Positions 1 to 40,283 of a stretch of DNA of 40,283 nucleotides are shown piece after piece. Position 1 is the stretch's first letter. Every line of letters begins with the position of its first letter. This DNA is from a virus. The translations under genes were made by a program, and so were the position numbers. The stretch spans positions 1-40,283 of the IMG/VR virus record IMGVR_UViG_3300036832_000938; one strand, given 5' to 3'. The notes under the pieces are model-generated. The model ran no database searches. It was given only the letters and a program-made list of their open reading frames with translations, and was not told the origin of the DNA.

Positions 1-22
1 AGGATCTTTGTTGCATGACTGT

Positions 23-52
23 AGTATGGCAGGATTGTGGGATTGCAGTCAA
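23..52 (-). promoter_or_regulatory. Putative leftward sigma70-type promoter
   Basis: Read on the minus strand, TTGACT (positions 52-47) and CATACT (28-23) are separated by 18 bases. The expected transcription start would fall almost on the ATG at position 16 (equal to 40054). That ATG opens the zinc-binding gene at the right-hand end of the window, so its transcript could be leaderless. The -35 overlaps that of the rightward promoter. Confidence 0.45.
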
Positions 53-72
53 GTGCTAGGGTGAGATATACT
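43..72 (+). promoter_or_regulatory. Putative rightward sigma70-type promoter
   Basis: TTGCAG (43-48) and TATACT (67-72) lie 18 bases apart, upstream of the ATG at 96, with a GAGG ribosome site at 85-88. This is the best promoter match for the small plus-strand genes. Its -35 shares bases with the leftward promoter, so only one polymerase could occupy the site at a time. Confidence 0.55.
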
Positions 73-95
73 GTAAATTAATTTGAGGCACCCAA

Positions 96-287
96 ATGCT
101 GACCGAAGAGGATAAACGATGGATCGCAGAACGCCTGGAACGCGTGGAGACCAGACTGCTGACGGAGTTTCACAAATGGGCCTCGCCCGTCGAGACGCGG
201 CAGCGCAGCCACGCCGCGGCGCTCCGGGCACTCGACATGGAAATGGAAGCACTACAGGATCGCGTTACCAGGCTGGAAAAACCCTGA
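96..287 (+). CDS. Small coiled-coil protein, 63 aa
   Basis: This short, charged, almost wholly helical protein has heptad-like leucine spacing and no membrane segment. A TEFHKWASPVE stretch sits at about residues 24-34, followed by a second helix ending DRVTRLEK. I recognise this type from acidobacterial genomes, where it often sits beside a membrane-anchored coiled-coil protein. The function is not known. The start is supported by GAGG 7 bases upstream and a good promoter at 43-72. It is the first gene of a plus-strand run (96-747). It lies across the genome-closure point and carries the Arg/Gln difference between the two terminal copies. Confidence 0.8.
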   Translation: MLTEEDKRWIAERLERVETRLLTEFHKWASPVETRQRSHAAALRALDMEMEALQDRVTRLEKP

Positions 288-292
288 CCGCT

Positions 293-487
293 ATGCCCGG
301 CAACGATTCGACAAAGCGCCCTGGCACCTCCATTCGCATTGATGAGGACATCGTTGAAGTCCTTGTAAAAGAGCAATACCGGCTGCGCCTCGAAGAAGGC
401 CGCAAGCCTACGTTTTCCGAGGTACTGCGGCGGCTGCTCAAGGCTGAGGCGCTTCATCCTCACGCAGCGAAACGCAGCAGGAAATAG
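293..487 (+). CDS. Ribbon-helix-helix-like small protein, 64 aa
   Basis: After a flexible start there is a short strand with IRIDED, then a helix, then TFSEVLRRLLKAE, the usual order of an RHH/CopG-type DNA-binding fold (strand, helix, helix). Such proteins act as dimeric repressors, often as antitoxins or copy-control regulators. No toxin partner is visible. I chose the ATG at 293, five bases after the preceding stop. An in-frame ATG at 119 would add 58 residues that merely re-read the upstream gene in another frame. It could regulate the divergent promoters at 23-72, but this is inference. Confidence 0.7.
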   Translation: MPGNDSTKRPGTSIRIDEDIVEVLVKEQYRLRLEEGRKPTFSEVLRRLLKAEALHPHAAKRSRK

Positions 488-489
488 CA

Positions 490-747
490 ATGCAAATGAC
501 TGATGAACAAGTACTGACCGCAGCGATCGCCATTGTCGTGCCGATCTCGGCTCTGATTTACAGCAACAGCCGCATCAACGAAGCCAAAGAGACGCTACGG
601 GCCGAAATGCAGATCATGAAGTCCGAGATCCTCACCGAATTTCAGTCGCTAAAGGCTGAGGTGCAGGCGCTCCGAGCCGAGGTCAGAGCAGCCTTAGCGG
701 AGATGAAGACCGGCGTTCGCATTCACGAGCTGGAACACCACAAATGA
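490..747 (+). CDS. Membrane-anchored coiled-coil protein, 85 aa
   Basis: One hydrophobic helix near the N-terminus (about residues 9-25) is followed by a long charged coiled coil with repeated LRAEV-type heptads, ending in a His-rich tail. The layout matches the gene at 1488-1724. The ATG follows a CAGGAAA ribosome site and lies just after the preceding stop. A membrane anchor plus coiled coil suits a lysis accessory or superinfection protein, but there is no specific match. The gene is convergent with the minus-strand gene that ends at 750. Confidence 0.75.
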   Translation: MQMTDEQVLTAAIAIVVPISALIYSNSRINEAKETLRAEMQIMKSEILTEFQSLKAEVQALRAEVRAALAEMKTGVRIHELEHHK

Positions 748-749
748 CG

Positions 750-1238
750 CTACGACGAGCGATAGAACCCGCTCACCGCGAACAGGTAACTGCCGGCCGG
801 CCAGGGCGCATTGTTGTCGCGCTGAATGACAACTTGGTTCGTCCCGGTTTCCACGCGCGCCGGGCACAGCGTGGTGTCGCTCATGCCGGCGGGAGTCGTC
901 TCTGCGATGGCGGGCGGGATCGCCGCGAAGTTATTGGCCGCAATGACGGTCGTCGGCAGCGTGAAGAACAGAAACTCGGCCGAGCTGCTCGAGGTCGAAG
1001 CCGCGAAGCGTACCTGAAAGTACACATTGGGGCCGTCCTGCAGGTACGAGTTGAGGTACAGGTTCGACAGCGCGAACGTGCCGGCATCCGCCGAGAACAC
1101 GGGCGTCCACGACTGCCAGCCGGTCTGGCCGGGCGTGTAGTAGCCCGACACGTTATTGCTTGTGTCGGTCTGGAATTTGATATTCACCGCGCCCGATGGG
1201 GCGGCGGGTGTGGTGTCGCTGAAGTTGACCAGTGGCAT
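750..1238 (-). CDS. Virion-associated protein, paralogue of the 8355-8813 product, 162 aa
   Basis: The N-terminus (VNF-DTTPAA, then a short strand ending QTD-S-N) closely matches that of the protein at 8355-8813. The rest is a Ser/Thr/Gly-rich beta-type sequence of similar length. Such proteins are typical of surface or fibre-associated virion components. It is a lone minus-strand gene inside plus-strand genes, convergent with 490-747 and divergent from 1270-1491. No clear Shine-Dalgarno precedes its ATG. It may be an extra adhesin or decoration protein copied from the tail region. Function is unproven. Confidence 0.7.
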   Translation of the reverse strand: MPLVNFSDTTPAAPSGAVNIKFQTDTSNNVSGYYTPGQTGWQSWTPVFSADAGTFALSNLYLNSYLQDGPNVYFQVRFAASTSSSSAEFLFFTLPTTVIAANNFAAIPPAIAETTPAGMSDTTLCPARVETGTNQVVIQRDNNAPWPAGSYLFAVSGFYRSS

Positions 1239-1269
1239 AGGAAATGTACTTTATTGGAGGAAATGAGTT

Positions 1270-1491
1270 GTGGATAACGCGCCGAACGGAAAGTCGCGGC
1301 TGGACCGTCTGGAAGAGGCGATGGTGAACATGCTGGAATCACAGCAGCGGAACTGGGAAGAGCATGAACGGATCTGGAAATCCATCGAGGCATTGCGCGA
1401 CCAAGATTTCGAAATAGTGACCGGGATCAAGCAGCTCACCAGCACCATCCGCGATTTGATAGACCGCATCCCGCCCGAGAACCTGCGGTGA
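1270..1491 (+). CDS. Small coiled-coil protein, 73 aa
   Basis: This acidic helical protein has several Leu/Ile heptads, no membrane segment and no catalytic motif. It begins with GTG at 1270, set by GGAGG at 1256-1260. The nearby ATG at 1263 is in another frame and reaches a stop after four codons. Its stop overlaps the GTG start of the next gene (GTGA at 1488-1491), so the two are likely translationally coupled and may act together. The pair repeats the soluble coiled coil plus membrane coiled coil arrangement of 96-747. Confidence 0.75.
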   Translation: MDNAPNGKSRLDRLEEAMVNMLESQQRNWEEHERIWKSIEALRDQDFEIVTGIKQLTSTIRDLIDRIPPENLR

Positions 1492-1724
1492 ACAATACAC
1501 AATTACTGATTGCGATCGGTTGGCCCACGCTCGCCATTCTGGTCGGCGTACTCATTAATAACCGGCAGATCGACATGCTTTCACGCCATCTCGACCAGCA
1601 GATACTCTCGCTTCGCAATGAGCTGAAATCGGACATCTCCGCCGTGCGCAGCGAAATCATCCGTGTGGAAGGCGTGCTCGACGCGCGGTTGAGTCAAGTG
1701 GAGCAAATCCTAAAACTTCGATAG
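1488..1724 (+). CDS. Membrane-anchored coiled-coil protein, 78 aa
   Basis: The N-terminal hydrophobic helix (about residues 5-23) is followed by a long amphipathic coiled coil rich in LRNEL and VRSEI heptads. The GTG start lies inside the stop of the upstream gene. The layout resembles 490-747 and small proteins common in acidobacterial genomes. A holin partner, spanin-like or superinfection-exclusion role is possible, but no signature decides it. Confidence 0.75.
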   Translation: MNNTQLLIAIGWPTLAILVGVLINNRQIDMLSRHLDQQILSLRNELKSDISAVRSEIIRVEGVLDARLSQVEQILKLR

Positions 1725-1731
1725 GTGACGC

Positions 1732-1752
1732 GCTAGCTGACCGTTAGCTAGC
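1732..1752 (+). terminator. Hairpin after the 1488-1724 gene
   Basis: GCTAGCT (1732-1738) and AGCTAGC (1746-1752) form a perfect 7-bp stem with a 7-base loop, directly after the stop at 1724. No U-run follows, so it may be an attenuator or RNA-stabilising hairpin rather than a full intrinsic terminator. Confidence 0.35.
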
Positions 1753-1815
1753 TCTCTGGTTACCATGCCCGTGCATCTGCTGGATTGTGCCGGGAAGAAA
1801 GACTGAAATATTCTA

Positions 1816-2010
1816 ATGCTCACGAGATTGTGGTTTGTGCTGTCGCTCGGCTGGGCAGCACTATTTTTCTTTAATTGCATGACACGGGAGACGTTCCGGT
1901 TTGATCAGTTTGATGCCGTGCTGGTGTTCGGACCGTTCATCGTGGGTCTGCTGCTGCGTTGGACGTACCGCTACGTTAGACATGGTGTTCGCCTACGGAG
2001 AAGTTCGTGA
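1816..2010 (+). CDS. Small two-helix membrane protein, holin candidate, 64 aa
   Basis: Two hydrophobic helices (about residues 5-21 and 34-51) are separated by a short polar stretch, and the tail is basic (RHGVRLRRSS). Size and layout fit a class II holin, but such small proteins diverge too far to be named by eye. The ribosome site is weak (AAGAAAG well upstream). Its stop overlaps the GTG start of the following membrane protein, so the two are coupled. A holin/antiholin or holin/spanin pair is a reasonable inference. Confidence 0.65.
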   Translation: MLTRLWFVLSLGWAALFFFNCMTRETFRFDQFDAVLVFGPFIVGLLLRWTYRYVRHGVRLRRSS

Positions 2011-2300
2011 TCAAGAACGGAGAATGGGTGCGTATATTCACCGCACTCGCTTTTGGTATTGCCGGTGTAGCACACTGGTCATATCGCGGGGTGCTGCTTG
2101 CAAGTCTGGTCGGGTTGGGCATTCCCATAATGATTCTGGCTGTTCTTTGGAAACAAGCCAGTATTCCCTTTACCGCGGCAGCGCTCAAGGCCTTCTGGCG
2201 AAAAATGCTGGAAAACGACAAGGAAAATTGCCGCCGCATCAAGGCCGAAAAAGCCCGGCGGAAGATGCTTAAGGGAAGTCGCAGGCAAATCGTCAGTTAA
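2007..2300 (+). CDS. Membrane protein with basic cytoplasmic tail, 97 aa
   Basis: Two hydrophobic segments (about residues 9-25 and 28-48) precede a long, strongly basic helical tail with NCRRIKAEKARRK. The GTG start lies in the GTGA overlap with 1816-2010. The order holin-like gene then larger membrane gene would suit a lysis cassette, yet no endolysin is adjacent. Its last bases overlap the end of the convergent minus-strand gene at 2297, so this is where the two transcription units meet. Confidence 0.65.
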   Translation: MIKNGEWVRIFTALAFGIAGVAHWSYRGVLLASLVGLGIPIMILAVLWKQASIPFTAAALKAFWRKMLENDKENCRRIKAEKARRKMLKGSRRQIVS

Positions 2301-3766
2301 GGCCCGGCACGCCGGGATTGTGCAAACTCGCTGGACACTGCGGCCTGCGGGACCATCCCCAGGATTTTTAAGATTCCGGTTGTATCGTTGAGCCGCACCG
2401 CCATTTGTAATGCAACTTTCTGCGCACCGGAAAGCGCGGCGAATTTTCCGCTTGCAACGGCATTCTGTAATGCCTCAGTCGCGGCACTGGCGAGTTTCGG
2501 ATACGCCGCCGCGCCGATAGTGCCGCCGATGGTAGCTCCCCATGCAGGCGGTAGACCAATCAAGTGAGCGGCACCCGCGCCGGCTTGACTTCCCAGCATG
2601 GTCCCAACCGCTGGCCGCGAGACTTTGGCTAAGCCCAGATCGAAGCGTGAAGGCATCATCCCGCGGCCCCAGTCGATATTCTTGTCTGCGATGCCCGAGA
2701 CTTCCGAGAGGTGTTGATAATCCCGGTTGAGGTCCGCCATGCCCGGCTCGATCTGATCCATGCCGCCGCGATAGACATTCCCGGCAGCGCTATATAGATC
2801 TCCGTCAGGGTTCAGCCAGTTGACCTTCCGGTTCACCGCATCCCGCAGCGTGCGCAGGTCTTTAAACTTGATGTTGCCGCTCGCATCCATATCACCCTTC
2901 ACGTCAGCGATCTGCTCGTCAATCGTCTTCACGATGTCCTTCGATGCGGATGGCACCTTCCCGCTTGACGTGGTGTAACGTGCCCGCAGTTTATCGAGAC
3001 CATCAAGAACATCCTGCGCAGGAAGTGCCTTGTCGCCGAGGCCAGCGGCTTCCTTGGCGGCATATTGTTTGCCGAGTTCCGCGAGTTGGTTGTCCACCGC
3101 GGCTTTCATTTCAGGCACGGACTTCTCTGGGCCGATGCCATACTTGGCGAGCGTAGGCGTAGCGTCGTTGATGCGTGCGAGCTGGCTGGGCGTTGCCGCG
3201 AACGCTTCGCGAAAGTTTTCCGGGGTAGCGGCTAAGGGGAGATTTCTCCATGCCTGTACGGTGCGTGCTGCCGAGCCGAGCAGTTCTCCACCGCCACCTA
3301 AACCGGCACCGATTATAGTGGCTGTCGGATCGCCGCCCGATTGCGCCGCGCTCACTGCACCGCCGATGCCGCTTTGCGTTGCCAGCCGTGCGGCAAAAGG
3401 AAGGGCCTCCATTCCCTTGCTGGCGATACCGCCCGGTAACGCAAACTCGCCGGTTTGCTCAAGAAACTTGCCGGTACCCTGACCCGGACCCTGCGGCACG
3501 GTCAGGCGGGTCCGTTCTTCAGGCGTAAGACTGACCGGTTGGGCTCCTGTCTTTTGGAGGATGTCCAAGAGGCCGGTGGCTGTGGACATCGCGCCTTTGC
3601 CCACGCCTTGCGCCACGCCCTGTATCCATGGCTGACCCGGCTGAGAAGTGAGCATTCGCTCGATAGCACCGGGTGGCGTCGAAACCGGTATGGCTTGCCA
3701 ATCATCCTTCGAAGAGGCGGTCGGGACGTACTGCCAATCGTCTACTGTGCTGGGAGTGTCTGCCAT
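2297..3766 (-). CDS. Putative ejection/internal virion protein, 489 aa
   Basis: The protein is long and rich in Gly, Ala and Gln. Near the N-terminus are two similar DDWQ-type boxes (about residues 9-13 and 20-25). Gly/Ala-rich hydrophobic stretches at about 115-160 and 390-420 could insert into membrane. A charged helical middle section lies between. This composition is typical of podovirus proteins injected with the DNA, equivalent in position to the P22 gp7/gp20/gp16 set. No lytic transglycosylase motif is seen. Its start overlaps the end of the 596-residue gene by 25 bases. It is the last gene of the late minus-strand run. Confidence 0.6.
   Translation of the reverse strand: MADTPSTVDDWQYVPTASSKDDWQAIPVSTPPGAIERMLTSQPGQPWIQGVAQGVGKGAMSTATGLLDILQKTGAQPVSLTPEERTRLTVPQGPGQGTGKFLEQTGEFALPGGIASKGMEALPFAARLATQSGIGGAVSAAQSGGDPTATIIGAGLGGGGELLGSAARTVQAWRNLPLAATPENFREAFAATPSQLARINDATPTLAKYGIGPEKSVPEMKAAVDNQLAELGKQYAAKEAAGLGDKALPAQDVLDGLDKLRARYTTSSGKVPSASKDIVKTIDEQIADVKGDMDASGNIKFKDLRTLRDAVNRKVNWLNPDGDLYSAAGNVYRGGMDQIEPGMADLNRDYQHLSEVSGIADKNIDWGRGMMPSRFDLGLAKVSRPAVGTMLGSQAGAGAAHLIGLPPAWGATIGGTIGAAAYPKLASAATEALQNAVASGKFAALSGAQKVALQMAVRLNDTTGILKILGMVPQAAVSSEFAQSRRAGP
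2303..2316. terminator. Short GC hairpin at the convergent gene ends
   Basis: CCCGG and CCGGG flank a 4-base loop immediately after the plus-strand stop at 2300 and within the last codons of the minus-strand gene. There is no T-run on either strand. It could weakly stop converging transcription. Confidence 0.25.
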
Positions 3767-5532
3767 GTTTTTCCGTTATCGGTCGAGTATCGCCATTGCT
3801 TGCGCGATTGGCTGTACTCATGATTCGTTACGTTTTTGGGCATTGTGGCCGGAACGGGCGGCGCGCCGCCCTGCGCGACCGGCTTCATGGTGTTCGGATC
3901 GATGCCGCGCTTCGTAAGAACAGCCTTCGAGTCCGGCTGCAAGACGGTGAAGTCCGGACTGGTGCTGTCCCAACTGTTACGCGCCGTCAGTCCCGCGCTT
4001 TTGCCCTCGTCGATCATCGGCTTCATGCGCCCGCCGGCAATCTGCAGTAATGTATTTAGTGCACCCTTCAATTGGTCTGGACTATTCTTGGTCGCTAAGG
4101 CGCTGGCTGCGTCCTTCACTTCGGCCTCATGCGGTACGCCGCCCTGAGCCACCTTCGCTGCCTCACCAGATAAGAAGTTCTTCACGATATTGAAGTCGTT
4201 CGGCGCCGGATTGCCGCCCAGGTTACGGATCGCATCATAGGCGGCGTTGCCGGGTACGAAATTGCCGTGGTTCAAAGCGTCAATCGCATCGATGCCGAGA
4301 TCGGCATGATGCACCAGTGTATTGAGAGCGAGGATGGCAGTATGACTCTGGCCCGTCCCGCCAGGGGCGAGCCCCTTGATTGCGCCGTAGCGCTGATCCA
4401 ACTTATCGAAACCAAAATCCTGCCCCGCTATCGTTTGGACCTGCCCGAGTAGCCCTGGATTGTTGCGTAGCATGGTGCGGGCGGTTTGTGGATCGACCTT
4501 CCCGTCTGCGATCATTTGCGCCGCAGGGGAGACGCCGCCGCCTTGCTCGAAGCCCCAGCGCTGTTTGTTGATCTCCTGCGCCTGGCGTTCGATGGCGATG
4601 CGCTGTGCTCCTTGCTGTTCTTCGACCGTCTGGTGCGCTCCCGTCTGCACTTCCGCCGGACTCATGCCGGCGCGAAGCACGTCCAAATCCTTCGGATTGG
4701 TCGCCGGGTCCGGATAGTACTTTTGAATGTTCGGCGGAAGCGCTTGGAAGGCCTGCGCGTAGGTGCCGCTACGCACGGCTCCAGAGAGTTGCGGAGCGAG
4801 GTTCCTGACTTGCGCGAATTCGGCGGTTGCCTGTTCGCCCGGCGCTTTGATCGCGAATTCTTGCTGCTGCCGGTCCTCCGCTCTGCGCCGCGTCTCGGCG
4901 GTCTCGGTCGCCGCCGCCGCTTCCTGCTGCCCTTTGAGAATGGCCTGCGCCTTCGGTGACTGAGCGATCAGATTGTCGGTGAGTTGCTTCACCGTGTCCG
5001 TGGTCGGATTCGCCGTGATCCTTTGTGCGAGGTCATCTGCGACCGAGGGATCGAGGCCGTGCGCTTTCGCATAAGCGATTGCGCCCATCGCGGCTCCTGG
5101 CGTGTTCCCCGCCTTCTGCACGGTCACCCCCAGCAGTCCGCTTGCGTCCCGTGTTCCTTCCGCGAGGTCCTGATGGACTTTGGCAACATCCGCCTTCTTC
5201 TTGGCCAGGTCGGCATAGGCCGTTTCCGTGTCGGTCAGGCTCTTTAAGACGCCCGGCACCAGATGCCCGAAGCCGCCTTGCGAAAGGCTGTCGCTGACCG
5301 CCTGGCGATTGAAGATGGGTGTGCCTTCGGGAGACATGGTCACCGCCGAGCGCATGGCGTCATCGAGCGCCTGCTGGCCGGCGAGGGTTCGCTGCTGCTG
5401 TTGCAACTCTAGCTGGCCGGTCTGCTGCTGCAACCGTGCATTCTGTAGTTGCTGGACCTGCGCCATCGTCGCGAGCGGATTCTGGATCTGCGGCGGCTGA
5501 TAGGAAAGCGAGATGTTCGGATCAAGTGGCAT
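3742..5532 (-). CDS. Putative ejection/internal virion protein, 596 aa
   Basis: The N-terminal 60 residues are strongly Gln-rich (QQLQ, QQQQ) and probably form coiled coil. The rest is Ala/Gln-rich and helical with no enzyme motif. This resembles large internal proteins of P22-like and other podoviruses that leave the capsid with the genome. It sits between the gp7-like protein and the 489-residue protein, the position of the other P22 ejection proteins. The C-terminus is more polar with aromatic residues (QWRYSTDNGKTW). There is no obvious peptidoglycan-hydrolase domain, although lytic activity would be expected somewhere in the ejection set. Confidence 0.6.
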   Translation of the reverse strand: MPLDPNISLSYQPPQIQNPLATMAQVQQLQNARLQQQTGQLELQQQQRTLAGQQALDDAMRSAVTMSPEGTPIFNRQAVSDSLSQGGFGHLVPGVLKSLTDTETAYADLAKKKADVAKVHQDLAEGTRDASGLLGVTVQKAGNTPGAAMGAIAYAKAHGLDPSVADDLAQRITANPTTDTVKQLTDNLIAQSPKAQAILKGQQEAAAATETAETRRRAEDRQQQEFAIKAPGEQATAEFAQVRNLAPQLSGAVRSGTYAQAFQALPPNIQKYYPDPATNPKDLDVLRAGMSPAEVQTGAHQTVEEQQGAQRIAIERQAQEINKQRWGFEQGGGVSPAAQMIADGKVDPQTARTMLRNNPGLLGQVQTIAGQDFGFDKLDQRYGAIKGLAPGGTGQSHTAILALNTLVHHADLGIDAIDALNHGNFVPGNAAYDAIRNLGGNPAPNDFNIVKNFLSGEAAKVAQGGVPHEAEVKDAASALATKNSPDQLKGALNTLLQIAGGRMKPMIDEGKSAGLTARNSWDSTSPDFTVLQPDSKAVLTKRGIDPNTMKPVAQGGAPPVPATMPKNVTNHEYSQSRKQWRYSTDNGKTWQTLPAQ

Positions 5533-5535
5533 AGG

Positions 5536-6639
5536 TCACCCCGTTACCCATCCAGGGGTTGGGTAATTGTACGAACTTTGGTATGAACTGACGTTGGGAG
5601 CGCTGGCCAACGGGCTCTGCATTAAGGCTGAGTTGACCGCGTTGTTGGTGATCTGGTTCGTAACGGGCGACAGGTCAACGCCGGTATTGACGTTCCCGCC
5701 TGGCTGCCCGTAGATCGTATTCAGCGCATACAGATTCTGAGCGGTATTCCCTAACCCGCCCAGCCCGCCGCTCAGAGCGTTCGCCGCGCCCATCTGGCCG
5801 GCGGCTTGCGCCGCCGCTCCCGAGGTCAGCAGGTTCCCGGCATTGCTGGCGTAATTTTGTCCGGCTGAACCCAATTGCGAAGTCGCCGTCTGCCCGATGC
5901 CCGCGAGTCCCGCAAGCCGGTTGTAATAGTCGTTCAGGGTCCCGCGCGTGACATCGTAGTTGGTGCCGTACACGCCGGATTGTCCACTGAGCGCCTGCTG
6001 CGCGGCGGCGAGCTGCTGCCCGTAGAGACCGCTTTGGCTGGCGAGCGCGTTCTGTGCCGCGCCCTGGTTGGTCCCATAGGACTGCAGCGCCTGGTTGTAC
6101 GCGTTGTTGTAGTTCGTGCTGGCGAGCCCCTGCCCATACTGCTCGGCGGCTTTCGCCGCCCCGCCGCCACTGATACCGGTGGCCGCCTGCGAGCGCTGCA
6201 AGGCCTGCAATCCTTGATCGAAGGCGAACTGGTAGCCGGGCATCTGCGCAGCCTGTTCCGCGGTCGGCGCCTGGAATGCGGACGGGTTGAGCGCATTCTG
6301 CGCCATGCCGGTCGCCTGGAACGTCGCCGGGTTCAGCGCCGTCGTGGCGAGACCGGTCGGCGTAAACGACGGATAGGTGCTCTGCGCAAACTGCCCGCCG
6401 GGCTGCGTGCCCGCCGTCAATTGCGAGAGCGCGCCCGTACCCGCTTTGAGCCAGGGCGCGAGGTTCGCCTGCTGCTGCTGGAATTCCTGGCGCTGCAGGT
6501 CGGTGGCGGCTTGCGCCGCCTGCGCCTGTGTCTCGGCCGCAGACTGTGCGCCATGCGCTCCAATTGCTGCGCCGCCGATCGATCCCGCCGCGCCGAGTCC
6601 TGCGGCCAGCGCGATTGCCGTGCCGGTTCCTACACTCAT
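5536..6639 (-). CDS. DNA transfer/ejection protein, P22 gp7-like family, 367 aa
   Basis: The N-terminus has a hydrophobic Gly/Ala segment (about residues 7-29), then an Ala/Gln coiled coil. Next comes a PGYQFAFDQGLQALQRS box near 135-150, followed by GGGAAKAAEQYGQ and NNAYNQAL. These boxes in this order mark a widespread phage DNA-transfer protein family linked to P22-type ejection. The C-terminal half is low complexity (Gly, Ala, Ser, Asn, Gln). The ATG is set by a strong AAGGAGAT site. The protein probably leaves the head with the DNA to help it cross the envelope. Confidence 0.75.
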   Translation of the reverse strand: MSVGTGTAIALAAGLGAAGSIGGAAIGAHGAQSAAETQAQAAQAATDLQRQEFQQQQANLAPWLKAGTGALSQLTAGTQPGGQFAQSTYPSFTPTGLATTALNPATFQATGMAQNALNPSAFQAPTAEQAAQMPGYQFAFDQGLQALQRSQAATGISGGGAAKAAEQYGQGLASTNYNNAYNQALQSYGTNQGAAQNALASQSGLYGQQLAAAQQALSGQSGVYGTNYDVTRGTLNDYYNRLAGLAGIGQTATSQLGSAGQNYASNAGNLLTSGAAAQAAGQMGAANALSGGLGGLGNTAQNLYALNTIYGQPGGNVNTGVDLSPVTNQITNNAVNSALMQSPLASAPNVSSYQSSYNYPTPGWVTG

Positions 6640-6651
6640 TTCACATCTCCT

Positions 6652-7254
6652 TCAGGCCAGATCATAAAAACAGGCCCAGATCAAACGTCCGTCCTGCGGT
6701 CCCGCGCCGAAGCCTTCCCAGGGATAGCGCGAGTGGAAGAAACAGGTGGGATAGGTCAAGAAGCGGTTGAAGATCATCGGCATAAACCCGACCTGCTGCC
6801 AGGCTTGCGCGTCCTTCCATTCGCGGTTCATCAACTTGTAAAAAGCGTCCGCATCCATCCCGTGCGCCGCGAGCTCTTCGCGCGAGAGCAGATAGCTCAT
6901 GCCGAGCGCCGCATGCTTCCAGAACGCCGTGCCGCCCACGCACTGCTCCGGCGTGTTCAGATACAGGACCGAGGCGAACTGCGCGCAGATATCGTCGGAA
7001 TGCACCCAGCTATGCGGCAGCTCGCCTGCAAGGTTGAGCCGGAAACACGAAAGCCGCGGCACGATCCGCTTCCCGAGTACTTCACCGATCCGCTCGTGCC
7101 AGTGCGGCACCGGGTACTCGGAGATGCCGGTATACATGGCCCCGTCCGGCCCCTGCTCGGTACTGAAACTTCCAGCGATCACTGCCTCCCGCACCGCCAG
7201 CGCATCGGCGGCGAAGTTCTCAGCAACGAATGCAGGTATTCCGGCTTCTGTCAC
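6652..7254 (-). CDS. DUF6445-type Fe(II)/2-oxoglutarate oxygenase-like protein, 200 aa
   Basis: HSDD at residues 85-88 supplies a His-x-Asp metal pair. FFHSR at 172-176 supplies the distal His (174) and an Arg (176) that could hold 2-oxoglutarate. The spacing of about 90 residues fits the double-stranded beta-helix oxygenase fold, and the whole resembles the DUF6445 family. The substrate is unknown. The GTG start overlaps the stop of the GNAT gene (GTGA at 7251-7254), so they are coupled. It lies between ejection and adhesion genes as cargo. It may modify a virion or host-surface molecule, which is inference. Confidence 0.65.
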   Translation of the reverse strand: MTEAGIPAFVAENFAADALAVREAVIAGSFSTEQGPDGAMYTGISEYPVPHWHERIGEVLGKRIVPRLSCFRLNLAGELPHSWVHSDDICAQFASVLYLNTPEQCVGGTAFWKHAALGMSYLLSREELAAHGMDADAFYKLMNREWKDAQAWQQVGFMPMIFNRFLTYPTCFFHSRYPWEGFGAGPQDGRLIWACFYDLA

Positions 7255-7676
7255 AGGCTCCTTTGATACGATGCTTCGACAAACTCATAGCCGAGGCGCT
7301 TATAGAGCGTCGCCACGCGATCCGTCGGCGCAATCATCTGCATTGTTTCAGCGCCGGCAGTGCGCGCGCGGCGCTCCGCTTCTTTCAAGAGCTTGACGCC
7401 TTCGCCGCGGTGCTCCGGCTCGACCCACCAGAACACTTCGCCGGCGGTCGATTCGCCCGACAGAAAATGCGGATAGACATAAAAGCCGATCATGCCGACC
7501 AGTTCGCCCGCGCGCTCGCTGACCAGCAGGCCGCCGGACGCTGCCAATTGCGTAGCTAACTCTGTCATCTTGGCCGGGTTCTCGGCCAGGATCTTCGCGT
7601 AGCCGGTTTCCGAGCGGAAGCGCCGGCCCATTTCGACCAGGCGCGGCACGTCGGCGGCGGTAGCGGGCCGGATCAT
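7251..7676 (-). CDS. GNAT-family N-acetyltransferase, 141 aa
   Basis: The N-terminal IRPATAADVPRLVEM is a standard GNAT beginning. Then come VGMIGFYV (strand 4), EVFWWVEPEHRGEGVKLL (the acetyl-CoA motif A region, with R-G-E-G in place of the usual Q/R-x-x-G-x-G/A), and LYKRLGYEFVE near the C-terminus. I start it at the ATG at 7676. The frame stays open to 7874, but those extra residues are the antisense of the methyltransferase gene. The target (small molecule, peptide or protein) cannot be told from sequence. It is translationally coupled to the oxygenase-like gene. Confidence 0.8.
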   Translation of the reverse strand: MIRPATAADVPRLVEMGRRFRSETGYAKILAENPAKMTELATQLAASGGLLVSERAGELVGMIGFYVYPHFLSGESTAGEVFWWVEPEHRGEGVKLLKEAERRARTAGAETMQMIAPTDRVATLYKRLGYEFVEASYQRSL

Positions 7677-7761
7677 CGGTGTTATAGTCGCAATTCTGAC
7701 GCTACAAGAAGAGATCGACCGCTTTGCCTGGTTCCATTCGATCGATTTCGGCAACGGCCTG

Positions 7762-8367
7762 GTGAGCAAAGGGCAGATTCCGCTGGAAGTCCTGAAAGCA
7801 CAAGCGAATCTGTATTTTCCTCCATCGCTTGCCGGGAAAACGGTGCTCGATATCGGGGCCTTCGACGGTTTCAACAGCTTCGAGGCGGCGCAGCGCGGCG
7901 CACGGGCGGTTCTCGCGACGGACCATTACGCCTGGTCGCAAGGGGAAACCCGCCAAGCCTTCGAGTTTGCCCGTAATCGTCTCGCGCCCCAGGTCGGCGC
8001 ACTCGATATCGATGTACCGGATCTGTCCCCGCAGACGGTTGGGACGTTCGACATCGTTCTGTTCGCGGGCGTGTTCTATCATCTGCGGAATCCGTTCCAG
8101 GCCCTCGAGAAAATTGCCGCGCTTGTCAAAGAAACGCTGATCGTCGAGACGCATCTGGACGCTCTGGAGATCGATCGCCCGGCCATGATTTTTTATCCGG
8201 GCAGGGAGTTGAATAATGACCCGACGAACTGGTGGGGTCCCAACGCGCCCTGCGTCGCGCTGATGCTGCGCGACATCGGCTTCGCGCAGGTCCTGCATAC
8301 GAACCATCCCGTCTGCGGCTCCGGTCGCGGTATCTTTCACGGGCGGCGCCCGCATCAGCCGATCTGA
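7762..8367 (+). CDS. Class I SAM-dependent methyltransferase, at least 201 aa
   Basis: VLDIGAFDGFNSFEAA at about residues 28-43 is the SAM-binding motif I. DIVLFAGVFYHLRNPFQAL at about 96-114 is motif IV with the post-motif seen in the DUF1698/CmoB-like group. It stands on the plus strand among minus-strand virion genes. The first usable start is GTG at 7762, yet conserved-looking sequence (LQEEIDRFAWFHSIDFGNG) continues in frame upstream to about 7693 without ATG, GTG or TTG. The start may therefore be rare (ATT 7693 or CTG 7696), or the 5' end has decayed. Its 3' end overlaps the convergent gene by 13 bases. Target unknown. Confidence 0.75.
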   Translation: MSKGQIPLEVLKAQANLYFPPSLAGKTVLDIGAFDGFNSFEAAQRGARAVLATDHYAWSQGETRQAFEFARNRLAPQVGALDIDVPDLSPQTVGTFDIVLFAGVFYHLRNPFQALEKIAALVKETLIVETHLDALEIDRPAMIFYPGRELNNDPTNWWGPNAPCVALMLRDIGFAQVLHTNHPVCGSGRGIFHGRRPHQPI

Positions 8368-8813
8368 TACATCGCCGATATGCGCACGTTATAGGTGGTC
8401 GCCAGCGCAAACGTCTGGCCCACCAGATTGACTGCAGCGGTATTGCTGTTTATGGTCACTGCTGTCGCCCAGTAGGCGGCCGGCCCGACCACATGGCCCG
8501 TGCCCGGAATCGTGCCGGGCCCGCTGAATGGCGCAGGCAGAGAGATGGTCATAGAAGGGGCAGCCGTTCCGCCGAACGTACCCTGCCACTCGACGTTGAC
8601 ATGCAGGATATAGCCGATCTGCGCCCACCGGGCATAGATCACATTGGAGCTTGCCACCGTCATGCTGCCGCCGCCAACAACGCCCGGCGTGTAATTCGTC
8701 CAGCCAACCGGAACATTCGCCGAGATATTGCCAGAAGCATCGCTCTGCCAGCGCACGTTCAGGGAGCCGGCCAGCGCAGCGGGCGTCGTATCGTTGAAGT
8801 TCACGGTAGACAT
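8355..8813 (-). CDS. Virion/fibre-associated protein, paralogue of 750-1238, 152 aa
   Basis: The N-terminal VNFNDTTPAA and following QSDASGN match the 750-1238 protein. The rest is a beta-rich Gly/Ser/Thr sequence without enzyme motifs. The ATG at 8813 is fixed by AGGAGGAG just upstream; an in-frame ATG at 8852 lies before that site. It follows the short tail-fibre-like gene 8830-9204 in the adhesin cluster. It is probably a surface-exposed fibre tip or decoration protein. I have seen similar N-termini in proteins from acidobacterial prophage regions. Confidence 0.7.
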   Translation of the reverse strand: MSTVNFNDTTPAALAGSLNVRWQSDASGNISANVPVGWTNYTPGVVGGGSMTVASSNVIYARWAQIGYILHVNVEWQGTFGGTAAPSMTISLPAPFSGPGTIPGTGHVVGPAAYWATAVTINSNTAAVNLVGQTFALATTYNVRISAMYQIG

Positions 8814-8829
8814 AAAAGAAGACTCCTCC

Positions 8830-9204
8830 TTACACGCCAACCGGCGTGCCATTCACTTTGATCACTTGCGGAATATCCGTTGCGCTCAGAGAGCGGAACG
8901 CGGGCGCCGCCGCCGCCCCCGAAGACGGTCCCGCGTAGACGGCGTTCGCGGCCTGACTTGCTTTGGTGGCGGTGAGCGTGCCGCTCGTGGTAACTGGCGA
9001 TCCGGAAATGATGAACTCGGAGGGCAGCAAAAGGCCGACGCTCGTGACGCTTCCCGTGCCCGGAGCCGCGACGCTGATCGTTCCATCCGCCGCAACGGTA
9101 ATGTTCGAGCCAATCTTCACGCCGCCCAGCAATCCGAGGTTATTCGCGGGCAGCAAAGTCGTCGTGAGCTGCGTAGCTCCCGGCTGTTTAATCCCGTAAC
9201 TCAT
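8830..9204 (-). CDS. Short tail-fibre-repeat protein, 124 aa
   Basis: The sequence carries GTGSVTSVGLLLP, SGSPVTTSGTLTA and FRSLSATDIPQ. These are the phrases of repeated fibre-shaft modules in many phage tail fibres, here in one copy. The ATG at 9204 overlaps the stop of the LamG protein (ATGA at 9201-9204) and follows a GGAGGGAG site. It probably extends or caps the adhesin encoded upstream and may once have been part of a longer fibre. Confidence 0.75.
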   Translation of the reverse strand: MSYGIKQPGATQLTTTLLPANNLGLLGGVKIGSNITVAADGTISVAAPGTGSVTSVGLLLPSEFIISGSPVTTSGTLTATKASQAANAVYAGPSSGAAAAPAFRSLSATDIPQVIKVNGTPVGV

Positions 9205-11030
9205 AGCTCCCTCCACTGCGAGCCGTCCCATTGCACCGCGACACTGGCAAGCGCATCCAGAGTGATCGAAGTGGCTGTGTCGATCAGCACGCCACCCGTC
9301 CCGGTGACGGTGATCAACTGTCCGGCCGTCGAGTTCCCGTTCTTGATGTTGAACACTTTGCCCGCCACAGGCGAAGCAGGCAGTGTGACGGTAATCGACG
9401 GAGCCGTGGCGATCACGGTGTAATCGGCAGAGGTCAGCGTGGTCGAGACGTTGCTGGTGCGCAGCGGCAAGTTCGTCGTGCCGCCGCCATCGACCACGTT
9501 GCCTGAAGCATCATAGACCGCGAGGTTTCCGGCAACCGGCGTGCCGCCGCCGAACATCTGAAACTTTCCGCCGGGACCCTGCCGCACCGTCGCGCGGATC
9601 TGGTCGAAGTCGATGTTGCCGCGCTGGGCCGTAGACGGAGCGGCCGCAATGCCGATACTGAACGGCGTCGAGCCGGTAAAGGTATTCAGATCCGTAACGG
9701 TGATTGTGAAACTAAAGAGACCTGCCGCGCTGGGCGTGCCGCTGATCACTCCCGTCGTGCCGTTCAGGGTGGTGCCTGCCGGAATACTTCCGCTCGCCAC
9801 CGCGAAGCTATACGGCGTCGTGCCGTATTGCGCGCTGATCGGCTCTGAGTATGCTGCGCCCACTGCGCCGCCCTTGAGCGGTGTGGCGTAGGGCGCGGGC
9901 GTGTAATAGCTGGCCGCGAAAGCGCTGCTCATGGGGCCTTTGACGATCTGGTGGCGCGGCCCCCACGGGCCGAATGTAATCGGCGCGGCGACATTGGGTC
10001 CTGTCAGGACCGGCGCCCAGGGATTCGTCGGGCTGCTGCTTGTGAGACTGGTCGAATAGAAGGTACCTGGGGAGCTCTGATTGTTGTACCCGGTCGCCAG
10101 CCAGTCCGCCGAGCGCACCACGTTCGCAATCTGGATTTCGTCCATCAATCCCAGATAGAAATTCCCGCCGCCGCCGTACTGGCCGAAATTGAGGACGCCT
10201 GTTTTCGAGCCGGGACTGCTGCCGGAAGTCGCGCTTTGGTCGAGCGTCCCGTCCACATACAGCGACACGACATTCCCGGAGGAGATCGTCACGTCGATCT
10301 TGTGCCATGTACTGTCCGCCAGAGCTGCGGTCGATGTGAGTAGGCCCGAACTGCCGCCGAGAGACTGCACGGATAGTTTGTTCGTGCCGCCGCCAAGGTT
10401 CCAGGCGATCGTCCACTCATTGTTGGCGCCTTTTTCTATCGCTCTCGCGAACGACGCCATGCCGCCCGGCGATTTGACCCAGAACGAGACGGTTTGAGCG
10501 GTCCAGCCGTTCAAACTGGCGGATCCCGGAACCTGTAGAAAGTTGGTCGCGCCGTCGAAACTGGCGCACAGAGCGATTTTCCCCGTTGCAGAAGTAACCG
10601 AACCGGAGGTGGACTGGTTCGCGTTGCCGGTGGAGTCGACGCCCGCCGTGCTGTTCAGGTGCCAGACGCCCTCGAAGGTGCTGTCCCAGACGGCGGCTGG
10701 GGTCTGCTGATCCGTTGTGATCGCGGAGTTTCCGAAAAGGATGTAGAGCGTCGTGTCGGCAGTGTGGGAAAGCGTCGGGATTTTGATCCAGGCCTCGATG
10801 CTCCCGTTACCCCCCCGGTAGGCGACCCGCTGAAAGGAAAGCGGCGAAGCGCCCGCCGAATCCGCGGCGAAGAGAATGTCGTGACCCCAACTGCTGGTGA
10901 CTGCGCCGCCATTTGCCACCGTAGCGAGTTGTGCATACGTTCCCGTGAACAGCACCGGGAAATTGCTCTGATCGGTGTTGGGAACCTTGGCGTGATTGAT
11001 GGTGATCGCGACTGAGTTCGTCCAGGCCAC
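9201..11030 (-). CDS. Large adhesin: DUF2341 + LamG-like + Ig-like (He_PIG) domains, 609 aa
   Basis: Residues 1-115 resemble DUF2341 (NFPVLF, GHDILFAADSAG, GSIEAWIKIPTL). Residues about 120-310 form a LamG/concanavalin-type jelly roll (FEGVWHLNSTAG, SFDGATNFLQVPG, WHKIDVTISSGNVVSLYVDG, GLMDEIQIANVVRS). Near 395-450 lies a putative Ig domain (PYSFAVASGSIPAGTTLN, GVISGTPSAAG). The C-terminus is a beta-rich fibre end. Such domains bind glycans, so it is likely a receptor-binding or polysaccharide-binding tail protein. The GTG start is right after the upstream stop. It is the largest adhesin beside the collagen-like fibre. Confidence 0.8.
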   Translation of the reverse strand: MAWTNSVAITINHAKVPNTDQSNFPVLFTGTYAQLATVANGGAVTSSWGHDILFAADSAGASPLSFQRVAYRGGNGSIEAWIKIPTLSHTADTTLYILFGNSAITTDQQTPAAVWDSTFEGVWHLNSTAGVDSTGNANQSTSGSVTSATGKIALCASFDGATNFLQVPGSASLNGWTAQTVSFWVKSPGGMASFARAIEKGANNEWTIAWNLGGGTNKLSVQSLGGSSGLLTSTAALADSTWHKIDVTISSGNVVSLYVDGTLDQSATSGSSPGSKTGVLNFGQYGGGGNFYLGLMDEIQIANVVRSADWLATGYNNQSSPGTFYSTSLTSSSPTNPWAPVLTGPNVAAPITFGPWGPRHQIVKGPMSSAFAASYYTPAPYATPLKGGAVGAAYSEPISAQYGTTPYSFAVASGSIPAGTTLNGTTGVISGTPSAAGLFSFTITVTDLNTFTGSTPFSIGIAAAPSTAQRGNIDFDQIRATVRQGPGGKFQMFGGGTPVAGNLAVYDASGNVVDGGGTTNLPLRTSNVSTTLTSADYTVIATAPSITVTLPASPVAGKVFNIKNGNSTAGQLITVTGTGGVLIDTATSITLDALASVAVQWDGSQWREL

Positions 11031-11031
11031 G

Positions 11032-11925
11032 CTAGTCGTACCTCATGCACAGGGCCACGGTCACCACGCTTGTGTTGTTGCCGATGCTGGCCTGCCCGAA
11101 GGGGCCGTTCTTGCCTGGCATGTACGTGCGGGTGGAACCATAGAGCGTCACGGTGAAGGTGACGCCATCCGTGATATCCAATCCAAAAGCCGCGCCGCAG
11201 ACGGTCGAGGGATAATCGAAGTACCCGATCATCGGGCTGCAGGCATCGAACGGGATGGCCCCGTTGAAGGCGGTCGATCCGCTGGGAGGGTTCCAGACCC
11301 TGGTGACCCACCCCTTGCCGTTTCCGGCACTATTGTTCAGTTCCGTTACGCCCACGCCGAACACCAGCGTCTGCTGGGAAGATCCCTTGCTGAATCCGCA
11401 GGTCCATACCGTTACATAGGTCCCGGTAGCAGCCCCGGAAGCATTCAACGAGCGCTCTACCGCGAAGAACTGCTGGCAGTTATTTCCAGTCGCATTGTTG
11501 CGCCACAGCATCACGCCCATGCGGCCCGCTGCGCCCGAGAAATTGCATTCGTACTGTGTCACGGCCGAAGACGGCGTATAGCCTGCGTTGTTTGTGTTCA
11601 ACGGCCCAAGCACGATCCCGGTGAGCGTGCCGGCCCCGTCCGTCGTGGTGCTGACCGAGAACCGCAAGCTGGGGCAATTTGTCCCGCTCACGTTGCCGTA
11701 CTCTATCTTGAGGTAGAAATTGGTGAGCCCGTCATTGGGTCTCCAGACCTCGTAAACGAACGCGCCGGAGCCGGGAACGGCGCCGATCGATGACCAGTTG
11801 ACCTGCCCGGTGTCGGAAGACTGCGTCCATCCGGCGGTACTGAAAAACGTGGAGATCGCCTGCGCCCACTGCTTGAAGTTCGCAAGCGTCGAAGAATCGC
11901 AGACGAGTTGCTGTTGAGAGGTCAT
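11032..11925 (-). CDS. Structural/adhesion protein of unknown fold, 297 aa
   Basis: After a short helical N-terminus (residues 1-33) the protein is beta-rich, with many Gly, Ser, Thr and Asn residues and no known catalytic motif. It contains several Cys (for example in CNF, CSP, VCG). It lies tightly between the collagen-like fibre and the LamG adhesin, so a tail or fibre role is the natural inference. The N-terminal helical segment could attach it to the virion. Confidence 0.65.
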   Translation of the reverse strand: MTSQQQLVCDSSTLANFKQWAQAISTFFSTAGWTQSSDTGQVNWSSIGAVPGSGAFVYEVWRPNDGLTNFYLKIEYGNVSGTNCPSLRFSVSTTTDGAGTLTGIVLGPLNTNNAGYTPSSAVTQYECNFSGAAGRMGVMLWRNNATGNNCQQFFAVERSLNASGAATGTYVTVWTCGFSKGSSQQTLVFGVGVTELNNSAGNGKGWVTRVWNPPSGSTAFNGAIPFDACSPMIGYFDYPSTVCGAAFGLDITDGVTFTVTLYGSTRTYMPGKNGPFGQASIGNNTSVVTVALCMRYD

Positions 11926-11928
11926 GGT

Positions 11929-13971
11929 TTAGGGACTCACTCCGCTCAAATCGATCGGCGGCGGGTTCGCTTCGATCTGCGCCTGCGTCAGGGTCGTCAT
12001 CGCGAAGGAGCGCCAGTTGACGGAGACATACTTGAACTTGCCGCCCGCAATGCCGGGATTGTTCGCGATGCCCGGACCCGTGGTGGTCGGGTAATAATCG
12101 CCGCCGGCCCCGACCAGGAATTTGGCAATCGAGCGGTCATCGGTTCCGCCCGCATTGGTCAGGATCAGGCGCGCCTCGCACAGCGACACAACGCCCCGAA
12201 GATCCGTCGGGTCGAACGGAATGCGCGGGAAGGGGGCATAGAAATGCACCATTTTCCCGCCGCCCGGAACGAACGAGATCGAGCCATCGGGCTCGGTGCG
12301 CGGCGTGAATTCCCCGTAATCGGTCGAGAAGTCCTCGGCGTAATAGCCGGTGGTCGGCGCACTGCTGAGCACACCCTGCGTCCAGACGCCGGTCGAAGCC
12401 CGCAGCCACCAGAACTGGCAGACACGCACGTTGATGCGCGAATTGGTCGCGGGGTTGCCGCCCGCGTCAATGTAGCCGTCGCCCCAAAACTCGATCGCCG
12501 TGTTCGTACCGGGAGTATTGCCGTCGCCGATGAACGGCCCGCTGTAGAAATCCCAGTCGGACGGCACGCCGTGCGGATGGCCCTCATTCAGGCCGGTCAT
12601 GTCGTTGTAGATCTGGTCGGCGACCGAGGTCGTACCGCCGCCGGCCGGGCCCGGAGGTCCTTGCGGCCCAGCGGGTCCAACGGGACCTTGCGGGCCTGCT
12701 GGTCCGGTCGGCCCGGCAGGTCCCTGCGTTCCAGTCGCGCCTTTCGCGCCGGCGGGTCCGGTAAGTCCGGTCGGTCCCGCAGGTCCTGCCGCGCCGGTCG
12801 CTCCGGTAGTGCCCTGCGGTCCCGTCGCGCCAGTCACGCCGATCGGTCCTTGCGAACCTGTCGCGCCGGTATCGCCTTTGAGTCCCTGGGGTCCGGTGGC
12901 GCCGGCCAGCCCGATCGGTCCCGTGGAACCAGCGGTTCCGGTCAGACCTTGCGGTCCAGTGGCTCCCGTCGCACCCGTCGGTCCGGTCGGTCCTGCGGGA
13001 CCTGCGGGTCCGGTCGGCCCTTGGGGTCCAGCGGGTCCAGTCCCTGATCCGCCTGAACCGTCCGCGCCGGGAGGGCCTTGCGGGCCCGTCGCTCCAGTTG
13101 GTCCTGCGGGTCCCGTCGCGCCAGTGGCTCCCGCGGGTCCCGTCGCGCCCGTCAGACCCGTGTCGCCTTTTGCTCCTTGTGAACCCGTGGCACCAGTCGC
13201 CCCGGTCGCTCCGGCTGACCCCGTAGCGCCTGGGTCTCCCTTCGGACCTTGCGCGCCCGTTGCGCCAGTTGCACCAGTCGCACCTGTCAGCCCTTGCGGA
13301 CCTGTTACGCCAGCGGGTCCCTGCGGTCCCGTAGCACCTGTTGCACCAGCAGACCCAGCCGCTCCTTGCAACCCTTGCGGCCCGGTCGGTCCGGCGGGTC
13401 CGGGAGGGCCTTGCGGTCCGGGACCGCCGCCGCTGCCGCCACTTCCGCCGCCCGAAAGGAAGTACCAGGCGAGGTGCCAGTCGTCCGACTTCAACGGCAC
13501 GGCGTAGGTGATGGTGGAGCCGCTGAGAGTGGCATCCGTCAGGCTCTGCTCGACGCCGTTCAGGTACAGCGTGAGGGAGGTAGCCGGATTCGGCGTAGAA
13601 CTTAAAGTAAAGGTTTTATTGGTGCCGTCCAGCGTCCCGGCCGGGACTTCGCGCACCGGAACCGGCGCTCCCGGCACACTCGGCGTCTTCGGCTCCCACT
13701 GGCCGTCGGCGTACACCCAGGTCAGCACCTGGCCGTCAGACGGCGCGGTCGCGGACACATGCCGCCCTTCGATCCCGATCACCGTCTGGCTGGTATTGGT
13801 GCCGGCCAGATCGCCGCCAGCGGTAAAGTCGCCGCCTCCGCCGCCGCCCTGGCTGTTATTGATGACCTGCTGCGCGGTGTTCAGCCACAGGCGCGCCTGG
13901 TCGGACAAGGCGCCGCCGTTCACCGTCCACGGGAAGTTGGACTGATACGGCCAGACAAGAGATTTCGGCAT
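11929..13971 (-). CDS. Collagen-like tail fibre, 680 aa
   Basis: An N-terminal attachment region (about 1-180) contains a [15 protein letters not shown] beta segment common in phage baseplate or fibre proteins. It ends in a Gly/Ser hinge. Residues about 183-445 are near-perfect Gly-X-Y collagen repeats rich in GPQ, GPA, GAT and GPT. The C-terminal 235 residues form a globular, beta-rich and aromatic domain that probably recognises the host. Collagen repeats in phage fibres form trimeric shafts. The repeats make the locus prone to length change. On the opposite strand the same repeat creates long spurious ORFs. Confidence 0.85.
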
Positions 13972-13987
13972 GAGGCGTTACGCGGTG

Positions 13988-15568
13988 TTACGTGAAGCAG
14001 GGCCGCACGGTGCCCTTCAGCGCGATGAGCGCAAGCGGCCCCGGATCGTGCCCGGAGATCTCGAAGACGCGGTCGGTCGAATGACCCAACTGCGTCCAGT
14101 CGATGCGCCGGTTATAGGCTCCCGCGGCACCCGTCGAGACCGGCCAGAGATAGGAACCGAACGTGTAGCCGCCATCGTCGGACTTGCGCAGCGTGACGGA
14201 GCCGGGAGTCGTGGCGGGCAGCTTGCCGTTGACGCCGGTCTGCATCACGCAGCGCACCAGGTCATAGAGCACACCGGTCTGATCGGCGTTGACGTGCGGA
14301 AAGCGCCGCATCCAGTAAATGTTCGTCCCGTTGAAATCGTAGTAATCCTGCGATTGCAGATAGATGTTCGAGTTGCGATAGTCGCCGACCAGGTGCAGCT
14401 CTAAATTCGCGTCGTAGATGTGCGTCTCGCCCCAGTCGCGATCCCAGCTCGTACCGTTCCACACGCCGCGCTCGGTCCAGAAGCCGGTCGCGATGTCGTA
14501 AGCCCATGATGTGTTGGCCTGCGGAAAATGAAACACCACGAACTCGTGGCCGTTCTCCTGATACGTCACCGTCACCACATCGCGCACGGTCGGGTACGCC
14601 TGCCAGCTCGTTTCGACCGCGTGCGTCGAGATCCGCGAGCAGACCACGCCGTTCAGCCGGAACGCCCAGGCCGCGCCGCGCGCGTTGACCGCGATGCCGA
14701 AGATGGTATTGTCGGCGATCGCCAGCGAATTGCGATAGGCGCCGCACTCGATATAGACACTCTGGTCGCGGGTGAACGGGAAGTTGGGGTCGCCCGAATC
14801 GACATACAACTCGACGTGATTTGCGCCGAACATCCACACGCGGCGGTTGCAGACTCTCAACGCCATCGTGAGGTCGGGCGTCTCTTCGAAGGCGAAGTCG
14901 AGCGCGTTCCAGGTCGTGCCGTCCTGAAAGGCCGACAGATAGAAATTGCCGCTGGCCGCCAGGCCGAGGAAGTAGCCGTCCACTTCGTCCACCTGCAGCA
15001 ATGGCTCGGGCGTTGAGACCGACCCGTAGAACGTATTCGTGTGCAGGTCGAAGACGCTTGTGGCGTTGTTGGACGCGATGCAGAGTTGATTGCCCCGGAT
15101 GTTCACCGCGATCGAGTAGCGCATGTACTGCCCGACGAGCGGCCCGGTCGGACCGAGCGCGGTCGCGCCAAACGGAGGAGCCGAACCGGTGAGCTCCCAG
15201 AGTTCGTCGTTGACAATGAAGAAGCGCCGCCCGTTGATATACACGCCGCACGACACGCCCGGCCCTGGAGTCGGCAGGACAAACGGCACGCCGTTGACCG
15301 CAATGCCGCCCGTGCCGGAAACGTCGAGCACGGTCCCGTTGACGGAAATTCCGACGCCTTTCACGGTGCCGTTGACCGAGATCGAGAGCGGCGTTCCGGC
15401 GACGGTCGCGACGGTGTAGAGACCGGGGGCTTTGGTGTAGTAGTACGCGGCCTTGCCCGACGCCTCCACTTTTTCGGCGATCAGATTTACGGCTCGCTCG
15501 CCGTCCACGCTGGCAGCGACTCCCAGGTAACTGGGCCCTATCGCACCGGGCAGGTCAACTAGTGGCAT
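13988..15568 (-). CDS. P22 gp10-like packaged-DNA stabilisation/tail hub protein, 526 aa
   Basis: The start has the family features: an N-terminal DGERAVNLIAEKVEASG segment followed by APGLYTVATV. The long beta-rich body (GNQLCIASNNATSVFDL, NRRVWMFGANHVELY, YDIATGFWTERG) suits the propeller-like gp10 fold. P22 gp10 closes the portal channel after packaging and carries tail proteins. Length is a little above P22 gp10. Its stop is 17 bases before the fibre start and its own start overlaps the 102-residue gene. Role by family, position and motifs. Confidence 0.75.
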   Translation of the reverse strand: MPLVDLPGAIGPSYLGVAASVDGERAVNLIAEKVEASGKAAYYYTKAPGLYTVATVAGTPLSISVNGTVKGVGISVNGTVLDVSGTGGIAVNGVPFVLPTPGPGVSCGVYINGRRFFIVNDELWELTGSAPPFGATALGPTGPLVGQYMRYSIAVNIRGNQLCIASNNATSVFDLHTNTFYGSVSTPEPLLQVDEVDGYFLGLAASGNFYLSAFQDGTTWNALDFAFEETPDLTMALRVCNRRVWMFGANHVELYVDSGDPNFPFTRDQSVYIECGAYRNSLAIADNTIFGIAVNARGAAWAFRLNGVVCSRISTHAVETSWQAYPTVRDVVTVTYQENGHEFVVFHFPQANTSWAYDIATGFWTERGVWNGTSWDRDWGETHIYDANLELHLVGDYRNSNIYLQSQDYYDFNGTNIYWMRRFPHVNADQTGVLYDLVRCVMQTGVNGKLPATTPGSVTLRKSDDGGYTFGSYLWPVSTGAAGAYNRRIDWTQLGHSTDRVFEISGHDPGPLALIALKGTVRPCFT

Positions 15569-15876
15569 CAGGCAGCAACTTGGTTTTTAGATTTCGCCAA
15601 TCTGCGGTTCCGCAAAACCCGTTTTCCCCAAGCGCGGGCGTCCGGCAGATGCCGCAGAACATTGGTTTCTGGAGGTTCTCCAAAAATCAAAACGGTGTAG
15701 CCACTCCAGTGCGCCCTTGTATCAAAGATATAGCCTCTGACGTAGTCATACGACGACTTGAACTCGGGCCAGAACAGCGTCTCCCCGATTTCTTCCGGGA
15801 TATCCTCCTGAGCCAGACGCATATACCCGCCGGCGTATGTTTTTCCGAGCGGTCTTGTCCAGTACTTGGCATGCAT
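15568..15876 (-). CDS. Hypothetical protein in the tail-hub region, 102 aa
   Basis: This basic, aromatic-rich protein has a beta-like middle (YVRGYIFDTRAHWSGYTVLIFGEPP) and a basic C-terminus (GKRVLRNRRLAKSK). I do not recognise it. The stop shares one base with the ATG of the gp10-like gene (TGATG), and its start overlaps the stop of the gp4-like gene. It is therefore co-translated with head-completion proteins and may be a minor adaptor. Confidence 0.65.
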   Translation of the reverse strand: MHAKYWTRPLGKTYAGGYMRLAQEDIPEEIGETLFWPEFKSSYDYVRGYIFDTRAHWSGYTVLIFGEPPETNVLRHLPDARAWGKRVLRNRRLAKSKNQVAA

Positions 15877-16739
15877 CAGAACACTCCACTCAAAAACTGC
15901 GCTTTGCTGATATAGCGCCCGCCGGGGAAAGTGGGCATGCCCGGATCGGGCCGCATGGACATATCGGGACTGTTCAACTCCTTGATGTCGCCCAGCGCAT
16001 CGCGCGCGTTCGCGACGGTTAACGCCACCGGCGTCACACCGAACGAAGAGGCCACTTCGAGCGCCAGGTTTAAGAACATGGCCCGGAAATAGCCCGGCGC
16101 AGCGTTCACATCGTCATCGAGATCGCCTACCGTAAGCGCCTGCCAGTAGAACAGTTCGATCTGGTTGATGGTGGTGGGCACGCCCCAGACCCAGATGCGC
16201 GAGGCATAGTAGTAGTCCGGGGGAATGGCCCGGTTGCCGTTCACCGTAACGATCGTGGCGCCGCCAGGCAGCGAGAAGGGTCCGCCCGCCGTGTTTACCG
16301 TAACGTTAGTAAATGCTGTCGGTGTGATGACGGAACGGTCCAGATAAATCGCCTGTGGAAAGCTGATCTGCAACTGTGGCAGCGCGATGTTGGCCCACTG
16401 CTGGACACTCAGGACCGTGAGCGGCACGCGCACCGGGGGAATGGAAGAGAGCAGCAGCAGGTTGGTTGCGTTCGGATCGAGCCGGATCGGGCGCGGCGCA
16501 TCCCAGTCGGGCGCTCCGTTTCCGATGAGATACGACTGCTGGCCGGGCACGAGATTGAAGATGTGCTGCTGATACCAGGGGATCACGGTGGGCTTGAGGT
16601 TCCAGCTATCCACCATGGCGGTGAGCCGATCGAGTAGGAACTGGCTCATGGTGGGATCGGCAATCCCTTCGCCGCGGGCGACGAGGTTGAGCTCTTGGGC
16701 AGCCTGCGTGATCAGGTCGGAGTAAGTAGAGGTGGCCAT
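15876..16739 (-). CDS. P22 gp4-like portal-tail adaptor (tail accessory factor), 287 aa
   Basis: The N-terminal helical part (DLITQAAQELNLVARGEGI, then FLLDRLTAMVDSWN) and the following FNLVPGQQSYLIG are typical of the P22 tail accessory factor group that binds under the portal. The middle is beta-rich, and the end returns to helix (YFRAMFLNLALEVASSFG), as in the family. Length is larger than P22 gp4 (166 aa) but usual for environmental podoviruses. It lies between coat and gp10-like genes, as expected for head completion. Confidence 0.75.
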   Translation of the reverse strand: MATSTYSDLITQAAQELNLVARGEGIADPTMSQFLLDRLTAMVDSWNLKPTVIPWYQQHIFNLVPGQQSYLIGNGAPDWDAPRPIRLDPNATNLLLLSSIPPVRVPLTVLSVQQWANIALPQLQISFPQAIYLDRSVITPTAFTNVTVNTAGGPFSLPGGATIVTVNGNRAIPPDYYYASRIWVWGVPTTINQIELFYWQALTVGDLDDDVNAAPGYFRAMFLNLALEVASSFGVTPVALTVANARDALGDIKELNSPDMSMRPDPGMPTFPGGRYISKAQFLSGVF

Positions 16740-16769
16740 TGGGTTGTAAGTGTGACCCGCGGGTGTGAC

Positions 16770-17150
16770 TTACGCCGCCGCCGGCTTCTTCTTGCTGTGG
16801 CTGCGCTTCGGCTTGTCGGGCAGTGTGAAGTCGCTCGGTTCGTCCGGGTCCACGTCGAACGGCGCTTCCCCTTCTGCGGCTTCCTGCGCCTCAGCGAGTG
16901 TGGCGAACCAGCCCTGGGCAATTCGCTCGCGCTCTTCTTTGGCGTTCGCGACGACGGCCGTCTCGCCGTCCGGGGCATACAACGCCTTCGGGTACGGGTG
17001 TTCGGCAGGGTCGTACGGCGGCAGTTCGTCGTCTTCATTCAAGCCGCGGTTGAACCTCTCGATGCGCTCGGAATTGCGGCGCTCGGCGGCGAAGAATTCT
17101 TTTACGGCGTCGCGGGTAGAACCCTGCGCGCGCACGTGTGAGTCCGGCAT
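16770..17150 (-). CDS. Phage protein with YPK-x-LYxPDG motif, 126 aa
   Basis: It is acidic in the centre, with a basic Lys-rich tail. The phrase YPKALYAPDGETAVVANAKE followed by GWFATLAEAQEA matches a short module I know from small proteins beside phage coat genes. A clear AAGGAGA site precedes the ATG. It follows the coat gene, so it may be a head-related protein. The function is unknown. Confidence 0.65.
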   Translation of the reverse strand: MPDSHVRAQGSTRDAVKEFFAAERRNSERIERFNRGLNEDDELPPYDPAEHPYPKALYAPDGETAVVANAKEERERIAQGWFATLAEAQEAAEGEAPFDVDPDEPSDFTLPDKPKRSHSKKKPAAA

Positions 17151-17249
17151 GTTGTCTCCTTACAGGAAAAGGGGCGGGAGGAGATAAGTAGTCATATCTC
17201 GTTTTGGAGGTTTCGAGTTGTGGGCTTCCCCCCGCCTGAGAATCGCTCG

Positions 17250-18479
17250 CTAACTTGCGACGACTACGGACCACTCAGGATAGAGCGCGCCATAGCCAAA
17301 CAAAACATCCCAGCGGCATTTCCACTGGTCGTTGTCGCCGTCCATGTACATCATGTAACGCATGAACGCGCCGGTCTCGGGATCGGTGTCGCCGAAGGCC
17401 TCAATAACGCCTTTATCCGGGACATCCAACTTTCCAAACACGACCGCGTAAGCCTTCTCGTGAAATGCGAGGCCTGTGGTGATGGGGGCCGTTCCACCCG
17501 AGGCCACCCAGACGCTGAGTGCAGCGCCGGCCGGCGGGGCCTGGCTGATGTTCTGATACTGGCCCGTGCTGGTCATGGCTGGATAGATCGGAAGATTGGT
17601 CGTCGCGGTAAGCGGAGTTGTTGCCGTCACCACAAACGACTGCAGCGCGCCGATCGACTGGCGGGACTGCGCGTTGACCGTATTGACTGCCGTCGCTCCC
17701 GTGCCGATCGTAAAGCGCGTGCCAGCAGGGAGTGTGCCCGAGGTCCAGCCGCTGGTGACGAGCGTTGAGCCGGTCTGGCTCGCGCCCGAGACGACCGGCG
17801 TTCCGGCATAGGTCGGAGCTGTCGTAGTCGGTGTGTTCTGCGATTTGAACCACTGCAGACCATGCGCCTCGCCGATGCTGCCGGTTCGGTACTGCATTTC
17901 GATCTCTTGGCCGGCATGAAAGAGGGTCTGGTCCTTCTTGACGGCGTTCGCCATCATTTGCGGGCTGACGATGATCATCCTGTCCTGCGTGTTCATCGGG
18001 CAATCGAAATTGTCCATCACCACACCCGCGTCGATGTAGATGCCATTGTCCGTCGGCGGCGTACCGGGCGTGCCCACTGAGTTCGGACAGGTGTTCACGG
18101 CGAACAGGAACGACTGGTAATCGACGTAGTTCGACAGCGCATCCGCGGCCGGTTTTCCATATTTTTCGTAGAGATGATCGGCATTCAAAAATCTCTCTGC
18201 GCTCGACATCTGATACGCCACATTGGCTTGGATGCTCATCGTCAAGGGCGTAGTGAGATTCGTAATGGATTGAAAGGTTGCCGCCTGCGCTGCAGTGACC
18301 GTGAAGCGCTGCGGTTTCGGAATTTGGATGCTCTGGCCGGCCTTGTTATGCGAGCCGACGACGGCGCCGAACTCGTCCGAATAGGAATGATCGACGTTGC
18401 GAGCAAACTTTAAATTGTTCTTCCAGCGGGCCAAGGTTTTCCAAAGGACCACCTGGGTGTTGACAAAGGTGTTGGGCAT
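17250..18479 (-). CDS. Major capsid protein, P22 gp5-like, 409 aa
   Basis: The N-terminal part (NTFVNTQVVLWKTLARWKNNLKFARNV) and following GQSIQIPKPQRFTV match P22-type coat proteins. The remainder follows the HK97-like plan with a beta-rich insertion near residues 220-330, where P22 coat has its I-domain. Length is close to P22 gp5 (430 aa). A strong AGGAG site lies 6 bases before the ATG. It forms the icosahedral shell around the scaffold. The neighbours are scaffold upstream and head completion downstream. Confidence 0.85.
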   Translation of the reverse strand: MPNTFVNTQVVLWKTLARWKNNLKFARNVDHSYSDEFGAVVGSHNKAGQSIQIPKPQRFTVTAAQAATFQSITNLTTPLTMSIQANVAYQMSSAERFLNADHLYEKYGKPAADALSNYVDYQSFLFAVNTCPNSVGTPGTPPTDNGIYIDAGVVMDNFDCPMNTQDRMIIVSPQMMANAVKKDQTLFHAGQEIEMQYRTGSIGEAHGLQWFKSQNTPTTTAPTYAGTPVVSGASQTGSTLVTSGWTSGTLPAGTRFTIGTGATAVNTVNAQSRQSIGALQSFVVTATTPLTATTNLPIYPAMTSTGQYQNISQAPPAGAALSVWVASGGTAPITTGLAFHEKAYAVVFGKLDVPDKGVIEAFGDTDPETGAFMRYMMYMDGDNDQWKCRWDVLFGYGALYPEWSVVVAS

Positions 18480-18645
18480 AGGAGACTCCTGTGATTGCGA
18501 TCGTGATGGGAAATACCGACTGAATCAGCCGGCTCATTCTTCGCAGTCTCCGTGTCTGCCATGCTTTTCGGACCTCGGATTTTACAGTGTCCGGGAACTG
18601 AATTGGTTTGCCTGGATTGCGGCTCCGGGCGGGCACGAACGAACC
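18480..18645 (-). promoter_or_regulatory. Leader region of the coat gene
   Basis: These 166 bases between scaffold and coat hold no convincing gene. On the minus strand there is a TGTAAAAT element that could be an extended -10, with a poor -35, and an AGGAG ribosome site at the coat start. A private coat promoter would suit the high demand for this protein. The evidence is weak. Confidence 0.25.
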
Positions 18646-19581
18646 TTACTTCCGTTTGGCGAGACGGCGCTCGACTTCCTCCCATTGCGCGAAGGATTTC
18701 GCACCGTGGTCGGGTTTAGATAGGGCCGATTGGGAACTGCCAGTGGTGCTGAGTTTCGCCGGCACTTTGACCGGCGCAGGCGCTTCCGCTTCCGGTTCCG
18801 CTGCGGCAGCGTGGCCGTTTGAAGCGAGCGAGGCCATCAGCTTGCCCATTTCGAAAATCTGTATGTCGCGCGGCAACTGCGCAATGCGCTCGGCTGCCTT
18901 CTTGTCGTCGATCAACGCCTGGCCAAGCGCCGGGCCATGATGCAAGACTACATCGACCATCAGAGGCGACATCGGGGTCTGCGCGATCTCGGCATCGTAG
19001 TCAGGATGTTCCTTGATATGGTCGCCGAGCTGCTTTCCGTAGTCGTCTAGGATGCGCTGCTGCGCGGCTTTGGCCTGCTGCTCCTGCTGCTTGCGCTCAT
19101 ATTGGTTCTCTATCCATTTACGCTGCGCCTCATCGTATTTGGCGACCTCGTTCTCATACTCATCGAGCGTCCCTGGAAAGGTCGAGAGCTTGGGGCGCAC
19201 CGGCGGCTTATCCTCTGCCGGTGCTGGCTGCTGCGCCGCGGGAGCCGCCGCCTCGGCTCCACTGGCGGGTGCTGCTTGGCTGGCGGGCTGTTGCTGTTGC
19301 AGCGTCCGCCGTTCGCGACGCAACTCGGTAACTTCTTTAAGCAGCTTGGCGCGCTCGTCGGCGAGTGAGAGCTTCGGCTTCGCAGGCGCCTTTGGCTCCG
19401 ACTGCTCTTCGCCCGGTGCCGCTTCTGCCGCTGGTTCGCTAGCGGTTTCGCTAGCGGTTTCGGCGGGGTGTTCTTCTACTGCCTCTGCCGGCTTCGCTTC
19501 TGTAGGTGCGTTGTATTTGCCGCCGCCGGCTTCGAACTCGGCGAACGTGGTCGGTGCGGCGGGCGTGGGTGTTTCTGCCAT
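18646..19581 (-). CDS. Scaffolding protein, P22 gp8-like in position and composition, 311 aa
   Basis: The protein is Ala/Pro/Glu-rich and mostly helical. The acidic disordered N-terminus contains a duplicated ETAS pair near residue 40. A Leu/Arg/Gln coiled coil (about 75-100) follows, and the C-terminal tail is basic (EEVERRLAKRK), like the coat-binding end of P22 scaffold. It precedes the coat gene, as in P22. Its ATG follows directly after the stop of the 67-residue gene. No protease motif is seen, so release rather than proteolysis of scaffold is likely. Confidence 0.7.
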   Translation of the reverse strand: MAETPTPAAPTTFAEFEAGGGKYNAPTEAKPAEAVEEHPAETASETASEPAAEAAPGEEQSEPKAPAKPKLSLADERAKLLKEVTELRRERRTLQQQQPASQAAPASGAEAAAPAAQQPAPAEDKPPVRPKLSTFPGTLDEYENEVAKYDEAQRKWIENQYERKQQEQQAKAAQQRILDDYGKQLGDHIKEHPDYDAEIAQTPMSPLMVDVVLHHGPALGQALIDDKKAAERIAQLPRDIQIFEMGKLMASLASNGHAAAAEPEAEAPAPVKVPAKLSTTGSSQSALSKPDHGAKSFAQWEEVERRLAKRK

Positions 19582-19785
19582 CTACTGCGGGTGCTCCTTC
19601 AATGTCTCGAGGGCATGTCCGCAAAGCCCTTGGACCACGCTATGCGCGGCTTCCCGCCAGCCCTCCTGCATGCGTGGCGGCAGCTCCTCCCAGGCCGGCA
19701 CAGGCAGCGGCTGCGCTTCCGCGCGGACCACCTGTGCGTAGGCTTCGTACGCAGCTTCGGCGATCGTATTCCAGTTAGCGGGCAT
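19582..19785 (-). CDS. Small phage protein with Trp/Ala pattern, 67 aa
   Basis: The pattern AYEAYAQVVRAEA, then WEELPPRMQEGWREAAHSV, recurs in small phage and prophage proteins of unknown role. No SD is evident before the ATG. The last core of repeat array 1 lies about 20 bases upstream, so this gene is the first coding region after the array in the direction of transcription. It abuts the scaffold gene. Confidence 0.6.
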   Translation of the reverse strand: MPANWNTIAEAAYEAYAQVVRAEAQPLPVPAWEELPPRMQEGWREAAHSVVQGLCGHALETLKEHPQ

Positions 19786-19804
19786 GGGATCACTGCGGGA
19801 TATT

Positions 19805-20250
19805 TACTCTGCTTTGCGGCGCGGTGCGTCACGAAACGGCGCGCCTCGGCACGATGCGTAACGTGAATAGCGGAAATAATATGGCTCTGCTCTGCGTTAC
19901 GTTACGGGGCGCTACGGCACGCAACGTTACGTTACGATGCGTGATAAAACTTGCTCTGCTCTGCGCTACGTAACGCTGCAAAACGACACGCTACGACGCG
20001 ACACGGAACGCGACGATACTGGGCGCGACGGGACAACAAATCCTCAAGAACTCTGCTCTGCGTGACGTTGCGGAACGACACAGTGCGCTACGCAACTGCG
20101 CGACACGCTCAATAATATTGCTCGGCTCTGCACCGCGCCGCGCCACGATACGATGCGCGACAATACGCAACGTGACGATAAACCATCTGCTCTGCTTTTG
20201 CGGCACGTTGCGATACGTCACAGGCACGCCACATAACGTTACGTCACGGC
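19805..20250 (-). repeat. Array 1 of CTCTG-core / CGNNA pentamer repeats (6 units)
   Basis: Six units are visible on the plus strand. Each has a core close to CTCTGCTCTG followed by a run of 5-base words of the form CGNNA or CGNNG. Core starts are near 19807, 19885, 19954, 20051, 20121 and 20187. The unit at 19885 has ten consecutive CG-starting pentamers from 19895 to 19944. The CG dinucleotide thus recurs every 5 bp, half a helical turn. On the transcribed minus strand it reads as TNNCG runs ending in CAGAG cores. No gene is supported here. The block lies between the 164-residue gene and the 67-residue gene of the late region. Confidence 0.9.
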
Positions 20251-20255
20251 AAGAC

Positions 20256-20750
20256 TTACGTGATCATCTGCCGGATGGCGTCCATGGTATCCACGATGGC
20301 GCGTTGGTGCGCGGTCTCATGGGTAATGATGGGCGCAATTTGCTTCAATATCTTCGGCTGCAGCACACTCGCGACGACGCCCGTGATAGCGAGCGAGACA
20401 TCGTAGCGCTGCCGTTCATTCAGACTGAGGGACTCGTAATTCTGGACGCACTGCGTCAGGTCATTAAATTCGCGACGCGCTTTGCGCCGCACAAACTGTA
20501 CGCTTTTCTCTCCAACCCGGATCACGCCCACATCGTCCAGCCGGCGCAGCGATAACTCGACACACTCAAATTTGCGCCCGTGCTCCTGAATCAGCCGGCG
20601 GCGCGCGGTACGCAGCGAGCTTTTGGCTTTCGTGCGCACATCGGCTCCAATGTGGTGGGAGATCACGCTGTAGGGAAGCGACTCTCCGGTCTGCAGTCCC
20701 ATCAGGAGTTCAATGCACTGCTGCGTTTCGGGATTGGACTGAAATTTCAT
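20256..20750 (-). CDS. Protein between the repeat arrays, possible winged-helix DNA-binding, 164 aa
   Basis: The segment LPYSVISHHIGADVRTKAKSSLRTARRRLIQEHG at about residues 23-56 looks like a helix-turn-helix or winged-helix reader with a basic recognition helix. A beta-hairpin-like part (FECVELSLRRLDDVGVIRVG) follows, and the C-terminal half is helical. I know no named family. The gene is flanked on both sides by the pentamer arrays, and a core copy lies directly against its ATG (20752 onward), serving in place of a normal SD. It is the best candidate to bind the arrays, which is inference. Confidence 0.65.
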   Translation of the reverse strand: MKFQSNPETQQCIELLMGLQTGESLPYSVISHHIGADVRTKAKSSLRTARRRLIQEHGRKFECVELSLRRLDDVGVIRVGEKSVQFVRRKARREFNDLTQCVQNYESLSLNERQRYDVSLAITGVVASVLQPKILKQIAPIITHETAHQRAIVDTMDAIRQMIT

Positions 20751-20751
20751 G

Positions 20752-21500
20752 CTCTGCTCTGCTTTGCGTTACGTAACGGCACAAAACACCGCGCTACAGG
20801 ACGTTGAGGTACAACGCGCCACAGCACTTGCACGCAACGGCACGCGGCGACACGGGAAACTCTTCATACATGCTCTGCTCTACGGAACGCTGCGGAACGC
20901 TACGCTACGCAACGTAACGCTACGAAAATACCTGCTCTGCTCTACGGCACGATACGAAACGAAGCGCGACGTCACGCGACGTAGCGTCACCTTAAAAGCT
21001 CTGCCCTGCGGTACGCCACGATGCATAACGCAACGCCGCAGCACGCTACGGGGCGATACCCAAGGGAAATATCTGCTCTGCTCGGCGTGACGATACGGAA
21101 CGGAACGTTGCGAAACGTTACGACACGTGACGCGACGAAAAATACCTGCTCTGCTCTGCGGCACGCAACGAGACACGACGATACGGAACGCTTCGCTACG
21201 GTACGCCAACTCTTCATACTTGCTCTGCTCTGCGTGACGCTACGTAACGCTGCGGAACAATGCGGAACGCCACAGTACGAAAATACCTGCCCTGCTTTAC
21301 GGTACAGTACGTTACGCCGCACTGCGCCACGCGACGCTACGGGAGAAAATACTTGCTCTGCTCTGCGTTACGACACAGGACGACACGCCGCTGTACGAGA
21401 CGGAACGGTACGTAAAATATCTGCTCTGCTCTACGAGGCGGTACATCACGCGACATAACGGAACGAAACGCGACGTAACGGAACGCCACATTGCGTTAAC
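20752..21500 (-). repeat. Array 2 of CTCTG-core / CGNNA pentamer repeats (10 units)
   Basis: Cores start at 20752, 20873, 20935, 20999, 21076, 21149, 21223, 21290, 21356 and 21424, giving units of about 62-77 bp except the first (121 bp). Each core is followed by about nine CG-phased pentamers; for example 20883-20927 is nine in a row. Two linker types precede cores: AAAATACCTG (several units) and AACTCTTCATAC (two units about 350 bp apart). The pentamer words differ from unit to unit while the phase and core are kept. No convincing coding sequence is present on either strand. Confidence 0.9.
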
Positions 21501-21503
21501 ATC

Positions 21504-22112
21504 CTAAGCCGCCAACCGCTTTTCAATGTCCTTCAGACTGAGTGGCTTCCAGACCACATTGACCACCCGATACCGTCCCTTGGTTCCACCATTCGCCGGC
21601 CGAAACCGTCCGACTCCGACCTGCAGTCCCGCTTCCACCAAGAATTCGGTGAGTACCTCCTTGGTAATCAATTCATCGAACAGCGCGAAGTCCGCAGTCC
21701 CGCGCCAGGCTTTGACCATCGGATAGCAGCGCAAGACCCGTGTATGGTTGCCGCGGGCGCCGCCCTGCGCATCGCAGTGAATCCACTCACCCAATATCGA
21801 CTCATCCGTCAGGCCCGTATCCAGGTCGCTCAAGGGCGAGATGCCGGAAATAATGTGCTGCGTCCAGGTGGATGCCCCTTTACCGGGAATCTTTTTTTTT
21901 GACAGCTTGGCAGCACCCTCGAGTGACTTCTTGATCGCCATGCCGGGCACGATGAGATGCTTCTTTTCGTTCAGATGAACCCGGTTCTTCCAGGTCCGCG
22001 CCTCGTAGGCTTCTGCCAACTCCTTTTCAATCTTCGGCGTATTGTGGAATCTCGATTGAGAGTAAGGACTCAATGAAGCTAACTCCACTTCAACGATTGT
22101 GGCTCGTTCCAT
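21504..22112 (-). CDS. Conserved phage protein of unknown function, 202 aa
   Basis: Its parts in order are a short N-terminal strand (TIVEVELASLSPYSQSR), an EKELAEAYEARTWK helix, an IVPGMAIKKSLEGAAK segment, GKGASTWTQHI, an RVLRCYPMVKAWRG strand, and VGVGRFRPANGG-x-GRY. I recognise this layout from unnamed proteins of many tailed phages but know no activity. It lies upstream of array 2. A 140-base AT-rich leader with direct repeats precedes it. No strong SD is visible. Confidence 0.7.
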   Translation of the reverse strand: MERATIVEVELASLSPYSQSRFHNTPKIEKELAEAYEARTWKNRVHLNEKKHLIVPGMAIKKSLEGAAKLSKKKIPGKGASTWTQHIISGISPLSDLDTGLTDESILGEWIHCDAQGGARGNHTRVLRCYPMVKAWRGTADFALFDELITKEVLTEFLVEAGLQVGVGRFRPANGGTKGRYRVVNVVWKPLSLKDIEKRLAA

Positions 22113-22253
22113 GTATCTTTTAGACCGCCCCTATTTTTCTAGAACGGTATCAATTTACACCCAAACGTTTTCGCCCACAACTGTTTTTTGAGAGCAGGTA
22201 TGTTTTCCCCTATAACTATTTTTACGAGGGTATCGTTTAACGTGTGTAACGTT
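22113..22253 (-). promoter_or_regulatory. AT-rich control region with three degenerate direct repeats
   Basis: Three related stretches of about 27 bases begin at 22131, 22181 and 22216. Each has CTATTTTT or CTGTTTTTT, then an AGA/CGA-rich step, then GGTAT and a T-rich end. The region is much richer in A/T than its neighbours. The middle copy contains AGAGCAGGTAT, the reverse complement of the linker/core junction found in the repeat arrays. It may hold a promoter or operators for the gene at 21504-22112. No clear -35/-10 pair could be fixed. Confidence 0.45.
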
Positions 22254-22391
22254 TCAATGCAGCCATAACGCAGCGGTCAGAAAGGCCAACCCCAACCAAC
22301 CGAACTGCAGCCGCAGGTGCGCGATGCCGAGGCCCGCCAGCACGAACAGCACGAAGGCAAAAGCCAGCAGGATCAGATGTACGGTCGTCAC
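22254..22391 (-). CDS. Mini membrane protein, 45 aa, two hydrophobic helices
   Basis: The GTG start lies in a GTGA overlap with the stop of the 173-residue gene. The product begins VTTVHLILLAF, has two hydrophobic stretches (about 4-22 and 28-44) and ends ALWLH. Very short membrane proteins with a VHL start and a second helix of this kind are common in phage structural modules. The function is unknown; holin-like or lysis-timing roles are possible. Confidence 0.65.
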   Translation of the reverse strand: MTTVHLILLAFAFVLFVLAGLGIAHLRLQFGWLGLAFLTAALWLH

Positions 22392-22909
22392 TCTTCGGCG
22401 TCCTCGGGTTTCGCGCCGAGCTTCGACACTTTGCCGACGCGCGCCGCGGCTGAGAAATCGACGTTCTGCACGTCCTGCGTTCCCTGACAGTAGCCGAGGA
22501 AGGCCCGCACGTCGGATGTGCCGTCGTCATGCACTGCGATCACCAGCGCAGCGACGGGCGCGGCGTTCGGGTCCGCGGGCTGAAACTGCACGATGTCGCC
22601 TAAATTCACAGGAGTGGTTGCCATAGTAGTTGGTTCCTTTCGTTTCTTCGGTTGTTGATCCTTTGCCTTCAAGTCATGGGCCAATGCTTTGGTTTGCGCA
22701 TGTAAGCTTTCCACGAGCTCTTCGAGGTCCGCCACCTCGCTCGTAAGCCGCGCGTTCTTTTCCTGCAGCGTCGCGTTCTCCTCCCACAGCACCGTCATCG
22801 CCGCTTTGTGTGTGGCAGGGATGGCCTCTATCATCCCGTGCTCGATCGGCGCGGGCTTATTCTGCGGCTTCGGCGCCTGTATCGCCTTGTTCTTCGCTTT
22901 GGTTGCCAT
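22388..22909 (-). CDS. Two-part phage protein: coiled coil plus small C-terminal domain, 173 aa
   Basis: Residues 1-30 are Lys/Pro-rich. Residues 35-85 form a coiled coil (ENATLQEKNARLTSEVADLEE). From residue 96 a compact domain starts (MATTPVNLGDIVQFQP, ALVIAVHDDG, VRAFLGY) that looks like a free-standing small phage protein. An internal ATG at 22624 is preceded by AAAGGAA at good spacing, so a 77-residue short form is probably made as well. It overlaps the portal gene by 53 bases. Confidence 0.65.
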   Translation of the reverse strand: MATKAKNKAIQAPKPQNKPAPIEHGMIEAIPATHKAAMTVLWEENATLQEKNARLTSEVADLEELVESLHAQTKALAHDLKAKDQQPKKRKEPTTMATTPVNLGDIVQFQPADPNAAPVAALVIAVHDDGTSDVRAFLGYCQGTQDVQNVDFSAAARVGKVSKLGAKPEDAEE

Positions 22910-25031
22910 TGGTCATCACTGGTACATTCAGTGCCTGATGCATCGCCTGGGCATGCTCAGCGGCCTGCATGCCATGCTCGTGCGCGGCCTTGTGTACTGC
23001 CATGCGTACTTCGTGATCGCGGTCGGCGGCGGCCTCGAGCGCTTTCACCCGCGCATCCATCATCGAGAGCAGCGCATCGTTCTTCGCGTTGAGCTCAGCC
23101 ACTCGGATCTGTGTCGCCGCCTTCAATTGTTCGGTCTGGAACTTCTGCTGCTCGACCGCCTGATCCCGCTGGAATTTGCCCTGCTCCTCCACTTGCTTCT
23201 GCTGAATGATCTGTTTGAGCTGCGCATTCTCCTGCATGGCCTGCATGCCCTGCGCGACCTGCTGTTGCACCTGCGGCGGCAGCGGCGGTGCATTCGGATC
23301 TTGTTCCGCGAACTGCGGCGGAGTCCAGCGCTGCGCAATCTCGTCAGCATAGTGCCCGAGCTCGGGCTCTTTGATGCGCGCTCCGATGTCGCGGATCAGC
23401 GCCCAACCTTGCGGATCGCGTGTGGCAATGGTTTCGATGAAGGAGGTGGCCGCTTCGCGCTGGGTCTTGAAAGACGGCCCGACGCTGACGACCACCTCAT
23501 AGCGACCTTTCTCGAGCAGGAGCTGCTTCATCGCGCCGGGATCATTGATGCGCACCAATTGATGCTTGCCGTTTGGCAAGGTGACGCGTTTCTGCGCGGG
23601 CCCGGAGTTGCGGTTCAATCTCAGGTCGACTTCGATCACATCCTGATAGAGCGCTTTGAGGGCGCGTGACAGGTTCTCGGCAAAGTGTGCAGTGCCCTGG
23701 CCGGTCTGCTGCTGCAATGCGAGGATGGCCTTGCCCGATTGCCGGGACGGGTCCATTGCTCCGAGTGCTGGATCGAAGAAGCCCGTGGTGGCCTTGACGT
23801 CCTCTTTCGCCTGATTCGAGACCAGCGTGAATTCCTGGACCGGCGGTACGAAGACCTTCCAGTCAGGCGGCGGGACCGGATTGCCGCGGCTGTCCTGCAC
23901 GCCGTTATAGAAGAGCACGCCGTCATTCGAGCTGTTGGCGGTCTTCCACTGCTCCTCGTGCCCGGTCAATTGCTCGGTGTTCGCCAGCCATTTCGGCTTG
24001 GGCGCCAGCACAACCGCTTCCAATTTGAGGGATTCCGAGCAGTTATACGTCTGCTGGCTCGGCAGCGCGTCGCTGATCAAGCTCTTTACAATGCGTTTGC
24101 CGTCGGCATAGAACTCGGTTGCGACGACTTCGTAGATTGGGATGCGCGTGCCGAGCCAGGGGGTCTCATCTAGGACCTCCGCACCCGAGATGAGAAACTG
24201 GGTCACCTCAGGATAATCGACCTCGCGCACATTCCCTTCGCCGGCCAGTGCAACGACACCCGGCGGCAGGCGCTTCAGGAATTGCTTGTCGTCGACGAAG
24301 CCCGTCGAACCGTCTGAGAAGCGCTGCAGCTTGCGTGTCTTGTAGTCGAGGCGCCAGTATTCACCGACCCACACATCGCGCCCGTCACCCCAGTCGCTAT
24401 AGGTCGCGTCTTCCCGATAGAACGAGACATCCACCACCGCGGCATCCGGCCAGCGGCGTTGAAACTCTTCGATACTGAACCGCTGCCGGCCAATCGCCCA
24501 GCGCCGATCACGCCCGTCCTGCTCTTTGTTGCCACGGTCGAGTGCCCACGAAATGGGGTCTTCAATCGTGCGGATGCGCACTTCCTGCTCGAGGGATTCG
24601 GGCCCGACGTAATCGACCGTGAGACCAATCAGGCCGAAGCCGCCGCTCGCTACGTAGCCGATTGCGGTCCCGTAAGCCACCTGTGAATCACTGGCGTATT
24701 CGATATGGCGGATGCGGCCCTCGAGATACTCCGCGACTTCGGAGGTGGCCGAATCGTCGGCCGGCGAGACCTGGCCGCCAGGCGTGTTCAACAGGTTGTT
24801 GTTGATGACCTGCTGCACGGGCTGTTCGAGCAGGTTGACGACGATCGCGGGGCGGTCCTTGCCCCGGGCGCTGACGTCGTTCGGGTCCCACTGATCGCCA
24901 GCGCGGAACTTCAGGCGCTTGGTATAGGCTTCGCGGATGTCGTGCTCACGCACGAGGGTTTCCCGCCAGCATTTCCGCGCTTGCTCGCAGATCGAGAGCG
25001 ATTCGTAGCTGTCGGGTGAGTCAGGCATCAA
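22857..25031 (-). CDS. Portal protein, P22-like, 724 aa
   Basis: The N-terminal helical start (ICEQARKCWRETLVREHDIREAY, then FRAGDQWDP) and RPAIVVNLLEQPVQQVINN are characteristic of P22-type portals. The length matches P22 gp1 (725 aa). The C-terminal 150 residues are Gln/Ala-rich coiled coil, corresponding to the barrel helices. Twelve copies form the DNA channel at one vertex and bind terminase. Its ATG overlaps the stop of the DUF3008-like gene, and the terminase lies upstream, as expected. Confidence 0.85.
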   Translation of the reverse strand: MMPDSPDSYESLSICEQARKCWRETLVREHDIREAYTKRLKFRAGDQWDPNDVSARGKDRPAIVVNLLEQPVQQVINNNLLNTPGGQVSPADDSATSEVAEYLEGRIRHIEYASDSQVAYGTAIGYVASGGFGLIGLTVDYVGPESLEQEVRIRTIEDPISWALDRGNKEQDGRDRRWAIGRQRFSIEEFQRRWPDAAVVDVSFYREDATYSDWGDGRDVWVGEYWRLDYKTRKLQRFSDGSTGFVDDKQFLKRLPPGVVALAGEGNVREVDYPEVTQFLISGAEVLDETPWLGTRIPIYEVVATEFYADGKRIVKSLISDALPSQQTYNCSESLKLEAVVLAPKPKWLANTEQLTGHEEQWKTANSSNDGVLFYNGVQDSRGNPVPPPDWKVFVPPVQEFTLVSNQAKEDVKATTGFFDPALGAMDPSRQSGKAILALQQQTGQGTAHFAENLSRALKALYQDVIEVDLRLNRNSGPAQKRVTLPNGKHQLVRINDPGAMKQLLLEKGRYEVVVSVGPSFKTQREAATSFIETIATRDPQGWALIRDIGARIKEPELGHYADEIAQRWTPPQFAEQDPNAPPLPPQVQQQVAQGMQAMQENAQLKQIIQQKQVEEQGKFQRDQAVEQQKFQTEQLKAATQIRVAELNAKNDALLSMMDARVKALEAAADRDHEVRMAVHKAAHEHGMQAAEHAQAMHQALNVPVMTNGNQSEEQGDTGAEAAE

Positions 25032-25234
25032 TCCTTGCCGTGATTGCGTATGGCGTCTAAGGCGCCGTGCAGCGCCTTCTTCTTTGCCGGCAGCTTCTTT
25101 TCCTTCGTCGCTGCGAAGTCATGTAACTGCTGGCCGGTCATCGAGAGCACGCCCTTGTTGCGGGCGTATACCGCAGAAGGATCGTGCTCCCCGATGGCCA
25201 TGAGGCGGCGCTGCGCTTTGGACGTGGCGGGCAT
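25028..25234 (-). CDS. DUF3008-family small protein, 68 aa
   Basis: The sequence opens with SKAQRRLMAIGEHDPSAVYARNKGVLSM, continues with QQLHDFAATKEKKLP and ends with a basic tail. This is the pattern of DUF3008, small basic proteins often next to phage portal or terminase genes, with no proven role. Its stop overlaps the portal start (ATGA). Size agrees with the family. Confidence 0.8.
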   Translation of the reverse strand: MPATSKAQRRLMAIGEHDPSAVYARNKGVLSMTGQQLHDFAATKEKKLPAKKKALHGALDAIRNHGKD

Positions 25235-25243
25235 TCTATTGTG

Positions 25244-25342
25244 TTACTGATCCTTGGTCATCTGCCATAACGCGAACAGCGCATAGGCCAGCAACACAAA
25301 CAGCCACGTGACCACTATCCAAAGCGGAACGCATGCGTTCAT
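25244..25342 (-). CDS. Mini membrane protein, 32 aa
   Basis: The ATG follows immediately after the TAA of the Pro-rich gene. The product is one hydrophobic helix (WIVVTWLFVLLAYALFAL) with a short polar tail ending in KDQ. It matches the pattern of other one-helix mini proteins in this genome (27094, 30003, 33187). The function is not known. Confidence 0.6.
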   Translation of the reverse strand: MNACVPLWIVVTWLFVLLAYALFALWQMTKDQ

Positions 25343-25972
25343 TTACTTCTTGCCGGCCGGTGCTGCAGCAGTAGGACGCTGCTCCGGTGCTACCGGCACC
25401 AAAACCCAAGTCCAGACCTGAGTCTGGTGGAAATACGCCAAAGCCCAGAAACCCGCAGTCGGAAGTCCGGTCGGCGGCAGTTCAATCGGATGACTCGGTG
25501 AACCGGTCTGCCCTCCCGGCGGCGGTCCTGGAGGCGTCGGCCAGATGGTCGGAGGAATGGGATGCTCCACATGCGGCGGAGGAACGATGACGCCCGGAAT
25601 GGGTGGTTCCGGCCATATCGTCGGCGGGATGGGATGCGTTGGTGTGCCGGGGAAACCCGGATAGAAGATGGGGTGCGATGGATAGCCCGGCGCGCCACCT
25701 GGTTGCGGTGGACTCGGCCAGATCCCCGGAGGAATCGGATGCGTCGGAGTGCCCGGCCACCAGGGCGGATAGGCAATCGGGTGTGTCGGTACGCCGGGCT
25801 GTTGTCCCGGAGGTGTGGGCCACACGCCGGGAGGAATGGGGTGCTCGGGATGACCCGGATACCACGGTGGTTGCCCACCGGGTTGCCCGGGCGGAGGATA
25901 GACGATCGGGTGCTCGGGATGTGCGGCGGGAATGATGTATGCAAGATATCCGCCGGTAGGCACTGCGCTCAT
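25343..25972 (-). CDS. Proline-rich HPI-repeat protein, 209 aa
   Basis: From residue 15 to about 165 the protein is built of imperfect units such as P-x-HPI-x-PP, then a W-P or Y-P step, then P-x-PPG. HPI occurs repeatedly at two alternating intervals. Pro, Gly, His, Trp and Ile make up most of it. The last 45 residues form a different aromatic C-terminal part (FWALAYFHQTQVWTWVLVPV). Similar proteins occur in some soil phages. The role is unknown; an extended polyproline rod in the virion is possible. Confidence 0.7.
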   Translation of the reverse strand: MSAVPTGGYLAYIIPAAHPEHPIVYPPPGQPGGQPPWYPGHPEHPIPPGVWPTPPGQQPGVPTHPIAYPPWWPGTPTHPIPPGIWPSPPQPGGAPGYPSHPIFYPGFPGTPTHPIPPTIWPEPPIPGVIVPPPHVEHPIPPTIWPTPPGPPPGGQTGSPSHPIELPPTGLPTAGFWALAYFHQTQVWTWVLVPVAPEQRPTAAAPAGKK

Positions 25973-26021
25973 GTGTGAATTGCTCCTTAGTTGGATGGTG
26001 GGACTGCTGGCGGGCCGCTCG

Positions 26022-26600
26022 TTAGTGGTCCCGAATCACTGACTTCATCGAGTCCATTGAGCCGGACCCGTTCGAATAGCGTTTTCCATTGCCGCTACTG
26101 CCGCTCGCGGTGCCTCCGAACTTCTCCTGGTTCTTGAAGTTCTTGCCCGTCGATTCGGTGCCGCCTGATACTTTGGCTTGCGCCTTCTTCGATCCGCCTG
26201 CGACCTGCGTACCGCCGAACTTGGCTTGGTTCTTGTAATTTGTTCCTTGACCGCTCTGGGCGGCGCTGCCGGTTCCCTGGCTGTTGTTCATCCATTTGCT
26301 CCTTGTCGTCACTGGTCGACTTTTCCAGTTGTTGATGTCTTCCTGATTGGGCGTGAGCGGCGAGCGGTTGCCCGGCGCATTGAGGTCCTGCGTCACGCCC
26401 GGATTCAGCACGCGATTCGCTTTCGCTTTGATCGTGGCTGCAGTGGCGGCTGCGAGCTTACCCTTCTTCACCATCTGCGTGGCGCGTGCCTTGGCGTTCA
26501 CCGCATGGCTCTTATCGGGCATCGGGTACTTCCTTGCTCCGGGCAGCCCGAAGGTGCTCGACTTCAGCCGGTTGCGCGTATCAGTCGAAAGTTCAGCCAT
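26022..26600 (-). CDS. DUF6582-like N-terminus fused to low-complexity tail, 192 aa
   Basis: Residues 1-70 contain FGLPGARKYPMPDKSHAVNAKARAT, a signature of small DUF6582-like phage proteins. The second half is a Gly/Ser/Asn/Lys low-complexity sequence with two similar boxes (NYKNQAKFGGT and NFKNQEKFGGT). An AAGGAG site lies 7 bases before an in-frame internal ATG (26289, MNNSQGTG), so the tail may also be made alone. Function unknown. Confidence 0.65.
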   Translation of the reverse strand: MAELSTDTRNRLKSSTFGLPGARKYPMPDKSHAVNAKARATQMVKKGKLAAATAATIKAKANRVLNPGVTQDLNAPGNRSPLTPNQEDINNWKSRPVTTRSKWMNNSQGTGSAAQSGQGTNYKNQAKFGGTQVAGGSKKAQAKVSGGTESTGKNFKNQEKFGGTASGSSGNGKRYSNGSGSMDSMKSVIRDH

Positions 26601-26612
26601 CGTGTGTCTCCT

Positions 26613-26837
26613 TTAGCTTTTGGGTAGTCGACGCTGCAGCGACTGCGGCTCGAGTTCGTTCATCTTGTCTGAGATCAGGTCGACGAGCTCACGCTCGCGT
26701 TCCGTCAGCTTCCACGGTTCGCCGCGGAGAACCAGCATGAGCAGCCCGCCGCCGGCGCACTCATGCCGTGCCAGCAGATGCCAGCGCCAACCCCACAGAC
26801 CGACTGGCGCCAGCAGCAGGAACAGCCGCCGCTTCAT
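26613..26837 (-). CDS. Small protein with N-terminal hydrophobic segment, 74 aa
   Basis: It has a basic start (MKRR), a hydrophobic stretch (LFLLLAPVGLWGW) and then a polar helical C-terminus (LTERERELVDLISDKMNEL). It might be membrane-anchored. Its start overlaps the stop of the next upstream gene (ATGA at 26834-26837). I do not recognise it. Confidence 0.55.
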   Translation of the reverse strand: MKRRLFLLLAPVGLWGWRWHLLARHECAGGGLLMLVLRGEPWKLTERERELVDLISDKMNELEPQSLQRRLPKS

Positions 26838-27097
26838 TCACCGCCTTGTTTGATGGCATCCTTGATCGCTTCTTTCGCTTCGTCCGAGCCGGGTTTCGGC
26901 TCTTCCGGCTCCGGCTTCCAGGCCTCGCGCAGCGCCTGGCTCATGCGCAGCGTCTGTTCGAAGTTCTCGCGTGCCTTCTGATCGAAGGCATCGATCTCGG
27001 CTTCCGTGAGCTTCTCTTGTACTTTCCCTGTTTCGGGCATAGGTTTTAAATTGGCTCGGGCCGGATGCCAGCGAAACGATTCGCCCTTCTGGCTCAT
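26834..27097 (-). CDS. Small acidic helical protein, 87 aa
   Basis: This hydrophilic protein has a helical core (TEAEIDAFDQKARENFEQTLRMSQALREAW) and a Pro/Glu-rich second half. No known family. It overlaps its neighbours on both sides by ATGA junctions, so it is part of one translational chain from the terminase. A structural or packaging accessory role is only inferred from position. Confidence 0.6.
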   Translation of the reverse strand: MSQKGESFRWHPARANLKPMPETGKVQEKLTEAEIDAFDQKARENFEQTLRMSQALREAWKPEPEEPKPGSDEAKEAIKDAIKQGGE

Positions 27098-27186
27098 CCC
27101 AAGAACCAGACCAGCAGCAACAGCGCGGCCAGCGCAAAGCCCAGGAAGACCAGCAGGCTGATTGCGGCGGTGTGCGATTCCTCCAT
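27094..27186 (-). CDS. Mini membrane protein, 30 aa
   Basis: The TAATG junction with the terminase nuclease half and the ATGA junction with the next gene fix this small ORF. The product begins MEESHTAAISLL and is almost all one hydrophobic helix ending LLVWFLG. No family can be named for such a short protein. Confidence 0.6.
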   Translation of the reverse strand: MEESHTAAISLLVFLGFALAALLLLVWFLG

Positions 27187-27908
27187 TAGCCCCAGGCCCA
27201 ACCGTTCGCGCGCCCGTTAGTCGGCAGCTTGGGTAGCATCTTGACCTTCGCGATGCGTGGCCCGGTCATCGACACGTAGCGCATCGCGTCCGGCAGGTGG
27301 TCGCCTTCCTTCACGATGCGCCCGTTATCGTCGCGATGGTAGAAGCGCATGTCCTCGAGCAGCTTCGTGCAAGTGCGGAAGATCTTCATGTTGCCCGAGG
27401 CCAGCCGCTGGTAGACACGCAGCACGCCGGCATCCACGCTGTTATCGGCCAGCGCCATCTTTAACCCGAGTGAGTCGTATTCGTGCAGCAGTGAGCGCCC
27501 ATCGACCTGTGAGCGCTGCTTGGCCGCGGGATCGCAACAGCCCGGTATCCAGTCACCCGCAGCCTGTATGGCCGAGACGTGCACATCCGGCGGCGCCTGC
27601 TCACGCAGATACTCGCGGTAGATCCAGTCCTGGTCGTTCTCACGGTCCCAGCACCACCACACGCAGGCGGTCCAGTTCCAGCCAACGTCGAGACCATACG
27701 ACCGCGGGAAGTGCGCCGGGATCGGAAACGGGTCGCAAGTGTAATTGCCTTGCGCCAGCGGATAGACGGCGCCGCGGCCGAGCGATGGAATGCCGAGTGT
27801 GCGCGCTTCGATCTCATGCGGCAGATAGCTGTGCAGCAGATCCTGCTTGGCTTGCTCGGAGAGATGAGGGCTGTCATCCCAAGTGGCGGTGACGAGTGCG
27901 CGGCTCAT
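27186..27908 (-). CDS. terL: Large terminase, C-terminal nuclease half, 240 aa
   Basis: The sequence begins near TATWDDSPHL, which in intact large terminases follows the ATPase domain. YGLDVGW (Asp74), CCDPAAK (Asp126) and GDHLPDAMRY (Asp203, Asp207) supply the acidic residues of the RNase H-like nuclease that cuts DNA at headful. The ATPase half is a separate gene at 28257-28985 in the same reading frame (codon phase identical). About 350 bases with four in-frame stops lie between. I start it at ATG 27908; a TTG at 27914 is also in frame. No good SD is seen. It is either a working two-piece enzyme or an inactivated gene. Confidence 0.8.
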   Translation of the reverse strand: MSRALVTATWDDSPHLSEQAKQDLLHSYLPHEIEARTLGIPSLGRGAVYPLAQGNYTCDPFPIPAHFPRSYGLDVGWNWTACVWWCWDRENDQDWIYREYLREQAPPDVHVSAIQAAGDWIPGCCDPAAKQRSQVDGRSLLHEYDSLGLKMALADNSVDAGVLRVYQRLASGNMKIFRTCTKLLEDMRFYHRDDNGRIVKEGDHLPDAMRYVSMTGPRIAKVKMLPKLPTNGRANGWAWG

Positions 27909-27922
27909 ATACAATACCCACG

Positions 27923-28282
27923 GTGCCGAAACGATTGCCGCTGCATGAGCTTGAGTGGCATGCGCGGTGCGTAATCTACGTCTACAAGGTGTTCATCGAG
28001 CAGTACCAGGAATGGGTTGCGGAAGGCGGCGGTGCGACAACCGAGGCCGAGTTGTTGGATCATTGCCGGAGGTTCCTAGCGAGCCTGATCCACGAACAAT
28101 GGGTTAATCATGGTCGCTTTCATGGCGTGCCGTATCCGTTTGACCGATACGGCCATCTACGCACTGAGTTGGGACTGGCATATGCAGGTTCAGAGACTTG
28201 GGATGCGGCCGAGAAACTCACGGAACAAATAAAGAGTCACTTGAACCCCCACCCACTCACGCCCGCACCGCCTTGTCCATGA
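27923..28282 (+). CDS. Orphan plus-strand ORF inside the split terminase, about 119 aa
   Basis: The predicted protein (from GTG 27923; the frame opens at GTG 27896) has a helical N-terminus (LPLHELEWHARCVIYVYKVFIEQYQEW). It continues with ELLDHCRRFLASLIHEQW and ends WDAAEKLTEQIK plus a Pro-rich tail. The amino-acid balance looks like a real protein, and I know no homologue. It is antisense to the interval between terminase halves and overlaps the stop of the ATPase half by 26 bases. A TATACAAT at 27909-27916 could be a -10. No SD is evident. It may be a moron or selfish gene. Confidence 0.5.
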   Translation: MPKRLPLHELEWHARCVIYVYKVFIEQYQEWVAEGGGATTEAELLDHCRRFLASLIHEQWVNHGRFHGVPYPFDRYGHLRTELGLAYAGSETWDAAEKLTEQIKSHLNPHPLTPAPPCP

Positions 28283-28985
28283 ACTCGCGGATCACAGGCG
28301 TCACGCCGTTGATCGGAGTGAACGTCATCAGCAGATGCCCTTCGGTCGTCATCAGGCGCGTCAGTGACTCGCTGTACACGCTGGCAGGGAAGTTCTCATC
28401 GAGCCAGATCAGATCTTCTTCGGTGCCCTGGAACGCCTCTGCTCCCTGCTCGAAGGAGCGCAGCTTGAGGATGCTGGTGCCGCCGCTAATGTGCCGGATG
28501 GTCACCTCTTCGTAGGCATTCTCGGCGCCGCGGCGGGGTGTAGGGCGGATGATCGCATCGCGTGGCACCATACCCGTGCCGAGCCCAATCGCTTCGGTTA
28601 AGGTATCGCCGGGCTGGCGTGTGAGCTTGCCGAAGAGCTTGGTCTGCAGGATGTCTCGCGTGGTGAGGTTGGTGTCGCCGGCGACGATTGCCGAGATCGG
28701 TCGATCGAAGCGCTTGCCTTCCCACCAGGGCGCGTACTGCTCGTAGCGTCCGGTCGCGTGCAGCGTGCTCTCAAAGCAGCCGCAGGTGGTCTTGCCGGTG
28801 CGGTTGCCGGCCATCAGCATACGCTCTCTGTACTTCGCGCCGAGCGCGTAGAACAGCAGGTGCTTGGGATAGTGCTCGCGGCCGAGTGGGCCCGCAGCGG
28901 GATAGTAACTTGCGATCTTGGTTTGCTTGCGGTATTTGTGCTCTGCGCGTAGCAGGTCCTCGTACTCTTCGAGCAGTGCATTCAT
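28257..28985 (-). CDS. terL: Large terminase, N-terminal ATPase half, 242 aa
   Basis: GNRTGKTT at residues 60-67 is the Walker A loop. DLIWLDEN at 191-198 is Walker B with the catalytic Glu. LLMTFTP at 218-224 is the coupling motif III. The ORF stops 18 residues after motif III, where intact proteins continue into the nuclease domain. The start overlaps the stop of the small terminase gene (ATGA at 28982-28985). The domain would drive DNA translocation through the portal. See the nuclease half at 27186-27908. Confidence 0.85.
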   Translation of the reverse strand: MNALLEEYEDLLRAEHKYRKQTKIASYYPAAGPLGREHYPKHLLFYALGAKYRERMLMAGNRTGKTTCGCFESTLHATGRYEQYAPWWEGKRFDRPISAIVAGDTNLTTRDILQTKLFGKLTRQPGDTLTEAIGLGTGMVPRDAIIRPTPRRGAENAYEEVTIRHISGGTSILKLRSFEQGAEAFQGTEEDLIWLDENFPASVYSESLTRLMTTEGHLLMTFTPINGVTPVIREFMDKAVRA

Positions 28986-29374
28986 TGCACCGTGCCTTCC
29001 GCAGCAAATAACTCCGCGTGAAGCTGCAGAATGCGAGCGCGGCGCTCATCGGACGTCAACCGATCGGCCGGCGTGACATCCTCGAGCTTATGCACGGCGC
29101 CTAAGCCGGAGCGGTCCAGTACGTCCTTGGCGGCATTCAGCGCGAGCTCGGGACGCTTGTCGTTCTTCAGTGTTTTCGCCAGGACCGCAATGGACGGGTC
29201 CACTAAGCCGGAGAGCCGCAACGCCGCCGCCGCCTTCACTTGCGGGGCCGATCCACCATGCGTGATGCATACTTCGCCACCGTGAATCGCCCATTGTTTG
29301 CACTGAACACCAGTACGACTGCTCTTGGCTTTGCAGCGCTTTTTACCCATCACGTTGTCAGCCGATGGGTTCAT
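28982..29374 (-). CDS. Small terminase-like protein with Cys/HGG zinc-knuckle start, 130 aa
   Basis: The N-terminal CKAKSSRTGVQCKQWAIHGG, then CITHGGSAPQVKAAAALRL, is the Cys-rich HGG module seen at the start of many phage small terminases and terminase-linked proteins. The remainder is helical (LELALNAAKDVLDRSGLG, then DERRARILQLHAELFA). It sits directly before the ATPase half. It should choose the packaging site. The start at 29374 is supported by an ATGA overlap with the 29371-29658 gene. The longer frame to 29974 re-reads that gene. Confidence 0.75.
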   Translation of the reverse strand: MNPSADNVMGKKRCKAKSSRTGVQCKQWAIHGGEVCITHGGSAPQVKAAAALRLSGLVDPSIAVLAKTLKNDKRPELALNAAKDVLDRSGLGAVHKLEDVTPADRLTSDERRARILQLHAELFAAEGTVQ

Positions 29375-29658
29375 ACTTCGGTCTTGCGCCCGGTGATCAG
29401 CCGCACGGGTTGGATGCACGGCAGGCGTGCAATTTCCGCCAGCCGCAGCACGCCGCGCGCATCGTAACCAGCGGCAGTCTGGGTGCGGGCCAAGCGGGAT
29501 GCACTCTGATGGCGATGGTCGTGTTCGACGAAGCGGATGGCGCACGAGCCGGCCCATTCGGCACGGCCCTGCTTGACGTAACGGCAGGCATGGGAGTAGC
29601 CCAGGTGCGAGGCACGGCCAGGAGCGGGATTGAGAATCTGAATAAACACTGCGGGCAT
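29371..29658 (-). CDS. Conserved small phage protein, 95 aa
   Basis: The segment YSHACRYVKQGRAEWAGSCAIRFVEHDHRHQSA looks like a conserved module of small phage proteins. The function is unknown. I take the ATG at 29658 because a perfect hairpin (29675-29692) lies just upstream and looks like untranslated leader. In-frame ATG 29748 or TTG 29763 are alternatives. The stop overlaps the small terminase start. Confidence 0.6.
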   Translation of the reverse strand: MPAVFIQILNPAPGRASHLGYSHACRYVKQGRAEWAGSCAIRFVEHDHRHQSASRLARTQTAAGYDARGVLRLAEIARLPCIQPVRLITGRKTEV

Positions 29659-29674
29659 GAGGCCCAGGTGGGAT

Positions 29675-29692
29675 ACCGGAAGCTTTTCCGGT
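29675..29692 (-). promoter_or_regulatory. Perfect hairpin upstream of the 29371-29658 gene
   Basis: ACCGGAA and TTCCGGT form a perfect 7-bp stem with a 4-base loop, 17 bases before the ATG on the transcribed strand. No T-run follows. It may control translation or stabilise the terminase transcript, or bind a dimeric protein as DNA. Confidence 0.4.
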
Positions 29693-29772
29693 AAGGTCCG
29701 TGCAGAGTTTATGCGGCTCACGGTCGCCGCCTGAATTATCAACAGCATACCCGAAATTGCCAAGAAAAGAAA

Positions 29773-30006
29773 TCACGCTGCTTTCTTCCTGCGCCGATAC
29801 AGCTTGCGCTGCGGTTTGAGCAATAGCTGCCAGAGAGCGAAGGCCTCGAGGTACGCAGCCCGTGACAGGCAGAAGTCCCGATAGGCCCCGTGATTGTTCC
29901 ACAGCGTGACCCGATACGCATCGCCGTTGCGCGCATCGGGATAGCAACCGAGCCAACCGTCGATCGCGCGGCAATGCTCGAGCGAAGCACGCAGGTCGGA
30001 GGTCAT
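29773..30006 (-). CDS. Hypothetical protein, 77 aa
   Basis: It has a polar N-terminal helix, a central aromatic part (WLGCYPDARNGDAYRVTLWNNHG), and a basic end (LLKPQRKLYRRRKKAA) suited to nucleic-acid contact. ATG at 30006 overlaps the stop of the 32-residue mini protein (ATGA). The longer open frame to 30183 runs over that mini gene and is not preferred. Not recognised. Confidence 0.6.
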   Translation of the reverse strand: MTSDLRASLEHCRAIDGWLGCYPDARNGDAYRVTLWNNHGAYRDFCLSRAAYLEAFALWQLLLKPQRKLYRRRKKAA

Positions 30007-30101
30007 GGCTCCAACCCCACCACCAGCCGAATCGCCCAAGCGTAGAGCGCCAGAACCAGCAAAGCGAACAGCCACTCGCCGATCGTGCGCATTCGTTTCA
30101 T
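30003..30101 (-). CDS. Mini membrane protein, 32 aa
   Basis: ATGA overlaps on both sides define it. The product begins MKRMRTIGEW, followed by a hydrophobic helix (LFALLVLALYAWAI) and a short end. Basic start and single helix suggest an inner-membrane protein with the N-terminus inside. Function unknown. Confidence 0.6.
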   Translation of the reverse strand: MKRMRTIGEWLFALLVLALYAWAIRLVVGLEP

Positions 30102-30403
30102 CCCAGCACGTCCGGGTGGCCGGCCGGCAAGAGCGCGATGACCCGCGGCGTGGGCAGCTCTGCGAATTGCTTCGACGGAGCATGCTCCCAGAGCCGAACC
30201 AGAAGCTCGGCGCGCTCGGCGGACGTGTGCCCTTGCGCCACTGCTTCGGCCAGCGTGAGCGGCCCGGTGTAATCGCAGATCGCCGCGTATTTTTGCTTGA
30301 ATGCCGGCTTCGCGGTCACCACCATCCGCGGGATACCGATCGCGACCTCGGGATGAGCTCCCCGGACCAGAGCTTGCAAGGCCTCAGGCGCTTGTCGCTG
30401 CAT
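30098..30403 (-). CDS. Hypothetical protein, 101 aa
   Basis: This mixed alpha/beta sequence has no catalytic or zinc motif (AIGIPRMVVTAKPAFKQKYAAICDYTG; ERAELLVRLWEHAPSKQF). It overlaps the end of the replication-initiator-like gene by 20 bases and the mini membrane gene by four. I do not recognise it. Confidence 0.6.
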   Translation of the reverse strand: MQRQAPEALQALVRGAHPEVAIGIPRMVVTAKPAFKQKYAAICDYTGPLTLAEAVAQGHTSAERAELLVRLWEHAPSKQFAELPTPRVIALLPAGHPDVLG

Positions 30404-31382
30404 GTGATTTCTCCTTGGGGTTTTTCATCACAGTTTCCGGCCGTTTGCGCTCGGGCTTGCCGCGGCAGCGCGGGCAAGGAACAAACTGCCGCTCGCGCGG
30501 TAAGTCGAGCCAGGCGCTGGTGGGCTGGCCATCGAACTCGGGGTTCAAAATTTCACCGGATGCGCCGCAGTCCGGGCACACGTCTCCTCGGGCACCTGGA
30601 GCGCGGGCCCCATTCGCCGTAGCGAAATACGCCGCCACGGTCTTGGGCCATAGCCCCGCCCCTCGCTGGTTTTCCCGATACGTCGAGCGCAGCGCATGGC
30701 AGAGCTCCGCATCGGTGACATCGGGTTTGCGCGCCAGCGCTTCGCGGACGATGCGCTGCACCATTTCGCCGTCCGTTCCGGGAAACGTCTGCCGGATTAG
30801 GCGCTCGGCTTTCGGGAAGCGTTCGGGTTCTTGCGGCGCCGCGGCGGCGACGGCCTCCGGTTCGACGACGGGCGCCTCTACGATCGTCACGTTAGCCGCA
30901 GCCGCAGTTCTACTCTGACTTCTGACTTCTGACTTCTGACTTCTGACGCGCGCGTCAGAGGGTTGCTTGGGGTTTGCTTCCGCTTTGCTTGGCGTTTGCT
31001 TGGGTTTTGCTTGCGAACCGCCTTTGCTTCCAGCATCCGCACGCTTCTCGCTCAGGTCCGTAGCACGCGCCATGCGGCGACAGTAAATGATTGAATCGTC
31101 AGTCTTTGAGTAGGTTCCGGCCTCGTCCATTTCCGCCCAGGCCGCATTCACGCGGGCCTCGGAAATTTGCAGCGCGTTTGCTAGCTGTTTGCTTGTCATT
31201 TGCCGGCCACTTGCCGTCACTAAATAGCCGCGCCGGCTCGAATCGTGCATCAAAAACAGCATGAAAATCCAGACCGCGCGCGCTTCAAACGAGAGCACCT
31301 GCACACAGGGATCTTTCATAAAATCCCCTGGGAAAAATTTGATGAACGGTCCTTCGCGCTCTTCTGACTCCATCCTGCTCAC
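30384..31382 (-). CDS. Replication initiator-like protein with winged-helix N-terminus and zinc ribbon, 332 aa
   Basis: Residues 12-110 (FIKFFPGDFMKDPCVQVLSFEARAVWIFML, then MTSKQLANALQ) fit the DUF1376 or phage replisome-organiser winged-helix type. A Lys/Gln/Ser-rich linker at 120-165 contains an RSQKSEV repeat made by 7-base tandem DNA repeats. A helical domain follows, then CPDCG near residue 267 and CPRCRG near 305, a four-Cys zinc ribbon. Such proteins melt or mark the origin and recruit host helicase. No helicase or polymerase is nearby, so host replication proteins would be needed. Confidence 0.65.
   Translation of the reverse strand: MSRMESEEREGPFIKFFPGDFMKDPCVQVLSFEARAVWIFMLFLMHDSSRRGYLVTASGRQMTSKQLANALQISEARVNAAWAEMDEAGTYSKTDDSIIYCRRMARATDLSEKRADAGSKGGSQAKPKQTPSKAEANPKQPSDARVRSQKSEVRSQSRTAAAANVTIVEAPVVEPEAVAAAAPQEPERFPKAERLIRQTFPGTDGEMVQRIVREALARKPDVTDAELCHALRSTYRENQRGAGLWPKTVAAYFATANGARAPGARGDVCPDCGASGEILNPEFDGQPTSAWLDLPRERQFVPCPRCRGKPERKRPETVMKNPKEKSHAATSA
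30914..30947. repeat. 7-bp tandem repeat inside the replication gene
   Basis: TCTGACT is repeated 4.9 times in 34 bases. As 7 is not a multiple of 3, gain or loss of one unit would shift the frame of the gene at 30384-31382 and remove its helical and zinc-ribbon parts. Confidence 0.9.
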
Positions 31383-31771
31383 CTCGTAATTAGCTCCCGC
31401 TGTGTCTTCACTGCCGAACCAGGCCGATCGAAGGCAGCGGCGTAAAACGCTCTAAAACTGTCGTAGTCATCGACCGTGACCACCGCGGCGCCATCGCGGC
31501 GCTCACGTGCATGCCACAGCTCCTGGTGGCGCGCGAGCTTGCCTCGCTTCGGCCGCTTAAACTCGAGCCACATCGCTAGCGCATCGAACCCGCCGCGGTA
31601 GTACAGCGCCAAGAAATCCGGCATGCCCGTCTCTCCGAACTGGGTCCAGCGGCCGCGGGAATCTTTCTGCTTGGTGACGTTATTGCGGATTAACCGCCAA
31701 CCGGCAGCCTGCAGGAAATCGCAGACCAGGCGCGACACGTGGCGCTCGAGCAGTGGCGGCAATCCGTTCAT
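31379..31771 (-). CDS. VRR-NUC-type nuclease, 130 aa
   Basis: GETGMPDFLALY supplies the catalytic Asp, and AMWLEFKRPKRGKLARHQELWHAR supplies the E-x-K pair and the Gln motif of the PD-(D/E)XK VRR-NUC family. VVTVDDYDSF closes the fold. Size matches stand-alone phage VRR-NUC proteins, thought to cut branched DNA during recombination or packaging. I start at ATG 31771, five bases after the upstream stop. Its stop overlaps the replication gene start (ATGA). Confidence 0.8.
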   Translation of the reverse strand: MNGLPPLLERHVSRLVCDFLQAAGWRLIRNNVTKQKDSRGRWTQFGETGMPDFLALYYRGGFDALAMWLEFKRPKRGKLARHQELWHARERRDGAAVVTVDDYDSFRAFYAAAFDRPGSAVKTQRELITR

Positions 31772-31775
31772 CGGA

Positions 31776-32228
31776 CTAATCGTCAAATGCGGCTTCCGCC
31801 ACTTCCACAACTGCGTATTGCGGCGGGCCGTCGCCGTAGCGCCGCCAGCAGTCGCTCGCAATACGGTTCCCTACTCCTACGTTGTCTCCGCCCCGATCGA
31901 TATAGGCTCTGTTGTTGAGGTAATAATCAGGTTTTTCCCAGAACTCGATTTGCCGCCAGATAGGAGCCTTCGCCTCTTCGTCGCGCTCCGTTGTCTGGCC
32001 CGCAAAGGGAAGGCCATTCCCCATGATGGCGCCGAGGGCCGCGCGCACTTCGTTTCGGCAACCGCCCGTGGCCTTGGCGCGCATCTCAGCTGCCGTCCAT
32101 AGTTCCTGATCGATGCAGTACTCGGTATGTGCCGCTACGGTCGTGCCAGCAACAAACAACTCCCGAATACGCTCCGCGCGTGCAGAGTAATCACCGGCAT
32201 AGGCATTGTCGCCAAATTTGGGCTTCAT
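31776..32228 (-). CDS. Hypothetical protein, 150 aa
   Basis: The N-terminal part is charged and helical (YSARAERIRELFVAGTTVAAHTEY; EMRAKATGGCRNEVRAALG). The end is acidic (VVEVAEAAFDD). No motif is recognised. The start overlaps the stop of the ParB-like gene (ATGA), and the VRR-NUC gene follows, so a DNA-metabolism setting is likely. Confidence 0.6.
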   Translation of the reverse strand: MKPKFGDNAYAGDYSARAERIRELFVAGTTVAAHTEYCIDQELWTAAEMRAKATGGCRNEVRAALGAIMGNGLPFAGQTTERDEEAKAPIWRQIEFWEKPDYYLNNRAYIDRGGDNVGVGNRIASDCWRRYGDGPPQYAVVEVAEAAFDD

Positions 32229-33190
32229 TGAATGGCCGCCTTTCCTTGCTTGGGTCGAACGTCATAGTTCACTTCTTTGACTGCCGCGCGAATGGAGCGC
32301 AGTTCCTGAATCACGCCTTGGATACGCCCGGTCAGTGGATCTTCTGGGAACGGCTCCGTCGCTCGTTTCAGCGCCGTAATGGCTGTCTCGAGCGCGCCGA
32401 GCCGAGGATCGGGCATCGGCGGCAATTCGGCGATCTTCGTGAGCGCCAGCGACCGCTTGCGCGAATCTGCACTCGTACTGAGCTCATAGATGTCCTGCCG
32501 ATCCGCAATGGGCTTCACGGCTAAATTGCCAAGTAGCCGGACAGCTAATGCGGGGTCCATTAACTTGGCACACGAGAGCACATCCATAGCGGGGCCGTGC
32601 TCTTCTTCGGGCAACTTCTCCAGACAGTCCTGTACGTGCAGCACATGTCTCTGCCGCCAACCTTTTCCTTGCAGGAAGGGATACCGCTCTGCAGTGGCAA
32701 CATGCTGCTCGGCGCGTTCGAGCGTGTCCTTGCCGATAGCAAGATCGTCGGCTATTTCGTCTTTGGATTTACCATACTTGGGCGGCCTGCCGCCTTGGGG
32801 TTTAGCCGCACCGCGCGGCGAAACCTCGGCCGCCCGCTTCGCTTTTTCGACCAGCCGTTTACTCGATTGAAAGGTCCGCGCGCGCTCCCCTTCAGTGAGC
32901 GCTTTGCGGTTGTCATTCTCTTCGAGTTCGAGGTCGCGGAACTCTTCTTCCGACAGATGCTCACGTAATTGTGCAGGGATCGTTTTCCAGTTCAGGATGG
33001 TGACAGCACGTAAGCGGCGTTCTCCAAACACCAAACGGTAGCGACCACTCTCTCCGTTCGAGTCCACCAGAATGGGTTCCAGCAAGCCGACCCGATCAAT
33101 GCCGGCGGCGAGTGCTTCGATATCACCAAACTCAATTCGTCGTCGCTTCCCAACGTCGATGCTCTCGATGGGAATTTCTTTTACTCTCAT
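32225..33190 (-). CDS. ParB-like nuclease-domain protein, 321 aa
   Basis: Residues 1-95 match the ParB/Srx fold: IESIDVGKRRR, then LAAGIDRVGLLEPILVDSNG, then YRLVFGERRLRAVTILNW, with the GERRLRA nucleotide-binding box at 56-62. A basic HTH-like middle section (GRPPKYGKSKDEIADDLAIGKDTLERAEQ) follows. The rest is helical. It may bind DNA as a partition- or regulator-type CTP switch, or act as a nuclease. No ParA is present. I start at ATG 33190, in an ATGA overlap with the mini membrane gene. A GTG at 33217 is in frame but lies inside that gene. Confidence 0.8.
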   Translation of the reverse strand: MRVKEIPIESIDVGKRRRIEFGDIEALAAGIDRVGLLEPILVDSNGESGRYRLVFGERRLRAVTILNWKTIPAQLREHLSEEEFRDLELEENDNRKALTEGERARTFQSSKRLVEKAKRAAEVSPRGAAKPQGGRPPKYGKSKDEIADDLAIGKDTLERAEQHVATAERYPFLQGKGWRQRHVLHVQDCLEKLPEEEHGPAMDVLSCAKLMDPALAVRLLGNLAVKPIADRQDIYELSTSADSRKRSLALTKIAELPPMPDPRLGALETAITALKRATEPFPEDPLTGRIQGVIQELRSIRAAVKEVNYDVRPKQGKAAIQ

Positions 33191-33276
33191 AACTTTCCCA
33201 ACTCCCACAAAATCCACAAACAGACCACAATGATGAGCGTCCCCGCCACGAACATCAGCCAGACCGGCACCGGCAT
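33187..33276 (-). CDS. Mini membrane protein, 29 aa
   Basis: TGATG and ATGA overlaps tie it between the zinc-binding gene and the ParB-like gene. The protein (start MPVPVWLMFV) is one hydrophobic helix with a short basic-acidic end (WELGKL). It fits the repeated pattern of one-helix mini proteins in this genome. Role unknown. Confidence 0.6.
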   Translation of the reverse strand: MPVPVWLMFVAGTLIIVVCLWILWELGKL

Positions 33277-33506
33277 CAATTCGCCGCCGCCGCCGCCCGC
33301 TTCGACTTCCAGTTGTCCGCCCAGTCGCGCACGAGTTGAATCAGGCACTCCTTCGAACAGACGCTGTGTTCGCCGAGATAGCGAATGTTCGCCCCGGTCG
33401 CCGTCGCCAGCAGCTCGAGGTTGCGCACACCGAAGTGCACAGTAAACCAGTCGGCGCCGGTTTCCGCTGCTCGCCCGCAGGCCTCGCAGATGATCATCGC
33501 GTCCAT
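33276..33506 (-). CDS. Small zinc-binding protein, 76 aa
   Basis: CEACG near the N-terminus and HSVCSKEC further on provide four Cys with His, typical of a treble-clef or FYVE-like small zinc module. The end is basic and helical (WADNWKSKRAAAAAN). The ATG at 33506 lies within the 11-base direct repeats (33496-33528), so those repeats cover its start and may control it. ATG 33497 is an alternative. Function unknown. Confidence 0.6.
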   Translation of the reverse strand: MDAMIICEACGRAAETGADWFTVHFGVRNLELLATATGANIRYLGEHSVCSKECLIQLVRDWADNWKSKRAAAAAN

Positions 33507-33528
33507 ATCGCGTCCATATCGCGTCCAA
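33496..33528. repeat. Three 11-bp direct repeats (ATCGCGTCCAT)
   Basis: Units at 33496-33506, 33507-33517 and 33518-33528 (the last ending AA) are head to tail. Spacing of 11 bp, near one helical turn, suits a protein binding on one DNA face. They cover the start of the leftward zinc-protein/ParB operon. Two more copies lie at 33729-33750. Confidence 0.8.
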
Positions 33529-33531
33529 ATC

Positions 33532-33592
33532 AAGTACTTTTTTGCCCTGAAAGCAGGCAATATGAATTTGCCCAAACAGGGCTTAAGTGCTT
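33532..33592. promoter_or_regulatory. Imperfect long inverted repeat upstream of the ParB-like operon
   Basis: AAGTACTTTTTTGCCCTG (33532-33549) and CAGGGCTTAAGTGCTT (33577-33592) are near-complementary, separated by 27 bases. An inner hairpin TTGCC(C)TG / CAGGCAA also exists. Located directly upstream of the 11-bp repeats in a gene-free stretch, it is a likely operator or promoter region. Confidence 0.5.
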
Positions 33593-33717
33593 GATACTAT
33601 TACTGGTTACGTTTGCCAGCAAGGAACCGCTTGGACCCGGCATATTGCCCCTCGAGCAATGGGGGTTTTCGAAATGATCCCCTGTAAACATCTGAAAACA
33701 ACCAACGTCCATTTCCC

Positions 33718-33918
33718 TCACGCACCCTTTCGCGTCCATATCGCGTCCATTTCATTGCGGTTTTTGGCCCGGTCCATCGCTTTCCTCTTGCGCGTCGCGA
33801 TCGCTTTCGCAATAATCGCCTTGCGTTTTTTGGCAGAGACACGGGCGAGACCCTTGGGTACTTCCGCTAAACCGCCCTTGCGGTTGCCGATGCGTTTACG
33901 ATCTTCCGCGGACATCAT
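33718..33918 (-). CDS. Small very basic protein, 66 aa
   Basis: It is rich in Arg and Lys with Ala (GLARVSAKKRKAIIAKAIATRKRKAMDRAK), a pattern seen in small histone-H1-like or RHH-tail proteins linked with phage regulatory genes. It overlaps the integrase stop (ATGA at 33915-33918). The 3' end covers two of the 11-bp repeats. DNA binding is likely; specific role unknown. Confidence 0.55.
   Translation of the reverse strand: MMSAEDRKRIGNRKGGLAEVPKGLARVSAKKRKAIIAKAIATRKRKAMDRAKNRNEMDAIWTRKGA
33729..33750. repeat. Two further copies of the 11-bp repeat
   Basis: TTCGCGTCCAT (33729-33739) and ATCGCGTCCAT (33740-33750) repeat the unit of 33496-33528 about 220 bp away in the same orientation. The two sets bracket the gene-free region and could allow looping by one regulator. 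Confidence 0.75.
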
Positions 33919-35126
33919 CGGATGCTGGTTACCTTTCGAGGAGTGGAGGCCGGCGGCAGCAGCGCCCGGCTGGCCTGGATCTTCTCGGCGATGCCATTGA
34001 CGATGGCACGCAACTCGTCGAACGTGGCGTGCCCGTAGACGTCGCCAATATCCTGCGTCAGCGAATGCCCCATGAGCATTTTGCGCCGGTATTCAGGCAC
34101 CTTCAAAAGGTCGCAGTACATGCGGAAAGAATGCCGCAACGAATTCCAAGTGAAGCGGATTCCAATGCCGATCGCCACATTTTGAAAGACACGGTTATTG
34201 GCGGCATATAGTGGTTTGCCGCGTTTACTCGAAAAGACCGGGTCATTCGGCCCGCTAAAGAGCGATTTCCCGCGCCATACTTTCAACCATTCGACCAGCG
34301 CATCTGGTAGCGGAATGATGCGACAACGGTTGACCGTCTTGGTCGCTTTGAATTCCTTCCGCACATAATTCTGCGCGATTTTCGCCGAGCGCGGCGGTAG
34401 ATATTCGTTGTCACATAGCGCCATTTCGTCCGACAGATTTAATCGCGACCATTTCAACCCAAGCAGCTCGGCCAGATTGCAACTGCAGCAAAGCGCCAGG
34501 GTCACCATGGCGGCGAGAAGGGCGCGCACGCGCGTAAGCACATACGCCGCTTCCTTGAACGGCAGCACCGGCCGGCGGTTCACTGCCCGCGGAGCCGGCA
34601 GCCGCAACCCCTTCGCCGGGTTGTCGCCCCGATAGGCCTTTTCGCGGTAGGCATCCGCGAATACGCCGGCAATGACCTTCTTCACATGCTTGATGGTGGA
34701 GGGCGAATACCCGTCGGCTTCCATCTGCGTCAGTAATGCCTGCACATGACGCGGGCCCACATCCGCCAGGGACATACGCCCGATGGCGGGCTGGATATGA
34801 TGACGCCACAGCGAATCGACCTGGCTCTGGTTGTTCTTGCTGGTCGCCGCCAAATGCGTGTTATACGGACCCAGGAAGTAATCCTCCACCGTCATCTTGG
34901 AGAGCAGCACCTGGCCGGGCCGGTCATTCTCTTTGAGAAAACGCTGCTTGGCCTTCTCGGCTTGGTCCTCCGTTAAGGCGCCCTTGCCTTCAGCGGGTCC
35001 TAAATCGTGTTCCCGTCGTACACGAGATAACGTGCCGTCTTGAAAGCGGTCGGCGTAATAGCGGAATTTCCTGCGTCCGTCTTTGCGGTAAATCTTGGGG
35101 TTCTGTTCGTGGCGTCTGCGTGGCAT
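33915..35126 (-). CDS. Tyrosine recombinase/integrase with altered catalytic residues, 403 aa
   Basis: The fold is clear. An N-terminal AP2-like part (RKFRYYADRFQDG) is followed by a SAM-like core-binding domain (about 75-165, with YSPSTIKHVKKVIAGVF). The catalytic domain has Lys263 (KTVNR), SLRHSF with Arg331, MGHS with His354, and Tyr364 (DVYGH). In box I the usual Gly-Leu-Arg before ELLxLxW reads CSCNLAELLGLKW, so Asn217 stands for Arg I. At box II, Asn328 replaces the usual His of H-x-L-R. Some phage relatives may share this. The start at 35126 avoids 100 residues that re-read the next gene. Confidence 0.75.
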   Translation of the reverse strand: MPRRRHEQNPKIYRKDGRRKFRYYADRFQDGTLSRVRREHDLGPAEGKGALTEDQAEKAKQRFLKENDRPGQVLLSKMTVEDYFLGPYNTHLAATSKNNQSQVDSLWRHHIQPAIGRMSLADVGPRHVQALLTQMEADGYSPSTIKHVKKVIAGVFADAYREKAYRGDNPAKGLRLPAPRAVNRRPVLPFKEAAYVLTRVRALLAAMVTLALCCSCNLAELLGLKWSRLNLSDEMALCDNEYLPPRSAKIAQNYVRKEFKATKTVNRCRIIPLPDALVEWLKVWRGKSLFSGPNDPVFSSKRGKPLYAANNRVFQNVAIGIGIRFTWNSLRHSFRMYCDLLKVPEYRRKMLMGHSLTQDIGDVYGHATFDELRAIVNGIAEKIQASRALLPPASTPRKVTSIR

Positions 35127-35131
35127 GGTTT

Positions 35132-35147
35132 CTGAGAGTCGTCTCAG
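35132..35147 (-). promoter_or_regulatory. Hairpin just upstream of the integrase start
   Basis: CTGAGA and TCTCAG pair around a 4-base loop only 6 bases before the integrase ATG (35126). No SD is visible there. The hairpin could lower integrase translation. Confidence 0.35.
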
Positions 35148-35164
35148 ATCCCAGTATGCCTCAA

Positions 35165-35215
35165 GTGACTTATTGTCAGCAATCAACATTGATAGGGCTC
35201 TCAACAATAAGTCAC
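35165..35215. promoter_or_regulatory. Nested inverted repeats between integrase and upstream regulator
   Basis: GTGACTTATTGT (35165-35176) and ACAATAAGTCAC (35204-35215) are perfect 12-base arms. Between them ATCAA-CA-TTGAT is a smaller dyad. The right arm overlaps the stop of the HTH/zinc gene. It could be an operator, a recombinase or excisionase site near attP, or an RNA stem separating the two genes. Confidence 0.6.
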
Positions 35216-35817
35216 AGGCGGGCTTTACCGCGCTTCCGTTCCAAAAAGCGACGCGTAGCAGCGGCGCACTGCTCGGGATGGGCACGCTGCCAGGCCCGTG
35301 CTTTTTCTTTTCCTCCCTGCGTGTGATAACGCCTGTTGGCGCGCTGGCGTTCGCACTCCCGGCATGTCTTGCGTTGCATATCTGCTTTCCAGAGTTTGCA
35401 GCAATAGCACCTCCGGTAACCCGCATCCCACAGCCAGCGCTTCAAGGTCTTAGTCAATCGCTGGCGAAACTTTTGCGTCGGCCTGAACGGCGGCGGCATA
35501 CTGTCGATAAGCTGCCGCACCCACTCCCGACTCACACCGAATTGGTTCCCGATCTCTTCGAGCGTCAAACCCGCGAGTCGCAACCTTTTCATTTCGCTCA
35601 CCCGCGGGGAATCGTTCTGCGACATACTTTCCCGCGAAAGGACGATGTATCGCATCGGACGGCGTTCCTGGAAGCGGCGCAGATCGTTGTAGAGCATCTC
35701 CTGCACAAGGGGCATCCAATGCAATTGCGCGTCGTAGGCTTGGCGCAGGTTGTGCCGCAGCAGAAAGGCGCCCAACTCCTGTGCTTCGCTGGTCGTTAGC
35801 CGTTTGTTATTCGACAT
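35212..35817 (-). CDS. HTH plus zinc-ribbon DNA-binding protein, 201 aa
   Basis: At about residues 80-100 the segment LAGLTLEEIGNQFGVSREWVRQLID is a sigma-70 region 4-like helix-turn-helix. Towards the C-terminus CYCCKLWKADM and KTCRECERQRANRRYH form a four-Cys zinc ribbon with basic flanks. A recombination- or lysogeny-related regulator is plausible because it sits before the integrase. I chose ATG 35817; the frame is open to 35874 without better signals. Confidence 0.65.
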   Translation of the reverse strand: MSNNKRLTTSEAQELGAFLLRHNLRQAYDAQLHWMPLVQEMLYNDLRRFQERRPMRYIVLSRESMSQNDSPRVSEMKRLRLAGLTLEEIGNQFGVSREWVRQLIDSMPPPFRPTQKFRQRLTKTLKRWLWDAGYRRCYCCKLWKADMQRKTCRECERQRANRRYHTQGGKEKARAWQRAHPEQCAAATRRFLERKRGKARL

Positions 35818-35848
35818 GGCCGCCTTCGTTTCGCCCGGATGTATCGCA

Positions 35849-36226
35849 TCACTTTGCCCGCGGCCGCGCCCCAAACTGCGGCGCGACGAGACCGGTCTCG
35901 ATCGCGTAGCGAATGAGGAGGATCATGTTGTCCACTTTGAGGCGCCGGCGGGCGCTCTGCTTGCGCTGCTGCACGGTTTTCACACTGATGTTGAGCTGGC
36001 GCGCGATCTCGGTCTCGTCACACCCGTCGGCGAGCAGCCGGACCACCTCGATCTCGTGCGGCTTCAGTTTGACCGGAAGCGGAGACTTGCGCGCATAGCT
36101 CCGCCAGAGCCGCGAAAGGAGTTCGTTTCGATCTTTTTCTTTAAGTCGTAAGATCATTTGAAAAATGTTCTCGGCGACGAGTTCGTCCGAGACCCGAACC
36201 GCGAATGGCGTTAATGATGTGGGCAT
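35849..36226 (-). CDS. LuxR-type HTH transcription regulator, 125 aa
   Basis: The C-terminal half (KLKPHEIEVVRLLADGCDETEIARQLNISVKTVQQRKQSARRRLKV) is a GerE/LuxR DNA-binding domain with the usual four helices. The N-terminal 50 residues are too short for a receiver domain. Such stand-alone regulators bind dimeric sites near -35 elements. The upstream 400-base control region holds repeated GGTACT motifs that might be its targets. Confidence 0.8.
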   Translation of the reverse strand: MPTSLTPFAVRVSDELVAENIFQMILRLKEKDRNELLSRLWRSYARKSPLPVKLKPHEIEVVRLLADGCDETEIARQLNISVKTVQQRKQSARRRLKVDNMILLIRYAIETGLVAPQFGARPRAK

Positions 36227-36627
36227 GCAAAGAATTCCCGCAGAAGTGTTCGCTTTTGGTACTTACAAGGTCCGTCGAAGGCGGAGGTTTATGGGTACTA
36301 AAACCGAATTCGGGATTCAGCATACCGGAGAATATTCGCCGGCGCAAGGTGAATATTTGCGGGAGCCTTTTCTCCCGACCCCGCACCTTTATAGGCTTTC
36401 CCCGACATTTTTTGTTGCGCGCGAGTCGGGATTAACTGCGGAAGTCCATTCACTGGAATGAAATAAACCCCGAAGTAGGGGAAAACCTATATCGTGTTGG
36501 AGGCCGCCAAAGTTTTGGTACTAAATCGATAATTGGAAGCTAAAAATCAGTGACTCTTTTCATAGACGTCAGGACGTGTCAAAATGACGCTTGAGCGCGT
36601 TTGCGTTAACTGGAGCGGGTTATATCC
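36227..36627. promoter_or_regulatory. Control region between divergent LuxR-type and plus-strand genes
   Basis: No gene is supported in these 400 bases. TTTTGGTACT occurs at 36254-36263 and 36513-36522, and TGGGTACTAAAA at 36292-36303. GAATATTCGCCGG and GAATATTTGCGGG form a direct repeat near 36329 and 36350. A hairpin CGGGAG / CTCCCG lies near 36360-36378. The stretch is more AT-rich than its surroundings. It may hold promoters for both neighbours and perhaps the lysis/lysogeny switch. Confidence 0.5.
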
Positions 36628-36939
36628 ATGCGCAACCAGGCTCCCAACCAGGAGTACATTAGTATGAAGTCACTAGTCGGCGATGCAAAAATGTGCACCA
36701 AATCAACGCCCGAGTTCCGCGATGAGTGCATCTTTCTGGCACGCTCGCAAGGCATAAAATTACAGGATCTGGTGCTGGTCGCGCTGCGCGATAAAGTGCT
36801 CGGGAACCGGAAGGGTCGCCAGACGCTCGAAGGCCGGCGCGCGCTCGCACTCGAGCGCCTGTTTGCGAACAAACGCACGCCGCAGGAGATCAAGGATGCG
36901 GTGGACTCGATCCTGAAGCGGCATCTCCCGCAAGCATAA
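36628..36939 (+). CDS. Plus-strand protein, possibly DNA-binding, 103 aa
   Basis: The product has helical segments (TPEFRDECIFLARSQGIKLQDLVLVALRDKVLG; NKRTPQEIKDAVDSILKRHL) and a basic middle (NRKGRQTLEGRRALALERLF). It might be an RHH- or HTH-like regulator, without a firm match. Two starts are possible: ATG 36628 with a distant GGAG, or ATG 36664 with AGGAG 9 bases upstream (91 aa). It is divergent from the LuxR-type gene and the only plus-strand gene in the right third. Confidence 0.6.
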   Translation: MRNQAPNQEYISMKSLVGDAKMCTKSTPEFRDECIFLARSQGIKLQDLVLVALRDKVLGNRKGRQTLEGRRALALERLFANKRTPQEIKDAVDSILKRHLPQA

Positions 36940-37092
36940 AAAGCCCGCCGCGCCCTTCACTCTTATACCCATGCGAACACGGCGGGAGTCATTGTCTATA
37001 GCGCCGCGAAATGGGGCAATTCCTTCCACGGTCATTGTGTCGGAGGTTTGAACTAGTGTAGCCCCGAAGGGGGTTTGACAGTATGCGCCTTA
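36940..37092. terminator. Convergent intergenic region with GC inverted repeats
   Basis: After the plus-strand stop, CCCGCCG and CGGCGGG form 7-base arms about 29 bases apart. Nearer the minus-strand gene, CCCC-GAA-GGGG is followed by GTTTG. No T-run is long enough for a firm terminator call. No coding sequence is seen. Confidence 0.3.
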
Positions 37093-37335
37093 TCAGACCT
37101 CGGCTTTCGTTGCAGGAGGCTGCGTGCCAGCGTCTTTAGCAGGGGGCTGGATTTCTAGCACGTAAGCGGTGCCTCCTAGTTGTTTCGCGATCTTGTGCGT
37201 GAAGTCTCGGATGACGCGGACCATTCCATGATTGTCGTGATCCATAGCACTCCCCGTAGCCATGCCCAAGCACAGTAGCAGAAGCGTCCGGTCATCTTCG
37301 GATAACGTGAGGCTATATTCCACAGTCAGGGGCAT
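37093..37335 (-). CDS. Hypothetical protein, 80 aa
   Basis: It begins with a beta-like part (LTVEYSLTLSEDDRTLLLLCLGMATG), then a helix with basic residues (VRVIRDFTHKIAKQL). It ends in a Pro/Ala-rich tail. No family recognised. It follows the Cys-rich gene by two bases and is the last gene of the right-hand minus-strand run. Confidence 0.6.
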   Translation of the reverse strand: MPLTVEYSLTLSEDDRTLLLLCLGMATGSAMDHDNHGMVRVIRDFTHKIAKQLGGTAYVLEIQPPAKDAGTQPPATKAEV

Positions 37336-37337
37336 TT

Positions 37338-37637
37338 CTAGTCAGTAATCAATCCGTGTCTAGGACACCGAGACTCAGCATCCAAATGGCATACACAGGG
37401 AGCATCGCTCATAGCTTCCGCAATCCATTGCCGCAGTATAGCTCTCTTGCATTTCTCGCAGGTCACTTCATCAGCTGTATGTGAGGACCATCCAGCAGAC
37501 CGTTTTCCCGGCGCAGTGCCGCACAAGGCGCGATAACCGTCTATGACGGCATGGTAGAGGATGCCGCTATCCCGCTGTGCTCCATTCGCGCAGCGGCCCA
37601 TTTTGTAGGTAATTCTGTATTTCGTCTCAGGGGGCAT
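37338..37637 (-). CDS. Small Cys-rich zinc-binding phage protein, 99 aa
   Basis: ALCGTAPGKRSAGW, then EVTCEKCKRAI, is a common small phage zinc module with one Cys in the first box and a CxxC pair in the second. More Cys and His follow (CVCHLDAESRCPRHG), which may form a second site. No role is known. It lies between the Gp157-like gene and a hypothetical gene of the recombination region. Confidence 0.65.
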   Translation of the reverse strand: MPPETKYRITYKMGRCANGAQRDSGILYHAVIDGYRALCGTAPGKRSAGWSSHTADEVTCEKCKRAILRQWIAEAMSDAPCVCHLDAESRCPRHGLITD

Positions 37638-37648
37638 TTCTCACCAAA

Positions 37649-38206
37649 TCATCGCACCGTGACGAACGGGTCGCCGACAATCAGCTCGGCGCCGTCCACC
37701 TTTTCTTCCGCATCAAGCGCCCGGCGGATCGCCGCGTTGTCGAGGTCACAGACAATCTTTTCCGTCTTGAATTGATACGGGATCTTCTCCGGGTCCGAAA
37801 CGAATAACGACTTGGCGCCCGGCATCAGGGTAAACACCACCGTGCCGGCATCCAGACGCCGGATGCGATTACGGGCCATCGCACGGGCGAGGTACTTGCG
37901 CAGCCGCTCCTTGCCGCCTTTAATGGCCTGTTTTCGGGCCTGTAGTCGTTCGATCTCCTGGTCGCACTCGGCGACCTGGGCTTTGCAGAAGGAGAAGAAT
38001 CCCTGATAGCGGCGCAGCTTTTGTACGATCGCCTGCGCCACGTTGGCTTGCACGTCCGCATCGAGCGCGGCGGCCGTGTCGGAATCTTCCGGTTCCTCGC
38101 ATTGCGCAAGCAGCGCCAGCATCTCGCCGAGCGAGATCGAGAGCTCGCCGGTTTCGGTCTCCTGCCGCGGCTGTGCGACGACAAGCGCTTCCGTTGTTGC
38201 TGCCAT
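37649..38206 (-). CDS. Siphovirus Gp157-like protein, 185 aa
   Basis: The sequence has an N-terminal helical part and a long coiled coil (VQKLRRYQGFFSFCKAQVAECDQEIERLQARKQA) followed by GGKERLRKYLARAMARN. A strand-rich end with FTLMPGAKSLFV and IPYQFKTEKIVCD follows. This order marks the Gp157 family, phage proteins usually next to RecT or single-strand annealing genes. The start at 38206 has a strong GGAGAGGAGGG site and shares bases with the RecT stop (TAATG). Confidence 0.75.
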   Translation of the reverse strand: MAATTEALVVAQPRQETETGELSISLGEMLALLAQCEEPEDSDTAAALDADVQANVAQAIVQKLRRYQGFFSFCKAQVAECDQEIERLQARKQAIKGGKERLRKYLARAMARNRIRRLDAGTVVFTLMPGAKSLFVSDPEKIPYQFKTEKIVCDLDNAAIRRALDAEEKVDGAELIVGDPFVTVR

Positions 38207-39192
38207 TAGCCCTCCTCTCCGGGCTGCCGCAGCCACAGGTCAAGATGATCGTCCTTCCAGTTGCGTGCCACGATGACCGCCGTTCGTAAGGACAAGGGCG
38301 TGCGGTTGCCCGAGGGGTCGCGTTCATACCGCTGCTGGATGCGCTCAATGACGTCGCGGACGCCGGCCCGATCGTATTCGATCTGCAACTCGCGCCAGGC
38401 CGCGGTGAGCGCGGGGAGGGTCTCGAGCCCTTTCCGCAGCCCGTTGCGCAGTTCCTCCTCGGACGGCACACGGAACTCGCCCGCGTCCTCTGACTCTGGT
38501 TGCGGCGGCTCGATGGGTTCCACATCGATCACCGCCTCCGGCACAGCGACTGGAGTGGGCGCGCTCGGAGTGGGCTTCGAACGGATCGGCAGCGGCTGCT
38601 TCACACGCCGGCTGTCATTTTCGCTTTGCCCCATCTCATCGGGCGTGTAGAGGCCAGACAACTCCTCAGGAAACGCGGCCCTGAACGCCAAGGCTTCCGC
38701 GCATTTCGCTAATTGGTTGGCCGGCATCTTGGTCCACATGCTGTTGGGCCCGCCGTCCTTGGTGGTCTGTACGTACTCGCGAAACAGCGCGATGCGCGTG
38801 ACCGGCTTGACGAAGCCTTCCTTATGTACGCTCATTTTCGCGGCGACCGGCGGCTGCTGCGCGAGCCACACATCGTGCCACTCGCCGTCGAGACCGCACC
38901 ACACAGGCGCATCCTGGCCGACGTAGCGACCGCTGCGTTCCGCCAGTGCCCGAAAGCCGTCGATTCCAATTTGAAAGCTCATCACCTCGCGGCGCAGGCC
39001 GGAATCCCATCTCTTCACCGCATGGATCTGTTTCCCGAACGGGTCCAACCGTTTGGATCGGCAGACCTCCAGGAAGAGGCGCAGCTCGTCGTCGGTCGCG
39101 CCCCTGCAGACGGTGTCTTTCAGTAATTGAACCTGGTCGCGCGAAAAGTTCACGCTGCGATGCTCGGCGGTATGCTGCAATGCTGTATTCAT
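38206..39192 (-). CDS. bet: RecT/Bet-family single-strand annealing protein, 328 aa
   Basis: The N-terminal 190 residues follow the Bet pattern: FSRDQVQLLKDTVCRGATDDELRLFLEVCRSKRLDPFGKQIHAVKR, then SFQIGIDGFRALAERSG, then MPANQLAKCAEALAFRAAFPEELSGLYTPDEM. The remaining residues are a Pro/Glu-rich linker and a C-terminal part. Such proteins anneal complementary strands in phage recombination. No partner exonuclease is adjacent; the VRR-NUC protein is a more distant candidate. Start overlaps the zinc gene stop (ATGA at 39189-39192). Confidence 0.85.
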   Translation of the reverse strand: MNTALQHTAEHRSVNFSRDQVQLLKDTVCRGATDDELRLFLEVCRSKRLDPFGKQIHAVKRWDSGLRREVMSFQIGIDGFRALAERSGRYVGQDAPVWCGLDGEWHDVWLAQQPPVAAKMSVHKEGFVKPVTRIALFREYVQTTKDGGPNSMWTKMPANQLAKCAEALAFRAAFPEELSGLYTPDEMGQSENDSRRVKQPLPIRSKPTPSAPTPVAVPEAVIDVEPIEPPQPESEDAGEFRVPSEEELRNGLRKGLETLPALTAAWRELQIEYDRAGVRDVIERIQQRYERDPSGNRTPLSLRTAVIVARNWKDDHLDLWLRQPGEEG

Positions 39193-39689
39193 TTTCCTAC
39201 TCCCTGTAATTCCTCTAATCGCCTGTGTATATCCGCTAGGCGCGCGGCATTGTAGTCCTTCACTTCCTGGTCATCCGTCCGCTTGTGGCAGTGGTTGCAG
39301 GTGAGCCAGACGTCGTCGTGCGTTTCACCGTGCGGCTCGCGGCTGGTTGCGGAATGCTCGGAGAAGCTCGTTTCCCAGTCGCAGTTGGGGCAGCGTGTGA
39401 TCTCTTCCGTGGCACACTCGGCGCACAACTTGTCGCCGTCATCGATGATCACCGCCAGGCGCTCATCGCAGCAGCAACAGGTATCGTGCACCGGGCACAG
39501 AGTCTTGTGGTTCGAGCGTACATAGCGCGGCGGATCGCCCACGCAATCAAAATCACATTCGCAGCGGTCCAATTGCCGCTCAAGCTGACGTGCCGCTTTC
39601 CTTGCTAACATTTCTTCCCTCTCTTCGCGCTTGCGGCGCACTGACGCCCGCTTCAGCAGCGCATATCTTTGATACGCGGGAAGTGGCAT
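39189..39689 (-). CDS. Multi-Cys zinc-binding protein, 166 aa
   Basis: A basic coiled-coil start (RASVRRKREEREEMLARKAARQLERQLD) is followed by a dense series of Cys pairs (CECDFDC, CPVHDTCCCCDE, CAEC, CPNC, CNHCHK). At least three zinc sites are possible. The TAATG junction at 39689 sets the start. No named family is clear. Its place before RecT suggests a role in DNA handling or regulation. Confidence 0.65.
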   Translation of the reverse strand: MPLPAYQRYALLKRASVRRKREEREEMLARKAARQLERQLDRCECDFDCVGDPPRYVRSNHKTLCPVHDTCCCCDERLAVIIDDGDKLCAECATEEITRCPNCDWETSFSEHSATSREPHGETHDDVWLTCNHCHKRTDDQEVKDYNAARLADIHRRLEELQGVGK

Positions 39690-40054
39690 TACGCCACCTC
39701 TCCCAGCCAAACGCTCACCGGCATCTGCTTGCCGAGCTCATGCAACGCCTCGCGTGCTTCGACGGCTTCGGCCATCCATTGCTCGTACATCGAAGCGTCT
39801 CCCTTGCGGACATTCAGTTCCGCGATACGTCCACTCAAGAGCGTTGTAGCGGTCGCGAGTGCATTGTTAAACAGGTCCCACTGTTTTTTGGTCATGAAAT
39901 ATTCCTCCGTTGCTTCTGCGACATCGTCCTGGCAGGCGAGACACAAACCGTCTACAGCGTGGTATTCGCAAAGCCGATCGCCGCAGCGCGGGCAATCGGA
40001 CATGCGGCCGTCGCAGCTCGTCGGTTCGCCGATGCCGCAGGATCTTTGTTGCAT
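39689..40054 (-). CDS. Zinc-finger protein, first gene of the right-hand operon, 121 aa
   Basis: CPRCGDRLCEYHAVDGLCLACQ gives four or more Cys with His near the N-terminus. A helical C-terminus (NNALATATTLLSGRIAELNVR; AVEAREALHELGKQM) follows. ATG 40054 is nearly at the predicted start of transcription, so the message may be leaderless. ATG 40003 (MSDCPRCG) is the next candidate. The beginning of the gene lies in the terminal repeat and is also present at bases 1-16. Confidence 0.65.
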   Translation of the reverse strand: MQQRSCGIGEPTSCDGRMSDCPRCGDRLCEYHAVDGLCLACQDDVAEATEEYFMTKKQWDLFNNALATATTLLSGRIAELNVRKGDASMYEQWMAEAVEAREALHELGKQMPVSVWLGEVA

Positions 40055-40283
40055 GACTGTAGTATGGCAGGATTGTGGGATTGCAGTCAAGTGCTAGGGT
40101 GAGATATACTGTAAATTAATTTGAGGCACCCAAATGCTGACCGAAGAGGATAAACAATGGATCGCAGAACGCCTGGAACGCGTGGAGACCAGACTGCTGA
40201 CGGAGTTTCACAAATGGGCCTCGCCCGTCGAGACGCGGCAGCGCAGCCACGCCGCGGCGCTCCGGGCACTCGACATGGAAATG
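40039..40283. repeat. Direct terminal redundancy, copy 2
   Basis: Identical to bases 1-245 apart from a at 40156 in place of g at 118. It carries the divergent promoters and the first 50 codons of the small coiled-coil gene. When the genome is circularised this copy should be counted once. Confidence 0.95.

What the first reader, a model, noticed from the sequence alone, without database searches (positions are those of the whole stretch)
19805..21500. Sixteen-unit array of phased degenerate pentamers in the late operon
Seen directly: two blocks (6 and 10 units) with a CTCTG-CTCTG core followed by runs of CGNNA/CGNNG words, so CG recurs every 5 bp (two per helical turn). Core and phase are conserved while the NN letters differ in nearly every word. 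This differs from CRISPR, iterons with fixed sequence, microsatellites and coding repeats. Because 5 and 3 are coprime, any frame would give the same Arg-x-Val style pattern. Selection therefore seems to act on DNA shape, CpG phase or RNA structure, not on protein or exact sequence. Candidate roles are a DNA-bending or packaging element, a binding scaffold for a protein reading CG every half turn, a transcript-level (UNNCG)n structure, or a recombination hotspot. I know of no described element with this form.
Basis: seen in the sequence. Interest (0 to 1): 0.92.

Follow-up and report, generated by a model that had tools for sequence, protein, structure and literature searches.

The report
Phage VIPR guide-RNA array aimed at terminases
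The strange five-letter repeats are guide RNA genes of a VIPR system, a recently reported phage-encoded relative of CRISPR, and the variable letters of at least two of the sixteen guides spell out the DNA-packaging (terminase) gene of competing phages.

Summary
Two blocks (6 and 10 units) carry CG every 5 bp; no shuffled sequence of 2,000 matched this. On the coding (minus) strand each unit is about 8-15 words of CGY-NN followed by a fixed AGCAGAGC end. The CGY positions are conserved; the NN positions carry 0.02-0.05 bits, i.e. are random. The interpretation (DNA shape, packaging, undescribed element) is not right. Next to the array lies a 202-aa protein with a Cas7/Csm3-type RAMP fold. Its family profile matches the solved 'SUSP1 Vipr protein' at 1e-35. 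This is a VIPR locus (bioRxiv 2026, PMC13142463): a Vipr protein, an accessory DNA-binding protein (the 164-aa gene) and vrRNAs, whose NN letters pair with target DNA, skipping one base. Read by that rule, one guide matches 12 places in all of IMG/VR, all 12 in terminase large-subunit genes, in frame, with skipped bases at wobble positions. A second guide fits one IMG/VR place once one base is relaxed, again a terminase. None of 2,250 order-permuted guides, and no 0-, 2- or 3-base skip, gave such matches. Close relatives lack the whole locus: it is an inserted cassette. A new member of a just-described kind; the predicted targets are the new result.

The parts
21504..22112 (-). Vipr protein (RAMP / Cas7-like), 202 aa
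   Evidence: Profile of 59 homologues (A1) matches PDB 36pp_D 'SUSP1 Vipr protein' E=1.1e-35; AF2 pLDDT 94; Csm3 / type VII Cas7 chains at Z about 13; PHROG_4652
20256..20750 (-). vap-like accessory protein, 164 aa, predicted winged-helix-like DNA-binding N-terminus
   Evidence: Homologues beside vipr in about 29 other array loci; AF2 pLDDT 93; only weak Foldseek matches to transcription regulators, best E=0.023
20751..21500 (-). vrRNA array, block of 10 units between vipr and vap
19805..20255 (-). vrRNA array, block of 6 units downstream of vap
21423..21495 (-). vrRNA unit 1: 13 CGY-NN words + AGCAGAGC end
21355..21412 (-). vrRNA unit 2: 10 words + handle
21289..21341 (-). vrRNA unit 3: 9 words + handle
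21222..21279 (-). vrRNA unit 4: 10 words + handle
21148..21205 (-). vrRNA unit 5: 10 words + handle
21075..21137 (-). vrRNA unit 6: 11 words + handle
20998..21065 (-). vrRNA unit 7: 12 words + handle
20934..20991 (-). vrRNA unit 8: NN = GA TA CG GA CG TT TT AT GC (AG); predicted target: terminase large subunit, [DE]YRERL[FL]MA just before Walker A
   Evidence: 12 of 12 exact IMG/VR matches lie in terminase genes in frame; 17/18 in portal-selected relatives
20872..20924 (-). vrRNA unit 9: 9 words + handle
20756..20828 (-). vrRNA unit 10: 13 words + handle, with a phase slip upstream; tentative target: N-terminus of another terminase (L260)
   Evidence: 19/24, E=0.03
20189..20255 (-). vrRNA unit 11: words broken by 1-nt slips + handle (possibly decayed)
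20120..20177 (-). vrRNA unit 12: 10 words + handle
20050..20107 (-). vrRNA unit 13: NN = GT GC TG AG AC GT TC AA CA (AG); predicted target: opposite strand of terminase, C-F/Y-E-T-V-L-H-A-T
   Evidence: 17/18 in L262 and L276; one relaxed-pattern match in all IMG/VR, that same terminase
19953..20035 (-). vrRNA unit 14: 15 words + handle
19884..19951 (-). vrRNA unit 15: up to 12 words + handle
19806..19863 (-). vrRNA unit 16: 10 words + handle
19582..22387 (.). extent of the VIPR cassette, between the scaffold gene (18646-19581) and a 173-aa gene (22388-22909); absent from relatives

Best explanation
The feature is the vrRNA array of a phage VIPR system. The blocks are transcribed on the minus strand as guide RNAs. 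Copies of the 202-aa Vipr protein would coat each guide, one subunit per pentamer, holding the constant CGY letters and exposing the NN letters. The NN letters pair with double-stranded DNA, with one unpaired target base between successive NN pairs. The bound complex would repress the target gene. In this phage at least two guides, tentatively three, are aimed at terminase large-subunit genes of other phages, so the likely effect is to stop competitors packaging their DNA. The 164-aa protein is probably the accessory (vap) that strengthens repression. Shown here: sequence pattern, homology and fold of Vipr, gene neighbourhood, absence from relatives, target matches. Inferred from the preprint on other VIPRs: transcription, RNP formation, repression, vap role.
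For: Period-5 array with constant CGY and random NN. PHROG_4652/Vipr homologues beside arrays in 80 array-selected loci including the window. In the 6 isolated phages examined after a protein-only search, 6 of 6 have a pentamer array beside the gene. Array strand equals vipr strand in all orientable loci (GGY 24:0, GCA 36:0). Profile hit to PDB 36pp 'SUSP1 Vipr protein' E=1.1e-35; RAMP fold. Published VIPR architecture and 1-nt-skip rule. Targets: unit 8, 12/12 exact IMG/VR matches in terminase, in frame, skip = wobble, against 2 matches, neither in a terminase, in 257 Gb of bacterial genomes; unit 13, 17/18 in terminases of two relatives and one relaxed match in IMG/VR. In 328 kb of relatives not chosen by guide pattern, 2 of 15 guides reach E<0.002 with 1-nt skip, none with 0, 2 or 3 nt, and 0 of 2,250 order-permuted guides.
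Against: The constant word is CGY (sometimes TGY), not the GGY of the characterised type II; the preprint says only 'or a related consensus'. The window's Vipr alone matches 36pp only at E=0.04; the link needs the family profile. No stable 3' hairpin or pseudoknot was found in the units folded, unlike the SUSP1 tail. Thirteen of 16 guides have no target found. No expression data. The VIPR report is a preprint from one group.
Confidence: 0.93

Rival explanations
1. A DNA-level element: phased CG steps bend DNA, mark packaging or recruit a protein that reads CG every half turn.
For: Strict 5-bp phasing; location among head genes.
Against: Arrays with quite different constant words (GGY, GCA, NNNGG) sit beside the same protein family in unrelated phages, early or late regions; strand follows the vipr gene; close head-gene relatives lack it; NN letters match terminase genes.
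Confidence: 0.03
2. An RNA structural element, such as an attenuator or protein scaffold, in which NN letters are only spacers (TRAP-like ring binding).
For: 5-nt spacing of constant words resembles repeated-triplet RNA binding; a protein reading the constant word is part of the VIPR model too.
Against: Pentamer runs fold no better than shuffles (z +0.84, -1.84, +0.44, +0.45); spacer letters would not spell in-frame terminase codons.
Confidence: 0.03
3. It is a VIPR array, but the guides regulate the phage's own genes rather than competitors.
For: VIPR in general represses transcription; the array sits in the phage's own late operon.
Against: Own terminase matches unit 8 at 14/18 and unit 13 at 15/18, against 17-18/18 in other phages; no significant match elsewhere in the window.
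Confidence: 0.06

Closest known systems
VIPR type II (Escherichia phage SUSP1; P. fulva prophage), PMC13142463
   Same: Vipr RAMP protein, accessory gene, intergenic arrays of constant-triplet/NN pentamers, 1-nt skip target code, wobble alignment of the skipped base, phage targets
   Different: CGY instead of GGY; 16 units against 4 in SUSP1; AGCAGAGC end without evident pseudoknot; predicted targets are terminases rather than satellite-phage or lysogeny-switch genes
Class 1 CRISPR Cas7/Csm3 (type III, type VII)
   Same: RAMP fold with glycine-rich loop (Z about 13); guide-RNA filament with periodic unpaired bases
   Different: No CRISPR repeats in this locus; pentamer guides; non-contiguous pairing; single small RAMP
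TRAP (trp attenuator) RNA repeats
   Same: RNA triplets at regular short spacing read by an oligomeric protein
   Different: Compared from memory only; spacer letters here carry target information; protein fold is RAMP

Membership tests
VIPR | Vipr protein: small single-RRM RAMP homologue | tested here: met
   Family profile to PDB 36pp E=1.1e-35; Csm3/type VII Cas7 fold, Z 13
VIPR | Intergenic tandem pentamers, constant triplet alternating with hypervariable NN, about 9-16 per vrRNA | tested here: met
   153 pentamers, 1.1-1.8 bits at the triplet, at most 0.05 bits at NN; mostly 9-15 per unit; triplet is CGY, a 'related consensus'
VIPR | Invariable structured 3' tail after the repeats | tested here: inconclusive
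   Conserved AGCAGAGC then A/T-rich stretch in 16 units, but no strong structure in 4 units folded
VIPR | vap accessory gene beside vipr | tested here: met
   164-aa gene with about 29 homologues next to vipr in other loci; wHTH-like model, function not tested
VIPR | Targets recognised with a 1-nt skip | tested here: met
   In silico only: 2 of 15 guides E<0.002 with 1-nt skip, none with 0, 2, 3 nt, 0/2,250 permuted; 12/12 in terminase
VIPR | vrRNA expressed and co-purifying with Vipr | not testable with these tools
   needs small-RNA sequencing and pull-down
CRISPR-Cas | Near-identical direct repeats separated by unique contiguous spacers, with cas genes | tested here: not met
   Only short tandem repeats found; units share the 5-nt pattern, not a repeat; no Pfam Cas hit in the ten window proteins scanned
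CRISPR-Cas | Cas7-like RAMP fold | tested here: met
   shared fold, not membership

The most novel reading that the evidence does not exclude
A CGY-type VIPR in a temperate podovirus carries a 16-guide library whose targets are partly terminase genes, including a conserved stretch just before the ATP-binding loop shared by diverse phages. This would make it a broad 'anti-packaging' weapon, with guide letters placed so that synonymous changes in the target cannot escape, and with mismatches that spare its own terminase.
Probability: 0.7. Interest if true: 0.68.

Novelty: new member of a known kind. Interest (0 to 1): 0.6.

Why it matters
It is an independent sequence-based test of the VIPR decoding rule, in a type with another constant word. 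It names a target the main text of the preprint does not mention (terminase), predicts who this phage competes with, and shows the locus as a removable cassette with an empty site in relatives. It also makes a practical point: period-5 arrays beside PHROG_4652 genes can be found by simple pattern scans, and their guides can be decoded by computer. How the NN letters of a new guide are acquired remains open, and arrays aimed at one gene family are good material for asking.

Tried and rejected
Rfam on the window and on seven related loci: nothing at gathering threshold. Pfam, PADLOC and NCBIfam gave no meaningful hit for the Vipr or the 164-aa protein. Paper searches on pentanucleotide or degenerate repeats in phages found nothing; the PDB profile hit led to the preprint. 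A TRAP-like RNA ring was my first idea and was dropped when the RAMP fold and target matches appeared. Decoding 264 guides from many loci against 2.2 Mb of held DNA showed no preference for any skip length: too little target sequence. Portal search in bacterial genomes found no relative, so the host stays unknown; the coat protein was absent from the two genomes searched. Exact pattern for unit 13 found nothing until one position was relaxed. Unit 6 had no match within 3 mismatches in 18 viral records. My first orientation tally (16) was flawed because GC[AG] also matches GCG, the reverse of CGC; the strict recount is, and CGC-rich arrays cannot be oriented by motif alone.

Full report
OBSERVATION. 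The array is real and as described. CG dinucleotides recur every 5 bp in both blocks far beyond dinucleotide-preserving shuffles (44 against 9.7; 64 against 14.3; 0 of 2,000 shuffles). Sixteen units can be read. On the minus strand, the strand of the flanking genes, each unit is a run of C/T-G-Y-N-N words followed by AGCAGAGC and an A/T-rich stretch. The three constant positions hold 1.11, 1.83 and 1.15 bits; the two N positions hold 0.05 and 0.02 bits, i.e. are essentially random. Two units have 1-nt phase slips.

HOW WIDESPREAD. The constant word differs between phages (CGY, GGY, GCA), and spacers between units are conserved within a phage and different between phages.

THE PARTNER PROTEIN. 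An iterative profile search started from the window's 202-aa protein (PHROG_4652, unknown function) found homologues in 80 loci, the window among them, that had been chosen by DNA pattern only, typically abutting the arrays. Going the other way, a protein-only search of sequenced phages gave Listonella phage phiHSIC, Vibrio phage 1.266.O, Gordonia phage Trine, Felixounavirus members such as wV8, Mycobacterium phage LittleE and Pseudomonas phage LESphi2. All six that I opened have a pentamer array beside the gene. Where the motif lets the strand be told, arrays and gene are on the same strand (24:0 and 36:0). The AlphaFold model (pLDDT 94) is a RAMP: best PDB matches are Csm3 and type VII Cas7 subunits (Z about 13). 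The family profile matches PDB entry 36pp, 'SUSP1 Vipr protein', at 1.1e-35; the single window sequence reaches only 0.04.

WHAT IT IS. [quoted passage not shown]) describes VIPR: a Vipr RAMP, an accessory vap gene, and vrRNAs of 9-16 GGY/NN repeats 'or a related consensus' with a 3' tail. The NN pairs read double-stranded DNA with one skipped base between them, the skipped base usually falls on the codon wobble position, binding represses transcription, and natural targets are competing phages. The window has each genomic element: Vipr (21504-22112), a vap-like DNA-binding-type protein (20256-20750) and two vrRNA blocks.

TARGETS. I decoded the 16 guides with the 1-nt skip. In relatives of this phage found through the portal gene only, unit 8 (20934-20991) matched the terminase large subunit at 17 of 18 letters (18 of 20 with the last, constant NN included) and unit 13 (20050-20107) matched the terminase of another relative at 17 of 18, on the opposite strand. 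In both, skipped bases fall on wobble positions. An exact scan of IMG/VR with unit 8 (18 letters) gave 12 places; all 12 are terminase genes, in frame, reading [DE]YRERL[FL]MA-GNQLGKT, with the skipped base varying between targets. The same pattern gave 2 places in 257 Gb of bacterial genomes, neither in a terminase, which bounds the chance rate. Unit 13 has no exact IMG/VR match; with one base relaxed it has a single match, that same relative's terminase. In 328 kb of relatives not selected by guide pattern, 2 of 15 guides reach E below 0.002 with the 1-nt skip, none with skips of 0, 2 or 3, and 0 of 2,250 guides with permuted NN order. A third guide, unit 10, fits the N-terminus of another terminase (L260, 19 of 24, E=0.03) and is tentative. 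The phage's own terminase is mismatched (14/18 and 15/18).

ORIGIN IN THIS PHAGE. Relatives with 65-82% portal and 79-90% coat identity lack Vipr, vap and array; in L264 the 173-aa gene homologue runs straight into the scaffold gene. The longer stretches fetched for eleven viral records (seven of these relatives and four of the terminase-target phages) also hold no Vipr and no array. The locus is a cassette of about 2.8 kb in a late-gene junction.

LIMITS. Nothing here shows transcription, binding or repression; those steps are taken from the preprint's work on other types. The 3' end shows no clear structure. Thirteen guides have no target found, the host is unknown, and the VIPR type could not be assigned because the supplementary files are not held.

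Noticed in passing
L254 5140-5520 (Mycobacterium phage LittleE): The stretches between pentamer runs look like tRNA T-arm plus acceptor halves (GGTTCGAGTCC...GGCCGGAGC), possibly a tRNA-like tail or processing signal of these vrRNAs; no Rfam match.
   Followed up: partly
L253 3440-4020 and 5025-5430 (Escherichia phage wV8): Repeats annotated 'DR_4' in this Felixounavirus lie within the stretches between NNNGG vrRNA-like runs on both sides of gene 95, the Vipr homologue.
   Followed up: partly
L006 900-1340; L139 6450-7000: GCA-type arrays whose units are separated by strong hairpins (TTAACCCACTATTACTAATGGGTTAA-like), another tail design.
   Followed up: no
L146 and L199: Units meet through a 4-base word (for example TGCC) that shifts the 5-nt phase by one, perhaps the 'staggered' arrays of the preprint.
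   Followed up: no
L170 9780-10206: An A/T-rich period-5 array of TTATG/CTGTG-like words with few word types, unlike vrRNAs; probably a different repeat.
   Followed up: no
window 30914-31013: A perfect 7-bp tandem repeat (TCTGACT, 4.9 copies) followed by an 11/22-bp repeat.
   Followed up: no
window 12686-13160: Repeats of 27-54 bp encoding a collagen-like Gly-X-Y stretch in the 680-aa protein 11929-13971 (minus).
   Followed up: no
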